Part shown: in pieces, positions 1 through 64,000 of the stretch
How positions within the stretch are numbered: the stretch's first letter is position 1
Layout: each line of letters opens with the position of its first letter
Assembly: GCF_019798055.1 (NCBI RefSeq)
Contig: NZ_JAHOPH010000018.1
Coordinates: 1-64,000, forward strand
Source of the DNA: Salsipaludibacter albus
Lineage (GTDB): Bacteria > Actinomycetota > Nitriliruptoria > Nitriliruptorales > Nitriliruptoraceae
DNA length: 64,000 nucleotides
Reading direction: 5' to 3'
The notes under the pieces: model-generated
What the model was told of the DNA's origin: nothing
The model's input: only the letters and a program-made list of their open reading frames with translations
Databases searched by the model: none
Program-made: the position numbers and the translations under genes

Positions 1-726
1 GACCAGCAGCTGGTGGCCGTCGCGGCGTCGTGCCGCACCGACCGCCGCGCGCGCCCCGGCCGCGAGCCGACGCGGATCGGTCGCGTCGAAGCCCAGGTGG
101 CGCGCCAGGGCGTCGGCATGCGCGAACCGGGCCCGGTCGACCTCCAACAGGTCGTAGGGCTCGTCCCGGAGTCGTTCGGCGCCACCCGCGCCGAACACGG
201 CATGGGCGCCCCGCACGACCGCCATCGGCACCCGGGCGGGCTCCAGCAGCGACACCAGTTCCGCCAGGCTGCGCCCCTGAACGTAGGCACGGTGCAGGTC
301 GTCGGCGACGTCCTCGGCCACGTTGGCCTCGTCGACCAGCCGCGACGGCTCCCGGTCGATCACGACGCCGGCCCGCTTGCCGAACACGGTCAGGACGCGG
401 TCGACGACGCTCGCCGGGATCTCCGCGAACCGCTCCGAGGTCAGGAACGCGCGCAGGCCGGCCTCGGTGTCGGGCGCGATCTGTTCGTAGAAGACCGCCT
501 CGAAGGTCGGCCCGTGCGTGGGATGGTCCTTCCATCGCCCGACCAGCCGGACGTGCTGGCCGTCCACCAGGTCGGCGAGGGGGCCGCTGGCCGCCAGCGA
601 GTCGCCGTCGCGCGGCATCACCTCGACCACGCCGAACCCCGACGTCTCGTCGCGGTAGCGGACCCCGACGACCTCGCCCCGGATCTCCTCGTCACCCAGC
701 AGGCTGGGGGCGCCCGGCCCGGTCAC
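1..726 (-). CDS. recD2: RecD2-type ATP-dependent DNA helicase, N-terminal part
   Basis: The first 242 residues of what looks like a RecD2-type (superfamily 1B, 5'-3') DNA helicase; the gene leaves the window at its C-terminal side, so the Walker motifs are not visible. The visible part matches the family's N-terminal barrel and helix-hairpin-helix region: an opening GEVVGVRYRDETSGFGVVEV stretch (residues 17-36), then RWKDHPTHGPTFEA (64-77), then TEAGLRAFL leading into the hairpin helices. The GTG start at 726 is chosen because it overlaps the stop of the upstream gene as GTGA, implying translational coupling. RecD2 proteins act in DNA repair and replication-fork processing in many bacteria (family knowledge). 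The assignment rests on the N-terminal domain only, so a related RecD-like helicase is possible. Confidence 0.75.
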   Translation of the reverse strand, partial: MTGPGAPSLLGDEEIRGEVVGVRYRDETSGFGVVEVMPRDGDSLAASGPLADLVDGQHVRLVGRWKDHPTHGPTFEAVFYEQIAPDTEAGLRAFLTSERFAEIPASVVDRVLTVFGKRAGVVIDREPSRLVDEANVAEDVADDLHRAYVQGRSLAELVSLLEPARVPMAVVRGAHAVFGAGGAERLRDEPYDLLEVDRARFAHADALARHLGFDATDPRRLAAGARAAVGAARRRDGHQLLV

Positions 727-1460
727 CGGGGGTCCGGGCCGGTGACCGACCAGCGCAGCACGCCGGCGCCGGCCAGGGCGTCGAGCAGGCGCCGGGCGTC
801 GCCGGCGGCCAGGGTCGGTGCCGGCATGCCCGCCTCCCAGGGCGCGTCGAGGGTCGCGGCGGCGGTCGTCGCCACGGCCGACCCGGCCGCGACGGGACCT
901 CGCCCCCACGCCCAGGCCCGGACCAGCTCACGCTCGTCCCTGGTCACCTCCACGACGCAGGCCCACTGGACCTGGTCGTCCTCCAGGCGATCGCCCCGCG
1001 CGACCCATCCCCGGAGGCGACGCCCGCCCCATCCCGTGGCCGCGAACGGTCCGGCCGCCTGCAGCACCTCGGCCTGCCACGACCGGGCCGCGAGGTGGGT
1101 GCGCACGACCCGGATCCCCGGGCACCGGGCGGCCGTCCAGCCGACCGCCTCGCCCGCCACGTTGACGGCGTGGTGTGGCCCGAACGGTCGGGGGAACCAC
1201 GCCAGCCACCGTCGCTCCGCCAGGCGCTCACGCACCGGGGACCCGTCGACCACGGCGGGTGCCCCGTCGGCGAGCGTGTCCACCAGGCGACGTCTCGCGG
1301 CGGCGTCCCACCCGCCCCGGGCCCCCTCCCGGAACGTGGTGAACCGGGCATGGGTCACCCGGTCGAGCCGCTCCTGGGCGCGGGTCAGCAGGAGCACGCC
1401 CACGGCGTCGCCGACGTCGACGACCCCCGTGGGGCCCCCTGCCTCCACCTCGCGGTCCAC
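723..1460 (-). CDS. Hypothetical protein coupled to recD2
   Basis: A 245-residue protein I do not recognise. It has no signal peptide or membrane segment and no obvious catalytic motif; it is rich in Arg, Ala and Trp (for example RRWLAWFPRPFGP and WACVVEVTRDEREL). The frame stays open upstream to 1676, but that extension is Pro/Gly-rich and overlaps a plus-strand gene. The GTG at 1460 is preferred because GAGGACGGG lies about 6-15 bases before it and the protein-like composition begins there. Its stop overlaps the GTG of the helicase by four bases, so the two are probably co-translated; a role in the same DNA-repair process is only an inference from that coupling. Confidence 0.6.
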   Translation of the reverse strand: MDREVEAGGPTGVVDVGDAVGVLLLTRAQERLDRVTHARFTTFREGARGGWDAAARRRLVDTLADGAPAVVDGSPVRERLAERRWLAWFPRPFGPHHAVNVAGEAVGWTAARCPGIRVVRTHLAARSWQAEVLQAAGPFAATGWGGRRLRGWVARGDRLEDDQVQWACVVEVTRDERELVRAWAWGRGPVAAGSAVATTAAATLDAPWEAGMPAPTLAAGDARRLLDALAGAGVLRWSVTGPDPR

Positions 1461-1648
1461 GTCCGTCCCGTCCTCGCCGTGGCCACGGTGGTCCCCGTGG
1501 CCGACCCCGAGGATAGGAAGACCGGATGGTCGAGCGGCGCACCGGACCACCGTGCTGGGGGGCGGGGCCACCGGACCCGCGCCGGGTCCGTGACTTGCGC
1601 CGGCCGGCGTGCGACCATCGCGTCTCCCCGAGGACCGGACTGGCGACG

Positions 1649-2020
1649 ATGGTGATGGACGAGGCGCTGGCACCACCCGCCGGCTCCGCCCTGGTGCGCG
1701 TCCGCTGCGACGACGCCGGCTGGATCCATCGCCTCCCCCCGGTCCCCGACGACCAGGTCGTCACCGTCGCGGTCGGGCGGACCGAGCACACGCGGGTCAG
1801 CGACGACGACCTCGCGTCGAGCGGGTACCGCATCGTCGGACCGCAACCGTCGACCTCGCTGCCCAGCGCCGTCGAGCTGCTGGTGCCCGGTGCCCTGATG
1901 GCCGCGCACCCCGACTGGTGGAGCCGGGTGCTGGGCGTCGCCGACCAGGCGTTCGACCTGCGGCTCGGCCCGGTCCAGCTCGTCATGGGCAACCACCTCC
2001 CGGTGCACCTCGGCACCTGA
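1649..2020 (+). CDS. Hypothetical protein, 123 aa
   Basis: A small soluble-looking protein of unknown function beginning MVMDEALAPPAGSALVRV. It has balanced composition, with hydrophobic strands alternating with Asp/Arg loops (DDQVVTVAVGRTEHTRVSDD; QLVMGNHLPVHLGT at the end) and no membrane segment. Three in-frame starts lie close together (1649, 1652, 1655); GAGGA about 15 bases upstream of the first is weak. It diverges from the gene ending at 723. The longer in-frame start at 1526 would overlap that gene and reads as low-complexity sequence, so it is not used. Confidence 0.5.
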   Translation: MVMDEALAPPAGSALVRVRCDDAGWIHRLPPVPDDQVVTVAVGRTEHTRVSDDDLASSGYRIVGPQPSTSLPSAVELLVPGALMAAHPDWWSRVLGVADQAFDLRLGPVQLVMGNHLPVHLGT

Positions 2021-2080
2021 GTCCCGCGCGCCCCGGCCAGACGGTCGATGGCCACACGGCCCCCGCCGAACGGACGACGA

Positions 2081-2101
2081 TTGCAAGCACTCTGCTTGCA
2101 A
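2081..2101. promoter_or_regulatory. Perfect 8-bp palindrome, probable operator
   Basis: TTGCAAGC, five bases (ACTCT), then GCTTGCAA: a perfect inverted repeat in an AT-richer patch of otherwise very GC-rich DNA. Its right arm contains the -35 hexamer of the promoter described next, the usual position for a dimeric repressor site. It probably controls the histone-like gene at 2271. Confidence 0.6.
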
Positions 2102-2124
2102 TAGTTAGCACTCCCCGTTACCAT
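2096..2124 (+). promoter_or_regulatory. Promoter for the histone-like gene
   Basis: TTGCAA at 2096-2101 and TACCAT at 2119-2124 are separated by exactly 17 bases, a good housekeeping-sigma promoter for an actinobacterium (TANNNT -10). It would give a leader of roughly 140 bases before the ATG at 2271. The heptamer AGCACTC occurs at 2086-2092 and again at 2107-2113, 21 bp apart, flanking the -35 box. Confidence 0.55.
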
Positions 2125-2270
2125 TCCCGGTGATGCAGCCCCGCCAGCGATTCGGCGGGGAGACGGAACACCCAACGATCGCCAACGCGGTCCGCCGGCT
2201 CCCAGTCCGTCTCTCCACCCGATCGCTGGAACCGATCACCCACCCTCCACCCACACGCGAGGTCCACACC

Positions 2271-3125
2271 ATGGCCACCACGACCACCAAGACCACCAAG
2301 AAGGCCACCAGCACCAAGGCCACGTCCAAGAAGGGCGCCAGCACCAAGGCTGCGCCCAAGACCGCCCAGAAGGCGGCCGCGAAGAAGACCAACGCCAAGC
2401 GCGCCACCTCCCCCGCCGACCCGGTCCTCGAGGCCACCGGCCCCGACGCCCCGGTCCGTGGCCGTGAGCCGCGCGTCCTGGCCCAGCAGGTCGGCTACGC
2501 CTGGGCCGGTGCCGTGAGCGAGGTCGTCTCGTTCACCAGCAAGGTCCCGTCGCAGCTGCCCCGCAACCGCGAGGCCGCCGCGACCCAGGCCCGCGCCGGC
2601 ATGGACCAGGCCGCCGCGAACTTCCGCGCCAACTTCGACGCACGCGTCGCCGACGGCCGCAAGGCCACGGCCGACCTGCTGGACACCCCGCAGGTCAAGC
2701 GCGTGACCACCACCTTCGAGCCGGTCGTCGCCCAGGCGGGCAACACCCGCCGCCAGGTGCGCGCCGCCGCCACCTCGGTGCGCAAGACCGCACTCGAGGC
2801 CAACAAGGCCGCCCTCGACCAGGCCGGGACCGCCCGCAGCCAGGTCAAGGCCGCTGCCACCTCCAGCCGCAAGACCGTCGGCGCGATCCTGGACGGGACC
2901 CGCAAGGGCTTCGACACCGCGGTGGCGTCCAGCCGTGACCAGGCCGGCAACACCGGCAGCCAGGTCAAGGCCGCCGTCACCTCCGTGACCAACATCGCCG
3001 ACGCCGCCCTGGGCGCCGGTCGTGACCAGGCCGGCAACGCCCGGTCGCAGGTCAAGGCGGCCGTCACCTCGACCCGCAAGACCGTCGACACGGTCGTCGC
3101 CGCCGGCCGCTCGCTGGCCAGCTAG
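2271..3125 (+). CDS. Histone H1-like / phasin-like repeat protein
   Basis: A 284-residue protein in two parts. Residues 1-45 are a Lys/Ala/Thr tail of the kind found in histone H1-like and HU-tail proteins, able to bind nucleic acid or other polyanions. Residues about 65-284 are predicted long amphipathic helix with four repeats of the form QAG-x(5)-QV(K/R)AA-x-TS, starting at residues 155, 184, 224 and 253; the spacings of 29, 40 and 29 suggest an underlying 11-residue period. There is no signal peptide. The ATG at 2271 follows GCGAGG by eight bases; the frame is open upstream to 2130 but that part is not protein-like. It stands alone, with its own promoter and hairpin terminator. It could be a nucleoid protein, a phasin-like granule protein, or a HBHA-like adhesin; the basic tail at the N-terminus favours DNA binding. 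Confidence 0.7.
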   Translation: MATTTTKTTKKATSTKATSKKGASTKAAPKTAQKAAAKKTNAKRATSPADPVLEATGPDAPVRGREPRVLAQQVGYAWAGAVSEVVSFTSKVPSQLPRNREAAATQARAGMDQAAANFRANFDARVADGRKATADLLDTPQVKRVTTTFEPVVAQAGNTRRQVRAAATSVRKTALEANKAALDQAGTARSQVKAAATSSRKTVGAILDGTRKGFDTAVASSRDQAGNTGSQVKAAVTSVTNIADAALGAGRDQAGNARSQVKAAVTSTRKTVDTVVAAGRSLAS

Positions 3126-3145
3126 TCCGTCTCCCCGTACCACCG

Positions 3146-3175
3146 CAACGCCCCCTCCCCGTGGAGGGGGCGTTG
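3146..3175 (+). terminator. Hairpin terminator after the histone-like gene
   Basis: A 13-bp perfect stem (CAACGCCCCCTCC and its complement) closed by a four-base loop CCGT, 21 bases after the stop codon. There is no clear U-run after it, as is common in high-GC actinobacteria. Confidence 0.7.
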
Positions 3176-3183
3176 TCGTGTCC

Positions 3184-3230
3184 ACCCCACGTCGGTTGGG
3201 GAGTTCGTGCCCGCTGGCGGGCATGGATCC
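3184..3230 (-). repeat. Dispersed intergenic repeat, copy A
   Basis: Read on the minus strand this gives GGATCCATGC then CCAGCGGGCACGAACTCCCC and AACCGACGTGGGG. It matches the two plus-strand copies at 5431-5483 and 5508-5554 over the core CCAGCGGGCAC-NN-ACTCCCCAACCGAC, but lacks the CGG insertion that those copies have before ACGTGGG. It lies in the gap between the histone-like gene and the YqeY gene. Confidence 0.65.
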
Positions 3231-3325
3231 GACACTCGACGGAGGGAGGGGCGGTCCGAGGTGGGTGGCGACTACCGTGAGCGGTCGACCCGACCCTCCC
3301 GCGACCGTACGCACCGAGGAATCCC

Positions 3326-3781
3326 GTGAGCCTGCAGACCCAGATCACCGACGACCTCAAGACGGCCATGAAGGCCCGCGACCGTGAGCGGATGGCGGCC
3401 CTGCGCCTCCTCGTCGCCAGCATGAAGAACGCCGCGGTCGAGGCCGGCCGGGGCCCCCAGGGCGAGCTGTCGGACGACGAGATCGTCCGCATGGTGCAGA
3501 CCGAGGTGAAGAAGCGCCGCGAGGCCGCCCAGGCGTTCCGCGAGGGCGGCCGCGACGAGTCGGCCGACACCGAGGAGTACGAGGCCGAGGTGTACGCCGA
3601 CTACCTGCCCACCCAGCTCGAGGACGACGAGCTCGGCGCGATCGTCGACCGGGCCATCGCCGAGACCGGCGCCACCGACCGCTCCGGCATGGGCCAGGTC
3701 ATGAAGACCGTGATGGCCGAGGTGGGTGGCCGTGCCGACGGCAAGCGCGTGTCGGGCATGGTCGCCCAGCGCCTGTCGTGA
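3326..3781 (+). CDS. yqeY: GatB/YqeY domain-containing protein
   Basis: A 151-residue member of the GatB/YqeY family, full length. The family shares an all-helical domain with the tail of the amidotransferase subunit GatB and is thought to interact with tRNA or aminoacylated tRNA; its cellular role is not established. Recognisable parts are the opening [20 protein letters not shown], the [16 protein letters not shown] motif and the C-terminal [20 protein letters not shown]. The start is a GTG after GAGGAATCCC. CTACCGT at 3272-3278, a possible -10 box, lies 48 bases upstream. The stop TGA overlaps the GTG of the carboxylase gene by four bases. Confidence 0.9.
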
Positions 3782-5412
3782 CCACGCGTCCCGCGACCAC
3801 CGCAACCGCGCCACGGATCGGCCGGGCCGCCGTTCGTGACGACGACTTCGCGGCCAACGATGCCCACCACCGGGCGCTGGCCGCCGAGCTCGCGGAGCGC
3901 CGCCGCACGACCGGACGGGGCGGGTCCGAGCGCAGCCGCCGACGGCACGTCGATCGCGGCAAGATGCTCCCACGTGACCGGGTCGAGTCGTTGCTGGACG
4001 ACGCCACGCCCTTCCTCGAACTGTCGCCGCTGGCGGCGCACGACATGTACGACGGCGACGCGCCGGGGGCCGGGATCATCACCGGGATCGGCTCGGTGAA
4101 CGGCACCCGCTGCGTGGTCGTGGCCAACGACGCGACGGTCAAGGGCGGCACCTACTACCCGATGACGGTCAAGAAGCACCTGCGCGCCCAGGAGGTCGCC
4201 CTGGAGAACGACCTGCCGTGCGTCTACCTGGTGGACTCCGGGGGCGCGTTCCTGCCCCGCCAGGACGAGGTCTTCCCCGACCGGGACCACTTCGGGCGGA
4301 TCTTCTACAACCAGGCACGGATGTCGGCCGCCGGCATCCCCCAGGTCGCCGTCGTGATGGGCTCGTGCACCGCCGGAGGGGCCTACGTCCCGGCGATGAG
4401 CGACGAGACCGTGATCGTGGCCGACCAGGGCACGATCTTCCTCGGTGGACCCCCGCTGGTGAAGGCCGCGACCGGAGAGGTCGTCACGGCCGAGGACCTG
4501 GGGGGCGGGCTGCTGCACGCCACCGAGTCCGGCGTCGTCGACCACCTCGCCGGCGACGACGGCCATGCCCTGGCGATCGCCCGCGACATCGTCGCCAACC
4601 TCAACCGCACCCCACGACCACCCGACGACCTCGCCGACCCGGTGCCACCGGCGCAGGATCCCGAGGAGCTGTACGGGCTGGTGCCGACCGACTCGCGCAC
4701 CCCGTTCGACGTCCGCGAGGTCATCGCCCGGCTGGTCGACGACTCGCGCTTCCACGAGTTCAAGCCCCGGTACGGGACCACCCTGGTGTGTGGCTTCGCC
4801 CGGCTGTTCGGTCGCCGGGTCGGGATCATCGCCAACAACGGGATCCTGTTCTCGGAGTCGGCGCTCAAGGGCGCCCACTTCGTCCAGCTGTGCAACCAGC
4901 GTGACGTCCCCCTGGTCTTCCTCCAGAACATCACCGGGTTCATGGTCGGGCGCGAGTACGAGGCCGCCGGGATCGCCAAGGACGGCGCCAAGATGGTCAT
5001 GGCCGTCGCCAACGCCCACGTGCCGACCTACACGGTCGTGATCGGCGGGTCCCACGGCGCCGGCAACTACGCCATGAACGGACGGGCCTACCAGCCACGC
5101 CTGATGTTCACCTGGCCCAACGCGCGCATCTCGGTGATGGGTGGCGACCAGGCGGCCAACGTGCTGGCCACGGTCCGCCGCGACGGCATGGAGGCACGGG
5201 GGGAGCAGGTCGACCCGGACACCGAGGCCGCGTTCATGGACGACATCCGCGACCAGTACGAACACCAGGGCAACCCCTACTATGCGACCGCCCGCCTGTG
5301 GGACGACGGCATCATCGACCCCATCGACACCCGTCCCACCCTCGCCCTCGCCCTCGCCGCCACCGACGCCCCCGCGTCACCAAGCTCCACCTACGGCATC
5401 TTCCGCATGTGA
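3778..5412 (+). CDS. accD1: Acyl-CoA carboxylase beta subunit, methylcrotonyl-CoA type
   Basis: A 544-residue carboxyltransferase subunit of a biotin-dependent acyl-CoA carboxylase. Both crotonase-fold halves are present: the N-half with [18 protein letters not shown] and [17 protein letters not shown], the C-half with [11 protein letters not shown] and [18 protein letters not shown], ending GIFRM. These sequences and that ending are typical of methylcrotonyl-CoA carboxylase beta (leucine breakdown; AccD1 in mycobacteria) rather than acetyl- or propionyl-CoA enzymes. The biotin-carrying alpha subunit that it needs is not next to it and must be elsewhere. It is translationally coupled to yqeY by a GTGA overlap; no functional reason for that pairing is apparent. 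Confidence 0.88.
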
Positions 5413-5430
5413 CCAGGCCAGTCGGCTGTC

Positions 5431-5483
5431 GGATCCACCCCACCAGCGGGCACGCACTCCCCAACCGACCGGACGTGGGCTGC
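5431..5483 (+). repeat. Dispersed intergenic repeat, copy B
   Basis: GGATCCACCCCA, then CCAGCGGGCACGCACTCCCC, AACCGACCGGACGTGGGCTGC. It shares its core with copies A (3184-3230, inverted) and C (5508-5554). It sits in the convergent gap between the carboxylase and pdtaR genes. Confidence 0.7.
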
Positions 5484-5507
5484 CGACCCCCGTCGGTTGT
5501 CGTCTCT

Positions 5508-5554
5508 GCCCCCACCAGCGGGCACCAACTCCCCAACCGACCGGACGTGGGCTG
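5508..5554 (+). repeat. Dispersed intergenic repeat, copy C
   Basis: Nearly identical to copy B over CCAGCGGGCACCAACTCCCC, AACCGACCGGACGTGGGCTGC, 77 bp downstream in the same orientation. Between B and C is a short CCGAC/GTCGG inverted repeat. It ends five bases before the pdtaR stop codon. Confidence 0.7.
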
Positions 5555-5558
5555 CTGA

Positions 5559-6149
5559 CTACGACAGGCGGTCGATGACGGCCTGGGCGACCTGCTTCAT
5601 GGTCTCGCGCCGCTCCATCGCTTGCTTCTGGATGAACCGGAAGCTCTCGGACTCGCTCATGTCCTGCTTGTCCATCAGCAGGCCCTTGGCCTTGTCGACC
5701 AGCTTGCGGACCTCGAGGCGGTCCTGGAGGCTGTCGACCTCGTCCTCCAGCCCGCTCATCTCGCGGAACCGGCCGGCGGCGATCTCGACGGCGGGCAGCA
5801 GGTCGTGCTTCTGGAACGGCTTGACGAGGTAGGCCATGGCACCGGCGCGACGGGCCTTCTCGACCAGGTCGCGCTGGCTGAACGCGGTGAGGATGAGGAT
5901 CGCCGACAACCGTTCCTTGGCGATCTCCTCGGCGGCCGCGATGCCGTCCATCACCGGCATCTTGACGTCGAGGATGACCAGGTCGGGGCGCAGCTCGCGG
6001 GTCAGGCGGACGGCGGACGCGCCGTCGGCGACCTCGGCGACGACGTCGAAGCCCTCCTCGAGCAGCATCTCCTTGAGGTCGAGGCGGATCAGCGCCTCGT
6101 CCTCGGCGATCAGGACGCGGGTCGCGCGGTCGTCGGTCGAGTCGGTCAC
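5559..6149 (-). CDS. pdtaR: ANTAR response regulator (PdtaR-like)
   Basis: A 196-residue response regulator with an RNA-binding output. The receiver domain (about 8-125) has the acidic pocket E16-D17, phosphoacceptor D61 in ILDVKMP, T88 and K110 in VKP. The ANTAR domain (about 135-194) contains DRLEVRKLVDKAKGLLMDK and a C-terminal helix ending VIDRLS. ANTAR proteins bind paired hairpins in leader RNAs and prevent termination; the mycobacterial homologue works with the histidine kinase PdtaS. No kinase gene is adjacent. The GTG at 6149 is chosen because GAGGAG stands five bases before it; the frame is open to 6179. Confidence 0.92.
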   Translation of the reverse strand: MTDSTDDRATRVLIAEDEALIRLDLKEMLLEEGFDVVAEVADGASAVRLTRELRPDLVILDVKMPVMDGIAAAEEIAKERLSAILILTAFSQRDLVEKARRAGAMAYLVKPFQKHDLLPAVEIAAGRFREMSGLEDEVDSLQDRLEVRKLVDKAKGLLMDKQDMSESESFRFIQKQAMERRETMKQVAQAVIDRLS

Positions 6150-6240
6150 GATGGCTCCTCGGCTGGCACGCGCCAGCACCGTGGTGTCCGGGCAGGCTGC
6201 ACGTCACGTGCGGGCCTGCGCGGCACCGTCGGCAAGGGGT

Positions 6241-6525
6241 TCAGAGTTGGTCGAGCAGGTCGTCACGCGTGCGGCGCAGGTCCGCGAGCGTGGCGCGGTG
6301 CTCGTCCAACAGTCGTCGGTGATTGTCATTGGCGGCCGTGGCACGGTCGGCCTCACGGCTGGTCGGTCCGCCGGGGCGGACGGCCGCGGTGACGGCCGCG
6401 TCGTCGGCGTCGGCCGCCAACTGTCCAGCCTGGGCGCGCAGGACCTCGAGCTCGGCCTCGACCCGCTCGATGCGGTCCGTCACCCGCATGATCGAGCGTT
6501 CCAGCCGTCGTCGTCGCCACTGCAT
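6241..6525 (-). CDS. Small coiled-coil protein, unknown
   Basis: A 94-residue protein, highly charged, with a very basic start (MQWRRRRLER) and two long heptad-like helices (about 13-45 and 60-94) joined by a Gly/Pro hinge. No known motif. AGG directly precedes the ATG and no better ribosome site is visible; a second Met at residue 13 could be the start. It lies between pdtaR and tRNA-Leu on the same strand. Function unknown. Confidence 0.55.
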   Translation of the reverse strand: MQWRRRRLERSIMRVTDRIERVEAELEVLRAQAGQLAADADDAAVTAAVRPGGPTSREADRATAANDNHRRLLDEHRATLADLRRTRDDLLDQL

Positions 6526-6555
6526 CCTGCACCCACCGTTCACCCGACCGTGTCG

Positions 6556-6640
6556 TACCCCGGGTGGGATTCGAACCCACACGGCCTTGCGGCCACGGAA
6601 TTTTGAGTCCCGCGTGTCTCGCCAGTTCCACCACCGGGGC
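6556..6640 (-). tRNA. tRNA-Leu (anticodon CAA)
   Basis: An 85-base cloverleaf with the long variable arm typical of leucine tRNA. The acceptor arms are GCCCCGG and CCGGGGT (the first pair is G-U). The anticodon loop reads CTCAAAA, giving anticodon CAA, for UUG codons. The T arm is GTGGG-TTCGAAT-CCCAC and the variable arm is built on GGCC/GGCC. CCA is not encoded. Confidence 0.93.
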
Positions 6641-6956
6641 CGGGCGTTCCGGTTGCACGCCTCGCGGCGCGCCGGGACGGTGATGGTAGCCGCGTGTTCG
6701 TCGATGCCCGTTGCGCTCCGGACGAGGCACCCTCCGAACACATTGGAGTTGCTCGCCAGGGGCTCGCAACATCCAGCGCAGGTGCCGGACACTGCGTCGC
6801 CCCGCAGACCAGGACACGGAAGGCGACGGGCGGGTCCGGACGGACACGGGGGGCCATGCTGGTGACGGTGAGCGGGGGTATCGTCCGCGGCGCGTGTCGT
6901 CCGGTCCGGCGTCACGCCGTCCACCGGGGTCCTCCACCTCGTCCACGGAGCACATC

Positions 6957-8123
6957 GTGAAGCAGTTCGTCGTGCCCGCGCTCGTCGCCGGGCTCCTCCT
7001 CGCCGCCTGCTCGGGAGACGAGGCACCGCCGACCACCCCGGCCGAGACGACGCCCGCCTCGGCCGCACCCGACGCGTCCCCCACGTCCACACCCGTCCCG
7101 ACTCCCTCGGCGTCGCCGACGGCGGCAGCGGGTCCGGGGACGGTCGACGGCCTCGCCCCCGTCGAGGACCTGTCCGACGACGAGCTCGCCGACATGGCGG
7201 TCAACGAGATCGGCCGGGTCATGGTCAGCGAGTGGCACACGATCGGGGCCGATGCCGACGGTGACTACGCCAACACGACCGAGACGTTCCAGGCCCAGCT
7301 CCAGGAGCTGTACGACCGCGGGTACCGCCCGGTCACGACCCGGGAGTACCGCGACGCGACGTTCCCGATCCCGGCCGGGACCCGCCCGGTGGTGCTGACC
7401 TTCGACGACTCGACCCCGAACCACTTCCAGTGGGCCGACGACGGCGAGACCCCCGATCCCGACTCGGTCGTCGGCATCCTCGAGGACTTCGCCGCCGAGC
7501 ACGAGGGGTGGCGGGCCACGGCCGTGTTCGCCTACAACTGGAACACGCCGTTCGGCAGCAGCGAGGACGACGAGATCGCGGCCAAGTTGCAGTGGCTGGT
7601 CGACCACGGCTACGAGTTGTCCAACCACACGGTGAGCCACACCAGCCTGGGCGACCTGTCCGACCAGGAGGTCCAGGACGAGCTGGGCGACAACGTCGAC
7701 AACGTCACCGAGCTGGTCCCCGAGGCCACGGTCGACACGCTGACACTGCCCTTCGGCGTCCACCCCGCCAATGACGACCTCGCCCTCGCGGGCACCTCCA
7801 GCGACGGCACCTCCTACGACCACGAACTGGTCTTCGAGGTGGGTTGGATGCCCGACTCGTCACCCAACCACGTCGACTACGAGCCGGAATCGGTGATGCG
7901 CGTGCCGGCCCACGGCCCGTGGGGCGCCGAGGACATCGACTGGTGGGGCTGGCTCGACTGGCTCGACGAGGACGGCCGGGCGTTCGTGTCCGACGGCGAC
8001 CCGGACACGGTCACCTACCCCGAGGGTTTCACCGACGTCGCCGCGCCCCCTGACGGGGTGGCCACGCGGACCTACGAGGCCACGGTCGACGACGCGTCCG
8101 AGACGACCTCCGACGAGGGCTGA
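6957..8123 (+). CDS. Lipoprotein polysaccharide deacetylase
   Basis: A 388-residue secreted lipoprotein. Residues 1-18 are a signal peptide with lipobox LLAAC (Cys18); about 20-60 is a Thr/Pro/Ala/Ser linker that would span the wall. The catalytic domain has the NodB-family motifs TFDD (148-151) and HTVSH (His224, His228), the metal ligands of carbohydrate esterase family 4. Such enzymes remove acetyl groups from amino sugars of peptidoglycan or other surface polymers; the substrate here cannot be read from sequence. The GTG at 6957 is preceded by GGAG at seven bases and gives the perfect signal peptide; the upstream open frame is not protein-like. A strong bidirectional hairpin follows. Confidence 0.85.
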   Translation: MKQFVVPALVAGLLLAACSGDEAPPTTPAETTPASAAPDASPTSTPVPTPSASPTAAAGPGTVDGLAPVEDLSDDELADMAVNEIGRVMVSEWHTIGADADGDYANTTETFQAQLQELYDRGYRPVTTREYRDATFPIPAGTRPVVLTFDDSTPNHFQWADDGETPDPDSVVGILEDFAAEHEGWRATAVFAYNWNTPFGSSEDDEIAAKLQWLVDHGYELSNHTVSHTSLGDLSDQEVQDELGDNVDNVTELVPEATVDTLTLPFGVHPANDDLALAGTSSDGTSYDHELVFEVGWMPDSSPNHVDYEPESVMRVPAHGPWGAEDIDWWGWLDWLDEDGRAFVSDGDPDTVTYPEGFTDVAAPPDGVATRTYEATVDDASETTSDEG

Positions 8124-8156
8124 CGAGGGCCGACGCCCACCCCCCTCGACACACGT

Positions 8157-8195
8157 CGACGGCGGGCGACCGGAGTTCCCGGTCGCCCGCCGTCG
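8157..8195. terminator. Bidirectional hairpin terminator
   Basis: A 17-bp perfect stem (CGACGGCGGGCGACCGG and its complement) with loop AGTTC between the deacetylase gene and the convergent transporter lipoprotein gene; it can end transcription from both sides. Confidence 0.8.
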
Positions 8196-8239
8196 TGGTG
8201 CTCGTCGAGCGCGTCACGCCCGCCGACATCGTGGCTGGT

Positions 8240-9223
8240 TCAGGCGAACCACTCGTTGACGACGTCGGAGTTGTCGGAGATCCACTGCTGGACGGCCTCG
8301 GGCGTGCCGCCTTCACCAGCGTCCTCGATGACCAGCTCCAGGTCGGAGATCTGCTCACCGGTCATGGTGAAGTTCGACAGCCAGCCGGCCATCGACGGGA
8401 ACTCGTCCTCGAAGCCCTCGGCGGCGATGGTGTGGATCTCGTCGGGCTCACCGAGCGCGCCCTCCGGGTCCTCGAGGTTGGTGAGGTCCCACTTGGCGTA
8501 GGCCGAGTGGGGCTCCCACAGGGTCACGACGATCGGCTCGGAGTCGTCGATGGCGTCGCCGAGTGCCGACAGCATCGCGGAGGTGGACGACTCGACGAGC
8601 GTGAAGTTCTCCTCGAGGCCGTAGGTCGGCATGACCTCCTCCTTGGAGATGCGGGTCAGGCCGGCGCCGGACTCGATGCCGGTCACCTCACCGCCGAACA
8701 GGTCGGCGTTGTCGGCCAGGTCGGCGATCGTCGAGATGCCGTTGTCCTCGGCCACGTAGGTCGGGACGGCCCAGGTCAGCGGCGCCTCCTCGTACCAGAC
8801 GTTGAGGTCGGTGATCTGGTCACCGAACTGCTCCCAGTAGTCGGCGTGGGTCGCGGGGAGCCAGGCATCCATGAACAGGTGGAAGTCGCCATCGGCGACA
8901 CCCGTGTAGATGCTGCCGACCTCGGCGGTCGTGCTCTCCCACTCGTAGCCGCAGGCGGCCGCGAGCTCGGTCCACAGGGCATTGACGGCGACGTCCTCGG
9001 TCCAGCCGATGGACGCGACGCTGATCGTCCCGCCGTCACCAGCCTCGCCGGGGCACTCCATCTCGCCCGAGCCGGCGGCTTCGGTGGCGGCACCTTCGGT
9101 GGCGGTCGACTCGGTGTCGCCGCCCTCGCTGCCGTCGTCGCTGTCGCCGCAGCCGGCGAGGACCAGGGCTCCGGCGAACAGGGTGGCCAACAGTTTCATC
9201 GTGCGCGATCGTGCGTGATGCAC
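8240..9223 (-). CDS. proX: Glycine betaine/proline ABC transporter binding lipoprotein
   Basis: A 327-residue substrate-binding protein of the OpuAC/ProX family, the extracytoplasmic receptor for compatible solutes used in osmoprotection. The signal peptide ends in the lipobox LVLAGC (Cys25), followed by an acidic Ser/Thr/Glu linker to about residue 55. The mature domain carries Trp-rich segments (IGWTEDVAVNALWTEL, LTWAVPTYVA, VTLWEPHSAYAKW) of the kind that form the aromatic cage for quaternary amines. GTG at 9223 is preferred because GAAAGGA lies seven bases upstream; ATG at 9199 also gives a workable signal peptide. Last gene of the ATPase-permease-binding protein operon. Confidence 0.9.
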   Translation of the reverse strand: MHHARSRTMKLLATLFAGALVLAGCGDSDDGSEGGDTESTATEGAATEAAGSGEMECPGEAGDGGTISVASIGWTEDVAVNALWTELAAACGYEWESTTAEVGSIYTGVADGDFHLFMDAWLPATHADYWEQFGDQITDLNVWYEEAPLTWAVPTYVAEDNGISTIADLADNADLFGGEVTGIESGAGLTRISKEEVMPTYGLEENFTLVESSTSAMLSALGDAIDDSEPIVVTLWEPHSAYAKWDLTNLEDPEGALGEPDEIHTIAAEGFEDEFPSMAGWLSNFTMTGEQISDLELVIEDAGEGGTPEAVQQWISDNSDVVNEWFA

Positions 9224-9281
9224 GGGGTTCCTTTCTCGTTGGTTCGTGGTGTGTGTGGTGGTTGGTGGTGGTGTGGACGGA

Positions 9282-10151
9282 TCAGGCGGCGGCTGCCGCG
9301 CCGTCGTCGCCGCCGAGCGCCGACGTCACCCGGTCGAGGAAGACGGCGAGCACGACGACGCACAGGCCGGCGACGATGCCCAGCCCGAAGTCCAGTCGGG
9401 TGACGCCCTCGACGACGTTGCCGGCGATCCCGCCCCCACCGGCCAGGCCGCCGATGACGACCATGGACAGCGACAGCATGATGACCTGGTTGACGCCCGC
9501 CATGATCGTGGGCAGCGCCAGTGGCAACTGGACCTGGCGCAGGACCTCGCCGGGCGTGGCCCCGAAGGCCTCGGCGGCCTCGACGACCTCCTTGTCGACC
9601 TGGCGGATCCCGAGCTCGGTCAGGCGCACGGCCGGCGGCATCGCGAAGATCACCGAGGCCAGGACGCCACCGGCGGCGCCCACCCCGACCAGCGCGACGG
9701 CCAGCATGAGGTAGACGAACGACGGCATGGTCTGCATGAAGTCCAGGACGGGTCGCAGGATCTTGGACGCCGGTCCGGATCGACTCGCGAGGATCCCCAG
9801 TGGGACCCCGATCACGAGCGCGATCAGCGCGGCGACCAGCACGATCGCCAGCGACTCCATCGTGGGCTCGAAGTAGCCGATCGACTGCATGGCCCAGAAG
9901 GCGACGAAGGTCCCCAGCCCCAGCTTCCAGCCCTTGGAGAACCACGCGACCAACGCCAGTGCGATGATCACCACGATCGGCGGGGGGGTCGTCAGGATCC
10001 ACTCGACGGACGACACGAGCGTGTCGTCGAGGAAGGTCGAGAGCGCGTCGAACACGACCTCGCTGGCGTCGACGAAGGCGTCCCACGCATTGCCGACGTT
10101 CTCGGTGATGTTCCAGTCCGGGAACAGGGCGTCCTGTGCGAGCAGCCTCAT
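9282..10151 (-). CDS. proW: Glycine betaine/proline ABC transporter permease
   Basis: A 289-residue inner-membrane permease of the OpuAB/ProW family. After an amphipathic N-terminal region (to about 60) come six or more membrane helices, beginning PIVVIIALALVAWF. The EAA loop that docks to the ATPase is present as EAAEAFGATPGEVLRQVQLP (about residues 195-214). It likely forms a homodimeric channel with the ATPase encoded upstream; its ATG overlaps the ATPase stop as ATGA. A 58-base gap separates it from the binding-protein gene. Confidence 0.92.
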   Translation of the reverse strand: MRLLAQDALFPDWNITENVGNAWDAFVDASEVVFDALSTFLDDTLVSSVEWILTTPPPIVVIIALALVAWFSKGWKLGLGTFVAFWAMQSIGYFEPTMESLAIVLVAALIALVIGVPLGILASRSGPASKILRPVLDFMQTMPSFVYLMLAVALVGVGAAGGVLASVIFAMPPAVRLTELGIRQVDKEVVEAAEAFGATPGEVLRQVQLPLALPTIMAGVNQVIMLSLSMVVIGGLAGGGGIAGNVVEGVTRLDFGLGIVAGLCVVVLAVFLDRVTSALGGDDGAAAAA

Positions 10152-11422
10152 GCCGGCACCTCCCGACTCGTCGTGGCGTCCTCGGACGGTGCCTCGACCT
10201 GGTCCCGGGCGGGGCCGTCGGAGCCACGCGTGGCGTCCATCCGGCGGTCCCCGGCCAGGGCCCGCAGCAGCGCGGGGCGTGGCACGGTGCCCAACAGGTG
10301 TCCCTCGTCGTCGATGACGGCGATCGAGACCGTGTGTCGGGCGGCGATGGCGGACAGGTCGTCCAGCAGGGTGTCCGGAGACGCGGTGGCATAGGCGTCC
10401 ACCAGGTGGTCGCGGATGGTCGGGGCGTTCGCCTGCATGGCCGCCGCCATCTCCTGGTCGCGTGCCACCCCCAGGACGCGGTTGTCGTCGTCGACGACGT
10501 ACACACCATTGCGTTCCGAGGTGTCGAGGTGGTCCAGGACCTCGCGTGGCGTCGCGTCGGGCCCGAAGGTGGCGCTGGGCTCATGCATCGCCAGGGAGGC
10601 GGTCAGGACCCGGGACCGGTCGACGTCGGCGACGAAGTCGGCGACGTAGGTGGTCGCGGGGTCGTGGATGATCTCCTCCCCCGTGCCCACCTGGACGACC
10701 GCGCCGTCCTTCATCACCACGATCCGGTCCCCGATGCGCATGGCCTCGTTGAGGTCGTGGGTGATGAACACGACGGTGCGGGACAGCTCGGCCTGCAGTT
10801 CCATCAGCAGGTCCTGCATGTCCCGTCGGATCAACGGGTCCAGGGCCGAGAACGGCTCGTCCATCAGCAGGATGTCGGCATCGGTGGCCAGCCCGCGGGC
10901 GATCCCGACGCGCTGCTTCATGCCACCCGACATCTCCGACGGGTAGCGGTCGAACCACCCGGACAGGCCCACGCGCGCCAGCGCCCCCTCGGCGCGCTCG
11001 CGGCGCTCGGCCTCGTCGACGCCCTGGATCTTGAGTCCGTAGGCGGCGTTGTCCCCGACGGTCCGGTGCGGGAAGAGCGCGAAGTGCTGGAACACCATCG
11101 ACATCTTCTGGGCGCGGACCTCGCGCAGCCGGGACATCGACATGTCGCTGATGCGCTCGCCGTCGAGATCGACCGTCCCGGACGTCGGCTCGATCAGGCG
11201 GTTGAGCATGCGGATCACGGTCGACTTCCCGGAACCCGAGAGGCCCATGACCACGAACATCTCGCCCTGGTCGACGTCGAACGAGACGTCGTTGACGGCC
11301 AGCACCTGGCCGGTCTCGGCGAGGATCTCGTCCTTGGACTTGCCCTGCCGGGCCAGCTCGACCCCGCGCTCGGGATGGTTCCCGAACACCTTGGTCAGGC
11401 CCTTGACGTCGATGTGGCTCAC
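10148..11422 (-). CDS. proV: Glycine betaine/proline ABC transporter ATPase with CBS domains
   Basis: A 424-residue ATPase of the OpuAA/ProV family, the energy-coupling subunit. Walker A is GLSGSGKST (60-68), the signature is MSGGMKQRVGIARGLA and Walker B is DILLMDEPFSALD. A C-terminal region (about 275-400) contains two CBS motifs (VYVVDDDNRVLGVARDQEM; VSIAVIDDEGHLLGTV), which in this family sense ionic strength or nucleotides. GTG start at 11422 with AAGGA about eight bases upstream. First gene of the operon. The 288-bp region upstream contains two TTGACG sequences but no convincing paired -10 box. Confidence 0.93.
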   Translation of the reverse strand: MSHIDVKGLTKVFGNHPERGVELARQGKSKDEILAETGQVLAVNDVSFDVDQGEMFVVMGLSGSGKSTVIRMLNRLIEPTSGTVDLDGERISDMSMSRLREVRAQKMSMVFQHFALFPHRTVGDNAAYGLKIQGVDEAERRERAEGALARVGLSGWFDRYPSEMSGGMKQRVGIARGLATDADILLMDEPFSALDPLIRRDMQDLLMELQAELSRTVVFITHDLNEAMRIGDRIVVMKDGAVVQVGTGEEIIHDPATTYVADFVADVDRSRVLTASLAMHEPSATFGPDATPREVLDHLDTSERNGVYVVDDDNRVLGVARDQEMAAAMQANAPTIRDHLVDAYATASPDTLLDDLSAIAARHTVSIAVIDDEGHLLGTVPRPALLRALAGDRRMDATRGSDGPARDQVEAPSEDATTSREVPA

Positions 11423-11633
11423 GCGGTGGTCCTTCGTCGTCCCGGTCCTCGAACTCGGTGCGTCATGCGCAACGAGGCGCGCGCCCCGCGACGCAGCCCG
11501 CCCCGCGGACCGGAGCGGGAGGCGGCGACACGAGCGGCGGGACCCGTCGGACCGGGGTCGGGCGGGTCCACCTCGTCACGACCTCCACCGTAGGGGCAGA
11601 GGTCGTCAATGCCAACCGACACGGTGCCGTCAA

Positions 11634-11651
11634 CCCCGACGTTCGTCGGGG
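11634..11651 (-). terminator. Hairpin downstream of trpA
   Basis: CCCCGACG-TT-CGTCGGGG, an 8-bp perfect stem 60 bases past the trpA stop, a probable terminator of the trp operon. The rest of the 288-bp gap between trpA and proV shows no gene. Confidence 0.5.
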
Positions 11652-11710
11652 GTGGTGGCGGAATGCCGACCCCGCCCGCTCGTGCGGAAGGATGCTGGCG
11701 GGGGCGGACG

Positions 11711-12661
11711 TCAGCCCTGTTCGACCCCGCGGCGCAGCTCGGCGACCAGCGCGGCGACACGATCGGGCGCCCCGGCCGGGGCGCCGTCCGCGACGACGGC
11801 GACCACCTCCGAGCCGACGATGACCCCGTCGGCGAAGCCGGCGACCGCCCGTGCGTCCTGCGCGTCCTTGACCCCGACCCCGACCGCGATCGGGGTGTCG
11901 GTGCGGGTCCGCAGGCGGTCCACCAGGTCCTCGCTGGCCCGGCGTGCCACCGACTTCACGCCGGTCACGCCCAGCAGCCCCGTCGCGTAGATGAAGCCCG
12001 TGCTGGACCCGGCGATGGCGTCGAGCCGCCGGTCCGACGACACCGACGACGCCATCAGGACCGAGGCCAGTCCGGCCCCGGCGGCGACGTCGTCCCATGG
12101 CCCGGACTCGTCGACCGGCAGGTCGGGAAGGATCGTCCCGGCGATCCCGGCGGCGGCCAGCTCGTCGGCGAAGCGGCCGTAGCCGTGCGCATCGGCGATG
12201 GTCACGTAGGTCATCACCAGTGCCGGGACGTCGACCTCGTCGGTCAGCACCGTGCACATGGCGAGGTGGTCGGCGACCGTCACGCCACGCTCCAGCACCT
12301 GCTGGTTGGCGGCCTGGATGATCGGACCGTCCATCACCGGGTCGGAGAACGGGAAGCCCACCTCCAGGACGTCGGCTCCGGCCTCGGCCGCCGCGGCCAG
12401 GCAGGCACGCGAGGTGTCGTGGTCCGGGAACCCCGCCGGCAGGTAGATGACGAGGGCGGCACGGTCCTGCGCCCGGGCGGCGGCGAACGCGTGGGCCACG
12501 CGGCCGGCGCCGTCGGGACGCTCGGCCGCGACGTCCGCGGGGTCCACCACGCGCTCGGGAGGGATGTCGTCGGTCTCGTCGACCGCGCTGGGCGCGACCT
12601 CGCCGTCGGCGATGGCGTCGCGCAGGTCCTCGGTCACGATCCGGATCGGCTCGTCGGCCAT
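11711..12661 (-). CDS. trpA: Tryptophan synthase alpha subunit
   Basis: A 316-residue TIM-barrel subunit that cleaves indole-3-glycerol phosphate to indole. The catalytic Glu is in LEVGFPFSDPVMDGP and the catalytic Asp region in IYLPAGFPD; phosphate-binding glycines are near GVGVKDAQDARAV. The protein starts about 45 residues earlier than most TrpA: the extension is acidic and likely disordered, but the ATG at 12661 overlaps the trpB stop by one base (TGATG), which argues that it is the true start. It forms an alpha2-beta2 complex with TrpB. Confidence 0.93.
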   Translation of the reverse strand: MADEPIRIVTEDLRDAIADGEVAPSAVDETDDIPPERVVDPADVAAERPDGAGRVAHAFAAARAQDRAALVIYLPAGFPDHDTSRACLAAAAEAGADVLEVGFPFSDPVMDGPIIQAANQQVLERGVTVADHLAMCTVLTDEVDVPALVMTYVTIADAHGYGRFADELAAAGIAGTILPDLPVDESGPWDDVAAGAGLASVLMASSVSSDRRLDAIAGSSTGFIYATGLLGVTGVKSVARRASEDLVDRLRTRTDTPIAVGVGVKDAQDARAVAGFADGVIVGSEVVAVVADGAPAGAPDRVAALVAELRRGVEQG

Positions 12662-13959
12662 CAGTCCACCACCTTGTCGGCCTCGTCGAGGTCCACGCCG
12701 ACGTCCCATCCCGCGACCCGGACCACCTCGTCGACGTCCTTGTCGCCGCGTCCGGACATCGTCAGCACGACCCGGGCGTCGTCGTCGAGCACCTCGTGGC
12801 CGTGCCGCAGCAGCCATCCGACCGCGTGTGCGGGCTCGAGCGCCGGGATGATGCCCTCCAGCTCCGACGTCCGGCGGAAGCCCAACAGGGCGTCGTCGTC
12901 GGTGGCCGACAGGTAGGTCCCCCGACCGGTGTCGGCCAGGTGGGCGTGCTCGGGGCCCACGCCGGGGTAGTCCAGCCCGGCCGACACCGAGTGGGCCGGC
13001 TGGACCTGCCCGTCGTCGTCGACCAGGGCGATCTGGCGCGCACCGTGCAGGACCGCCTCGCGGCCCTCGGTGATGGTCGCGGCCGAGTGTCCCGAGCCGA
13101 CCCCGTGTCCGGCCGCCTCGATCCCGATCAGCGCCACCTCGGGGTGGTCGATGTAGTCGGCGAAGGACCCGATGGCGTTGGAGCCACCACCGACACAGGC
13201 GATCACCGCGTCCGGCAGCGCGCCGGCCACGCCGGTGGTCTCCTCGACCTGCTCGGCGAACTGGGCCCGCGACTCCAGCGAGATCACCGACTGCAGGGTC
13301 CGCACCATCGTCGGGAACGGGTGCGGCCCCATGGCCGAGCCGATCAGGTAGTGGGTGGTGTCGACGTTGGAGACCCAGTCCCGGAACGCCTCGTTGATGG
13401 CGTCCTTGAGGGTGCGGGTCCCGGACTCGACCGGGACCACCTCGGCGCCGAGCAGTTGCATCCGGACCACGTTCAGGCGCTGGCGACGACAGTCCTCGGC
13501 GCCCATGTAGACCGTGCACTCCTGGCCGAACAGCGCGGCCGCCGTCGCGGTCGCCACGCCGTGCTGGCCGGCCCCGGTCTCGGCGATGATGCGGGGCTTG
13601 CCCATTCGCTTGGCCAGCAGCGCCTGGCCGACGACGTTGTTGAGCTTGTGCGAGCCGGTGTGGGCGAGGTCCTCGCGCTTGAGCCAGGTGGCGATGCCGG
13701 CCTCCTCGCTGAGCCGCTCGGCGAGGTACAGCGCCGTCGGACGCCCGCCGTAGTGGCGCCGCAGCCGGTCCAGTTCGTCGGTGAACGCCTCGTCGGCGCT
13801 GGCGTCGGCCCACGCGTCGGCCAGTTCCTCGATGGCGCCGAACAGCGCCTCGGGGACGAACTGGCCACCGAAGCGGCCGAAGTAGCCGGGCCGCTCCGAC
13901 GGCGGCGGTGGGCTCATCTTGGAGGATCGGGGCGGGTGGTGGGTCGGTGCGTGTGTCAT
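12661..13959 (-). CDS. trpB: Tryptophan synthase beta subunit
   Basis: A 432-residue pyridoxal-phosphate enzyme that joins indole and serine to make tryptophan. The cofactor lysine is K105 in HTGSHKLNN; the phosphate-binding loop is [29 protein letters not shown] is the usual N-terminal signature. ATG at 13959 has AAAGG eight bases upstream; a Met at residue 15 is an alternative. It is separated from trpC by 99 bases that hold a strong hairpin, so trpBA may be partly independent of trpE-trpC. Confidence 0.96.
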
Positions 13960-14029
13960 GACAGGGGCCTTTGCATCGCCGTCAGGGTGCCACGTCCGTC
14001 GGGACGGGCAGGACGTTCGTCGGTGTCGG

Positions 14030-14056
14030 GGCCGGTCCGCGATGGGCGGACCGGCC
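14030..14056 (-). terminator. Hairpin between trpC and trpB
   Basis: An 11-bp perfect stem (GGCCGGTCCGC and its complement) with loop GATGG, beginning two bases after the trpC stop. It may act as a partial terminator or RNA-stability element that lowers trpBA expression relative to trpE-trpC, or may mark the end of the first operon. Confidence 0.55.
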
Positions 14057-14058
14057 GA

Positions 14059-14898
14059 TCACCATCGCCCCAGACCCCTGGAAGGACCCCCGGTCGACTC
14101 GCCCCCCACGCCGGCGGTCGCCCGTCCGGCATCGACCAGGGCACGGGCGGCGGCCTCGGGGTCGTCGGCGACGACCAGGGACTCACCCACCAGCACGGCG
14201 TCGGCGCCGGCTGCCGCCGCGGCCCCCACGTCCGCCGGACCCCGCACCCCGGACTCCGCCACCGCGACCACGTCGTCGGGGATGGCGGGCCGCAGCCGGG
14301 CGAAGGCGTCCCGATCGACCTCGAAGGTGCGCAGGTCACGCGCGTTCACGCCGACCACGGCCGGCTCGATCGCGAGCGCCCTGGCCAGCTCGCCCTCGTC
14401 GTGCACCTCCACCAGGACCGACAGGTCGAGCGCGGCCGCCGCGTCGGCGAACGTGGCGAGCTCGTCGTCGTCCAGTGCGGCCACGATCAGCAGGACCGCC
14501 GACGCGCCGGCCAGGCGTGCCTGCACGATCTGGTGACGGTCGACCGTGAAGTCCTTGCGCAGGGTCGGCGTGCCCAGCGCGGAGACGGCCACGAGGTCGT
14601 CGAGGCTGCCCTTGAACCGGTCGGGCTCGGTCAGCACCGAGATCGCGGCGACCCCGGCATCCCGGTAGGCGCGTCCCTGGGCCACCGCGTCGAGGTCGGG
14701 GGCGAGGTCGCCCTTGCTGGGCGAGGCCCGCTTGACCTCGGCGATCACGGCCACGCCCGGCGCTCGCAGGGCGTCGGCGAACGACGGAGGGGCCGGGCCG
14801 GAGATCCGTGCGGCCAGTGCGTCGGTGCCCTCGCGGGCGCGGTCGGCGGCGACCCTGGTCCGGGCCTCGTCGAGCAGCAGGTCGAGGAAGGCGGTCAC
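14059..14898 (-). CDS. trpC: Indole-3-glycerol phosphate synthase
   Basis: A 279-residue TIM barrel closing the indole ring from CdRP. Catalytic residues lie in AEVKRASPSKGDLAP, LRKDFTVDRHQI (Lys and Asp), LVEVHDEGEL (Glu), VGVNARDLRTFEVD (Asn-Arg) and AESGVRGPADV. Start is GTG at 14898, overlapping the trpE stop as GTGA. The last 20 residues (Gly/Ser-rich) exceed the usual family end. Confidence 0.95.
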   Translation of the reverse strand: MTAFLDLLLDEARTRVAADRAREGTDALAARISGPAPPSFADALRAPGVAVIAEVKRASPSKGDLAPDLDAVAQGRAYRDAGVAAISVLTEPDRFKGSLDDLVAVSALGTPTLRKDFTVDRHQIVQARLAGASAVLLIVAALDDDELATFADAAAALDLSVLVEVHDEGELARALAIEPAVVGVNARDLRTFEVDRDAFARLRPAIPDDVVAVAESGVRGPADVGAAAAAGADAVLVGESLVVADDPEAAARALVDAGRATAGVGGESTGGPSRGLGRW

Positions 14899-16406
14899 GT
14901 GCCCGCTCCCCCACCGACGGGGTCACGCCACGCCTCCGCGGCCGCGACGGCCGACAGCAGCGCCCCGGCCTTGTCCCGGGACTCCTGCTGCTCGGTGGTC
15001 GGGTCCGAATCGGCGACGATCCCGGCCCCGGCCTGGACGTGCACGACCCCGTCCTTGACCACCGCCGTGCGCAACGCGATGCAGGTGTCGAGGTTGCCCG
15101 AGAAGTCGACGTAGCCGACCGCACCGGCGTAGACCCCGCGACGGGACGGCTCGAGGTCGTCGATGATCTGCATCGCCCGGACCTTCGGGGCGCCGGACAC
15201 GGTCCCGGCCGGGAACACCGAGCGCAGGACGTCGACCGGGCTCAGCCCGTCGCGCAGCGTCCCGGTCACCGAGCTGACCAGGTGCATGACGTGGCTGTAG
15301 CGCTCGACCACCATCATCTCGTCGACCTCGACGGAACCGATCTCGCAGACCCGGCCCAGGTCGTTGCGTCCGAGGTCGACGAGCATCACGTGCTCGGCGC
15401 GTTCCTTGGCGTCGCCCAGCAGCTCGCGCTCGAGCTCGCGGTCCTGGGCCTCGGTGGCGCCACGGGGTCGGGTCCCGGCGATCGGCCAGGTCTCGACGTG
15501 GCGGCCCTTGACCTGCACGAGCGCCTCGGGCGACGACCCGACCACCTGGAAGTCCTCGAAGTCGAAGTAGAACAGGTACGGCGACGGGTTGATCACGCGC
15601 AGCACCCGGTACAGGTCGAACGGGTCGGCCTCCATGGACGCCGACAGCCGCTGGCTCACCACGGTTTGGAACGTGTCCCCCTCGACGATGTGCTCCTTGA
15701 CCCGCTCCACCATGGCCTCGTACTCGCCGGCGGCGAGGTTGGAGGTGGACGGCGCGGCCTCGCCCAGGACGGGTGGCGGCTTGGGCGAGGACGCGACCGA
15801 CGTCGCCAGGCGCTCGACCAGGGCGTCGGTCGCCGTGACGGCCTCGTCGTACTGCGTCGCCGGGTCGTCGCCCACGACCACGTTGGTGACCACGGTCATC
15901 GTCTGGCGCAGGTGGTCCAGCCCCACGACGTGGCGGTGCACCATCATGAGCACGTCGGGCAGGCCGAGGTCGTCGGTGCCGGTGTCGGGGATGTCCTCGA
16001 CCTCGCGGACGGCGTCGTAGCCGATGACGCCGACCGCGCCGCCGTGCAGTGGCAGGGACGGGAAGTCGGGCGCGTGCAGGGCGCCGACGAGGGCGTCGAG
16101 GGCGGCCAGCGGGCCGTCGGCGTCGCGGGCGGCGTCCGGGACCGCGATCCCGGGCTCGGCCTCGATGACCACCTCGCCGCCCCGGCCGCGCAGGGTCATC
16201 AGCGGGTCGGTGCCGATGAACGAGTAGCGACCCCAGTTGCGCCCGTGCTCGGCCGATTCCAGCAGGAAGGTCGGACCGTCACCGCGCAGCCGTGCGTACA
16301 CCGACAGCGGGGTGTCGAGGTCGGCCAGCAGCTCGCGGTGGATCGGCACCACCGTGTGGTCGGCGGCGAGGGCGAGGAAGGTCTCGCGGTCGGGGGTGAC
16401 GCTCAT
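14895..16406 (-). CDS. trpE: Anthranilate synthase component I
   Basis: A 503-residue chorismate-using enzyme making anthranilate, the first step of tryptophan synthesis; it needs the glutamine amidotransferase TrpG, not in this window. The N-terminal domain has the LLES motif that binds tryptophan for feedback inhibition; the C-terminal domain has [36 protein letters not shown] and [15 protein letters not shown]. The length is normal. ATG at 16406 overlaps the hisI stop by four bases. Confidence 0.96.
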
Positions 16407-16840
16407 GCGGGGTCCTGGTCGGGGGCGGTCAGGTCGGCAGGGCGACGATGGAAGCAGGTCCAGGCGCCGGTGTGGCAGGCCACCCCGTCCTGGTCGACGG
16501 TCACCAGCAGGGTGTCGGCGTCGCAGTCGACGTGCAGGTCGACGACGTGCTGGACGTGGCCGGAGGTCTCACCCTTGCGCCACAGTTGCTGTCGCGACCG
16601 GGACCAGAAGACCGTCCGACCCTCGTCCAGGGTGGCCGTGACCGCCTCGGCGTTCATCCAGGCGACCATCAGGACGTCACCGCTGGCGTGGTCCTGCACC
16701 ACCGCGGGCAGCAACCCGCGGTCGTCGAAGGCCAGCTGGTCGACCAGCGGGTTGGCCGCCGAGGCGAGCTCGGCCGAACCGCCGGACCGGCCACCGGGGG
16801 CGGAGGAGGTCGGCGTCGAGGATGCAGGACTCGCCACCAC
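16403..16840 (-). CDS. hisI: Phosphoribosyl-AMP cyclohydrolase
   Basis: A 145-residue enzyme for the third step of histidine synthesis, without a fused HisE domain. Zinc and catalytic residues are in [20 protein letters not shown] and the following [10 protein letters not shown]; the substrate-binding [17 protein letters not shown] motif is intact. The first 30 residues are a Ser/Pro/Gly-rich extension, so the true start could be later. TAGGCT on the minus strand (16866-16871), 26 bases before the GTG, is a candidate -10. It heads the hisI-trpE-trpC run, an arrangement common in actinobacteria. Confidence 0.93.
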
Positions 16841-16932
16841 GTGGCCTTGGTCGACGACGACGGCGAGCCTATCGGCGGCACGGGGGCGCTCGGTCGGCAG
16901 CCGGGGTCCTACCGTGGCCGGCGTACGACCCC

Positions 16933-17421
16933 GTGACCACCAACGATCGAGTGCCCGTGTCCGTGCACGCCTGTCCGTGCGGCCGCCCCCGGCGTCGCGC
17001 GATCGCGCCCCCCGTGGAGGTCGACGACGGCATCGTCGTCCTGCGACTGGAGGGCGTCGGCGTGGAGGTCTGCGACGATGGGCACGTCACGGTGGTCGAC
17101 GACGGCCTGGCGGACCACCTGGTCGCGAGCCTGCGTGGCCAGCTGCTCGTGGCCGGCCGACGTCGCCTGCTTCGCCGGGACACGTGTGGCAACTGCGGGG
17201 AGGACCTCGCCCTGCCCCCACGCACCACCGAGACACCGGTGGTCGACGACGACGGCCCCACCGTGGTGACGCTGGTGCCGGTCGCGCCGATGGTGCGGTG
17301 CTCAGCCTGTGGACGCGAGCAGTACGTGGCCGCGGTCGCCGACCGGCTCGAGGCGCTGGTCCCCCGGGCCGTCACCGCCGTCGCGGCCGGCATGCCGGGA
17401 CCGTCGGGCACGTCCGGCTGA
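16933..17421 (+). CDS. Zinc-ribbon-like hypothetical protein
   Basis: A 162-residue protein with three Cys groups: ACPCG near the N-terminus, TCGNCG in the middle and CSACG near the C-terminus. The last two, about 45 residues apart, could form one zinc ribbon. Between them are strand-like segments ([16 protein letters not shown]-type). The GTG at 16933 is used because CTACCGT, a candidate -10, is 18 bases upstream, implying a nearly leaderless mRNA; a GTG at 16951 is an alternative. It is inverted relative to its his/trp neighbours and separates hisF from hisI. I do not recognise a family. Confidence 0.6.
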
Positions 17422-17429
17422 CCCGGGCG

Positions 17430-18227
17430 TCAGGTCCGCCGGACGGGGATGCCGGCGGTGGCCATCGCGTCCTTGGCCTCGTCGACGCCGACCTCGCCGA
17501 AGTGGAAGATCGATGCGGCCAGGACGGCGCTCGCGTCCGCCTCCACGATCGCCTCGGCGAGGTGCTCGGCACTGCCGGCACCACCGGAGGCGATCACCGG
17601 GATGGTCACCACGTCGGTGACCGCGCGGGTCATCTCGACGTCGAAGCCGGCCTTGGTGCCGTCCCGGTCCATCGAGTTCAGCAGGATCTCGCCCGCACCC
17701 AGCTCCTGCATCCGGCGACACCAGTCGACCAGGTCGATGGCCTCGGCCACCCGACCTCCCCGGGTGGTCAGGTGGAACCCGCTGGTGGCGGCGGCGCGGA
17801 CCTCGTCGGGGGCGTCGGGGGTGACACGCCGGGCGTCGATCGAGGCGACGACCGACTGCGAGCCGACCGAGGCGGCCGCCTCGGCGACCAGCTCGGGGCG
17901 CCGCACGGCCGCGGTGTTGAAGGCCACCTTGTCGGCCCCGGCGTGCAGCATGGTGCGGGCGTCGTCGACGCTGCGCAGCCCCCCGCCGACCGCGAACGGG
18001 ATCGACACCTGGTCGGCGACCCGGCTGACGACGTCGACCATCGTGTCGCGCTCGTCCGACGAGGCCGTGATGTCGAGGAAGACCAGTTCGTCGATGCCGG
18101 CCCGGTCGTAGGCCGCGGCCAGCGCGACCGGGTCGCCGGCATCACGCAGGTCGACGAAGTTGACGCCCTTGACGACCCGGCCGCCGGTCACGTCCAGGCA
18201 GGCGATGACCCGGGCAGCGACGGTCAC
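17430..18227 (-). CDS. hisF: Imidazole glycerol phosphate synthase, cyclase subunit
   Basis: A 265-residue TIM barrel that uses ammonia from HisH to make imidazole glycerol phosphate and AICAR. Catalytic Asp residues are in [13 protein letters not shown] and [16 protein letters not shown]; the repeated phosphate-binding half-barrels are visible ([14 protein letters not shown] and [14 protein letters not shown]). GTG start overlaps the hisA stop by four bases. Its partner hisH lies 6 kb away at 24209. Confidence 0.96.
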
Positions 18228-18958
18228 GACGCGGTCCCGGCCGCCACGTCGAGCGCCTGGGCCAGGGTGAACTCCTGGGCGTACAGCGCCTTGCCGACGA
18301 TCACGGCGTCGACCCGCTCGTGGAGGTCGGCCAGGGCCGCGATGTCGTCCAGCGACGACACGCCGCCGGACGCGGTGACCGCGGCGTCGGTGGCATCGGC
18401 GACCTTCGCCAGCATCTCGAGGTTGGGCCCGGCCAGCATGCCGTCACGGGCCACGTCGGTGTAGACGAACCGCGGCACGCCCATCGCGCTGAAGGTGTCG
18501 ATGGCCTCCCACAGGTCACCGGCCTCCTCGGTCCAGCCGCGGGCCTGCAACACGTCACCACGCGCGTCGAGCCCGATGGCCAGTCGCGGCCCGACCCGGT
18601 CCAGGACCTCGCGGACGAAGTCCGGGTCGGTCAGCGCCATCGTCCCGACCACCACGCGTTCCGCGCCGTAGCCCAGGCTGGCCTCGACGTCGTCGATGGT
18701 GCGCACACCTCCGGACGCCTGGACCCGCACGTCGGTCGCGGCCACGATCGCCTCGATGAGGTGGCGGTTGCGGGGCTCGCCCGTGAAGGCGGCGTCGAGG
18801 TCGACGACGTGCAACCACGTGGTCCCGTCGTCGGCGAACCGCGTCGCGGCCGCGACCGGGTCCACGTCGTAGACGGTCTCGGCGTCCGCGGCGCCCTGGG
18901 TCAGGCGCACGGCGCGGCCGTCGCGGATGTCCACGGCCGGGTACAGGGTGATGCCCAT
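18224..18958 (-). CDS. hisA: ProFAR isomerase, probably bifunctional PriA
   Basis: A 244-residue TIM-barrel isomerase of histidine synthesis. Catalytic Asp10 is in YPAVDIRDG and the second Asp in [12 protein letters not shown]. In actinobacteria that lack trpF, this enzyme (PriA) also isomerises phosphoribosylanthranilate in tryptophan synthesis. No trpF is present in this window and the gene adjoins the trp block, which fits PriA, but the wider genome would have to be searched. The ATG at 18958 is chosen to match the family start; 12 codons upstream are open. Confidence 0.92.
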
Positions 18959-19060
18959 GGGCGTCGTCTCGCGTGGTCGGGGGCGTCGACGCACGGGAGC
19001 GTACGGGCATGGCGCGGCGGGGCCGACCCGCGGTCGACCCCGCCCATGGGACCGACGCGG

Positions 19061-19318
19061 TCAGTGGTTGCGGAGGGCGTCGATCAGCTCGTCCTTGGTC
19101 ATGTCCGAGCGGCCCTCGACGTCCAGTTCGGCGGCCCGGTCGCGCAGGTCGTCGACCGTCCACTCCTCGTATGCAGGTGCCTTGCCCCCGCGCTCGCCGG
19201 CGGTGGACCGGTCGGTGTTGGCGATCCGTGCGGCCTTCTCCTTCGATGCGCCCTGGTCGCGAAGCGCCTCGTACTGCTCGTCGTCCTTCACGGACGGTCC
19301 GTGGTCTCCTGCGGGCAT
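19061..19318 (-). CDS. Small Rho_N-domain protein
   Basis: An 85-residue protein. The first half (VKDDEQYEALRDQGASKEKA then ARIANT) matches the short conserved domain found in many actinobacterial stress-type proteins (a ChaB-like or DUF7218-like region); the second half (WTVDDLRDRAAELDVEGRSD, MTKDELIDALRNH) is a Rho N-terminal/SAP-like helical domain that can bind nucleic acid. ATG follows AAGGG by eight bases. It is monocistronic. A role in DNA or RNA binding is inferred. Confidence 0.8.
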   Translation of the reverse strand: MPAGDHGPSVKDDEQYEALRDQGASKEKAARIANTDRSTAGERGGKAPAYEEWTVDDLRDRAAELDVEGRSDMTKDELIDALRNH

Positions 19319-19428
19319 GGCGGATCCCTTCGTCGTCGATGGGTGTCCTTCCAGTGTGCGACGGGGACGGTCGCCCGCGACTGTCCGAACGGGGGTCGGA
19401 CCCGGCCGGCGGCCACAGACACCGCAGA

Positions 19429-20088
19429 TCAGAGCTGGCCGACCAGCTCCGCCGGGTCGTCGACGATCCGGGTCGCGCCACCCTCGCGCAGGACGGCGTC
19501 GGGGAATCCCCCGCACCGCACGGCGATGGCGGTCGCCCCGGCACGAACGGCCGCGACGGCGTCCCACGGCGCGTCGCCGACCATCCGGGCCGAGTCGGGG
19601 GCGAACCCGCCCTGTCGACAGCCAGCCAGCACGAGGTCCGGTGCGGGCTTGGAGCTGTCGACCTCCTCGGCGTCGGTGACCGGCAGGTCGCTGCGTCCCA
19701 ACACCTCGAGGAGGCGGCTGCGCTCGTCGCCGCCGGCCGACGTCGCCACGACGAACGGCACGTCGCGACGCTCCAGGTCGGCCAGCAGCGCGTGGGCGCC
19801 GCGGGTCGGGCGCAGGGACGACGACAGGTCGAGGAACCGGCGGGTGTGGTCCTGGGCGATGTCGGCGGCGTCGTCGACGTCGTCGCCGAGCAGCCACGGC
19901 ACGAGCCGGTCGCTGCCCATGCCGATGCCGGCGTGGATGCGGGCCTGGGCCACGTCGTGTCCCGCGGCGGCCAGCGCGGCCTGCCAGGCGACCACGTGCT
20001 GCCAGACCGAGTCGACGAGGGTGCCGTCGAGGTCGAGCACGACGCCAGCGGTCTCGGGGGTGGTGGGTTCGGAGGTGTTGGTCATCAT
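19429..20088 (-). CDS. HAD-family hydrolase (phosphatase-like)
   Basis: A 219-residue haloacid dehalogenase-superfamily enzyme of the beta-phosphoglucomutase/phosphoglycolate phosphatase type. Motif I is VLDLDGTLVDS (nucleophile and acid Asp), motif II the Thr/Ser in VVATSAGG, motif III the Lys in DSSKPAPD and motif IV MVGDAPWD. A four-helix cap lies between motifs I and II. The substrate cannot be predicted. Two adjacent ATGs (20088, 20085) both fit. Confidence 0.88.
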   Translation of the reverse strand: MMTNTSEPTTPETAGVVLDLDGTLVDSVWQHVVAWQAALAAAGHDVAQARIHAGIGMGSDRLVPWLLGDDVDDAADIAQDHTRRFLDLSSSLRPTRGAHALLADLERRDVPFVVATSAGGDERSRLLEVLGRSDLPVTDAEEVDSSKPAPDLVLAGCRQGGFAPDSARMVGDAPWDAVAAVRAGATAIAVRCGGFPDAVLREGGATRIVDDPAELVGQL

Positions 20089-20183
20089 GGGTCCATCGTG
20101 GCGGGTCCCCCCGGTCCCCGCCACCGCCCGGTCCGTACGATCCTCCAACCACCGATCCTGCCGCCGCGACGAGCGAGGGCCCC

Positions 20184-20696
20184 GTGACCACCCGTCGACG
20201 CCCCACGCCGGACCCCGCCGGACCCGGCCAGGAGTCGGTGTGGGACTATCCCCGACCGCCCCGACTGGAACGCACCGACGCCCACGTCGTCGTCGAGTTC
20301 GGCGGCGGGCCGATCGCCGACACCCGGCACGGGTGGCGGGTGCTCGAGACCAGCCATCCCCCGGTGTTCGCGCTGCCCCTGGACGACGTCGTGGAGGGTG
20401 CCCTGCAGGCCAACCCACGACGCACCTTCTGCGAGTTCAAGGGCGTGGCGACCTACTTCGACGTCGTCGGGCGCGACGGCACCGTCGCGCCCGCCGCGGG
20501 CTGGACCTACCCCCAGCCGACCGCCGGGTACGAGCCGCTGGCCAGCACGGTCTGCTTCTACCCGGGCCGGATGGACCGCTGCCTCGTCGACGACGAGGTG
20601 GTCCGGGCCGTGCAGGGTGACTTCTACGGTGGCTGGGTGACCTCGTCAGTCGTGGGCCCGTTCAAGGGTGCCGAGCCGGGCAGCGCCTGGTGGTGA
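20184..20696 (+). CDS. DUF427 domain-containing protein
   Basis: A 170-residue protein of the DUF427 family, small beta-rich proteins of unknown function. Recognisable are the opening ESVWDYPRPPRLERTD, the CEFKGVATYFDV core, the YPQPTAGYEPLASTVCFYPG motif and the ending DFYGGWVTSSVVGPFKG. GTG start. It overlaps the next gene by four bases (GTGA), so the two are probably made together. Confidence 0.9.
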   Translation: MTTRRRPTPDPAGPGQESVWDYPRPPRLERTDAHVVVEFGGGPIADTRHGWRVLETSHPPVFALPLDDVVEGALQANPRRTFCEFKGVATYFDVVGRDGTVAPAAGWTYPQPTAGYEPLASTVCFYPGRMDRCLVDDEVVRAVQGDFYGGWVTSSVVGPFKGAEPGSAWW

Positions 20697-21346
20697 CCGA
20701 TCCGCCCGACGCGGTGCCCGGTGACCTGGTCCGGACCGTGGCCGGCGAGGTCCGGGTCCAACTCGACCGCATCCGGGGATCGCGGTTCGTCGGCGACCTG
20801 GCACCCGTCGCGGACGTCGCGGCGGCGCGGGCGTTCGTCGCCCGGGTCCGCGCACGCGAACCCGACGCGAGCCACCACTGCTGGGCCTGGCGGGGAGCCG
20901 ACGGCACCGGTCGCAGCGACGACGACGGCGAGCCGGGCGGGACGGCCGGTCCCCCGATGCTGCGCCACCTCGACGGTGCGGACCTGGTCGACGTGGTGGT
21001 CGTCGCGACCCGCTGGTTCGGCGGGACGAAGCTGGGGAGCGGTGGACTGGTCCGGGCCTACGGGGACACCGCGGCCACCGCGATCGCCGCGGCCGACGTG
21101 CGGACGCGACGTCGGCGCACACGGCTCGCGTTCGTGCACGACTGGGACCTGACGTCCCGGGTCGAGGCCGTGGTCGCCGCGCACGACACGGTGGCGGTCA
21201 GCACCGACTACGGCGCTCGCGTGCACCGGCTCGTGGCGGTCCCCACGATCGTGGTCGACGACTTCGTCGCCGCACTCGCCGAGGCGACCTCCGGGGCCGT
21301 GGTGGCGCGCACGTCACCAGCAGCCCCGGACGGCCCCGACTCCTAG
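20693..21346 (+). CDS. yigZ: YigZ/IMPACT family protein
   Basis: A 217-residue member of the YigZ/IMPACT family, thought to bind nucleic acid or ribosome-associated factors. The N-terminal UPF0029 domain has the characteristic RFVGDLAPVADVAAARAF, ASHHCWAWR and DDDGEPGGTAGPPML motifs, then VVATRWFGGTKLGSGGLVRAYG. The C-terminal domain (about 130-205) is shorter and less conserved. GTG at 20693 overlaps the upstream stop. Its TAG stop shares the palindrome CTAG with the stop of the converging FHA gene. Confidence 0.9.
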   Translation: MTDPPDAVPGDLVRTVAGEVRVQLDRIRGSRFVGDLAPVADVAAARAFVARVRAREPDASHHCWAWRGADGTGRSDDDGEPGGTAGPPMLRHLDGADLVDVVVVATRWFGGTKLGSGGLVRAYGDTAATAIAAADVRTRRRRTRLAFVHDWDLTSRVEAVVAAHDTVAVSTDYGARVHRLVAVPTIVVDDFVAALAEATSGAVVARTSPAAPDGPDS

Positions 21347-21996
21347 AGCAGGCCCAGCCGGATGGCCTCGGCGACTGCCGCGGCACGGCTGTGGACGTCG
21401 AGCTCGCGGTACAGCTCGTCGGTGTAGGACTTGATGGTCAGCTCGGCGAGGCCGAGCCGGTCGGCGATCTCGGCGTTGGTGAGGCCCTCGGCCAGCAGTC
21501 GCACGACGTCCATCTTGCGGGGCGACAGCGTGACCGGGTCCTCCTCGACGATCTCGTGGACCTCGGTGTCCTCCTCGTCACGGCAGGCCGCGACCGGGTT
21601 CTCGAAGACCAGTTCGACCGGACCGAACCGGATCTGCGCACCGTGGGAGAGCACCGTGGGTGTCGTGGCGGGCTCGTCGTCGACCCACGTGCCGGTCGAC
21701 GACCCCAGGTCGGTCAGGATCACCACGCCGGACAGCAGTTGCAGTCGGGCGTGGATGCGCGACACGCTCGGATGATCGAGCACGTAGGCGTTGTTGCGGT
21801 CACGACCGATGGTGGCGCGGTCGAGCTCGAGTCGGAGCACGCGACCGGCCGACGGGCCGTTGGTCACGTACAGGATCGGGCACGGCACGACCTTGGCGGC
21901 CTTGCGTGGGGGCTCGCGCGGCTCGTCGAACTCGGCGAGGTCGGCGGTGGCGAGGCGATGGCGGGGGGCGGACTGGGTCGGCAGGACGGCCGTCAT
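21343..21996 (-). CDS. FHA-LuxR fusion regulator
   Basis: A 217-residue two-domain protein. Residues about 42-132 form a forkhead-associated domain, which normally binds phosphothreonine: G64-R65 in ATIGRDRNN and S79-R80-IH82 in VSRIHARL are present, but the usual Asn of the GSxNG loop is Thr (GSSTGT, 98-103). Residues about 153-217 are a GerE/LuxR-type DNA-binding helix-turn-helix (LSPRKMDVVRLLAEGLTNAE, IADRLGLAELTIKSYTDELY). An acidic linker joins them. This suggests transcription control switched by a Ser/Thr-kinase-modified partner rather than by a receiver domain. It overlaps the upstream gene by ATGA. Confidence 0.85.
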   Translation of the reverse strand: MTAVLPTQSAPRHRLATADLAEFDEPREPPRKAAKVVPCPILYVTNGPSAGRVLRLELDRATIGRDRNNAYVLDHPSVSRIHARLQLLSGVVILTDLGSSTGTWVDDEPATTPTVLSHGAQIRFGPVELVFENPVAACRDEEDTEVHEIVEEDPVTLSPRKMDVVRLLAEGLTNAEIADRLGLAELTIKSYTDELYRELDVHSRAAAVAEAIRLGLL

Positions 21997-22385
21997 GCGG
22001 TCGCCATTCCGGTCCGACGGACCTGTTCGAGTTCGGCGTGCAGGTCCTGGGTGTCGCGATCGGACAGGCCGTCGCGGGCGACCTCGAGCGAGTTGACGTC
22101 GCCGGTGTCCCAGTGCACGTACAGGATCCGTGCGAGGTCGGAGTAGGAGGTCTCCGCGGGGAGCGCATGGAGGTCACGCAGTCCCGCGGGGAGGGGGGTC
22201 TGGTCGTCCCACAGTGCGTACAACAGCTCACCGGGGGTGCGGCGGGCGATCGGGACGGAGGCGTCGGGTGACACCGCCGTCGACGGTGCTGCTGGCTGGT
22301 GCGGAGCGGTCCCGTTGACAGAAGTGGCGCCTCGGGGGTCCAGCCACTCGGCGAAGGCGTGGCGCAGTTCGGACGGATCGTTCAT
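21993..22385 (-). CDS. Hypothetical partner of the FHA-LuxR regulator
   Basis: A 130-residue soluble protein with no recognised domain. Residues about 18-47 are a Pro/Ala/Ser/Thr linker; the C-terminal part (50-130) is predicted helical with conserved-looking Trp/Tyr (GELLYALWDDQTPLPAGLRD; SYSDLARILYVHWDTGD). ATG at 22385 follows GAGGAA by about eight bases. It is the first gene of a two-gene operon with the FHA-LuxR gene (ATGA overlap), so it may be the regulator's ligand or a modulator; that is inference. The linker Thr residues are possible phosphoacceptors. Confidence 0.7.
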   Translation of the reverse strand: MNDPSELRHAFAEWLDPRGATSVNGTAPHQPAAPSTAVSPDASVPIARRTPGELLYALWDDQTPLPAGLRDLHALPAETSYSDLARILYVHWDTGDVNSLEVARDGLSDRDTQDLHAELEQVRRTGMATA

Positions 22386-22542
22386 GGGGTGTGTTCCTCG
22401 TGACAGTTGTCGACCATGGCGGCCGAGACGGTCGCGTCCCGCGAAGGAGGGCGGTCCGTGGCGAAGGCCACGAGGAATGCAGATGTCCTCCCAGCGGACG
22501 GACACGTGGTCACCCGGGGGTCACCACTCCGTCTCGAGTCCT

Positions 22543-22579
22543 CGGGGTCTGGGAGAACTGCGACCCCGGGGTCTGGGAG
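22543..22579. repeat. Direct repeat in a divergent promoter region
   Basis: CGGGGTCTGGGAG occurs at 22543-22555 and 22567-22579, 24 bp apart, in the 363-bp gap between the divergent operons starting at 22385 and 22749. It could be a tandem activator or repressor site. The same gap holds CTACCGT at 22688-22694, a possible -10 for the GAF-ANTAR gene, and no gene. Confidence 0.45.
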
Positions 22580-22748
22580 GAAGCCCCTTCACTATGTCCG
22601 CGTCCGACCGAATTGTCAAACATGCGGACCGCCGTGTGCGGTGCCACGACCGCGCTCGGACCCGTTCGTGCGTCGGTCCGGGGTCGGCTACCGTTCGAGC
22701 CGTCCGTCCGGAGGGCGGGACGGACATGACGGGGAAGGACGATCCAGC

Positions 22749-23459
22749 GTGGTCGACGACGGGGCACTGCTGGAGACCTTCGAGGACTTCGCCACGGGAC
22801 TGGTGAACCCCTTCGACGTCGACGAGGTCCTGCACACCCTGATCGAGCGCGTGGTCGAGGTGGTCGGCGTCGACGGCGCCGGGGTCTCGCTGGCGCGCGA
22901 GGACCAGCTGCTGGGCTTCGTCGCCGCCACCGACCCGGTCGTCGCCGAGGTGGAGGAGCACCAGGACGTCCAGGGTGGCCCCTGCCACCAGGCCTACCTC
23001 GACCGGGAGCCCGTGGTGGTCGACGACCTCGCGGAGGAGGAGCGCTGGCCCGCCTACCGCCAGGCCACCCACGACCTCGGGTTCCGCGCGGTCGTGGCCG
23101 TGCCACTGCCCACCAACACCGGACCGATCGGTGCGCTCAACCTCTACCAGGTGGATCCGCGGGCGTGGTCCGAGCGCGAGGTCGAGGTGGCCCAGATGAT
23201 GGCCGCGATGGCGTCGGGCTACCTGCTGACCAGCGTCGCCCTGAGCACGCCGGACAGCCTGAGCACCCAGCTCGGCCACGCCCTGGCCAGCCGGGCCCTC
23301 GTCGAGCAGGCCGGCGGCATCCTGGGCGGCCGCCTGGACCTCGACCGCCGCGGTGCGTTCGACGCGCTGCAGGCCCTGGCCGACCGCCACGACACCACGC
23401 TGCACGACGCCGCCCGCCGACTGGTGGACGACCCCGCGTTCGCCCGCGACGACGCCTGA
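22749..23459 (+). CDS. GAF-ANTAR regulator 1
   Basis: A 236-residue protein with a GAF sensor domain (about 10-165) and an ANTAR RNA-binding domain (about 175-232, QLGHALASRALVEQAGGILG and following). GAF-ANTAR proteins are thought to bind small ligands and then act as antiterminators on hairpin pairs in leader RNA; in actinobacteria they are often numerous. In the ANTAR core the usual QAKG is QAGG here, a change in a normally conserved Lys position that may weaken RNA binding. GTG at 22749 follows GGAAGGAC by eight bases. It precedes a paralogue by 23 bases. Confidence 0.85.
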   Translation: MVDDGALLETFEDFATGLVNPFDVDEVLHTLIERVVEVVGVDGAGVSLAREDQLLGFVAATDPVVAEVEEHQDVQGGPCHQAYLDREPVVVDDLAEEERWPAYRQATHDLGFRAVVAVPLPTNTGPIGALNLYQVDPRAWSEREVEVAQMMAAMASGYLLTSVALSTPDSLSTQLGHALASRALVEQAGGILGGRLDLDRRGAFDALQALADRHDTTLHDAARRLVDDPAFARDDA

Positions 23460-23482
23460 CCACCGGGAACGGAGTCCCCCCG

Positions 23483-24184
23483 ATGCTCAACCATGCCGCC
23501 CTGCTCCGCGCCTACGAGGGCTACGCCCGGGCGCTGTTGCAGACCTACGACATCGGCGAGATGCTGTACCGGCTCACCGACCAGGTCGTCGAGGTCCTCG
23601 AGATCGACGGAGCCGGGGTCGTGCTGGCCGACGACGACGACCAACTGGCACTCGTGTCGACGACCGACAAGCGGGTGGCGACGCTGCAGGAACTGCAACT
23701 CGAGAACGGCCGTGGTCCGAGCATCCAGGCCTTCCACGACAACGCCCAGGTCGCGTCGTCGGACCTGGCAGCCGACGACCGCTGGCCCGAACTGGCCGCC
23801 GCCGCACGGGACCAGGGCCTGGCCGCCGTCGCCGGCCTGCCCATGCCGGTCCACGAGCAGCGGATCGGCGCCCTGGACCTGTGGACGGTCGAGCCACACG
23901 ACTGGACCGACGAGGAGCTGCGGGTGGGCCAGGTGCTGGCCAACATGGCGTCGGGCTACGTCCTGAACAACCTGGAGCTGTCCGAGTCACGCGACCTCGC
24001 CCAGCAGTTGCAGCATGCCCTGGACAGCCGGGTCATCGTCGAGCAGGCCAAGGGGATCGTCGCCGGCAAGCTGGACATCACCCCCAGCGACGCGTTCGGC
24101 CTGCTCCGGCGCCACGCCCGCTCCACCAGCACCAAGCTCCACCACGTCTGCCAGCGGATCGTCGACGGCGACCTGGACCTGTAG
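23483..24184 (+). CDS. GAF-ANTAR regulator 2
   Basis: A 233-residue paralogue of the preceding gene. The GAF domain (about 8-162) includes VVEVLEIDGAGVVLADDDDQ and RIGALDLWTVEPHDW; the ANTAR domain (about 173-230) is canonical, with LDSRVIVEQAKGIVAGKLDI retaining the conserved Ala-Lys-Gly. ATG follows GGAG by about ten bases. The tandem arrangement points to local duplication; the higher conservation of its ANTAR core suggests it keeps the RNA-binding function. Confidence 0.88.
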   Translation: MLNHAALLRAYEGYARALLQTYDIGEMLYRLTDQVVEVLEIDGAGVVLADDDDQLALVSTTDKRVATLQELQLENGRGPSIQAFHDNAQVASSDLAADDRWPELAAAARDQGLAAVAGLPMPVHEQRIGALDLWTVEPHDWTDEELRVGQVLANMASGYVLNNLELSESRDLAQQLQHALDSRVIVEQAKGIVAGKLDITPSDAFGLLRRHARSTSTKLHHVCQRIVDGDLDL

Positions 24185-24208
24185 GGCCGCGCCCCTGCTC
24201 CGTCGGAC

Positions 24209-24849
24209 CTACGACAGGCTCGCGAGCCAGTTGCGCAGCAGGCGATGCCCCACCTCGCCGGACTTCTCCGGGTGGAACTGGGTGCCCACGACACTGCCCT
24301 CGCGCACCACGCACGGGAAGCCGGTCGCGGCCCCGTGGTCGCAGGTCGCCACGACGTGGGCCGGGTCATCCGGCACCGCGAAGTAGGAGTGCACGAAGTA
24401 GCAGCGCTCCCCCGCCACCCCGGCCAGGATCGGGTCGTCGCGGTGCCCGGGTGCCGCCGTGACGACGTCCCAGCCCATGTGTGGCACCGTGACGTCGTCG
24501 GTGAAGCGACGCACCGCACCGGGCAGCAGCCCGAGTCCCGTGGTGTCGCCCTCCGCGGAGTGGCCGTAGAGCAGTTGCATCCCCACGCAGATCCCGAACA
24601 CGGGTCGTTCCCGCCCGATCCAGTCGGTCAACAGGCCGACCATGCCGCTGGCCCGCAGGTTCGCCAGGCACGAGGCGATGTGGCCGACGCCCGGGATGAC
24701 CAGCACGTCGGCCGCGGCCGCCGTGGCCACGTCGTCGGTCACGAAGGCGTCGGCCCCCGCAGCGTCGAACCCGCGCTTGGCCGACCGCACGTTGCCGGCG
24801 CCGTAGTCGAGCACGGCGGCCCTGGGTGCCGCCGAGGCCGGGGTCGGCG

Positions 24850-24853
<4 letters not shown>
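24209..24853 (-). CDS. hisH: Imidazole glycerol phosphate synthase, glutaminase subunit
   Basis: A 214-residue class I glutamine amidotransferase that supplies ammonia to HisF. The catalytic triad is Cys89 in FGICVGMQLL with His194 and Glu196 in TQFHPEKSG; the oxyanion region is IPGVGH. GTG at 24853 overlaps the hisB stop as GTGA. It converges on the GAF-ANTAR gene with only 24 bases between stops and no visible terminator. Confidence 0.95.
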
Positions 24854-25437
<584 letters not shown>

Positions 25438-25530
25438 CCCGTCGTCCCTGCTCGTGGTGTGGCCGGGGGCGGTCCCCGGACCGCCCCGAACGGTACCGGC
25501 GTGCCTGCGTGCGCCGGCACGGCGGGTCCG

Positions 25531-26124
25531 TCAGCGACGCACGCTCGCGACCAGCTGCAGCACGCCGAAGCCCGCCACCTGTGCCGCCAGCACGACCAGC
25601 AGCGTCGGCACGTCGGGGCGCGCCCAGCCCAGCGCGACGCCGCCCGCTCCGACCGCGAGGTTGAGCAGGCCGACCAGCGTCGTGGCCGCCCGGGACACAC
25701 CGCCGGCCGCGGCACCTGCCAGGACGGCGGCCCACAGGATCGCCACGATCCCCGAGACCACCGTGGCCCACGTCGGCCCGTACTCCACCGGGCGGTCGGC
25801 GGCCGCCAGCACCAGCAGCACCACGCCGGTCACGAGGCACCACCCGGCGTCCCACAGCAGTGCACGACGACGCGACGACGCGAACCGTGCGGGCCGGGCG
25901 GCCGCCACCCGGTCGGACTCGTCGACCGGGTCGCGGGTGGTCGGCCGGCGGGCCGTCCCCACGTCGGCCGATCGTGACGGCAGTGGCGTGGTGGACGAGC
26001 GCTGACCCGGGTCCACCGGGACGGTCGGCGCCGCCGGGGAGTCGTCGGGCACCTTGAAGACCTGGGAGGTCGATGGCAGCTCGTCGGTGTCGTCGAAGTC
26101 GTCGCCCCCGCCGTCGGTGCTCAC
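25531..26124 (-). CDS. Membrane protein in the his operon, unknown
   Basis: A 197-residue protein with an acidic, Pro/Ser/Thr-rich cytoplasmic-looking N-terminus (about 1-88) and four predicted membrane helices (beginning near CLVTGVVLLVLAAADR, TVVSGIVAILWAAVLAGAAA, LVGLLNLAVGAGGVALGWA and LLVVLAAQVAGFGVLQLVAS). No catalytic motif is visible. Its GTG overlaps the hisC stop by four bases, so it is expressed with the his genes. I cannot link it to histidine metabolism from sequence. Confidence 0.75.
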   Translation of the reverse strand: MSTDGGGDDFDDTDELPSTSQVFKVPDDSPAAPTVPVDPGQRSSTTPLPSRSADVGTARRPTTRDPVDESDRVAAARPARFASSRRRALLWDAGWCLVTGVVLLVLAAADRPVEYGPTWATVVSGIVAILWAAVLAGAAAGGVSRAATTLVGLLNLAVGAGGVALGWARPDVPTLLVVLAAQVAGFGVLQLVASVRR

Positions 26125-27212
26125 GACGACGCCAGGACGTCGGCCAGCGCCGCGAGGAACTCGTCGTTCTCGCTGGCGGTCCCGATGGTCACCCGCAGGC
26201 AGTCGTCCAGGCGTGGCTTCGACGAGAAGTCTCGCACCAGCACGCCCCGGTCGAGCAGGGCGTCGAAGACGGCGGGTGCGTCGGGGACACGCCACAGCAC
26301 GAAGTTCGCATCCGATGGCCAGGCATGCACCTCGTCGAGTGCGCGCAGGGCGTCGATCACCCGGTCGCGCTCGTCCGCGACCCGCTGGCGATGACCGAGG
26401 AACGCCTGTTCCTGCTCGATCGCGACCTCGGCGGCGACCTGCTTCAGCGCGTCGAGGTGGTAGGGCAGCCGGACCCGGCGCAGGTCCTGGACCACCCAGT
26501 CGGGTCCGTGGAGGTAGCCCAGTCGGAGCCCGGCCAGGCGGAACGCCTTGGAGAACGTGCGGGACACGACCAGGCGGTCCCAGGTCCCGACGTGCTCGAC
26601 CACCGAGGCACCGCCGAACTCGACGTAGGCCTCGTCGACGACCAGCAGCGCCGGTGCGACGGCGTCGTGGAGCGCGGCCAGCACCTCGGCCGGCACCCGC
26701 ATGCCGGTCGGGTTGTTGGGGTTGGCGACGAACACCACGTCGGCATCGGCCGCGGCCAGGTCGGCCACCACCCGGTCGTCCCAGCCGAAGTCGTCGGCGA
26801 GGTCGACCTCCACGAACTCGGTCGCACTGACCCGGGCCAGGACCGGGTACATCGAGTAGCCCGGCCGCACGCTCGCCAGCCGTCGGCCCCGTCCGCCGTA
26901 GGCCTGCAGCAGCTGCATCAGCACCTCGTTGGAACCGTTCGCGGCCCACGTCTGGCCGACGTCGAGGTCGACCCGGCCCGCCAGGAGCTCGCGCAGCCGG
27001 GTGTGGGGCCGGTCCGGGTAGCGGTTGAGGTCCAGGGACTGGATGCGGCGGCCGACCTCCGCGAGGAACACGTCCGGTGGCGGCTCGGCGGTCTCGTTGG
27101 TGTTGAGCCGGACCGGCACGTCCAGCTGGGGCGCGCCGTAGGGGACCAGGTCGGCGAGGTCGTCACGGACCGGCGTGCGCGCGTGCGGGGTCGCCTCGGT
27201 GCCGGGGGTCAC
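26121..27212 (-). CDS. hisC: Histidinol-phosphate aminotransferase
   Basis: A 363-residue fold-type I PLP aminotransferase. The cofactor lysine is in VSRTFSKAFRLAGLRLGYL; other binding residues are in ANPNNPTGM and VVDEAYVEF; NTNETAEPPP at the N-terminus and the ending GTASENDEFLAAL are typical of HisC. GTG at 27212 overlaps the hisD stop by four bases. Confidence 0.95.
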   Translation of the reverse strand: MTPGTEATPHARTPVRDDLADLVPYGAPQLDVPVRLNTNETAEPPPDVFLAEVGRRIQSLDLNRYPDRPHTRLRELLAGRVDLDVGQTWAANGSNEVLMQLLQAYGGRGRRLASVRPGYSMYPVLARVSATEFVEVDLADDFGWDDRVVADLAAADADVVFVANPNNPTGMRVPAEVLAALHDAVAPALLVVDEAYVEFGGASVVEHVGTWDRLVVSRTFSKAFRLAGLRLGYLHGPDWVVQDLRRVRLPYHLDALKQVAAEVAIEQEQAFLGHRQRVADERDRVIDALRALDEVHAWPSDANFVLWRVPDAPAVFDALLDRGVLVRDFSSKPRLDDCLRVTIGTASENDEFLAALADVLASS

Positions 27213-28516
27213 GGGGTGTCCTCCAGCCGGATCGAGACGGCGCGACCGTGCGCGGGGAGGTCCTCGGCGGCCGACAGGGCCAGCACGGTCGGTGCCAGCT
27301 CGGCCAGCGAGTCGTCGTCGTAGGACACCCAGTTGACCGGGACCATGAACGACGCGGTGGTCAGCCCGCCGGTGAAGCGGGCGGTCCCCGACGTCGGCAG
27401 CGTGTGGTTGGGGCCGGAGGCGTAGTCGCCCAGCGACACCGGCGTGGACGGGCCGATGAAGGTCGTCCCGGCATACCGGATCCGCACGGCGACGTCGTGT
27501 GGATCGTGGGTGTGGACCTCGAGGTGCTCCGCGGCGAACTGCTCGGCCACGGTGATCGCGTCCGCGATGTCGGCCACGACGATGGCGGTGCCCTGGCCGG
27601 CCAGCGCCGCCTCGACCCGTTGGACATGGCGGGTGGCGGCCACCTCGTCGGCAAGTGCGTCCTCGACGGCGTCGACCAGGTGGGGTTCGGTGGTGATCAG
27701 CAGGCAGGTGGCGAGCTCGTCGTGCTCGGCCTGTGCGACCAGGTCGGCCGCGACCAGCCGCGGGTCCGCACTGTCGTCGGCGACGATCGCCACCTCGGTC
27801 GGCCCGGCGTAGCCGTCGATGCCGATCAGGCCGTCCCCCGCCAGGCGCTGCTTGGCCAGGGAGACGTACAGGTTGCCCGGTCCGACCACGACGTCGACCG
27901 GGTCGATGGTCTCGGTGCCGTGGGCCATCGCGGCGATCGCCTGGGCGCCGCCGGCCGCGAACACGTCCGTGACCCCCAGCAGGCGGGCAGTGGCGAGGAT
28001 CGTGCGGTTCGGCCAGCCGTCGGGGCCAGTCGGGGGCGTGCACAGCACCAGCGACTCGACGCCGGCGACCTGCGCCGGCACCACCGTCATCACGACCGTG
28101 GAGGGGTAGGCCGCCTTGCCACCGGGGACGTAGATGCCGGCCCGTTGCACCGGGCGCCACCACTGGCCCATGCGGGCGCCGTCGCGCTCGTCGGACCACT
28201 CGTGGGGACGGGCGCGCTCGTGGAACCAGCGGACCTGGTCGGCCGCGCGCTCCAGCGCCGCCCGCAGGTCCGGGTCGAGCGCCTCGAGGGACTCGTCGAG
28301 GAGTTCGTCGGGCACTCGCATGTCCAGCCGCCCCTGCCCGTCGAACCGTTCGTTCAGCTCCGCGACGGCCGCGTCCCCCCGGTCGCGCACGGCCGCGAGC
28401 GTCGCCTCGACGCCGTCGCGTGCCGCGGACAGGTCGACCCGGGGGCGCGGGAGCGACGCATGGATGTCGGCCACCGAGTCGGTCGCGTCGATCCGGGTCA
28501 GGCGCGGAGTCGTCAT
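27209..28516 (-). CDS. hisD: Histidinol dehydrogenase
   Basis: A 435-residue NAD-dependent zinc enzyme for the last two steps of histidine synthesis. Signatures: VQRAGIYVPGGKAAYPSTVV, AAGGAQAIAAMAHGT, VVVGPGNLYVSLAKQ, QAEHDE (zinc and catalytic residues), DYASGPNHTLPTSG and HLEVHT. It heads the hisD-hisC-membrane protein-hisB-hisH cluster. The leader shows no His-rich open reading frame, so classical attenuation is not evident. Confidence 0.97.
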   Translation of the reverse strand: MTTPRLTRIDATDSVADIHASLPRPRVDLSAARDGVEATLAAVRDRGDAAVAELNERFDGQGRLDMRVPDELLDESLEALDPDLRAALERAADQVRWFHERARPHEWSDERDGARMGQWWRPVQRAGIYVPGGKAAYPSTVVMTVVPAQVAGVESLVLCTPPTGPDGWPNRTILATARLLGVTDVFAAGGAQAIAAMAHGTETIDPVDVVVGPGNLYVSLAKQRLAGDGLIGIDGYAGPTEVAIVADDSADPRLVAADLVAQAEHDELATCLLITTEPHLVDAVEDALADEVAATRHVQRVEAALAGQGTAIVVADIADAITVAEQFAAEHLEVHTHDPHDVAVRIRYAGTTFIGPSTPVSLGDYASGPNHTLPTSGTARFTGGLTTASFMVPVNWVSYDDDSLAELAPTVLALSAAEDLPAHGRAVSIRLEDTP

Positions 28517-28683
28517 GGTCGCGGGGTCCTGGGAGGTCGTCGGAGTCGAGGGGTGTGGTGGGTCACCGGCGACGTGCGAGCCGTGGGGGTCGCCGGGCGG
28601 TCGCAGCGTACTTCGGACCCCGGCGGCGACCGGACGCGTGCTGGGGCAGCTGCAAGGGCCCGCGAGTACGCGGTGGGCCAGGC

Positions 28684-28822
28684 CGGGGGTCGGGCCGCAC
28701 CGTCGGCCCGGGTGGGCTGTGGGCTGGTGGTCGGGGCGTCACCGTCAGCCCGGGGCTCCGCTTGGTCGGTGGGCGTTGGTCCGGTGGTCGGGCCGCACCG
28801 TCGGCCCGGGGCTCCGCTTGGT
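28684..28822. repeat. Three GC-rich intergenic repeats upstream of hisD
   Basis: Imperfect copies of GGTGGTCGGGCCGCACCGTC followed by GGCCCGGGGCTCCGCTTGGT lie at about 28684-28713 (partial), 28724-28766 and 28781-28822, about 57 bp apart and all plus-oriented. GCTCCGCTTG appears once more near 28888. They occupy the centre of the 576-bp gap between hisD and the DUF222 gene. The gap contains no gene that I can support. Confidence 0.6.
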
Positions 28823-29092
28823 GCTCGCGCGCCCGCCGGCTGCGACGGTCTTCCCCACGGACCATGTCCTGGCGCACTGCGCTCCGCTTGAGTCGCCCCG
28901 GTCCGTCGGCACGGTCCCTCCCTCCGGCAGGAGGCTCGGGGACGTGAGGGCCGGCCACAGACGTGCCAGAGACTGGCACGTGTCGGGGTGCGGTCGGCCT
29001 GTCCCAGCCATCGGATCGAGCGCGGATCGAGTTCTCCACAACGGTCGAATCTGGCGGTCGGGATGTCGCAGCAGGGGGTTACGGTGCCTCAC

Positions 29093-30601
29093 ATGACCTC
29101 GAACGACGCCCCGACTCCCGACCCCCGACCCGCCGGTCGGGCGCGGACCGTCGTTCCGGTGGCGGAGGGGGTGGCGCCGGCGCCGTCGGCAGCCAGGGAG
29201 GTCGACTGGTCCGGGAGCCGCCAGGCCGCGATCGTGGGCAGGTTGGTGGAGGCGGCGGGGCGGTTCGACCGGCTCGCGGCCGATCTGGTCGAGACGTTGA
29301 TCCGGGCGATCGAGGACGACGCGTGCGAGACCACGCTGGGCGTGCCGGTCGAGGTGGTGTTGGCGCAGACGTGCCGGCAGGTCGGGTTCGAACGCAACAC
29401 GCTGCTGCGGGTCGCGACCACGCTGGCGGTCATGCCGGCCGTCCGGTCGGCGTTCCAGCAAGGTCAGGTGTCCTGGAGCCAGGTCCGTGGGATTGTCACT
29501 GCGGCCCGGACCGTGGACGTCGCGGGGCGTGACCGCATCGACGCACTCGTGGCCGAACGGGCCGTGTCGCATGCCGATGTCGAGGCCGACCACCTCGTGT
29601 GGGAGATCGACTGGCTCGCCGACCAGCTCGTCGGGCAACGCACGAAGGAGCGTGACCGCACGCCGGTGGCGAACAACAAGATGAGGATCACGCCACGGCT
29701 GGACGGCTCCGGAAACTTCCACGGCGACTACGACCCGACCCACTTCATGCCCTGGGTCGAAGCCATCGACCACATGGCCGCCACCCTCGCCGACCCCTAC
29801 GACGACGACCCGCTGGCCGCCACGAACGAAGTTGACGACTCCGACACGCCCGACGGCCACGACCGCTCGTCGGTGCACGACGACCGCGCTCTCACCGAGG
29901 CGCACCGGCACGCCGCTGCCCTCGAAGCGGCACGGAGCCGGCGCCGGGCCGATGCGTTGTTCGCGCTGGTGACCGGCAAGCGGGCCGGCACCCTCGCACC
30001 GCTCCACCTCGACGACGACACGTCCGGGCGGAGCCGTCGGGTGCCGTCGGTCACGCTGACCTGCCACGTCGACACGCTGATCGACGGGACCACGCCCGCG
30101 TGGGTGCTGACGAAGCTGGCCGGACGGATGAAGGTCACCTCCGACGTGGCTCGCCGCTGGGTCGCCGACGGGGCCGCGACACGGCTGGTCGCGGTCGACG
30201 ACGTCGGGCAGGTCGTCGGGGTCGGACACCGCACGAAGGTGCCGCCCGGGTGGCTGCGTGACGCCGTGATCGCACGGGACCTCCACGACACCGCACCGGC
30301 CTCCACGACCGCGGCGCGGCTGTGTGACGTCGACCACGTCGTTCCGTGGCCGGAGGGTCCGACCGACGTCGACAACCTCGGGCTGGTGTCGCGACGGGCC
30401 CACACCCGCAAGACCCGCAGACAGTGGCGGCTCGACCGCCACCCCGACGGGTCGCGGACCTGGACCGTGCCGACGTCCGGCTACCAGGTCCACCAACCTC
30501 CCCCCTTCCACCTCCCCACGCCACCGAGTCGACCGACCACCCCGTCACGCCCGACCGACGACCCGTCCGGCAAGGATCCGCCGACGCCGCGCGGGCCGTG
30601 A
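29093..30601 (+). CDS. DUF222/HNH endonuclease-like protein (13E12 type)
   Basis: A 502-residue protein of the DUF222-HNH group, called the 13E12 repeat family in mycobacteria. The N-terminal DUF222 region (about 25-200) is helical; the C-terminal HNH nuclease motif is CDVDHVVPWPEGPTDVDNLG followed by LVSRRAHTRKT, with all His and Asn positions kept. The tail (about 470-502) is Pro/Thr-rich. These genes are often multicopy and may be mobile, but function is unproven. Ribosome binding is weak before ATG 29093; an in-frame ATG at 29063 is an alternative. Flanking intergenic DNA is repeat-rich. Confidence 0.85.
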   Translation: MTSNDAPTPDPRPAGRARTVVPVAEGVAPAPSAAREVDWSGSRQAAIVGRLVEAAGRFDRLAADLVETLIRAIEDDACETTLGVPVEVVLAQTCRQVGFERNTLLRVATTLAVMPAVRSAFQQGQVSWSQVRGIVTAARTVDVAGRDRIDALVAERAVSHADVEADHLVWEIDWLADQLVGQRTKERDRTPVANNKMRITPRLDGSGNFHGDYDPTHFMPWVEAIDHMAATLADPYDDDPLAATNEVDDSDTPDGHDRSSVHDDRALTEAHRHAAALEAARSRRRADALFALVTGKRAGTLAPLHLDDDTSGRSRRVPSVTLTCHVDTLIDGTTPAWVLTKLAGRMKVTSDVARRWVADGAATRLVAVDDVGQVVGVGHRTKVPPGWLRDAVIARDLHDTAPASTTAARLCDVDHVVPWPEGPTDVDNLGLVSRRAHTRKTRRQWRLDRHPDGSRTWTVPTSGYQVHQPPPFHLPTPPSRPTTPSRPTDDPSGKDPPTPRGP

Positions 30602-30793
30602 TCGGCACGGGCCGTGTCGAGCACCTGCCCTGACACGCTCGCCTGTCCCCCCGTACCGCCCCATGCCTCGTTCCGCGCCGGCCACATGGCCCGCGCGGGT
30701 CGAGGCATGCCCGACTGCGCCTGCGTCGACCCGGCCGCCACGGCAGCGGGGACGTGCGTTGCCTACCGTTCGGACGGGGAGACGACGGGGGCG

Positions 30794-31570
30794 ATGCACA
30801 TGGGTGACAGGACGACGGCACGGCTCGACGAACTCGTCGGCCGCATGGACGAGCGTCTCGAGCAACACCACGCCGACGACGACCTGCGTCGCATCTTCCT
30901 GACCGTCTATCGCAGCATGACGCAGTCGATGCAGGCATCGCTCGACGACGACCTGTTCCTCGACCGGGACTGGACGCGGGACCTGACGCTCCGCTTCGCC
31001 GAGACCTACTTCGACGCCGACGACGCCTGGTGCCGGGACGGACGCTGCGCGACGCCGTGGGAGGTGGCGTTCCGGACCGCCACGAGCAACCGCCACCTCG
31101 TCGTCGAACACGCCCTGCTCGGCATCAACGCCCACATCGTCTACGACCTGCCCCGCGCCGTCGCCGCCACGCTGGTCGCCCACGGCGACCTCGCCGAGGA
31201 CGGCGACACCGCCGTGGTGCTGGCGCGACGTCGGTTCGACTACGACGCCGTCAACCACGTCCTCGCACGGACCGTCGACCGGGTCCAGGACCTGCTGGCC
31301 GACCAGTTCTCCCCCACCGTGCGGATCCTCGACGCCTTCGCCTTCCGCCTCGACGAGTACGCCGCCGAGGCGCTGCTGCGCTACGCCCGGACCCAGGGCT
31401 GGCACGCGGCCGTGGCCCTGGCGTCGTGCCGGGACGCCGACGAGCGCGAGGTCGCGCGAGCCCACCTCGAACGACTCGCCGCCGACTACGCCGCCCGCAT
31501 CGACGTCGAGCAGTTCGTGCCGACGCGGACCGGCCGACGCCTCGTCCGACGGTGGCGCGAGGGCGGCTGA
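30794..31570 (+). CDS. DUF5995-like protein
   Basis: A 258-residue mainly helical protein resembling the DUF5995 family, of unknown function. It has many acidic residues and conserved-looking motifs RIFLTVYRSMTQ, LRFAETYFDADDAW, NRHLVVEHALLGINAHIVYD, LPRAVAAT and FDYDAVNHVL. The His/Asn/Asp residues of the middle section (HLVVEH, NAHIVYDL) could bind metal. ATG CAC ATG gives two starts six bases apart; GGAG and GGGGG lie upstream. CTACCGT at 30763-30769 may be the -10. Followed two bases later by the next gene. Confidence 0.65.
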   Translation: MHMGDRTTARLDELVGRMDERLEQHHADDDLRRIFLTVYRSMTQSMQASLDDDLFLDRDWTRDLTLRFAETYFDADDAWCRDGRCATPWEVAFRTATSNRHLVVEHALLGINAHIVYDLPRAVAATLVAHGDLAEDGDTAVVLARRRFDYDAVNHVLARTVDRVQDLLADQFSPTVRILDAFAFRLDEYAAEALLRYARTQGWHAAVALASCRDADEREVARAHLERLAADYAARIDVEQFVPTRTGRRLVRRWREGG

Positions 31571-31572
31571 CG

Positions 31573-31995
31573 ATGCCACTGACCTGCCACGAGTGCGGCG
31601 CACCCGACTGCCGCGACCTGTTCGACCGACTCCTCGCCCTGGAGTTCTCGCGTCCCGACCCGTACGGCCGGCTGCACGCCGTCACCGTCCCGGCGTGGTT
31701 CCTCCAGCACCCCGACCGGGCTCCCGACGGCACCCGCACCGACCACTGGGCGATCCTGCAGCGGTGGCAACGGGACGGCCTGGACGGCGTCCACGACGTC
31801 GTCCGCCGCCGACGCGTGGCCAACCGGCGTGGCCAGGACCTCCCGACCGCGATGGACGAGCCCGTCCCGCCCGTTCCCGACCAGGTCTCGACGGCAGTCA
31901 CGATCGGCCACGTCGCCGGACCGGGACGCGACTTCCCGGAGATCGGGCACGCCGCCAGGGTCGCGGACTGGCTCCGGGCCATCGCGACGAGCTGA
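31573..31995 (+). CDS. Small Cys-rich hypothetical (DUF5946-like)
   Basis: A 140-residue protein beginning MPLTCHECGAPDCRDLFDRL: a CxxC pair plus a third Cys at its N-terminus, a possible metal site. The middle contains HAVTVPAWFLQHPDRAP and WAILQRWQRDGLDGVHDVV. It resembles the DUF5946 group; function unknown. The ATG is two bases after the upstream stop, so both genes share an mRNA. It converges with the protease gene. Confidence 0.65.
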   Translation: MPLTCHECGAPDCRDLFDRLLALEFSRPDPYGRLHAVTVPAWFLQHPDRAPDGTRTDHWAILQRWQRDGLDGVHDVVRRRRVANRRGQDLPTAMDEPVPPVPDQVSTAVTIGHVAGPGRDFPEIGHAARVADWLRAIATS

Positions 31996-32014
31996 GTGCA
32001 ACCCCCGGCGGGGT

Positions 32015-32977
32015 TCAGCCGCCCAGGCGTTCCGGCTGGACGGACAGCTCGACCCGGCGATCGCCGCGGACGACCCCCAGCAGGACCGGTCCCGCGCTCC
32101 TGCCGGTCAACAGCCCCTGGAGCTGGCCCGGACGACGGACGGGATCGGCGTCCAGCGCCAGCACCACGTCGCCGACGCGCAGTCCGGCCCGCTCCGCGGG
32201 TGAGCCCGGGACGACCCGCTGGACCTCCACGCCCTCGCGACGGCCGGTCTGCTCGGCGGCGCGTGGGCGCAGTCGTCGGCCGGCTCCCTCCAGCCCCAGG
32301 AACCAGCGCTCGACCCGGCCGTCACGGGCCAGGGCGTCGAGGACGCGTCGTGTCGTCGTCGTGATCGGCACCGCCAGCCCCAGGCCCTGCCCCAGCGACG
32401 AGCCGACCAGCGCCGTCGAGATCCCCACGACCCGGGCCTCGGCGTCGGCCAGCGCGCCACCGGAGTTGCCGGGATGCAGGGCCGCGTCGGTCTGGATCAC
32501 GTCCTCGACCAGCCGCGTCGTGCGGCCCTCGCGGGTCGCGATGGACCGACGCAGCCCCGACACGACCCCGGCACTCACCGACCCGCCGTAGCCCAGCGGG
32601 TTGCCGACGGCCACGACGAGCTGGCCGATGACCAGGTCGTCGGCGTCCCCGAAGGTCGCCGGGCGCACCGGCGCGTCGGCCGTGCGCAGGACCGCCAGGT
32701 CCGACAGGGGATCCGTGCCGACCACGGCGAACGGCACCTCGGCCTCGACCCCGTCACCACCCGAGGCGGCGTCGGGCCCGGCGAACGCAGCACCGCCGCC
32801 CGCCACTCCCGCGACCACGTGGGCCGAGGTGACCAGCAGCCCGTCGTCACGCCACGCGACGGCCGAGCCACCCCCGGTGTCACCGGGTCGGCGCCCCGCC
32901 ACGCTGATGCTTGCCACCGATCCGAGCAGGCTCGCCGCGACCTCGCTGACCACCCGTGAGTACGCATCCAGCACCAT
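32015..32977 (-). CDS. HtrA-like trypsin-fold serine protease with PDZ domain
   Basis: A 320-residue serine protease. The catalytic triad is complete: His53 in TSAHVVAG, Asp93 in PLSDLAVL and Ser172 in PGNSGGAL. A C-terminal PDZ domain (about 225-315) includes VVPGSPAERAGLRVGDVVLA. Unlike most HtrA/DegP proteins it has neither a signal peptide nor a membrane anchor from the ATG at 32977; the frame is open upstream to 33052 but that extension is also not a signal sequence. It may be cytoplasmic, or the start may be misjudged. Confidence 0.85.
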   Translation of the reverse strand: MVLDAYSRVVSEVAASLLGSVASISVAGRRPGDTGGGSAVAWRDDGLLVTSAHVVAGVAGGGAAFAGPDAASGGDGVEAEVPFAVVGTDPLSDLAVLRTADAPVRPATFGDADDLVIGQLVVAVGNPLGYGGSVSAGVVSGLRRSIATREGRTTRLVEDVIQTDAALHPGNSGGALADAEARVVGISTALVGSSLGQGLGLAVPITTTTRRVLDALARDGRVERWFLGLEGAGRRLRPRAAEQTGRREGVEVQRVVPGSPAERAGLRVGDVVLALDADPVRRPGQLQGLLTGRSAGPVLLGVVRGDRRVELSVQPERLGG

Positions 32978-33087
32978 GCGACCGACGCTATCCCGCCAGG
33001 ACCCCGCTCCCGCGATCCGGGACCCGGACCGGACGACCCCCGGCGCAGCCAACCTGCGCGGCGCGGTCGCGTCCGCGCCGGACGTGG

Positions 33088-36000
33088 CTAGTCCCAGGAC
33101 CGTTCCCGGGGCGGTGCCGCGAACTCGACGTGGCCGGCCGGCTCCTGGACGGCGTCCGGGCCGAAGGCCGCCTTGAGCTCGCCGAAGAGCCCGGCCCGCC
33201 GCGACACGCGGTGGTGGTCACCCAGGACGAACCGGCGGGTCGGCTGGCCGACCCCCGACAGCTCGACGTGCACGGCGACGTGGCCCGGATGGGCGTCGAG
33301 GATCCGCGACAGCTCGTCGATCGCACTGTCGGTGGCCTGCTGGGCGGCGAACGACACCACCAGCGGTGCACCCCGCACCTCCGACAGGTCCGGCACGGTC
33401 ACCTTGTTGGCCACCAGCGAGTAGACCTCGTCGCGCTCCTCGACCCGCCCGTGGACCACCAGGATGGCGTCCTCGACCAGGGCCTCGTGCGCGACCCGGT
33501 AGACCGTCGGCCAGATCGTCACCTCGGTGGACCCGGTCAGGTCCTCCAGCGTCGCCCGGACATAGGTCTCGCCCCGGGACGAGTACCGCTTGGTCACCGA
33601 GGTCAGCACCCCGCCGGCGCGCACCCGGGCCTTGTCACCCGCCTCGCGCAGGTCAGCCAGCGAGGTGTCGGTCATCTCGTCCAGCAGGCGCTCGGTGCCG
33701 TTGAGCGGGTGGTCCGAGACGTACAGCCCCAGCATCTCGCGCTCCAGGCGCAGGATGGTCGAGGTGGGGAACTCGGCCCGGTCGATCTCGACCCCGTCGG
33801 TCAGCGAGGCCACGTCGGTGTCGTCGCCGCCGTCGGCCAGCAGGTCGAACAGCGATTCCTGGCCGGCGGCCTCGGCCTTCTTGGACACCAGCGCGGCGTC
33901 GACGATCTGCTCGAAGGCGCCCAGCAGCCCCTTCCGGGTGTGGCCCAGCGACAGGAACGCCCCTGACTTGACCAGGTTCTCGATCGTGCGTCGGTTCAGC
34001 ACCGACGAGTCGACCTTGGCGCAGAAGTCGCGGAAGTCCGTGAAGGCACCCTGCTCGGTCCGCGCCGCGACGATCTGTTCGACCACGGCGTCGCCGATGC
34101 CACGCACGGCCGACAGCCCGAACCGGATGTCGTCGCCGACCGGCGTGAAGTCCGACGCCGACGAGTTGACGTCCGGGGGCAGCACCCGGATGCCCATGCG
34201 CCGACACTCGTTGAGGTAGATCGGCTTGGTGTCCTTGTTGTTCTTGACCGAGGTCAGCAGCGCCGCCATGTACTCGACCGGGTAGTGCGTCTTGAGCCAC
34301 GCGGTCTGGTAGCTGACCACCCCGTAGGCCACCGTGTGGGCCTTGTTGAACCCGTACTCGGCGAACTTCTCGATCAGGTCCCACAGGTCCGACATCAGCG
34401 TGCGCTCGTAGCCGGACGCGACCCCGCCCTCGACGAACTGCGGACGCATCGCCTCCATCAGTTCGCGCTTCTTCTTGCCGACCGCCTTGCGCAGCTTGTC
34501 GGCCTCCGACATCGAGAACCCGGCCAGGTCGGTGGCGATGCGCATCACCTGTTCCTGGTAGACGACCACCCCGAAGGTGTCGCCCAGGATCGGCTCGAGG
34601 TCGGCGTGGTCGTAGGCGGTGTCCTCCAGCCCGTTCTTGCGGTCGGCGAACGTGGTGTGCATGTCCATGCCCAGCGGCCCCGGGCGGTACAGGGCCAGCA
34701 GTGCCGAGATGTCGTCGAACCGGTTGGGCTTGAGCTTGCGGACCAGCCCCTGCATGCCGGTCGAGTCGAGCTGGAAGACCCCCAGCGTGTGGCCGGTCGA
34801 CAGCATCTCGTAGGTCGCCGGGTCGTCCATGTCGCCCAGCAGGACCGGGTCGTCGAGGTCGACGGAGTCGCCGCGGTTGGCCGCGACGTGGCCCTCGGCG
34901 TCGGACAGCACGGTGAGGTTGCGCAGCCCCAGGAAGTCCATCTTGAGCAGGCCGATGGACTCGCACGCACCCATCTCGTACTGCGTGACGACCTCGCCCT
35001 TGTCGGTGCGCAGCAACGGGATCGTCTCGGTCAGCGGCTCGGCGCCGATGATCACGGCAGCGGCGTGGATGCCGTGCTGGCGCTTCAGCCCCTCGAGGGT
35101 CTCGGCGGTCTCGAGCACGCGCCGCTGGTCCGGGTCGTTCTTGGCCGCAGCGAGGTCGGCCGACTTGTCGTAGGCCTCCTGCAACGGGACGTCGCGACCC
35201 TGCTCGGGCGGCGGCATCATCTTGGTGAGGTCGTCACCCATCTGGAACGGGTAGTCCAGCACCCGGGCGGCGTCACGGATCGCCGACTTGGCCTTGATGG
35301 TCCCGAAGGTGATGATCTGGGCGACGTGGTCGGACCCGTAGCGCTCGGCGGCGTAGCTGATCATCTCGCCACGACGACGGTCGTCGAAGTCCATGTCGAT
35401 GTCGGGCATCTCGTTGCGGTCCGGGTTCAGGAACCGCTCGAAGATCAGCCCGTGGCGGATCGGGTCGACCCGGGTGATGCCGGTCGTGTAGGCCACGACC
35501 GAGCCACCGGCCGACCCACGCCCCGGACCCACCCGGATGCCGACCCGGCGGGCGTAGTCGCACAGGTCGGCCACGATCAGGAAGTAGGCCGGGAAGCCCA
35601 TCGACTCGATCACCGACAGCTCGTAGTCGATCCGCTCGCGCACCTCGGTCGACAGGTCCGCGCCGTACAGCTCGCGCGCACCCTCCATCACCATCGCGCG
35701 CAGCTCCTCGGCCTCGGTCCGCCCGTCGGTGGTCGGGAAGGCGGGCAGCAGGTCCTGGCCGAACTCCAGCTCGACGTCGCACATCTCGGCGATGTCGAGG
35801 GTCGCGCGCAGCGCCTCGGGCGCCACCGTGCCGAACTGGCGCCACATCTCCTCGGCGGTGCGCAGGTAGTACTCCGGGCCGGAGAACCGGAACCGGTCGG
35901 TGTCGGAGATCCGCGAGCCCGTGCCGATGCACAGCAGGGCGTCGTGGGCCTCGGCATCGGACGCGGCGGTGTAGTGGCTGTCGTTGGTGATGACGGTCCG

Positions 36001-36618
36001 CAGGCCCAGGTCGGCGGCCAGCTTCTCCAGCCGGGGCCAGTTCGCCCGCTGCTCGTCGATGCCGTGGTCCATCTGCTCGACGAAGAAGCGGTCCGGCCCG
36101 AGGATGTCGCGGAAGTCGGCCAGCGCCTGCGTGGCCGCGGCCTCGTCGTCGCGCATCAGCGCCTGGTTGACCTCACCACCCAGGCAGCCGGACAGCACGA
36201 CGAGGCCCTCGGCGTGCTCGGCCAGCAGCTCCTTGTCGATCCGCGGCTTGTACCAGTAGCCCTCCATGTAGGCCCGGGTCGACAGCTTCACCAGGTTGCG
36301 GTAGCCGGTGTCGTCGGCCGCGAGCGCCGTCAGGTGGTAGTAGCGGTCGCCGCTGGGCGTGCGGGACTGGCTGAAGCGACTGCCGTGCGCCTGGTAGAGC
36401 TCCGAGCCCAGGATCGGCTTGACCCCGGCCGCCTTCGCCGCGCGATGGAACTCGACCAGTCCGAACAGCACGCCGTGGTCGGTGACCGCGACCGCGGGCT
36501 GGTCGTCGCGGGCCGCGACCTCGACCAGGTCGTCGATCCTGGTCGCCCCGTCCAGCATCGAGTACTCGCTGTGGACGTGGAGGTGGACGAAGGCGTCGCG
36601 GTCGGTGCTCGGGCTCAC
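33088..36618 (-). CDS. dnaE: DNA polymerase III alpha subunit
   Basis: A 1176-residue replicative polymerase of the DnaE1 type. Order of domains: PHP (1-280, with VHLHVHSEYSMLDG, and metal-binding His/Asp largely retained, so a proofreading role is possible), palm with catalytic Asp406 and Asp408 in PDIDMDFDDRR, thumb and fingers, tandem HhH region (about 830-900), OB fold (about 1000-1080, RAGGVLTSVTKRYSSRGE) and a C-terminal tau-binding tail. GTG at 36618 follows GGGGAAGG by ten bases; it begins just before the family's first conserved strand. Upstream is a 139-bp gap with an inverted repeat. Confidence 0.97.
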   Translation of the reverse strand: MSPSTDRDAFVHLHVHSEYSMLDGATRIDDLVEVAARDDQPAVAVTDHGVLFGLVEFHRAAKAAGVKPILGSELYQAHGSRFSQSRTPSGDRYYHLTALAADDTGYRNLVKLSTRAYMEGYWYKPRIDKELLAEHAEGLVVLSGCLGGEVNQALMRDDEAAATQALADFRDILGPDRFFVEQMDHGIDEQRANWPRLEKLAADLGLRTVITNDSHYTAASDAEAHDALLCIGTGSRISDTDRFRFSGPEYYLRTAEEMWRQFGTVAPEALRATLDIAEMCDVELEFGQDLLPAFPTTDGRTEAEELRAMVMEGARELYGADLSTEVRERIDYELSVIESMGFPAYFLIVADLCDYARRVGIRVGPGRGSAGGSVVAYTTGITRVDPIRHGLIFERFLNPDRNEMPDIDMDFDDRRRGEMISYAAERYGSDHVAQIITFGTIKAKSAIRDAARVLDYPFQMGDDLTKMMPPPEQGRDVPLQEAYDKSADLAAAKNDPDQRRVLETAETLEGLKRQHGIHAAAVIIGAEPLTETIPLLRTDKGEVVTQYEMGACESIGLLKMDFLGLRNLTVLSDAEGHVAANRGDSVDLDDPVLLGDMDDPATYEMLSTGHTLGVFQLDSTGMQGLVRKLKPNRFDDISALLALYRPGPLGMDMHTTFADRKNGLEDTAYDHADLEPILGDTFGVVVYQEQVMRIATDLAGFSMSEADKLRKAVGKKKRELMEAMRPQFVEGGVASGYERTLMSDLWDLIEKFAEYGFNKAHTVAYGVVSYQTAWLKTHYPVEYMAALLTSVKNNKDTKPIYLNECRRMGIRVLPPDVNSSASDFTPVGDDIRFGLSAVRGIGDAVVEQIVAARTEQGAFTDFRDFCAKVDSSVLNRRTIENLVKSGAFLSLGHTRKGLLGAFEQIVDAALVSKKAEAAGQESLFDLLADGGDDTDVASLTDGVEIDRAEFPTSTILRLEREMLGLYVSDHPLNGTERLLDEMTDTSLADLREAGDKARVRAGGVLTSVTKRYSSRGETYVRATLEDLTGSTEVTIWPTVYRVAHEALVEDAILVVHGRVEERDEVYSLVANKVTVPDLSEVRGAPLVVSFAAQQATDSAIDELSRILDAHPGHVAVHVELSGVGQPTRRFVLGDHHRVSRRAGLFGELKAAFGPDAVQEPAGHVEFAAPPRERSWD

Positions 36619-36671
36619 GGGTTCAGGGCCTTCCCCGGTCGGGAGACTCGGACATGGACATGCGGTTCGAC

Positions 36672-36700
36672 CCGTGTGGAGGGGAAGGTGAACCACACGG
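36672..36700. promoter_or_regulatory. Inverted repeat upstream of dnaE
   Basis: CCGTGTGG, 13 bases, CCACACGG: a perfect 8-bp inverted repeat 54 bp upstream of the dnaE start and 85 bp before the rluD start region end. GTTCGACCCG occurs on both sides (36665 and 36706 onwards). It may be an operator or the rluD terminator; sequence alone does not decide. Confidence 0.35.
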
Positions 36701-36757
36701 ATGTCGTTCGACCCGCGACCCTACCAGCCCACCCCGCCAGGTCGTCGGCTGCGGCGG

Positions 36758-37729
36758 TCATCCCCCGGGCGGCCACGTGACGGCGTCCGCCGTCGCCCCG
36801 GCCGGGTCGATCCCCAGCGTCTCGAGCACCGCGGTGAGTTCGACGGGCAGCGGCGCCTCCACGTCCAGGATCTCGCCCGAGGACGGGTGGACGAGGTGGA
36901 GGTGGAGCGCGTGGAGGAAGGGCCGGGACAGGCCGACCGACGACGCGGACGCCGATGCGCCGTACGTGCGGTCACCGAGCACCGGTGCACCGGCATGGGC
37001 CAGGTGCACGCGGATCTGGTGGGTCCGCCCGGTCTCCAGGCGGCAGGCCACCAGCTGGGCGGGAACGCCGTTGGGCAGCCGCCCCTCGGCCTGGACCCGG
37101 AAGTGGGTGACGGCCCGCCGGCCGTCGGCCCGTCCGGCGAACCGGGTCCGGTCGGAGGGGTCACGACCCAGCGGCACGTCGATCGTGCCGTGGACGGCCG
37201 GCAGGGTCTTCTCGACGACGGCCAGGTAGGAACGGCGGACCTCCCGCGCGGCGAGGGCACGGACCAGTCCGTCGTGGGCGATCGCGTCCAGGGCGACCAG
37301 CATCGCCCCGGAGGTGTCCTTGTCGAGCCGGTGCACGATGCCGGGGCGGGCCGGGTCACCGCCCTCGGGGTCCTCCCCCGCCGCCACCAGCGCGTCGACC
37401 AGGGTCCCGTCGGGATGACCGTGGCCCGGGTGGACGACCAGCCCCGCCGGCTTGTCCAGCACCAGCAGGTGGTCGTCGCGGTACAGCACGGGTGGCAGCG
37501 GGGGCGGTGGCGTGACCGGGACGGGCTCCTCGTCGCGCACCGCCAGGAGTTCCCCACCGCCCAGGCGATGGGATCGTGGACGGACGTCGCCGTCGACCCG
37601 CACGTCCCCGTCGTCGATCCGGGCGGCGGCTCGGCTGCGACTGGTCCCGAGCAGCTCTGCGAGCACCTGGTCGAGTCGTCGACCGGCGTGCTCCGCGCCC
37701 ACCTCGACGTCACGTCCCTCGCCCGGCAC
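36758..37729 (-). CDS. rluD: RluA/RluD-family 23S rRNA pseudouridine synthase
   Basis: A 323-residue pseudouridine synthase. An S4 RNA-binding domain (about 15-70, RRLDQVLAELLGTSRSRAAA) precedes the catalytic domain with HRLDKDTSGAMLVA (catalytic Asp136), the YLAVV strand and TGRTHQIRVHLAHAGAPVLGD. It most likely modifies the helix-69 region of 23S rRNA, as RluD does. It lies two bases from the lspA stop; the lspA-rluD pair is a conserved neighbourhood in bacteria. GTG at 37729 is chosen for proximity; a GTG nine codons later has a better-placed GAGGGA. Confidence 0.92.
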   Translation of the reverse strand: MPGEGRDVEVGAEHAGRRLDQVLAELLGTSRSRAAARIDDGDVRVDGDVRPRSHRLGGGELLAVRDEEPVPVTPPPPLPPVLYRDDHLLVLDKPAGLVVHPGHGHPDGTLVDALVAAGEDPEGGDPARPGIVHRLDKDTSGAMLVALDAIAHDGLVRALAAREVRRSYLAVVEKTLPAVHGTIDVPLGRDPSDRTRFAGRADGRRAVTHFRVQAEGRLPNGVPAQLVACRLETGRTHQIRVHLAHAGAPVLGDRTYGASASASSVGLSRPFLHALHLHLVHPSSGEILDVEAPLPVELTAVLETLGIDPAGATADAVTWPPGG

Positions 37730-37731
37730 CC

Positions 37732-38322
37732 CTACGGACCGGTGGCGTCGTCGGAGGACGTGCCCGGCAGGCCACCGTCCTCGCCGGTGCGCCACAGGTC
37801 CCAGGCCAGCAGGACGAAGCCGATCGTGATCGCGGCGTCGGCGACGTTGAAGCGGGGGAAGGAGCCCCACGCCACGAAGTCGACCACGTGGCCGTGGAGG
37901 AACCGGGGGTCCCCCGGGTCGCCGGCCCGGACCAGCCGGTCGATCACGTTGCCCAGCGCACCGGCCAGCAGCAGTCCGTAGGCGACCGTCGGGAGGGCGC
38001 GCACGACCCGCGGGAGGTTGCGGACCACGACCACGACGACGACCGTGGTGACGACCAGGAAGAACCACGACGGCATCGGCAACCCGAAGGCGCCACCGTC
38101 GTTGTAGACCAGTTGCCACCCGATGTCGTCGGACAGCCACGGCACGAACACGCCTGGGTCGAGCACCTGCTCGACGACGTACTTCACGACCTGGTCCAGC
38201 ACCACCACGGCCGCGGCCACCCCCAGGCCGAGCGCCAGCGACCGACGGCTCGCGGCCGTCTCGGCGGGCTCGGCGTCGGGCACGTCGACGGCCTGGGCGT
38301 CGGGTTCGGTGGTGGCGTCCAT
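37732..38322 (-). CDS. lspA: Lipoprotein signal peptidase
   Basis: A 196-residue inner-membrane aspartyl peptidase that cleaves diacylated prolipoproteins at the lipobox, needed by the two lipoproteins encoded in this window. Four membrane helices follow an acidic 28-residue N-terminal extension. Catalytic Asp residues are in GNVIDRLVR and FNVADAAI; WQLVYNDGGAFG is the other conserved block. ATG at 38322 or GTG at 38328 both lack a clear ribosome site; TACCGT on the minus strand (38331-38336) is within ten bases, suggesting a leaderless mRNA. Confidence 0.94.
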   Translation of the reverse strand: MDATTEPDAQAVDVPDAEPAETAASRRSLALGLGVAAAVVVLDQVVKYVVEQVLDPGVFVPWLSDDIGWQLVYNDGGAFGLPMPSWFFLVVTTVVVVVVVRNLPRVVRALPTVAYGLLLAGALGNVIDRLVRAGDPGDPRFLHGHVVDFVAWGSFPRFNVADAAITIGFVLLAWDLWRTGEDGGLPGTSSDDATGP

Positions 38323-38373
38323 GGCCACGGACGGTACCCGTCGGGCCCGTGCACGCCGGACGTCGACACGCCG

Positions 38374-38411
38374 TCGAGGCCGGGGCGACCACTGCCGCTT
38401 CCCGGCCTCGA
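38374..38411 (-). terminator. Hairpin after the secreted-protein gene
   Basis: An 11-bp perfect stem (TCGAGGCCGGG and its complement) with a 16-base loop, about 40 bases past the stop at 38449. It separates the secreted protein from the lspA-rluD unit. Confidence 0.5.
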
Positions 38412-38448
38412 GCGCGCCGTCGAGGCGACGGACTGCGTGCCCTCCTCC

Positions 38449-39045
38449 CTACCCGATCCTGTTCAGGGTCATGTGGGCAGTGTCGCCGTGGCGCACGACC
38501 CCGTTCGGGTCGACCAGGCTGATGACGTGGAGGCGGTAGTGGTACGCGTGTCCATCCGTCCCGTCCAGCGTGGCCCGGATGGTCATGTCGGCGACGTAGG
38601 CGCCGTGCCCGCCCGTGTCGAAGGAGAGGTCGGCGGCGGTCACGTCGGCGCTGCCGGTCGCGAACACCTCCGTGGCGTCGCTGGTGTCCTCGCAGGAGCT
38701 CGTGAGCTCCGCGTCGTCGTCCAGTCGCCACAGTTCCAGGTGCAGGTCGTCGCGGGCCCTGCCACGGACCTGGCCGGTGCCGGTCGTGTGCACCCACGTC
38801 GGGGAGAACGCCTCGATGAGCGGCGCCGGTCCGTCGAAGCCCGACGCCTCCCATGCACACCAGTCGGCCCGGGTCACGTTCAGGTAGCCGACCATCCCGT
38901 TGCGGAGGTCGGGGAAGACGGCGAGCAGCTCCGCGATCGGCTCGCCGCCGGGTCGGGTCGCGACGGCCGGCGCGGGGGGGCCGGCCAGGGACAGGAGCAG
39001 TGCACCGGCTGCCAGGGCGGCCGAGATGCGGGTGGTGTTCGACAT
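38449..39045 (-). CDS. Secreted hypothetical protein
   Basis: A 198-residue protein with a clear Sec signal peptide (hydrophobic ISAALAAGALLLSLAG, cleavage probably after AVA near residue 29). The mature part is beta-rich with two Cys (CAW and SSCEDTSD) that could pair, and repeated Thr/Asp strands (SADVTAADLSFDTGGHGAYV). No known domain. ATG follows GGAAGGG by six bases. It is downstream of the giant regulator on the same strand with a 73-base gap, so may be co-expressed with it. Confidence 0.8.
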   Translation of the reverse strand: MSNTTRISAALAAGALLLSLAGPPAPAVATRPGGEPIAELLAVFPDLRNGMVGYLNVTRADWCAWEASGFDGPAPLIEAFSPTWVHTTGTGQVRGRARDDLHLELWRLDDDAELTSSCEDTSDATEVFATGSADVTAADLSFDTGGHGAYVADMTIRATLDGTDGHAYHYRLHVISLVDPNGVVRHGDTAHMTLNRIG

Positions 39046-39118
39046 GGTGAGCCCTTCCGTGGGTTCGTCGTTCGTGACGCCCCCACGGTCGGGGTCGGGT
39101 GTTGCGGTCCTGTTGCAG

Positions 39119-42100
39119 TCAGGATCCGGGCGGGAACTGCGGACAGGTCTGCCGGTAGGGCTCCGCGCCGAGGTGGGTGGTCCATTCCTCTCGGGTCAGG
39201 TTGCGCCGTGCCGCGGCACACGCGTGTCCCTCCCAGCGATCCGGATCGAGGTCGAGCGCCCACGCGCGCTCGCCACCGACCACCAGCCGGGTGCCGTCGG
39301 GGGACAGCGTGACACCGCCGGCGCGGCCAGCCACCCCGATCGGACCCCCGATCGGGGCCAGCGGGTCGGTCCGCCAGATCCGGGTCTGGCCGGTGAAGTC
39401 GTCGATGGTGGCGAACCGTGCGCCGTCCGACGTGAACGCGGGACGCGTCGCCGGACCGGGCAACCCGCGGTGGATGCCCAGGACCGCGAGCCGCTCGTCA
39501 CGAAGGCTCACCGTGCCGTCCTGGTCGCTGGTGAGCAGCCGCCCGTCCGGCGTGAAGTGGGCCGTCACCCCGACACGGTCGCGCGCCAGGAGGTCCCAGT
39601 CGGGCACCGCCCAGGTCGCCGCATCCGTGCCGACGGTGGCGACCAACACGCCCGTGGGCGTGGCGTCGTCGGTGAAGTCGACCTCGGTGACGAAGCCCCC
39701 GGTCGAGGTGAGGTCCGTGAGCGTGAGCTCCAGGGCCAGGTCGTCGGCTCGTCGCACCTGGACGGATCCGTCGACGTGCCCGGTGGCGATCCAGCGGCCG
39801 TCGCCCGACCAGGTGATCGACCTCGACACCCATGGCGCGAGCTGTCCGGTCGGTTCGGGCCCGGCCAGGACCTGGCCGGTGGCCACGTCGTGGACGGCCA
39901 CGTTGCCGTCACACGGTGCGTCGAAGACGTGCGACGGCCCCGTGCACCACACCGTCGCCACGGTGGCCCCCTCGCCGTCGAACGCGATGCCACTGAACGA
40001 GGTGCGCTCGGGATCGTCGACCGGCAGCGTGCTGAGCAGTTCGAGCGTGTCGGCGTCGTGGAGGCGCACCCCGGCGCCCCAGCCCCACATCGCGAGGACC
40101 CTGCCCGTCGGGTCGAGGCGGGGGTTGCCGACGCCGAGCTCGTCCAGCGACGCCAGTCCCGGCAGCTCGGGGCGCAGGCTCCACGTCGCGACCGTCCCGT
40201 CGAGCGCGCCGGTGACCAGCTCGTCGGGACCCGTGTAGGTCGCGGTCGCGCCACCGCCCGTGGGGGCGAGCTCGACCGGCGCCCGACCCGGGAAGACCTG
40301 CCACCGGTCCACGCTGCTGCTCGCGGCGACGGCCAGCTCGGTGCCGGACGGGTCGACGCCCACTCCCAGGACCGCGTTGTCGGCACCGAGCGGGCCGGCC
40401 ACCACCTGCAGTTCGTCCGGGTGGAGCAGGAGTGTCCCCGTGTCGAAGGTCGCGGCCACGAGCAGGCCCCCGTCGGCCATGAGGTCGAGGTCCACGATCG
40501 GGCTGCCGAGGTCGCTGGCCGTCGTCGTGGCGGCCGGCTCCGCGGAGTCGACGTCCAGGTCCCAGCGGGCGACGGTGCCCTCGGCGCCGCCGGCGTACAG
40601 CCGCGCGCCGTCCGGGGTCCACAGGACGGACACCAGGGGCACGCCGCCGGGGTGCGCCAGCGTGCGGACGACCTCCGACGTCGCGGTGTCGAAGATCCGG
40701 ACACGCCCGTCGCCGGACATCGCGAACCGGGTCCCGTCGGGGTGGAAGGCCACGTCGGGGAGCTCGGTCGCTCCGCTGTCGACGGACCCGACCCGGGCGC
40801 CCGTGTCGAGGTCGAGCAGGACCGCCCCCGCCCCGTCCGTGCCGCTGGACACGACCAGGTCGTCCGACACGTCCAGGCCACCCCGATGGAACGAGGGAGG
40901 GGTGGCGAGCCCGTCGTGGCGAAGGTTCCCGTCGCCGTCGAGGACGGCGACGGTGCCGTCGGCGTCCTTGGTCACCAGCCGTGTCGCGTCGGGTGCCTGG
41001 GCCATGGCCACGAGGGCCGTGGCGGCCGTGTACAGCGGGGCCGGGACCGGGCTGGGACTGCTCAGCGTCGCGAGCAGCGCCTCCCTGGTGGCCGGCGAGT
41101 CGTCGAGCCGTCGGGCCTCGACCGCCAACAGGAGGGACCGGGTCCAGTCCTCCCCCCGCGCCTCGCTGGCGGCGGCGACCAGGCCCACGGTGGCAGCACG
41201 AGCCCGATCGTCGGCGCGTTGCGCGGCCGCCAGTGCGTCCCTGCGGAGCTGCCAGGCCAGCCCCGCCGCCAGGACGACCACGACGAGGGCGGCAGCCAGC
41301 CAGCCCCGTTGGCGGCGGAGCTGGCGTGTCGTACGTTCCCTCGCACGTTCGCCGGCAGCGGCAGCCTCGACCTCGGCGGCCCGGACCTCTCGGCTGCGGG
41401 CCAGGAACGACGTCGCAGGCTCGGCCAGCGCGGTCTCGCGGTCGCCGAGCACGTCGTCGGCCCGCGCGAGCTGGCTGCCGCGCCACAGCATGTCGTCGTC
41501 CCGCCCGAGTCTCGCCCACTCCTCGGCCGCCGCCCGCGCCCGCGACGCCTGTCGCAACCAGTCGCGCTCGTCGTCCAGGTAGCGCTGCAGCCGGGGCCAG
41601 GCCCGCAGCAGCGCCTCGTGGCCGATCTGCACGATCGGCTCCCGGGAGTCGGGGTCACGGTCCGTCGACAGCAGGCGCGCGTCGATCCAGGCCTGCACGG
41701 TGGCCTCCTCGGGGCTGGCCGGATCGTCCAGCACGGATCGCAGCGGCACCCGTCGACGTACGGGCTCACCGTGGCGGTCGACGCCGACCAGGTGCCGGAA
41801 CAGTCCATGCAGCGCTGCAGCGCCGTCCCCGTGCTGGCCTGCCACGACCAGCAGCTCGGCCTGGTGCGCGATGGCGCCGTCGACGCCGCCGATCGCGGCG
41901 AGGTCGGCAGCGGTGATGCGTTGCCCGGCGCGTTCTGCGAGGTCGTACAGGGCGTACTGCAGTGCGGGCAGGCTGTCGCCACCCTCGTCGAGCAGGGCGA
42001 TCAACGCCTCGTCCTCGACCTCCAGTCCGGCTGCACGGGCTGGCTCGAGCACCGCGCGGCGCCGAGCCTCGCGGTCGAGGGGCCCCAGGACCATCGTGGC

Positions 42101-43963
42101 GCGTTGCAGCAGGTCACCCAGCCCCGCGAGCCGGAGTGGGCGGTCGTAGTGGTCGGCACGAAGCGCCGCGACGACCCCGATCCGGGAGTCTGCTCCGACG
42201 GCCTCGGTCAGGGTGGCCAGGTAGGACAGCACCTCGGGGTCGGGCAGGGCGAACAGGTCCTCGAGCTGGTCGACGACCACCAGCAGGCGGTCGCCCGGGC
42301 GCAGCAGGGCCTCGGCGGCGCTCGCCAGCGACCCCTCCCCGTCGGCCAGCTGGTCGAGCACCGTGGCCGCGCTGCGCGGGGCGACCCGGCGCAGCGCCCG
42401 GGCAAGGTCCTTGAACGGGATGGACGACGGTTGGGTGACGGCCGCCAGCCAACGAGCGGCCGGCTCGGCACGCAGGCGCGCGACCAGGCCGGCCCGGACC
42501 AGGCTCGACTTCCCGCTGCCGGACGCACCGACCAGCAGCGTGAAGCGGTGGTCCGGATCGTCGGCCGACACGCGATCCGCCAAGGTGTCGACGAGCCGCT
42601 CACGCCCGTGGAACCAGTCCGCGTCCTCGGCCTCGAAGGCCCGCAGGCCCACGTAGGGATTGACTCGGGGACGCGTCGGGGCCACTCGACTGGTCGTGCC
42701 CGCGGCCTCCAGGAGTGCGTCCAGGTCGGCCTCGTCGTCGCCGCCGCGCAGGTCGCGCTCGCCGAACGCGAGGTCGGTCAGGAAGGGCAGCCCGTCGTCG
42801 TAGAGCACGGACGCGGTGGTGAGCCGGCCGTGGCGCAGTCCGACCTCGCGAACGGCTGCCATGGCACCGCCGACCCGTTCTCGGAGGGCCATGAGCTCCT
42901 CGCGCGACAACGGGCCGTGGCGAAGCCGCTCGGCCAGGCTCGTCCCGGTGAGTCGCCGCATGACGAGGTAGGCGATCCCCGGCTCGCGCCAGGCGTCGTG
43001 GATCGGGACCAGCCCGGGATGCGGTCGCACCGCTGCCCGTCGGACGTCGTCGACGAAGGTCGCGATGAAGCGGGGGTCGTCGGCCAGCTCGGCCGGATAG
43101 ATCCGGATCGCGTACTCGACGTCCGACCCGGGCCTGCGGGCGACGTGCACCGGGCCGGACGCCCCGCTGCCGAGTCGATCCCCGACCAGGTAGCCACGGA
43201 CGGGTCGTCCCCCGCCGAGGCCCGGGTCGTGGCGCAGCATCGCCAGCTCGAGGCCGTCCAGGTCGGTGGAGGCGACGAGTCCGAGCTCGTCGGCCAGGCG
43301 GCGGCGGAACGCGCGCAACTCCCCCAGGGCGTCGGTGGCCCGACCCGCGCGGTACAGGGTGCGGGCACGCCGCAGTCGCTGCGACTCGTCGTACGGATCG
43401 CCGTCGACGAGCTCACGCGTCACCGGGAGCGCATCGGCCGCGCGATCGTCGGCGACGAGCGCGTCGACCAACAGCTCTCGGGCCCGTGTCCGTCGCTGCT
43501 CGAGCCGTTGCACCTCGGCCGCTGCCCAGGACCGGTCGGCGACGTCGTCGAACGCCCGACCGCGCCACAGCCCGAGCGCCTCGCCCAACCGTTCGACGGC
43601 TGCCGGATGCTCGTGGTGGTCGAGGTGTCGCTCCGCGTGGGCGATCGTCGCTTCGAACCGGGTCGCGTCCAGGGCGTCGCGCTCGGGGAGTCGAACGGCG
43701 TAGCCGGATGCCCGCGAGACGATCTCGACGTCCGGCGGCAGGACTCGCCGCAGCCTCGTGACGTAGGTGCGCAGCGTCGCCCTGGCACGTCGAGGCGGGT
43801 CACGTCCGAACACCGCGGTCACGAGCTCGGCCACGGGCGCCGCACCCGGGTGATGGAGCAGCAGGGTCGCCAGCAGCACCCGCTGCCGGGGGCCGCCCAC
43901 GTGGACCTCGTCGTCCCCGTCGCGGACCCGGATCGGACCCAGCACGTCGACCCGGGTCGTCAT
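39119..43963 (-). CDS. Giant SARP / pseudokinase / STAND NTPase / WD40 regulator
   Basis: A protein of 1614 residues with five parts (numbers approximate). 1-95: OmpR-type winged helix; 98-248: BTAD helical domain, together a SARP regulator. 257-408: kinase-like fold with an intact glycine loop (GDRLGSGASGPV) but Arg in place of the ATP-binding Lys (EYAIRI) and no catalytic Asp (RHGRLTTAS where HRDxKPxN is expected), so probably a pseudokinase. 435-860: nSTAND1-type NTPase with NPYVGLRAFEAEDADWFHGR, Walker A GASGSGKSS and Walker B LLVVVDQLED. About 888-908: one membrane helix. 970-1570: WD40-like repeats (for example FHPDGTRFAMSGDGRVRIFD). The second ATG (43963) is used because GAGGG lies six bases before it; the first ATG (43969) would have no room for a ribosome site. 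Likely a signal-integrating ATP-driven regulator whose target is unknown. Confidence 0.85.
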   Translation of the reverse strand: MTTRVDVLGPIRVRDGDDEVHVGGPRQRVLLATLLLHHPGAAPVAELVTAVFGRDPPRRARATLRTYVTRLRRVLPPDVEIVSRASGYAVRLPERDALDATRFEATIAHAERHLDHHEHPAAVERLGEALGLWRGRAFDDVADRSWAAAEVQRLEQRRTRARELLVDALVADDRAADALPVTRELVDGDPYDESQRLRRARTLYRAGRATDALGELRAFRRRLADELGLVASTDLDGLELAMLRHDPGLGGGRPVRGYLVGDRLGSGASGPVHVARRPGSDVEYAIRIYPAELADDPRFIATFVDDVRRAAVRPHPGLVPIHDAWREPGIAYLVMRRLTGTSLAERLRHGPLSREELMALRERVGGAMAAVREVGLRHGRLTTASVLYDDGLPFLTDLAFGERDLRGGDDEADLDALLEAAGTTSRVAPTRPRVNPYVGLRAFEAEDADWFHGRERLVDTLADRVSADDPDHRFTLLVGASGSGKSSLVRAGLVARLRAEPAARWLAAVTQPSSIPFKDLARALRRVAPRSAATVLDQLADGEGSLASAAEALLRPGDRLLVVVDQLEDLFALPDPEVLSYLATLTEAVGADSRIGVVAALRADHYDRPLRLAGLGDLLQRATMVLGPLDREARRRAVLEPARAAGLEVEDEALIALLDEGGDSLPALQYALYDLAERAGQRITAADLAAIGGVDGAIAHQAELLVVAGQHGDGAAALHGLFRHLVGVDRHGEPVRRRVPLRSVLDDPASPEEATVQAWIDARLLSTDRDPDSREPIVQIGHEALLRAWPRLQRYLDDERDWLRQASRARAAAEEWARLGRDDDMLWRGSQLARADDVLGDRETALAEPATSFLARSREVRAAEVEAAAAGERARERTTRQLRRQRGWLAAALVVVVLAAGLAWQLRRDALAAAQRADDRARAATVGLVAAASEARGEDWTRSLLLAVEARRLDDSPATREALLATLSSPSPVPAPLYTAATALVAMAQAPDATRLVTKDADGTVAVLDGDGNLRHDGLATPPSFHRGGLDVSDDLVVSSGTDGAGAVLLDLDTGARVGSVDSGATELPDVAFHPDGTRFAMSGDGRVRIFDTATSEVVRTLAHPGGVPLVSVLWTPDGARLYAGGAEGTVARWDLDVDSAEPAATTTASDLGSPIVDLDLMADGGLLVAATFDTGTLLLHPDELQVVAGPLGADNAVLGVGVDPSGTELAVAASSSVDRWQVFPGRAPVELAPTGGGATATYTGPDELVTGALDGTVATWSLRPELPGLASLDELGVGNPRLDPTGRVLAMWGWGAGVRLHDADTLELLSTLPVDDPERTSFSGIAFDGEGATVATVWCTGPSHVFDAPCDGNVAVHDVATGQVLAGPEPTGQLAPWVSRSITWSGDGRWIATGHVDGSVQVRRADDLALELTLTDLTSTGGFVTEVDFTDDATPTGVLVATVGTDAATWAVPDWDLLARDRVGVTAHFTPDGRLLTSDQDGTVSLRDERLAVLGIHRGLPGPATRPAFTSDGARFATIDDFTGQTRIWRTDPLAPIGGPIGVAGRAGGVTLSPDGTRLVVGGERAWALDLDPDRWEGHACAAARRNLTREEWTTHLGAEPYRQTCPQFPPGS

Positions 43964-43994
43964 GGTCATCCCTCGTGCGAACCGGTGGCCCCGA

Positions 43995-44027
43995 CCCTCC
44001 CGGGGCCGGGCCAGCGACTCGGGAGGG
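43995..44027. promoter_or_regulatory. Inverted repeat between the giant regulator and an HExxH gene
   Basis: CCCTCCCG, 17 bases, CGGGAGGG in the 127-bp divergent gap. It could be an autoregulatory site of the SARP protein. TAGGAT at 44050-44055 fits a -10 for the plus-strand gene at 44091, but a -35 is not clear. Confidence 0.4.
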
Positions 44028-44090
44028 ACCCGGAGTCGACCCTAGTACGTAGGATGCCGACCACGTCGATCGCGAGCCGAGGAGGGTGGC

Positions 44091-44687
44091 GTGGCCCGGA
44101 GGCGGACGTCCTCGGCGGCCTGGACGGCCGCCAGCGTGCTCCTGGTCGTGCTCGGGCTGGTGGCGGCGCGGCGACGGGCCCGGGAACTGGCCGACGAGCG
44201 GGCCGGGCGCCTGGCCCCACTGGGCCCGGACGGGGGCACCGAGGTGCCGCCGGCCGTCCGGGGAGTCGCGGCCCGGGTGTGCACCTGGGCGCCACCACCC
44301 CTGGAGCGTGGCCGGCGCCGCATGGGGCTGGCGTGGGCATCACCGGTGACGCTGGTGGGACTGGCGATGGCGGTGCTCGGCGGTGGCCGGCCGACCTGGG
44401 ACGACCGCATCGGCGCGTTCGTCGCCACGGGCGTGTCGGGGCCGTCGGGCTGGGCCCTGCGCCAGGCCGGCCTCGGCGCCAACACGATGGGCCACGCGAT
44501 CGTGGTGCGCGGTGACCGCGCCTCGGACCGGCTGCTGGCCCACGAGGCCGTGCACGTCCGCCAGTTCGAACGTCTCGGGGTGCTCATGTACCCGCTGTAC
44601 CTGTGGTACGCGGCTCGCTACGGCTATCGCGAGAACCCGCTCGAGATCGCCGCCCGCCGCGCGGGCCCACTCACCAGTCGATCGTGA
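44091..44687 (+). CDS. HExxH-containing membrane protein
   Basis: A 198-residue protein. One hydrophobic helix near the N-terminus (AAWTAASVLLVVLGLVAA) and a second near residues 83-97 (PVTLVGLAMAVLGGG). Residues about 152-160 carry LLAHEAVHVRQFERLG, an HExxH zinc-protease-like motif followed by a Gln-Phe-Glu, then MYPLYLWYAARYGYRENPLE, seen in several small actinobacterial membrane proteins of unknown role. No proven protease activity. GTG at 44091 follows GGAGG by six bases. Its end overlaps the converging DUF72 gene by 17 bases. Confidence 0.75.
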   Translation: MARRRTSSAAWTAASVLLVVLGLVAARRRARELADERAGRLAPLGPDGGTEVPPAVRGVAARVCTWAPPPLERGRRRMGLAWASPVTLVGLAMAVLGGGRPTWDDRIGAFVATGVSGPSGWALRQAGLGANTMGHAIVVRGDRASDRLLAHEAVHVRQFERLGVLMYPLYLWYAARYGYRENPLEIAARRAGPLTSRS

Positions 44688-45414
44688 CACCGGGCAGCAA
44701 CTCGGACATCGTCCGCGCGTCGTCCACGGCCGCGGCGTCGACGTCGTTGTTGAAGAACACCCAGACGTCACGCTCCTGCTCCGCCGCGTCGCGGATCCGG
44801 TCGGCCCACGGGACCAGTTCGTCGCGGCTGTAGCGGTGGTGGTAGCGCTGGCCCTGGGAACCGTGGAAGCGGACGTAGACCGGACCCGACAGGACCGGGC
44901 AGACCGCCGGCAACTCCGGATCCGACAACCACACGGGGGCAACCCCGTGCTCGTCGAGGACTCCGTGCACCTCGTCGTGGAACCACGAGGCGTGCCGGAA
45001 CTCGACGGCGTGCTGGTGACCGGCGGGCAGGACCGTCACGAAGTCGCGCAGCCGGCCGACGTCCCGATGCAGGTTCGGGGGCAGCTGCCACAGCCAGATG
45101 CCCAAGAAGGTCCGCAGCCCGGCAGCGGCGTCCACCACCCGGTCGACGGCCTCGGCGGTGCCGTCCCCCAACTTCAGGTTGTGGGTGATGTAGCGGCTGC
45201 CCTTGACCGCGTACCGGAACCGGTCCGGCGCGGTGTCGTGCCAGCGCTGGACCGAGCGCTGAGTCGGCAGGCGATAGAAGGTCGCGTTGACCTCCACGGT
45301 GGGGAACTGGCGGACGTAGTGGCCCAGCCACCGCCCGGTCCCCATGCCCTCCGGGTAGAACGCCGGGCGCCAGTCGTCGTACTGCCACCCGCTGGTGCCG
45401 ACCCGCACGGTCAT
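44671..45414 (-). CDS. DUF72 family protein
   Basis: A 247-residue TIM-barrel protein of the DUF72 (YecE-like) family, found widely but of unknown biochemical role. Signatures: VGTSGWQYDDWRPAFYP, VEVNATFYRLP, LGIWLWQLPPNLHRD, AVEFRHASWF, VYVRFHGSQGQRYHH and VWVFFNNDVDAAAVDDA. ATG at 45414 follows GGAGG by six bases. TACCGT at 45440-45445 on the minus strand, about 26 bases upstream, is a candidate -10. Confidence 0.9.
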   Translation of the reverse strand: MTVRVGTSGWQYDDWRPAFYPEGMGTGRWLGHYVRQFPTVEVNATFYRLPTQRSVQRWHDTAPDRFRYAVKGSRYITHNLKLGDGTAEAVDRVVDAAAGLRTFLGIWLWQLPPNLHRDVGRLRDFVTVLPAGHQHAVEFRHASWFHDEVHGVLDEHGVAPVWLSDPELPAVCPVLSGPVYVRFHGSQGQRYHHRYSRDELVPWADRIRDAAEQERDVWVFFNNDVDAAAVDDARTMSELLPGVTIDW

Positions 45415-45584
45415 CGCGTCCTCCCACGCCGACACGCCCACGGTACGAACCCGGCCCGATCCGGCCGTGTCCGGTCGGCGGGTGGTGCGCGCGGGTCCGA
45501 ACGGGCGAGGCAGCCGTGACCTTCGGCCCTTCCCGGACCTCGCGGGCCGGGGTCGACTGGATCGACTCGATCCGGAGGGACCCC

Positions 45585-46421
45585 ATGGCGACCACGTCGC
45601 GCTGCGCTGTCGGCCTGTACTGGCTGCCCCTGGGTGCGGGCGACGGCGCGCGGTGCGTCCGCCTGTCCGGGCAGGTGTTCGAGGCCGTGGTGGCCGCGCG
45701 CCACCGACGGGATCGCCACCCGTTGTTCCACTCCGCGCTGCAGGTCCGCACGGGCGCCGACCGCGTCGTGGTCGAGATGGGCCCGGTCTGGTCGCTGGAC
45801 GTGCCCGATCGCGGGGTCGTGTGCGAGGGCCCGGTCGGGGCGACCTGGCTCGGGCGGTCGCGGCTGTTCCGCTACGAGGTTCGCTGCTGGCACGACGGCG
45901 TGCTGCCCGACGAGGCGTTCGCCGTCGGCGGTCCCGTGGACGTGCCCACGACCGAGGCGCGCACGAACCGGCTGCTGGAACTGGTGGCGCAGGTGCCGGC
46001 GGCCACCTGGGGCCGCGACGAGCAGGCGACCGGCGAGATGTGGAACTCCAACTCGGTCGTGTCGTGGGTGCTGGCCCGGTCCGGCCACGAGGTCAGCGGG
46101 CTGCACCCACCTGCCGGCGGACGGGCACCGGGATGGTCGGCCGGCCTGGTTGCCGCGGCCCGGTCAGCAGACCACTTCCTGGAGGATGATGAGCACGATG
46201 AACAGGACGATGATGGTGAGGTCGAGCCGCGCGCCACCCAGGGGGACCGACGGGATGATCCCGCGGAGCGGACGCACGATCGGGTCGACCAGCCCGTTGA
46301 CGACCCGCACGATGGGCAGCAGGCCCGACGGGGGCTCGGGCACGAAGCTCAGGATCACGTAGGCCAGGACCACCAACTGGTAGGCCGTCACCAGCAGGCA
46401 CAGGATGATCACGGGCGATAA
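45585..46421 (+). CDS. Hypothetical protein with an antisense C-terminal overlap
   Basis: The open frame is 278 residues. The first about 190 (MATTSRCAVGLYWLPLGAGD and following, through WNSNSVVSWVLARSGHEV and LHPPAGGRAPG) are protein-like and resemble uncharacterised actinobacterial proteins. The last 80 or so are Asp/His/Gln-rich and are the antisense of yggT, so the natural C-terminus probably lies near 46160. Either the stop has been lost, a frameshift lies near 46140-46160, or the long tail is made. ATG at 45585 follows GGAGGGA by four bases, a strong site. Confidence 0.6.
   Translation: MATTSRCAVGLYWLPLGAGDGARCVRLSGQVFEAVVAARHRRDRHPLFHSALQVRTGADRVVVEMGPVWSLDVPDRGVVCEGPVGATWLGRSRLFRYEVRCWHDGVLPDEAFAVGGPVDVPTTEARTNRLLELVAQVPAATWGRDEQATGEMWNSNSVVSWVLARSGHEVSGLHPPAGGRAPGWSAGLVAAARSADHFLEDDEHDEQDDDGEVEPRATQGDRRDDPAERTHDRVDQPVDDPHDGQQARRGLGHEAQDHVGQDHQLVGRHQQAQDDHGR
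46164..46412 (-). CDS. yggT: YggT family membrane protein
   Basis: An 82-residue protein with two membrane helices (IILCLLVTAYQLVVLAYVIL and DLTIIVLFIVLIILQEVV) flanking the conserved NGLVDPIVRPLRGIIPSV loop. YggT proteins sit beside sepF in many Gram-positive genomes and are tied to division or osmotic stress; the role is not settled. GTG at 46412 overlaps the sepF stop as GTGA. Last gene of the division cluster here; the plus-strand ORF at 45585 overlaps it entirely. Confidence 0.92.
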   Translation of the reverse strand: MIILCLLVTAYQLVVLAYVILSFVPEPPSGLLPIVRVVNGLVDPIVRPLRGIIPSVPLGGARLDLTIIVLFIVLIILQEVVC

Positions 46422-47095
46422 CCCAGCGTCTGCAGCCGGGTCCACTCGCGCTCGGGGATCTCGGTGCCGCGGGGCACGATCAGGAACGACTTGGCGCCGA
46501 CCTTCATCATCTCGCCCTGCAACGCGAAGGTGGTCCCGGCAACGAAGTCCAGGACGCGCTTGCGCGCCTCCGACGGGGCGTCGGTCAGGTCGAACACGAC
46601 CGGCGAGCCCTGTCGGTACCGCGAGCCCACCTCGCGAGCGCTGTCCTCGTAGTCGGTGACCGCCACGATGGCGACGCGACGGCCGAGACCGGCGGGCATC
46701 TGGTGCCCGGTGTCGTCGTCGGGGCGCAGTGCACGCACGTTGGAGCCGTCCTCACGACGGGCCGGACGGTCCTCGGCGGGGGCCCGGCGCCGGGGACGAT
46801 CGGACGACGCCGCGGAACGGCGCTCCTCGTCCAGCGCGACCTGCGAGACCGGCTCGGTCAGGTCACCACCGGACCCGCTGTTGCGGTACCCACCGCCGGC
46901 GCTGCGCCCCACGACCTCCGACAGCCCGAAGTCGTCCTCGTCGTCCGGGCGCACGACGGCGATCGGCCCGGTGGTGTCGTGCATCGCCGGGCGGGCCGCC
47001 CGAGCCTGCTCCTCGAAGCGCTCGGGCATCTCGTCGTACTCGTCGGGTTCCTCGACCAGACCGAGATAGACCAGGGTCTTTCGCCACATGCTCAT
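46409..47095 (-). CDS. sepF: Cell division protein SepF
   Basis: A 228-residue protein that tethers FtsZ to the membrane in organisms without FtsA. The N-terminal amphipathic helix (MSMWRKTLVYLGLVEE) is the membrane anchor; about 20-135 is a disordered acidic/basic linker; 138-225 is the SepF core (VAIVAVTDYEDSAREVGSRY, VFDLTDAPSEARKRVLDFVA, VGAKSFLIVPRG). ATG at 47095 follows GGAGG by eight bases and lies one base after the yggS stop. Confidence 0.95.
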   Translation of the reverse strand: MSMWRKTLVYLGLVEEPDEYDEMPERFEEQARAARPAMHDTTGPIAVVRPDDEDDFGLSEVVGRSAGGGYRNSGSGGDLTEPVSQVALDEERRSAASSDRPRRRAPAEDRPARREDGSNVRALRPDDDTGHQMPAGLGRRVAIVAVTDYEDSAREVGSRYRQGSPVVFDLTDAPSEARKRVLDFVAGTTFALQGEMMKVGAKSFLIVPRGTEIPEREWTRLQTLGYRP

Positions 47096-47096
47096 T

Positions 47097-47867
47097 TCAC
47101 AGACCTCCGGATCGGGGGCCGGTCCACGGCCCGTTGCCCCGCGGCCCGAACAGGGCCGTTCCCACACGCACGATCGTGGCACCCTCGGCCACTGCGGCCT
47201 CGAGATCCGCGGTCATGCCCATGCTCAGTTCCCGCACGTCGGGCCAGTCCGACACCACGCGGTCACGCGCGGCGCGCAACGCCGCGAAGTGCGGCGCGGT
47301 GGCCGCCACGGGGTCGGCGCCCTCGGGGGGCATCGGCGGGACGGTCATCAGGCCCTCGACGTGGAGGTTGGGGCGCTGGCAAGCGTAGGCCACGAGTTCG
47401 TCGACCTCGTGGAGGCCACACCCTCCCTTGGCCGGGTCGTCGCCGACGTTGACCTGCACGAGCACCCGCTGGGGGGTCCCGGCTCGACCGGCACGCGAAT
47501 CGAGCTCGTCGACGAGCGATGGTCGGTCCACCGAGTGCACCAGCACGTCACGGCCGACCAGGTCGCGGGCCTTGCGGGACTGGAGTCGTCCGATGAAGTG
47601 CCAACGCACGGCACGCAGCGCATCGAACGGCGCGACCTCGGCCTGGTCGGCGATCGCGAGCTTGGCCGTGAGCTCGGCGACCCGGTTCTCGCCGAGGTCG
47701 GCCACGCCGGCCCGGACGAGGGCGGCGAGCCGGGACGGCGGATGGGTCTTGCCGACGGCCACCAGCGTGATCGTGGCCGGATCACGTCCGGCGGACCGGG
47801 CCGCATCGTCGATCCGGGCCCGCACGGTGGCCAGCGCCGTGGTGGGGTCGAAGGACGTCTCGGTCAC
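47097..47867 (-). CDS. yggS: Pyridoxal phosphate homeostasis protein
   Basis: A 256-residue non-catalytic PLP-binding protein (COG0325/YggS). The PLP lysine is in LVAVGKTHPPS; other markers are LGENRVAEL, WHFIGRLQSRKARDLV, SVDRPSLVDEL, GLMTVPPM and LSMGMTADLEAAVAEGAT. In Gram-positive bacteria this gene commonly lies between ftsZ/pgeF and sepF, as here. GTG at 47867 overlaps the pgeF stop. Confidence 0.95.
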   Translation of the reverse strand: MTETSFDPTTALATVRARIDDAARSAGRDPATITLVAVGKTHPPSRLAALVRAGVADLGENRVAELTAKLAIADQAEVAPFDALRAVRWHFIGRLQSRKARDLVGRDVLVHSVDRPSLVDELDSRAGRAGTPQRVLVQVNVGDDPAKGGCGLHEVDELVAYACQRPNLHVEGLMTVPPMPPEGADPVAATAPHFAALRAARDRVVSDWPDVRELSMGMTADLEAAVAEGATIVRVGTALFGPRGNGPWTGPRSGGL

Positions 47868-48591
47868 GCGGTCCGGACCACCATGCCGGCCTGGCGGCCG
47901 GCCGCGGGGTCGCGACGGTGGCTGAACCACCCCACGTCGTGGTGGGTGCACACGCCCTCGTCGGTGACCTCGATGCCGAGCTCGTCCAACCTGGCACGGA
48001 CGGCCGCGGGCAGGTCCAGCGACGGTGTGCCCCAGGTCGTGGAGGCCGCGGCCGCCGGGTGGGCCGACGCGACCTCGTCACGCAGCCAGTCCTCCACCTC
48101 GTAGCAGCATCCCCGGATCGAGGGCCCGATGGCGGCACGGACGGTGCCCCCGTCGAGGTCGTCGACCACCTCGGCGACCGCGCCCACGACGTCGGCGACG
48201 ACCCCGAGCCGACCCGCGTGGGCCACGCCGACGGCCCGCTCCCCGGCGACCAGGACCGGCACGCAGTCGGCCACGAGCACGGCCAGTGCGCGGCCCGGGA
48301 CGATGGTGACGGCACCGTCCGCCGGGCCGACCTCGGCACCCGCCGGCGTGGTGTCGTCGACGACCACGACGTCGCTGCCGTGCACCTGCCGGAGCCGGAC
48401 GACCTGGTCGTCGTCCACGCCGATGGCCGCCGCTGCCGCGCCGCGGTCCGCCGCGAGGCGGCCCGGACGGTGCGGTCGACGGTGGCTGAGGTTGCCGGCG
48501 GCGCCGACCGCCTCGTCGGGACCGTCGAGGTCCCGACCGGTGAACACGGCCCGGACGCCGGGACCGAGGTCCACCGGGTCCAGCGCCAGGG

Positions 48592-48595
<4 letters not shown>
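47864..48595 (-). CDS. pgeF: Peptidoglycan editing factor PgeF
   Basis: A 243-residue YfiH/laccase-domain protein that removes wrongly incorporated serine-containing precursors in E. coli. Metal and nucleophile residues are in [11 protein letters not shown] (His), [10 protein letters not shown] (Cys), [15 protein letters not shown] (His) and CCYEVED. The short spacing and ATGA overlap with ftsZ place it in the division operon, consistent with a peptidoglycan role. Confidence 0.92.
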
Positions 48596-49692
<1,097 letters not shown>

Positions 49693-49828
49693 GGATTCGT
49701 GTCCTTTGCTGCGGCCGGGCAGTGGCCCGGCGCGGTGGCGGCCCTGGGGGACCGGTCGGATCGTCGTTGTGGGTCGGGTCAGGTCTGGTGGTGCCGGAGC
49801 CGGTGTCGCACGTGGCTTCCGGTTATGT

Positions 49829-49845
49829 CTAAACCTCTAGTTTAG
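49829..49845 (-). promoter_or_regulatory. AT-rich hairpin in the ftsZ leader
   Basis: CTAAAC-CTCTA-GTTTAG, a perfect 6-bp inverted repeat inside the AT-richest patch of the window (49825-49895). It would lie in the 5' leader of ftsZ mRNA if transcription starts near 49873. TCCAAAATTTGGA at 49855-49867 is a further near-palindrome. Confidence 0.4.
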
Positions 49846-49879
49846 GTCTAGTTCTCCAAAATTTGGAACATTCGACCAC

Positions 49880-49908
49880 AACCTAGAGTAGAGGTGAAGG
49901 TCCGTCAA
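49880..49908 (-). promoter_or_regulatory. ftsZ promoter
   Basis: On the minus strand, TTGACG (49903-49908) and TAGGTT (49880-49885) are separated by 17 bases. The -35 is a near-consensus match and the -10 fits TANNNT. It lies between ftsQ and ftsZ, so ftsZ can be transcribed apart from the upstream dcw genes. Confidence 0.65.
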
Positions 49909-49950
49909 GTCGAACCACTGGCACGTCGACCGGGGTCGGTGGGCCCCGGC

Positions 49951-50703
49951 CTACGGATCGACGACGGGAGCATCGGGTGCGCGGACGTCGATCCCCGACA
50001 CGGTGGCACCGTCCAGGTCCTCGAGGACGGCGGCCAGGGCCCGCGACTTGGCGTCGACGTCGGTGGCACGACCGAACTGCACCCGGGTGCCGTCGTCGAG
50101 CACCAACACCGCACGATCTGCCGCCTGGGCGTCGATCGACGCGACCAGGGAGGCGGTCGGCCCCGGGAGCGCGGCCGCGATGTCGATGGCGTTGCCCAGC
50201 GCGGGGTTGCGCAGCGCCCGCTCGCCCGGCGCGGGCAGCTCGCCCTCCTCGACGTCGATGACCACCAGGCCGTCGGCGTCCTTGGTGGCCATGACCATGC
50301 CCTCGTCGTCCACCAGGACGGCGGTGTCGTCGGTGCGGGCCACGATCGTCGCCACCCGCTCGGTGATCGCGATCTCGACGGTGACCGGGTCGACCCGGTC
50401 GATGTCCACCGATCGCACCCGCGGCAGCGCCGCCACGCGGTCCTCGGCGTCACCCAGCGGCAGGCGCAGCAGCGACGTCCCCAGCGGCAGGTCGGCGGCG
50501 GCGCGGACCTCGGCGTCGTCCAGCACCTGCGTGCCGACCACGCGAACCTCGGCCAGTTCGACCAGCGGTGACCGTTCCACGAGCAGCAAGGCGACCAGCA
50601 GTCCCACCAGGACCGCCACGACGACGGTGCGCTGCAGGCGTCGGCGACGCTGCTCCTCGCGGACGTCACGGCGTCGTTCGGCGATCCGCTCGTCGACCAT
50701 CAT
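49951..50703 (-). CDS. ftsQ: Cell division protein FtsQ
   Basis: A 250-residue bitopic membrane protein. A basic cytoplasmic N-terminus (to about 24), one membrane helix (TVVVAVLVGLLVALLLVE), a POTRA domain (about 46-115, LAEVRVVGTQVLDDAEVRAA) and the FtsQ domain follow. With FtsL and FtsB it links the Z-ring to FtsW-FtsI. The ATG at 50703 overlaps the murB stop as ATGA. Next downstream is a 258-bp gap holding the ftsZ promoter. Confidence 0.92.
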   Translation of the reverse strand: MMVDERIAERRRDVREEQRRRRLQRTVVVAVLVGLLVALLLVERSPLVELAEVRVVGTQVLDDAEVRAAADLPLGTSLLRLPLGDAEDRVAALPRVRSVDIDRVDPVTVEIAITERVATIVARTDDTAVLVDDEGMVMATKDADGLVVIDVEEGELPAPGERALRNPALGNAIDIAAALPGPTASLVASIDAQAADRAVLVLDDGTRVQFGRATDVDAKSRALAAVLEDLDGATVSGIDVRAPDAPVVDP

Positions 50704-51641
50704 CGCCACCACGCACCTGACGACGCCAACGAGCCGGCCACGCGCACCTCGGGCACCAGGTCCACCCCGGTCTCGTCCAGCACCAGGGCATGGACGCGAC
50801 GCACCAGTGCCACCACGTCGGCGGCGCGGGCATCCGGCCGGGTCACGATGAAGTTGGCGTGTCGCTCCGACACGCGCGCGCCACCCACGGCCAGGCCCTT
50901 GGCTCCGGCGGCCTCCACGAGGCGCCCGGCGGAGTCGTCGGGAGGGTTGGTGAAGACCGAACCGCAGTTGGGCTCGTTGAGCGGCTGGTGGGTGCGTCGC
51001 CAGGACCGGATGTCGGCCATCTCCGCGCGGACCACCTCCTGGTCGCCCGGCTCGAGTGCGAGGGTCGCGGCGACCACCACGGCATCCGCCGGCAGGTCGC
51101 TGTGGCGATAGGACAGCCCCAGGACCTGCGCGGGCCAGACTTCGCGGGCCCGACGACCCAGACGGTAAACCTCAACCTCTACAAGAGAGTCAGACATGTC
51201 GCGACCGTGTGCACCGGCGTTCATCCGCACCGCGCCACCGAGCGTTCCCGGCACGGCGGTCCCCCACGCGAAGCCGGCGAGGCCAGCCCGTGCGATGGTC
51301 CCGGCCAGGGCGGGCAGGGGCTCGGCCGCACCGGCGACCACCGTGCCGCCGTCGATGGACACGCCGCGAAACCCCCGCCCCAGCTGCAGGGCGATCCCGG
51401 GCCAGCCGTCGTCGCCGACCAGCAGGTTGGAGCCCCGACCGACCACCATCACGGGGACCTCGTGGGCCTGCGCGACGTCGGCGACCACGCCCAGGTCGCC
51501 GTCGTCCTCGGCCACCACCATCGCCCTGGCCGGTCCCCCGACCCGCAGGGTCGTCACCGTGGCCAGCTCGACACCGGGACGCGCCCGGTCACCGAGGCGA
51601 TCGGCCAGCGTGACCGCGACCGGGTCCGGCTCAGCGTCCAC
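50700..51641 (-). CDS. murB: UDP-N-acetylenolpyruvoylglucosamine reductase
   Basis: A 313-residue FAD-dependent reductase making UDP-MurNAc. Signatures: TTLRVGGPARAMV, VVGRGSNLLV, GFAWGTAVPGTLGGAVRMNA, SYRHSD, PNCGSVFTNP and SERHANFI. Catalytic Ser/Glu residues are in the CGSVF and C-terminal blocks. It is of the short (type IIa) form. GTG at 51641 overlaps murC by 11 bases. Confidence 0.95.
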   Translation of the reverse strand: MDAEPDPVAVTLADRLGDRARPGVELATVTTLRVGGPARAMVVAEDDGDLGVVADVAQAHEVPVMVVGRGSNLLVGDDGWPGIALQLGRGFRGVSIDGGTVVAGAAEPLPALAGTIARAGLAGFAWGTAVPGTLGGAVRMNAGAHGRDMSDSLVEVEVYRLGRRAREVWPAQVLGLSYRHSDLPADAVVVAATLALEPGDQEVVRAEMADIRSWRRTHQPLNEPNCGSVFTNPPDDSAGRLVEAAGAKGLAVGGARVSERHANFIVTRPDARAADVVALVRRVHALVLDETGVDLVPEVRVAGSLASSGAWWR

Positions 51642-53034
51642 CGTCGTCCCCGGCCAGTGCGTGGACCAGCGCCGCTCCGACCTGGCTGATGTCGCCCGCT
51701 CCCGTCACGAGCACGAGGTCGCCGCGCTCCGCCTCCGCGGCGAGCGCCGCCACCAGGGCGGTGAAGTGGGGCTGGAAGGTGACCCGGGCACCGGCCGCCT
51801 CGGCCGCCTCGGCCACGAGTCGACCGGACACGCCCGGCTCGGGGCTCTCGCCCGAGCCGTAGACGTCGGTCACCCACACCCGGTCGGCCGCCGCCGCGGC
51901 TCGGCCCAGCTCGGGGCCGAACTCGCGGGTGCGGCTGTAGCGATGGGGCTGCACCACGACCAGCACGCGTCCGTCGGTGTGGGCGCGCGCGGCCGCCAGG
52001 GTGGCGCGCAGCTCGGTCGGGTGGTGGGCGTAGTCGTCCACCACGGTGACCCCGGCCTCGCGACCGACCACCTGGAAGCGGCGGGCGGCCCCCTGGAAGA
52101 CGCCGAGGCCGGCGGCGACGGCGCGAGGATCGTGGCCCAGGTGGTGGGCGACCGCGATGGCCGCGGTCGCGTTCACGAGGTTGTGCTGGCCGGGCACGCC
52201 CAGTGCCAGCGTCGCCAGCTCGTGGTCGTCGTGGAGGACCGTTCCCGACCGTGGTCCCTCGGGGACCAACTGGTAGTCCGCGGAGGGGGCGATGCCATAG
52301 GTGGCCACCGGTCCGTCGACCCGGCCCGCCAGGGCCACTCCCCCGGGGTCGTCGACGCCGACCACCGCGAGACCGTCCGGCTCGCGCCGACCCAGGAAGG
52401 TCGCGAACACGTCGAGCACCTCGTCCTCGGAGGCGTAGGTGTCGGGGTGGTCGAGCTCGGCGTTGGTGACGATGGCGACGTGGGGTCGGAAGACCAGCAG
52501 CGACCGGTCCGACTCGTCGGCCTCGGCGACGAAGACCGGGTCGGTGCCCGCATGGGCGTTGGTGCCCGCCTCGTTGAGCTGGGCGCCGATCGAGAAGCTC
52601 GGGTCGACGCCGACGGCGTGCAGGCCGACGACCAGCATGGACGTCGTGGTGGTCTTGCCGTGGGTCCCGGCGACCAGCACGCGCCGGTCCCGAGCCATCA
52701 GCGCGTGCAGCAGGTCGGCCCGGTGGACGACCGGCACGGCGGCCGTCGTGGCCGCCACGACCTCCGGGTTGTCCTCGTGCACGGCCGACGAGACCACGAC
52801 GACGTCCTGGTCCGTGACGTTCGCCGCGTCGTGGCCGATCGTGACCGTGGCACCCATCGCGCGAAGTTCGTGCGTGCGCCGCGAGTCCTTGAGGTCCGAT
52901 CCGGTGACGACGTGCCCACGCTGGACGAGGATGCGGGCGAGGCCGGACATGCCGGCGCCACCGATGCCGACCAGGTGGACGGTCGTCGGGTCCTGCAGGT
53001 CCAGCTCGTGGGCCCCCGTGCGTGCCGTGGCCAT
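51631..53034 (-). CDS. murC: UDP-N-acetylmuramate--L-alanine ligase
   Basis: A 467-residue ATP-dependent ligase adding L-Ala. HLVGIGGAGMSGLA is the Rossmann UDP-binding loop, GTHGKTTTT (123-131) the P-loop, EADESD and DDYAHHPTELRATL the catalytic blocks. Its ATG overlaps the murG stop by one base. Confidence 0.96.
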   Translation of the reverse strand: MATARTGAHELDLQDPTTVHLVGIGGAGMSGLARILVQRGHVVTGSDLKDSRRTHELRAMGATVTIGHDAANVTDQDVVVVSSAVHEDNPEVVAATTAAVPVVHRADLLHALMARDRRVLVAGTHGKTTTTSMLVVGLHAVGVDPSFSIGAQLNEAGTNAHAGTDPVFVAEADESDRSLLVFRPHVAIVTNAELDHPDTYASEDEVLDVFATFLGRREPDGLAVVGVDDPGGVALAGRVDGPVATYGIAPSADYQLVPEGPRSGTVLHDDHELATLALGVPGQHNLVNATAAIAVAHHLGHDPRAVAAGLGVFQGAARRFQVVGREAGVTVVDDYAHHPTELRATLAAARAHTDGRVLVVVQPHRYSRTREFGPELGRAAAAADRVWVTDVYGSGESPEPGVSGRLVAEAAEAAGARVTFQPHFTALVAALAAEAERGDLVLVTGAGDISQVGAALVHALAGDDGGR

Positions 53035-54371
53035 CACCGGTCCTCGTCGTCGGGGTCGACCGGCGCGGCCGGGTCCACCCACGTGCGGTCGGTTTCCTCC
53101 CACGAGGCCACGACCGCGCCGATCTGCTCGGTGCGGGCGCGCGCGGACTCCGCGAACGCCTCGTCCAGCGCCGCCTCGTCGGTCTCGGGCAGCGCCAGGG
53201 CGTCGCCGGGTGCATCGGGCGGAGCAGAACCGGGGGTCAGGTCGACGCCCTCCACCATGCCACGCACCGCGTCGGCCACCAGTCGTGCTGCCTCCCGGCG
53301 ACCGAAGGCCCGTGCCCGCAGCGACGCCTCCGCCCGGGCGGCGGGGTCGCGGATCCAGGGCGCCAGGGCATCGACGATGGTGCGTCCCGACAGGCGCCCG
53401 TCCTCCACGGTGACGGCGGCGCCGGTCGCGGCAAGGGCACGTGCGTTCGCGGTCTGGTGGTCCCGGGTGGCGGCCGGGTAGGGCACCAGGACGGCCGGGA
53501 GGCCGAGCACCGTCAGCTCGGAGATGGAGGTGGCGCCCGCGCGACAGACGACGACGTCGGCGGCGGCGTAGGCCAGCGACATGTCGTCGATGAAGTCGAG
53601 GATGCGCACGGTCGGACCGTGGTCCGGGTCGTCGCCGACCTCGGCCCGCCACATGTCGATCGCCTCCTCGTGCAGCTTGGTCCCGGCGGCGTGGATGATC
53701 TGCAGGTCCAGGTCACCCCACTCGCGCGCCGACTTGGCGATCGCCCGGTTGATGCTGCGGGCGCCCTGGGAGCCACCGAAGACCAGCACGGTCGGCCGCT
53801 CCACGTCCAGCTCGAAGCGTCGACGGGCCGCCGCACGCACGGCGTCGCGGTCCAGGGCCAGGATCTCGTCGCGGACCGGGTTGCCGGTCACCAGGGTCCG
53901 CGACCGCTTGCCGAACCGGGCGGTGGACGACGGGAACGTCACGGCGATCCGGTCGGCCCAGCGCGCGGCGAACTGGTTGGCCAGGCCCGGGACGGCGTTC
54001 TGCTCGTGGAGCAGCAGCGGGATGTCGGCACGGCCGGCCGCCCACGAGACCGGGAAGGACACGTAGCCCCCGAAGGTGGCGGCGGCGACGACGTCGCGAC
54101 GCGCGAGGAGCTCGCTCACCTGTCCCCGCGAGCGACGCAGGCTCCCGGGCAGGCGCAGCAGTCCGACGGAGGGACGGCGGGGCAGGGGCAGTGCGTCGAC
54201 CAGGTGGAACTCGAACCCCGCCTCGGGCACCAGTCGTTCCTCGAGGCGTCCACGGGTCCCGACGAAGACGGGGTCCCAGTCACCGGTCGTGACCAGCTCG
54301 CGGGCCACGGCCAGCGCCGGGAACACGTGTCCGGCCGTTCCACCGCCTGCGAACAGGACGGTTCGGGTCAT
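53034..54371 (-). CDS. murG: UDP-GlcNAc:lipid I GlcNAc transferase (MurG)
   Basis: A 445-residue GT-B glycosyltransferase making lipid II on the inner face of the membrane. Markers: LFAGGGTAGHVFPALAVA, FGGYVSFPVSWAAGRADIPL, HEQNAVPGLANQFAA, VFGGSQGARSIN and GATSISELTVLGLPAVLVPY. About 75 residues after the normal end (rich in Asp, Glu, Ala, Pro) form an unusual acidic tail. ATG overlaps the ftsW stop. Confidence 0.95.
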   Translation of the reverse strand: MTRTVLFAGGGTAGHVFPALAVARELVTTGDWDPVFVGTRGRLEERLVPEAGFEFHLVDALPLPRRPSVGLLRLPGSLRRSRGQVSELLARRDVVAAATFGGYVSFPVSWAAGRADIPLLLHEQNAVPGLANQFAARWADRIAVTFPSSTARFGKRSRTLVTGNPVRDEILALDRDAVRAAARRRFELDVERPTVLVFGGSQGARSINRAIAKSAREWGDLDLQIIHAAGTKLHEEAIDMWRAEVGDDPDHGPTVRILDFIDDMSLAYAAADVVVCRAGATSISELTVLGLPAVLVPYPAATRDHQTANARALAATGAAVTVEDGRLSGRTIVDALAPWIRDPAARAEASLRARAFGRREAARLVADAVRGMVEGVDLTPGSAPPDAPGDALALPETDEAALDEAFAESARARTEQIGAVVASWEETDRTWVDPAAPVDPDDEDR

Positions 54372-55570
54372 TGCACTGCCTCGGGGTGGTCGACGTCACG
54401 GGCGATGGCCACCAGGATCCCCAGCGCGACGAGCGTGGACACCAGCGACGATCCACCGGCAGACACCAGCGGCAGGGTCATGCCGGTGATGGGCAGCACG
54501 CCGATGACGGTCGCGACGTTGATCATCGCCTGTCCGACGAGCCAGCCGGTGATGGTGAAGGCGACGGTACGAGAAAAGCCGGTGGCCTGCCGAGCGATCC
54601 GCAGCCCAACGACCAGGACCGCGGTGAACAGTCCCAGCACCACCAGGGCACCCACCAGGCCGAGCTCCTCGCCGATGATCGCGAAGACGAAGTCGGTCTC
54701 GGGGTTGGGCACGAAGTTCCACTTGCCCCGCGACGATCCGACGCCCACACCCGTCCATCCACCGTTGCCCAGCGCGTAGAGCGACTGCAGCAGCTGGAAC
54801 CCGGACTCGGTCGGGGCGGCCTCGGGGTTGAGCCACCCCTCGATGCGGGCCATCCGGTAGTCGGCGACGAGGGTCCCCACGATGCCCAGGGCCGCCATGG
54901 CGGCCCCGCCCAGGGCCATCAACCGCAACGGCAGGCCCTCGGCGAACAGCAGGATGGCGACGATCAGGCCGATCAACAGGGTCGTGCCCTGGTCGGGCTG
55001 GGCCATGACGAGCGTGGCCACGACGACCAGCAGCGGCACGGCGGGGACGAGCAGGTGGCGCAGGGGCAGCCGGCCGTCGGGTCGAGCGGTGCGCTTGCGT
55101 GCGGTGACGTCGGCCAGCCACAGCACGATCGCCAGCTTGACGAGCTCGGAGGGCTGGGCGACGAACCATCCGAAGCCCAGCCACCGGGTCGAGCCACCAC
55201 GCGTGATCCCCACGCCGGGGACGATGACCAGCAGCAGGCCCGCCAGGGACACGGCCAGCAGCACCCACGACACCGGGCGCCAGGTGCGGGGCTTGAGCCG
55301 GGCGACCACCACGAACGCGGGGATCCCGATGGCCGCCCAGACCAGCTGGCGACGCAGGATCCCGAACGGGTCACCGGACTCGGCCGCGTCGACCACGGAT
55401 GCCGAGAAGCTCATGACGAGGCCGATGAGCAACAGCAGTCCGGTGACCACGACCAGCAGGGTCGCGTCGTTGGTCCAGCCGGACACCGACTGGGCCCGGA
55501 GGCGATCCATGACCCGCTCCCCCAGCGTGCGCCGTGGCGCCAGCAGGTCCTGGTGGGTGGTGGAGCTCAC
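54368..55570 (-). CDS. ftsW: Peptidoglycan glycosyltransferase FtsW
   Basis: A 400-residue SEDS-family membrane polymerase that makes septal glycan from lipid II with FtsI. About ten membrane helices; conserved blocks GITRGGSTRWLGFG, QPSELVKLAIVLWLAD, MAQPDQGTTLLIG, FVFAIIGEELGLVGAL and GMTLPLVSAGGSSLV are present. It directly follows mraY with only 37 bases between; murD, which normally lies between them, is absent. GTG at 55570 has an AGG about ten bases upstream. Confidence 0.95.
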   Translation of the reverse strand: MSSTTHQDLLAPRRTLGERVMDRLRAQSVSGWTNDATLLVVVTGLLLLIGLVMSFSASVVDAAESGDPFGILRRQLVWAAIGIPAFVVVARLKPRTWRPVSWVLLAVSLAGLLLVIVPGVGITRGGSTRWLGFGWFVAQPSELVKLAIVLWLADVTARKRTARPDGRLPLRHLLVPAVPLLVVVATLVMAQPDQGTTLLIGLIVAILLFAEGLPLRLMALGGAAMAALGIVGTLVADYRMARIEGWLNPEAAPTESGFQLLQSLYALGNGGWTGVGVGSSRGKWNFVPNPETDFVFAIIGEELGLVGALVVLGLFTAVLVVGLRIARQATGFSRTVAFTITGWLVGQAMINVATVIGVLPITGMTLPLVSAGGSSLVSTLVALGILVAIARDVDHPEAVQ

Positions 55571-55607
55571 GTTCGTGCCTGTCGTCGAGTGGGCGTCGAG
55601 GCGGCCG

Positions 55608-56651
55608 TCACTGGCTGATCCCGATCCGGCTGAACCACTCGGCGTAGAACATGCCGAGTGCCGTCGTGATGCCCAGGCCGGAGATGATCCAGAACCGGAC
55701 CACCACGGTGGTCTCGGCCCAGCCCAGGAGCTCGAAGTGGTGGTGGATGGGCGCCATGCGCAGGATCCGCCGTCCGAAGACCCGGTAGGCCACCACCTGG
55801 GCCACGACCGACGCGGTCTCCAGCACGTACAGGCCACCGAGCACGACCAGCAACAACTGGGTGCCGGTCACGATCGCCATGGCGGAGAACAGGCCCCCCA
55901 GTGCCAGCGACCCGGTGTCGCCCATGAAGATCTTGGCGGGCGGGGCGTTGAACCACAGGAACCCGGCACAGGCCGCCAGCCCGGCCGCCGAGATGACGGC
56001 GACGTCGAGGGCGGCCCCGGGCTCGATGAACGTGTACGACGCCCCGTTGCGGAACATCCAGAAGCCGATGAGGGTGAAGCCGCCGAAGGTCAGCGTGGCC
56101 GACCCTGCCGCCAGGCCGTCGAGGCCGTCGGTGAGGTTCACGGCGTTGGAGAAGCCCGAGATCATCAGGAACACCCAGATCCCGAACACCCACACGGGCA
56201 CGTCGAAGGACACCGAGCCCACCAGCGAGATCGACTGCGGCACGCCCGCCCACGACGGACCCAACAGCGTCACCGCGAGCGCGATGAGCGCCTGCCCGAG
56301 GAACTTCGCGGTCTTGGACAGGCCCAGGCTGCGTCGCAGGCGGACCTTGATGAAGTCGTCGGTGAACCCGACGGCGGCCATGCCCACGAAGACCAGCAGC
56401 ATCAGCACACCGGCGCGACTGACCTCCGCCTCGGTGAGATGGGCCACGAGGAAGGCGATGACGGCGGCCGAGACGAAGGCCGTCCCACCCATCGTCGGGG
56501 TGCCCTCCTTGGCCTCGTGCGGCGGGTTGAAGTCCTCGTCCACCCGCACCGACTGGCCGAAGCCCTTCCGGCGGAAGTAGCGGATGACCATCGGCGTGCC
56601 GAACAGGGACAGCAGCATGGCGATGGCGCCGGCGATCAGCACCGCGATCAT
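55608..56651 (-). CDS. mraY: Phospho-N-acetylmuramoyl-pentapeptide transferase
   Basis: A 347-residue polytopic membrane enzyme making lipid I. Motifs: KEGTPTMGGTAF, GFTDDFIKV (metal-binding Asp), NAVNLTDGLDGLAAGSA, FMGDTGSLALGG and MAPIHHHFELLGW. ATG overlaps the murF stop by four bases. Confidence 0.97.
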   Translation of the reverse strand: MIAVLIAGAIAMLLSLFGTPMVIRYFRRKGFGQSVRVDEDFNPPHEAKEGTPTMGGTAFVSAAVIAFLVAHLTEAEVSRAGVLMLLVFVGMAAVGFTDDFIKVRLRRSLGLSKTAKFLGQALIALAVTLLGPSWAGVPQSISLVGSVSFDVPVWVFGIWVFLMISGFSNAVNLTDGLDGLAAGSATLTFGGFTLIGFWMFRNGASYTFIEPGAALDVAVISAAGLAACAGFLWFNAPPAKIFMGDTGSLALGGLFSAMAIVTGTQLLLVVLGGLYVLETASVVAQVVAYRVFGRRILRMAPIHHHFELLGWAETTVVVRFWIISGLGITTALGMFYAEWFSRIGISQ

Positions 56652-58060
56652 CGTGGGGCCTCCCCGCTCGGCGGGTCGTCGGGGTGCGGTGGTCCGGCCA
56701 CGAGGTCGACCAGGCGTTCCAGTCCGGCCACGCGTGAGCCCTTGACGAGCACCGCGTCACCGTGGGGCACGGCGCCCAGCGCCGCCACCGCAGCCTCGGC
56801 GTCGTCGACCACGGACACGGCGAGGTCGGGGCGGGCCGCTCGGGCACCGGCCGCCAGGCCGGCGGCGGCGGCACCCACGACGACCAGGGCGTCGACCACC
56901 TCGGCGGCGGCCGCTCCCACCCTGCGGTGGTCGGCCTCGTGGGTCGGGCCGATCTCCGCCATCACGCCCAGCACGGCGTGGCGCCGACCCGTCACCTGGA
57001 GGTCGGCGAGCGCACCCAGCGCCGCCAGCACGGACGTGGGGTTGGCGTTGTAGGAGTCGTCCACCAGGATGCCACCGTCCGCCGTCGCCAGCACGCGGCC
57101 CCGGCCACCGGACACGGTCGCACGTGACAGCGCCGCCGCACCGGCGACCGGGTCGACCCCGACGGCGTCGGCCGCGGCCAGGGCCAGCAGGGCGTTGAGG
57201 ACGTGGTGGCGACCGGTGATCGGCAGTGCGACGGGGGCGGACCGTCCGCCCGGCAGCACGGCCGTGAACGACGCGCGGGAGGCGCCGTCGAGCCGGACGT
57301 CGCGGGCGTGGACGTCGGCCGCGGCGTCGTCGACCGAGACCCGCACGACCCGACCGGGCGCATCGTGCGCCATCGCCGCGACGCGGTGGTCGTCGACGTT
57401 GAGGACGGCCACGCCGTCGGGCCCCAGTGAGGCGACCAGCTCGGCCTTGGCCACGGCCACCTCGTCCAGGCTGCCGAACAGCTCGAGGTGGGCACCGGCC
57501 ACGATCGTGACCACCGCCACGTCCGGCCGCAGCCACGTCGCCAGCTCGGCGATGTGGCCACGACCCCGTGCCCCGAGCTCGGCGACCAGCACCGCGGTGT
57601 CGGCGTCCGTGCGACAGACGGTGAGGGGCACCCCCACCTCGTTGTTGTACGAGCCCCGGGCGGCGACCGTGGGCACGGTGGCGCCGGCGACCGTCGCCAG
57701 CAGGTCCTTGGTGGTGGTCTTGCCCACCGAGCCGGTGATGCCCACGACGGTCGCCACCGCACGACCACGGACGGCCCGGGCGATGGCCACCAGCGCGGCC
57801 TGCACGTCGTCGACCACCAGGGTGGGCACGTCGAGCGGGCGGGTCGCCACCGTGGCGACCGCGCCGGCCTCGACCGCCGCCGGCGCGAAGTCGGCGCCGT
57901 CCAACTGCTCGCCACGCCGAGCCAGGTAGAGGGCACCAGGCCCGGCCTCCCGGGAATCGGTGACGACGGCGGTCACGGCCACGGTGTCGTGGTCGTCGGG
58001 CCACGACGCCCGCCGCGCCCCCAGGAGGGTCGCCACCTCGGCGAGCGTGAACGCGATCAC
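56648..58060 (-). CDS. murF: UDP-MurNAc-tripeptide--D-Ala-D-Ala ligase
   Basis: A 470-residue ligase adding the D-Ala-D-Ala dipeptide. P-loop GITGSVGKTTTKD (107-119), ARGSYNNEVGVPL, ELGARGRGHIAEL, VDDSYNANP and LGVMAEIGP are typical. It overlaps murE by four bases and mraY by four. Confidence 0.96.
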   Translation of the reverse strand: MIAFTLAEVATLLGARRASWPDDHDTVAVTAVVTDSREAGPGALYLARRGEQLDGADFAPAAVEAGAVATVATRPLDVPTLVVDDVQAALVAIARAVRGRAVATVVGITGSVGKTTTKDLLATVAGATVPTVAARGSYNNEVGVPLTVCRTDADTAVLVAELGARGRGHIAELATWLRPDVAVVTIVAGAHLELFGSLDEVAVAKAELVASLGPDGVAVLNVDDHRVAAMAHDAPGRVVRVSVDDAAADVHARDVRLDGASRASFTAVLPGGRSAPVALPITGRHHVLNALLALAAADAVGVDPVAGAAALSRATVSGGRGRVLATADGGILVDDSYNANPTSVLAALGALADLQVTGRRHAVLGVMAEIGPTHEADHRRVGAAAAEVVDALVVVGAAAAGLAAGARAARPDLAVSVVDDAEAAVAALGAVPHGDAVLVKGSRVAGLERLVDLVAGPPHPDDPPSGEAPR

Positions 58061-59541
58061 GCCCGACCCTGCTGACGGCGGAACCGACGGGCGAGCACCT
58101 CGCGGTCGTCGAACGGACGCACGACCCCGGCGATCTCCTGGCCGGTCTCGTGGCCCTTGCCCGCCACGACGACGACGTCGCCCGGCTCGGCCACGGCCAG
58201 GGCGCGGTCGATGGCTGCCTCCCGGTCGGCCAGGGCCTCGACGTGGGCTCGGGTCGGGGCCCCGGTCGCGCCGGCCAGCAACTCCTCCAGGATGTCCTGC
58301 GGGGACTCGCTGCGTGGGTTGTCGGAGGTGAACACGACGACGTCGGCGGCGACGGCGGCCGCCCCCATGGGGCCGCGCTTGGCACGGTCACGGTCCCCGC
58401 CGGCCCCGACCACCAGGATGATCCGACCGGGCGTGATCGGCCGGAGCGTGTCGAGCAGGGCGGTGATGGCATCGGGACTGTGGGCGTAGTCGACCAGCGC
58501 GGTGACGTCGTCCTCCACGACCACCTCGAAGCGTCCCGGGATGTCGTCGGCGTGGGCGATGCCCGCGGCGGCGTCGGTGGCATCGATCCCGGTCATCACG
58601 GCCGACAGCCAGGCCTGGGCGGCGTTGCGGAGGTTGAAGCGTCCTGCCAGGCGGGTGGTCAGCTCGACCTCGGTGTGGCCCCCCAGCAGGTCGGCCGGAC
58701 CGGTGAGGCGACCACGGGTGCGATGCAGGGTCGCCTCCTCGACCTCGAGCCGGACGTCGGCATCGGGTCCCTCGCCGATCGTGACGACCTCGATCGAGGC
58801 CTGGTCGGCGAGGCGCCGACCCCAGTCGTCGAACACCCCCACCAGGCCACGGTCGCTCAGTCCGGGCGTGAACAGGCGGGCCTTGGCGGCGAAGTACTCC
58901 TCCAGGTCGCCGTGGAAGTCGAGGTGGTCCTGGCTGAGGTTGGTGAAGACGGCGACGACGAACCGCGTCCCGTCGACCCGGTGCAGGGCGAGCCCGTGGC
59001 TCGACACCTCCATCGCCACGGTGCGCACCCCTCGGTCGCGCATCCGGGCGAACAGACGTTGGAGGTCGGGGCCCTCCGGGGTGGTCCGGACCGCGGGCTG
59101 GTCGCGACCGTGGATGCGCGTGGCCACCGTCCCGATCAGCCCCGCACCACGCCCGGCCGCCGCGGCCGCCGCCTCGACCAGGTAGCTGGTGGTTGTCTTG
59201 CCGTTGGTCCCGGTGATGGCCACCACGTCCAGGGCGGTCGACGGGCGTCCGTGGACCAGGGCGGCGGCCGGGCCCGCCGCGAGCCGGGTGTCCGGGACGA
59301 CCACCTGTGGCAGGGCGACGTCGACCCGCTCCTCCACCAGCGCGGCCACCGCGCCGGAGTCCGCCGCGGCGGCGACGTGCGCGTGGCCGTCGGTGGCCGC
59401 TCCTCGCAGGGCCACGAACATCGCGCCGGGACCCGACTCGCGCGAGTCGTGGGTGACGTCGACCACCTCGACCCGTCCGGCGTCGTCGGGCTCCAGGCGT
59501 GCCCCGGGCAGCACGTCGTGGAGCTGGGCGAGCGTGGTCAT
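58057..59541 (-). CDS. murE: UDP-MurNAc-tripeptide synthetase, meso-DAP type
   Basis: A 494-residue ligase adding the third residue of the stem peptide. P-loop TGTNGKTTTSY (110-120); the carbamylated Lys is K220 in EYFAAKARLF. DNPR (407-410) in TSDNPRSE is the meso-diaminopimelate-selecting motif, so the wall is of the DAP type. ATG at 59541 overlaps the ftsI stop by four bases (ATGA). Confidence 0.97.
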   Translation of the reverse strand: MTTLAQLHDVLPGARLEPDDAGRVEVVDVTHDSRESGPGAMFVALRGAATDGHAHVAAAADSGAVAALVEERVDVALPQVVVPDTRLAAGPAAALVHGRPSTALDVVAITGTNGKTTTSYLVEAAAAAAGRGAGLIGTVATRIHGRDQPAVRTTPEGPDLQRLFARMRDRGVRTVAMEVSSHGLALHRVDGTRFVVAVFTNLSQDHLDFHGDLEEYFAAKARLFTPGLSDRGLVGVFDDWGRRLADQASIEVVTIGEGPDADVRLEVEEATLHRTRGRLTGPADLLGGHTEVELTTRLAGRFNLRNAAQAWLSAVMTGIDATDAAAGIAHADDIPGRFEVVVEDDVTALVDYAHSPDAITALLDTLRPITPGRIILVVGAGGDRDRAKRGPMGAAAVAADVVVFTSDNPRSESPQDILEELLAGATGAPTRAHVEALADREAAIDRALAVAEPGDVVVVAGKGHETGQEIAGVVRPFDDREVLARRFRRQQGRA

Positions 59542-61679
59542 GGCGTCGGTGCCGGGTCGGTATCGGCACCGGAGTCGGGCTCGGTGTCGGTCTCGGAACG
59601 CGCACGTGCGGCCGCACTGGCGTCCCTGGCCCGGGCGGCACGGGCCGCCGCTTCCGACTGCGCGGCGTCGGCACGTCCGGCGGCCTCCTCCAGCGCGGTC
59701 TCGACGTCCTCCTGGGGCACGTCGGGCACGACGTCCCGGGCGGCCAGTGCGTGGCCCATGATCTGCGAGAAGGCAGGGGCTGCCGCGACCCCACCCGCCA
59801 CGGTCGCCGGCTCGTCGACCATGACCGCCACGACCAGTTCGGGGTCGTCGATGGGCGCCATCCCCGCGAAGACGGCCGTGTGCTGGTTGGTGTAGCCGCG
59901 GCCGTCCTCGCGGGGCTTGAGCGCGGTCCCGGTCTTTCCCCCGACCTCGTAGCCCTCGACCGCCGCGCGCGCACCGGTGCCGTTGTCGCCCTCGACCACG
60001 CGTTGCAGCTGCTGCCGGACGGCGGCCGCCGTCTCCGGGGACACCACGACCGACGTGTCCGGGGCCGTGGCCTCCTCCAGCGTGCCGGACGCGTCGACCG
60101 TGCCCTCCAGCAGGGACGGTGCCACCCGCACCCCGTCGTTGGCCAGCACCTGGTAGGCGCCCGCCAACTGGACCAGGCTCACGGCCACGCCGTGGCCGAT
60201 GGCGATGGTGGGCAGCGAGGTCCCGGACCACTGCGTGTGCTCGGGCAGCAGTCCCGCGGACTCGCCCGGGAAACCCAGCCCGGTCGGCTCGGCGTAGCCG
60301 AAGCGTCGCAGCCACTCGTCGAGCCGCTCCTCGCCCAGCCGATCGGCGATCAACATGGTGCCGACGTTGGACGACCGCTCGAGGATCTCGCCCACGTCCA
60401 TGGACTTGGCCCCCAGGCCGTGCGAGTCCCAGGTCTTGCCCGCGACGGTCCACGTGTTGGGCACGTCCAGCACGGTCGTCTCGTCGACCAGCCCCTCCTC
60501 CCACGCGGCCGCGACGGTGATGGCCTTCTGGACCGATCCGGGCTCGAAGGCGTCGGTGAACACCCGGGCCCGGCGATCGTCGCGGTCCGTGCCGTTGCGG
60601 TGCACCGGGTCGAAGGTCGGGGCCGACGCCGCCGCCAGGATCTCGCCCGTCTCGGCGTCCATCACCAGGACGCCCGCGCCCTTGGCCCGGTTCTCCTCGA
60701 TGGCCTGCTGGGCCACGCGTTCGGCCTCCGCCTGGATGTCCCGGTCGATGGTCAGGACCAGGTCGGTGCCGGGGACGGAGGGTTCCAGCGACCGGTCGGC
60801 CGACGCGATGTCCATGCCCCCCGACGCCGCGCGCTCGACCCGCAACTGGCCGGGGATGCCCGCCAGCTGTTCGTCGGCCAACGCCTCCAGGCCCTCCAGG
60901 CCGTGTCCGTCGATGTCGGTGATGCCCATGAGCGGGCTGCCCAGCGTGCCGTTGGGATACCGGCGGGCCGGCTCCACGAGCCGGTGGACCCCGGGCAGTT
61001 CCAGGGCGAGGATCTCCTCCCCGACGCCCCAGTCCACCTGGCGGGCGAGGTAGGTGAACTGTCCGTCCCCGGAGAGGCGGTCCACGATCTCGTCGGCCGA
61101 CAGCTCGACCAGTGGCGCCAGCTCGATGGCGGCCTGGCGACGTGACAGCTCGCCGGCCTCGGGATCGATCTCGCCGTCGGCTGCGAAGCGCTCGTAGGCG
61201 GACGGGTCGACGTAGATCGCGGCCGCGTCCACGGTCGTGGCGAGCACGGCCCCGTTGCGGTCGACGATCTTGCCACGCTGCGCCGGCAGGTCGATGACCC
61301 GCACGCTCTGGGAGTCGCCCTGCTGGGCGTACACGTCGGCGTCCAGCGCCTGGACCTGCACCAACCGACCGGCGAGGATCCCCATGCCCACCAGGTACAC
61401 CGCCAGCATCAGGGCGGCACGCCGACGGACGGTCCCGCTGGGCACGCGCAGCCACGCCGGGCGACCACTCAGCCTGTTGGGCAGCACCCGTGCGGCTAGG
61501 CCGGCCAGCAACGACCCGAGCCAGCGCAGGCCCCGGACACCGGCCGCCGCGACGCCCGCGACGACGACGGCCCACCGTGACGGCTCGCCACGGCCGGCGA
61601 CCCGCCGCGCGCGTGCGTCACCGCGCCGTCCGACCGGGCGGTCGGTGGCGACGGGATGCGGAGCGCGGCGGCCGGTCAT
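59538..61679 (-). CDS. ftsI: Penicillin-binding protein FtsI
   Basis: A 713-residue class B transpeptidase for septal crosslinking. A long basic cytoplasmic part (1-85), one membrane helix (about 87-107), the pedestal (RGKIVDRNGAVLA), then the catalytic domain: SxxK as SVQK (Ser382-Lys385), SSN (436-438), KTG (582-584). SVQK replaces the more usual STxK but keeps Ser and Lys. The C-terminus (about 660-713) is an Ala/Arg/Asp-rich low-complexity tail. Partner of FtsW, FtsL and FtsQ. Confidence 0.96.
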   Translation of the reverse strand: MTGRRAPHPVATDRPVGRRGDARARRVAGRGEPSRWAVVVAGVAAAGVRGLRWLGSLLAGLAARVLPNRLSGRPAWLRVPSGTVRRRAALMLAVYLVGMGILAGRLVQVQALDADVYAQQGDSQSVRVIDLPAQRGKIVDRNGAVLATTVDAAAIYVDPSAYERFAADGEIDPEAGELSRRQAAIELAPLVELSADEIVDRLSGDGQFTYLARQVDWGVGEEILALELPGVHRLVEPARRYPNGTLGSPLMGITDIDGHGLEGLEALADEQLAGIPGQLRVERAASGGMDIASADRSLEPSVPGTDLVLTIDRDIQAEAERVAQQAIEENRAKGAGVLVMDAETGEILAAASAPTFDPVHRNGTDRDDRRARVFTDAFEPGSVQKAITVAAAWEEGLVDETTVLDVPNTWTVAGKTWDSHGLGAKSMDVGEILERSSNVGTMLIADRLGEERLDEWLRRFGYAEPTGLGFPGESAGLLPEHTQWSGTSLPTIAIGHGVAVSLVQLAGAYQVLANDGVRVAPSLLEGTVDASGTLEEATAPDTSVVVSPETAAAVRQQLQRVVEGDNGTGARAAVEGYEVGGKTGTALKPREDGRGYTNQHTAVFAGMAPIDDPELVVAVMVDEPATVAGGVAAAPAFSQIMGHALAARDVVPDVPQEDVETALEEAAGRADAAQSEAAARAARARDASAAARARSETDTEPDSGADTDPAPTP

Positions 61680-62095
61680 CAGCGATCGGCCGACAGGATG
61701 GGCTTCATCGGGTCGTCCGTCGTGGCCTCGACCCGGTCACCCGGCAGTGGCTGCTCGGGGACGACGAAGCGTTGGGGGGTCGGCTCCATGCCCATCTGCT
61801 CGGCCAGGGCACGGACCCGCGCAGGGTCCTCCAGCGCGGCGACCTCGGCGGTCAGCTGGGTCCACTCGCGCTCGGCGGTGACCACCTCGGACTCCACGCG
61901 GGCCAGCTCGACGGCGTCCTCGGCCGCCAGGGCGTTGAGCGACACCGCGCCGAGGACGGCCCCGAGCCCGATCGCCACGTACAGCGCGATGAACACCAGC
62001 GGGTGCCGGCGGGGCACGTCGTCGATCGGTCGGAGGTGGCGTCGCTCTCGACGCGCGCCACTTCGGAGGGCGGGTTGGGTGGTTGCTGCACTCAC
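61679..62095 (-). CDS. ftsL: Cell division protein FtsL
   Basis: A 138-residue bitopic protein identified mainly by position and shape: basic N-terminus, one membrane helix (LVFIALYVAIGLGAVLGAVS, about 33-52) and a coiled coil (about 60-95, VESEVVTAEREWTQLTAEVA), then MGMEPTPQRFVVPEQP, a common FtsL-type ending. GTG at 62095 overlaps the rsmH stop; its own stop overlaps the ftsI ATG (TGATG). Confidence 0.85.
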   Translation of the reverse strand: MSAATTQPALRSGARRERRHLRPIDDVPRRHPLVFIALYVAIGLGAVLGAVSLNALAAEDAVELARVESEVVTAEREWTQLTAEVAALEDPARVRALAEQMGMEPTPQRFVVPEQPLPGDRVEATTDDPMKPILSADR

Positions 62096-63081
62096 GGCAG
62101 TCCTCCTGCACGGCGGGGGCTGGGGGTGTCGAGCCGGCGGACGGCGCGCAGCCGCACCGCGGACGAGCGGGGGTTGTCGGCCAGTTCGGCCGGGGACGGG
62201 CGGCCCGCACGCCGCACGAGCGGCTCCACGGTCGGGACGGTGTCACAGGCACACACGGGGAGGTCGGGCGGGCACACACAGTCGGTCGCGGCGGCCGCGA
62301 ACGCCTGCTTGACGATCCGGTCCTCCAGCGAGTGGTAGGCCAGCACGACCAGCACGCCGCCGGGCACCAGCGCGTCGACCGCCTGGTCCAGGACCGCCCG
62401 CAGGGCGTCCAGCTCGCCGTTGACCGCGATGCGCAGGGCCTGGAAGGTCCGTCGCGCCGGATGGCCACGGTCCCGGGCGGCCGCGCCGGGCGGCATCGCG
62501 TCGGCGACCACCTCGGCCAGTCGTGACGTAGACGTGATCGGCCGGGCGTCCAGGATCGCACGGGCGACCCGTCGGGCGTGACGCTCCTCGCCCCAGCGCC
62601 GCAGCACGTCGGTCAGCTCGTCGAGGTCGAGGCGGTCCAGCAGCTCGGCGGCGGTCTCGGGCGCATCGGGCCCCATCCGCATGTCCAGGGGACCGTCCTG
62701 GCGATAGGAGAAGCCACGCTCGGGACGGTCCAGGTGCATGGAGGACACGCCGAGGTCGAGGAGGATCCCGGCGACGTCGTCGAGTCCTCGCGTGGCCACC
62801 TCGTCGCCGAGCGCGTCGAAGCGGACCTGGGCGAGCTGCAACTGAAGGCCGGGCAGGTCACCGAGCCGTCCCCGGGCCAGGTCCAGGGCCTCGGGGTCGC
62901 GGTCGATGCCCAGGAGTCGGGCCGAGCCGTACCGCTCGATGCGGGCCCGGGCGACTGCCTCGGCGTGGCCACCGGCACCGAGCGTGGCGTCCACGACCGT
63001 GCCGTCCGGCGCAGGGGCCAGCAGCGCGACGACCTCGTCGCGCATCACCGGCACGTGTGCGTCGGTCACCACGGTTCCCAT
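62092..63081 (-). CDS. rsmH: 16S rRNA N4-methyltransferase (MraW)
   Basis: A 329-residue SAM-dependent enzyme methylating C1402 of 16S rRNA. Markers: HVPVMRDEVVALLAP, VVDATLGAGGHAEA, LGIDRDPEAL, GILLDLGVSSMHLD, DGPLDMRMGP and LVVLAYHSLEDRIVKQ. Length normal. It begins directly after the mraZ stop. Confidence 0.97.
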   Translation of the reverse strand: MGTVVTDAHVPVMRDEVVALLAPAPDGTVVDATLGAGGHAEAVARARIERYGSARLLGIDRDPEALDLARGRLGDLPGLQLQLAQVRFDALGDEVATRGLDDVAGILLDLGVSSMHLDRPERGFSYRQDGPLDMRMGPDAPETAAELLDRLDLDELTDVLRRWGEERHARRVARAILDARPITSTSRLAEVVADAMPPGAAARDRGHPARRTFQALRIAVNGELDALRAVLDQAVDALVPGGVLVVLAYHSLEDRIVKQAFAAAATDCVCPPDLPVCACDTVPTVEPLVRRAGRPSPAELADNPRSSAVRLRAVRRLDTPSPRRAGGLP

Positions 63082-63528
63082 CTAGATGCCGAGGTCGTCG
63101 TCGCCACCGGCCGCGAGCTCGGCCTCGGCGGCGTGGATGTAGGCCTCCCAGTTGGCCCGGTCCCAGATCTCGAGGTGGTCGAAGTTCCCGATGACGGTGA
63201 GCTCGCGTTCCAACTCGGCGTACTCGCGCAGGGGTGGCGGGATGCCGATCCGCCCCTGGCTGTCGGGCGTGTCGACGTGGGCGGACATGAAGACCCGCCG
63301 ACGGATGCGCGCCTTGCGCGACCCCTCGGGCAGCGCCGCGAGCGTCTCGACGGTGCGGTCGTAGCCGGCCATCGTCCAGACCTGCAGGGCGTGCTCGTGG
63401 CCACGCGTGATCCGCAGCCCGTCGACGAACTGGTCGCGGTAGCGGGCCGGCAGGATCAGGCGCCCCTTCGTGTCGAGCGTGTGGTTGAACTCGCCGTGGA
63501 AGCGGATTGGGGTGGTCGTCTCGGCCAT
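63082..63528 (-). CDS. mraZ: Transcriptional regulator MraZ
   Basis: A 148-residue regulator with two SpoVT/AbrB-like swapped-hairpin domains (about 6-50 and 80-125; FNHTLDTKGRLILPARYRDQ and HVDTPDSQGRIGIPPPLREY), which assembles into rings that bind tandem boxes. It is expected to repress its own promoter and so the dcw cluster. ATG at 63528 follows GGGAGGTGG by seven bases. Three matching DNA boxes lie 62-87 bp upstream. Confidence 0.96.
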   Translation of the reverse strand: MAETTTPIRFHGEFNHTLDTKGRLILPARYRDQFVDGLRITRGHEHALQVWTMAGYDRTVETLAALPEGSRKARIRRRVFMSAHVDTPDSQGRIGIPPPLREYAELERELTVIGNFDHLEIWDRANWEAYIHAAEAELAAGGDDDLGI

Positions 63529-63589
63529 GGCCACACCACCTCCCGCCCTGCTCGCTCGTCGTCCGGCGCACGCCTCGCCCACCGTGATG

Positions 63590-63615
63590 CCCCACTCTAC
63601 TCCACTTCACTCCAC
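63590..63615 (-). promoter_or_regulatory. MraZ boxes
   Basis: On the minus strand, GTGGAG-TGAA-GTGGAG-TAGA-GTGGGG: three hexamers with exactly four bases between them (10-bp period), the architecture of MraZ-binding sites described in other bacteria. They occupy 63610-63615, 63600-63605 and 63590-63595. TAGAGT between the last two could be a -10 that the bound ring would block. Confidence 0.75.
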
Positions 63616-63685
63616 CGCGTCGAGCAAGTCTTCCCCACCCTGTCGCAATCATCCTGTATTGGCCCGTGGTTCGACGGATCGAGAT

Positions 63686-63701
63686 GTGGAGCGATGTGGA
63701 G
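63686..63701 (+). promoter_or_regulatory. Second, inverted pair of MraZ-like boxes
   Basis: GTGGAG-CGAT-GTGGAG on the plus strand, with the same 10-bp period but opposite orientation, 70 bp upstream of the minus-strand set. It lies in the gap between mraZ and the gene at the right edge. Confidence 0.45.
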
Positions 63702-63872
63702 GGAATCCGCACAACGATGGCCCGGGATGGCGAGGACGACTGCGCGACGGCATCCGGACCGGCGCCCGGGCCGGGTCACGGTGCCCCCGGAGGACCGCGG
63801 CGGGCAGGCAGGGGCACGAGGTGGAGCGTGGGGGGAGCACCGTGGAGTGGCCGGGAGTGGCCGGACCTGGGG

Positions 63873-64000
63873 TCAGCCGCGGCTGCGGTCCCCGGCCATG
63901 CGGATCAGGCCGCCGACCCAGATCGTGGCCAGCGTGGTGACCGCGGCCGTCCGCCCCTCGGACCCCGCGACGGCGAGGCGGTCGACGGTGTAGCCCTCGA
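63873..64000 (-). CDS. C-terminus of an unknown gene (window edge)
   Basis: The last 41 codons of a minus-strand reading frame ending VTTLATIWVGGLIRMAGDRS plus RG and TGA. Composition is protein-like with a short hydrophobic run; the rest is outside the window, so identity is unknown. It is upstream of mraZ in the same orientation, and the 344-bp gap between them holds the MraZ boxes. Confidence 0.5.
   Translation of the reverse strand, partial: EGYTVDRLAVAGSEGRTAAVTTLATIWVGGLIRMAGDRSRG

Follow-up and report, generated by a model that had tools for sequence, protein, structure and literature searches.

The empty murD slot in the dcw cluster of Salsipaludibacter albus and a candidate MurD2-MurL route in the Nitriliruptoria

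The dcw cluster and its mraY-ftsW junction

The DNA investigated here, hereafter referred to as the window, is a stretch of 64,000 nucleotides from the genome of Salsipaludibacter albus (contig NZ_JAHOPH010000018.1, positions 1 to 64,000). Its minus strand carries, in order, mraZ, rsmH, an ftsL-like gene, ftsI, murE, murF, mraY, ftsW, murG, murC, murB, ftsQ, and ftsZ, and beyond ftsZ lie pgeF-, yggS-, sepF-, and yggT-like genes on the same strand. The names of murF, mraY, ftsW, and murC are backed by hidden Markov models, and the remainder were assigned by reading of the sequence. Between ftsQ and ftsZ (48592-50712) there is no ftsA, an arrangement that is usual for actinobacteria. The features surrounding the murD position are listed below.

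56648..58060, minus strand: murF (TIGR01143, 353 bits; cut-off, 289)
55608..56651, minus strand: mraY (TIGR00445, 291 bits; cut-off, 192), with its stop codon at 55608-55610
55571..55607, no strand: the empty murD slot, a spacer of 37 bases between mraY and ftsW
54368..55570, minus strand: ftsW (TIGR02614, 357 bits; cut-off, 338), with a GTG start at 55570
53034..54371, minus strand: murG, a MurG-like open reading frame read from the sequence alone
51631..53037, minus strand: murC (TIGR01082, 458 bits; cut-off, 335), with an approximate start codon

As was recognized in the initial annotation, murD is absent from a dcw order that is otherwise intact. The 37 bases separating mraY from ftsW are free of genes and too short for murD. 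That annotation had also allowed for an assembly gap. Both mraY and ftsW are located on one gap-free contig (C10), however, and the window contains no N; the junction is thus not a gap in the assembly, and, as described below, it recurs in relatives.

The Mur ligases of the genome and the murL-murD2 pair

The genome of S. albus is a 4.25-Mb draft in 79 contigs that is 97.3% complete and 0.87% contaminated, and approximately 3% of it may be missing. A search of the genome for the Mur-ligase middle domain revealed six sites. Three of these lie in the window (MurE, MurF, and MurC), and contigs C79, C78, and C34 each contribute one more. The proteins on C78 and C34 were considered as the missing ligase and rejected, the first having been identified as the folate enzyme FolC and the second as PgsB, a poly-gamma-glutamate enzyme. 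The protein on C79 is a MurD-type ligase, which aligns with the Escherichia coli MurD with an E-value of 7e-41. Its coordinates are as follows.

contig C79, 46369-47736, minus strand: candidate murD2 ligase (TIGR01087, the murD model, 310 bits; cut-off, 212)

The gene that precedes it encodes a homologue of MurL (NF041275, E-value of 1.5e-125, 419 bits over 394 residues), with a score that lies below the cut-off of 700 bits for this NCBIfam model, which is named for the Xanthomonadales. The start codon of murD2 is positioned within the stop of murL such that the two genes overlap by the four base pairs GTGA. Long open frames near murL had hinted at a MurL-MurD2 fusion, which was rejected because the genes are in different frames.

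In the 97.3% complete genome, no match to the glutamate racemase MurI (TIGR00067) was observed at E ≤ 1. The genome encodes two class IV aminotransferases, a branched-chain enzyme (TIGR01123, 354 bits) and a protein (C1:53555-54238) that reaches no cut-off and scores weakly as a D-amino-acid transaminase (103 bits versus a cut-off of 277). Some supply of free D-Glu from a class IV aminotransferase is conceivable. Contig C34 harbors a pgsB-pgsC-pgsA-like poly-gamma-glutamate set (L017:7455-10536; PgsB, TIGR04012, 393 bits), which, in a genome with no glutamate racemase, suggests an all-L-glutamate polymer.

Residues that govern the chirality of the glutamate accepted by such ligases have been reported previously. 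The E197D and R358K substitutions in MurD2 from Xanthomonas oryzae alter chirality, with the double mutant being a D-Glu enzyme, and the K319T variant of E. coli MurD accepts some L-Glu (PMC8788868). On the basis of an alignment to E. coli MurD, Asp197, Ile327, and Arg355 of the C79 ligase occupy the positions of D182, K319, and K348, respectively. Arg355 matches the R358 determinant of the X. oryzae enzyme (K348 in E. coli). Glu197 is not matched, the corresponding residue being Asp197 as in canonical MurD, and this is the only one of the residues compared to deviate from Xanthomonas MurD2. The three positions are occupied by Asp, Ile or Leu, and Arg in all 13 of the class MurD2s examined, by Asp, Lys, and Lys in the canonical MurDs of the class (30 of 30), and by Glu, Ile, and Arg in most proteobacterial MurD2s. 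Given that Asp is found at the E197 position both in the class MurD2s and in some other MurL-paired ligases, Glu197 does not define MurL-paired ligases generally. From these alignments, the arginine and the loss of Lys319 track MurL pairing, whereas Glu197 does not. In two MurL-paired ligases (L101 and L187), a cysteine is found at the E. coli D182 position, beside a conserved histidine.

The arrangement in S. albus is thus similar to the Xanthomonas MurD2-MurL system in having an adjacent pair, no MurI, an arginine at the R358 position, and a residue other than lysine at the E. coli K319 position. It differs in the aspartate at the E197 position and in belonging to a different phylum. With canonical MurD (that of E. 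coli, PDB 2jff, and the dcw-encoded enzymes of the class) the C79 ligase shares its family and a score above the TIGR01087 cut-off. Unlike canonical MurD, it is encoded outside of the dcw cluster and beside murL, it has isoleucine for Lys319 and arginine for Lys348, and it falls into a separate clade.

These features bear on the suggestion that murD has merely been relocated, with the C79 protein being an ordinary D-Glu ligase fed by an unrecognized racemase or D-amino-acid transaminase and the MurL homologue being otherwise employed. The TIGR01087 score, the canonical aspartate, and the presence of a class IV aminotransferase whose specificity is uncertain would be in keeping with such a scheme. 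The 4-bp overlap with murL and the lysine-to-isoleucine and lysine-to-arginine changes at the two other chirality-affecting positions argue against it, as do the distribution of MurI and the ligase tree considered in the following section.

Distribution and origin of the pair

MurL was found in 15 of the 66 genomes examined from the Nitriliruptoria, a class that includes the Euzebyales. MurI (E < 1e-10) was detected in none of these 15 genomes versus 49 of the 51 others, and these values, as with all class counts given here, refer to related genomes rather than to independent events. Of the two MurI-less exceptions, one (G055, 72% complete) has congeners with MurL and an empty mraY-ftsW junction, and the other (G059, 88% complete) still has murD in its slot. 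Among the class MurL genomes in which the mraY locus could be read, S. albus included, mraY is followed directly by ftsW in 14 of 14, one of them being a genome in a single contig (G047); the same is observed in G055. A MurD is encoded between mraY and ftsW in all 14 of the other class genomes tested, G055 apart. An identical junction in 14 of 14 genomes is not due to chance. With respect to whether relatives share the loss, a point raised in the initial annotation, the loss of murD from the slot is common to exactly the carriers of MurL.

One of these carriers, G024 (L021 and L195), belongs to the genus of Euzebya pacifica (g33) and thus to a family other than that of S. albus. It contains MurL and displays the empty junction, and three other species of the genus (G022, G023, and G025) have retained both MurI and the dcw murD. 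Since G024 lies in a separate family and its congeners possess murD and murI, the swap has occurred at least twice. The species of this genus differ in their route to peptidoglycan, such that the replacement can be studied by comparison and by experiment.

When genomes were drawn from the phylum, MurL was found in 27 of 396. MurI (E < 1e-10) is absent from the MurL genomes outside of the class (15 of 15), and in 13 of the 14 with a readable mraY, that gene is followed by ftsW. In a genome from another actinobacterial family (G137, L213) the order is mraY-murL-murD2-ftsW. Here the pair sits exactly inside the murD slot and is a direct in-place replacement of murD. The Nitriliruptoria are not included in the published list of MurL carriers (PMC8788868), and in the limited set of literature searched no report of MurL in this class was found.

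A phylogenetic tree was calculated for 74 ligases comprising the MurL-paired enzymes and the MurDs of the class. A branch with 100/100 support splits the class's own MurDs from all of the MurL-paired ligases. The MurD2s from the family of S. albus (f1) form a single clade (100/99), within which the C79 ligase is paired at 100/100 with the MurD2 of G060, a further genome from the S. albus genus. The G024 MurD2 clusters with a ligase that derives from a Mycobacterium bin (99/95). As judged from these sequences, the murL-murD2 pair was probably acquired horizontally, and at least twice. Within f1, a tree based on MraY and MurF calls for four changes of label, at least two of which are forced by well-supported branches, versus the single clade formed by the MurD2s of this family, such that gain, loss, and within-family transfer are each conceivable.

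The strict mutual exclusion of MurL and MurI in 15 genomes of the class and 15 from elsewhere in the phylum, together with the clustering of the C79 ligase with the MurD2s and apart from the class MurDs, renders a mere relocation of murD improbable. The initial annotation had proposed that murD either had moved or had been supplanted by another ligase, for example one of a MurL-type pathway. The second proposal is borne out by the MurD-family ligase that overlaps murL; the first, in the form of a simple move, does not agree with the position of this ligase amongst foreign MurD2s.

Less probable still is an origin in place, whereby the family's own murD changed specificity and subsequently moved beside murL. 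The f1 MurD2s do form a clade of their own, as would suit such a history. Nesting amongst the resident enzymes would be expected, however, and the class MurDs, 14 of them from f1, all lie on one side of the 100/100 branch that excludes every MurD2; moreover, the G024 enzyme groups with the Mycobacterium-bin sequence. Given the position of the MurD2s in the tree, horizontal arrival provides a better fit than a change in specificity of a resident MurD. Finally, an artefact in which the true murD was dropped from the draft of 79 contigs, or in which the murL-murD2 contig represents contamination, is scarcely credible given the contiguity of mraY and ftsW, the same junction in 13 other class MurL genomes including that in one contig, and the pairing of the G060 MurD2 with the C79 ligase.

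It is thus very probable that the dcw murD was lost because the cell employs a MurD2-MurL route, the pair having been gained by horizontal transfer and murD and murI, which were then redundant, having been lost. By analogy with the enzymes from Xanthomonas, Micromonospora, and Salinispora, MurC would provide UDP-MurNAc-L-Ala, to which the C79 MurD2 would ligate L-Glu. MurL would then convert the added L-Glu to the D-configuration, and the MurE and MurF encoded in the window would take over as usual. Such a route would require neither free D-Glu nor MurI, and we infer that the arrival of the pair preceded the loss of both murD and murI. An essential step in peptidoglycan biosynthesis has been swapped more than once inside a single small class, both murD and murI being missing wherever the pair is present, and the empty mraY-ftsW junction provides a simple genomic marker of the L-Glu pathway.

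The predicted fold of MurL

According to reviews, MurL lacks any known conserved domain; adenylation of a carboxylate has been proposed for it, and its mechanism has been described as unclear (PMC8788868, PMC5808125). An AlphaFold2 model of the S. albus MurL, calculated with a 49-sequence alignment, is a confident one, with a pLDDT of 93 and a pTM of 0.92. A Foldseek search of the PDB with this model gave no match at E ≤ 0.001. When the Foldseek candidates were compared with VIA-align, the top structure was that of QatC (Z-score of 19.8, rmsd of 3.7, 310 residues, spanning model residues 26-422 and hence also the N-terminal part), followed by QueC (Z-score of 14.0, rmsd of 3.4, 198 residues) and Cap9 (Z-score of 13.3, rmsd of 2.3, 165 residues). 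Other PP-loop enzymes superimposed with Z-scores of ∼10. The predicted structure displays the fold of the QueC/QatC family of PP-loop enzymes (PMC13329287, PMC13279940).

Common to the 49 MurLs is a GGGKDS loop, three residues of which are nearly invariant or better, and all 49 contain four invariant cysteines in the pattern C324-x13-C338-x2-C341-x2-C344. QueC is characterized by an SGGxDS loop and a C(x)8CxxCxxC zinc motif (PMC13329287). At the level of sequence, the MurL loop and cysteine pattern appear to be variants of both QueC motifs, the differences being a glycine in place of the first serine and a cysteine spacing of x13 versus x8.

Sequence comparisons are less telling. The S. albus MurL does not match the Pfam family for QueC (PF06508), and six of the 49 MurLs match it below the cut-off, the best E-value being 0.0044; QueC is nevertheless the Pfam family matched by the most MurL members. 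Because the cut-off is missed, MurL is not classed as a member of the QueC family but only as sharing its fold. In an hhalign comparison of MurL with one QueC, the P-loop alone was aligned, with a probability of 3.7%, and the link to QueC is thus drawn from the structural comparison and the motifs. A sequence search of the PDB with MurL revealed no solved relative, and PADLOC gave no match. MurL is not mentioned together with QueC or QatC in the literature searched.

QueC uses ATP to act on a carboxylate, and hence the fold supports the adenylation proposal without proving it; a QueC/QatC fold would explain the use of ATP by MurL. Note that the known reactions of the QueC family belong to 7-deazaguanine chemistry, as opposed to the epimerization ascribed to MurL. 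On balance, we favor a model in which MurL is a divergent PP-loop adenylating enzyme of the QueC/QatC type that has turned peptide epimerase and has even its N-terminal extension in common with QatC, an anti-phage protein, and in which its partner ligase in the Nitriliruptoria is specific for L-Glu by virtue of Asp-Ile-Arg rather than the Glu-Arg of Xanthomonas. The pathway itself is already known. What is new is its occurrence in this class, the clean pattern of murD and murI loss, the variant residue in the ligase, and the QueC/QatC fold of the MurL model, which leads to a concrete hypothesis for carboxylate adenylation together with candidate residues. A weak match to DUF6395, a Pfam family of unknown function, was observed for four of the 49 MurLs (best E-value of 0.083), and this family may be a relative of MurL.
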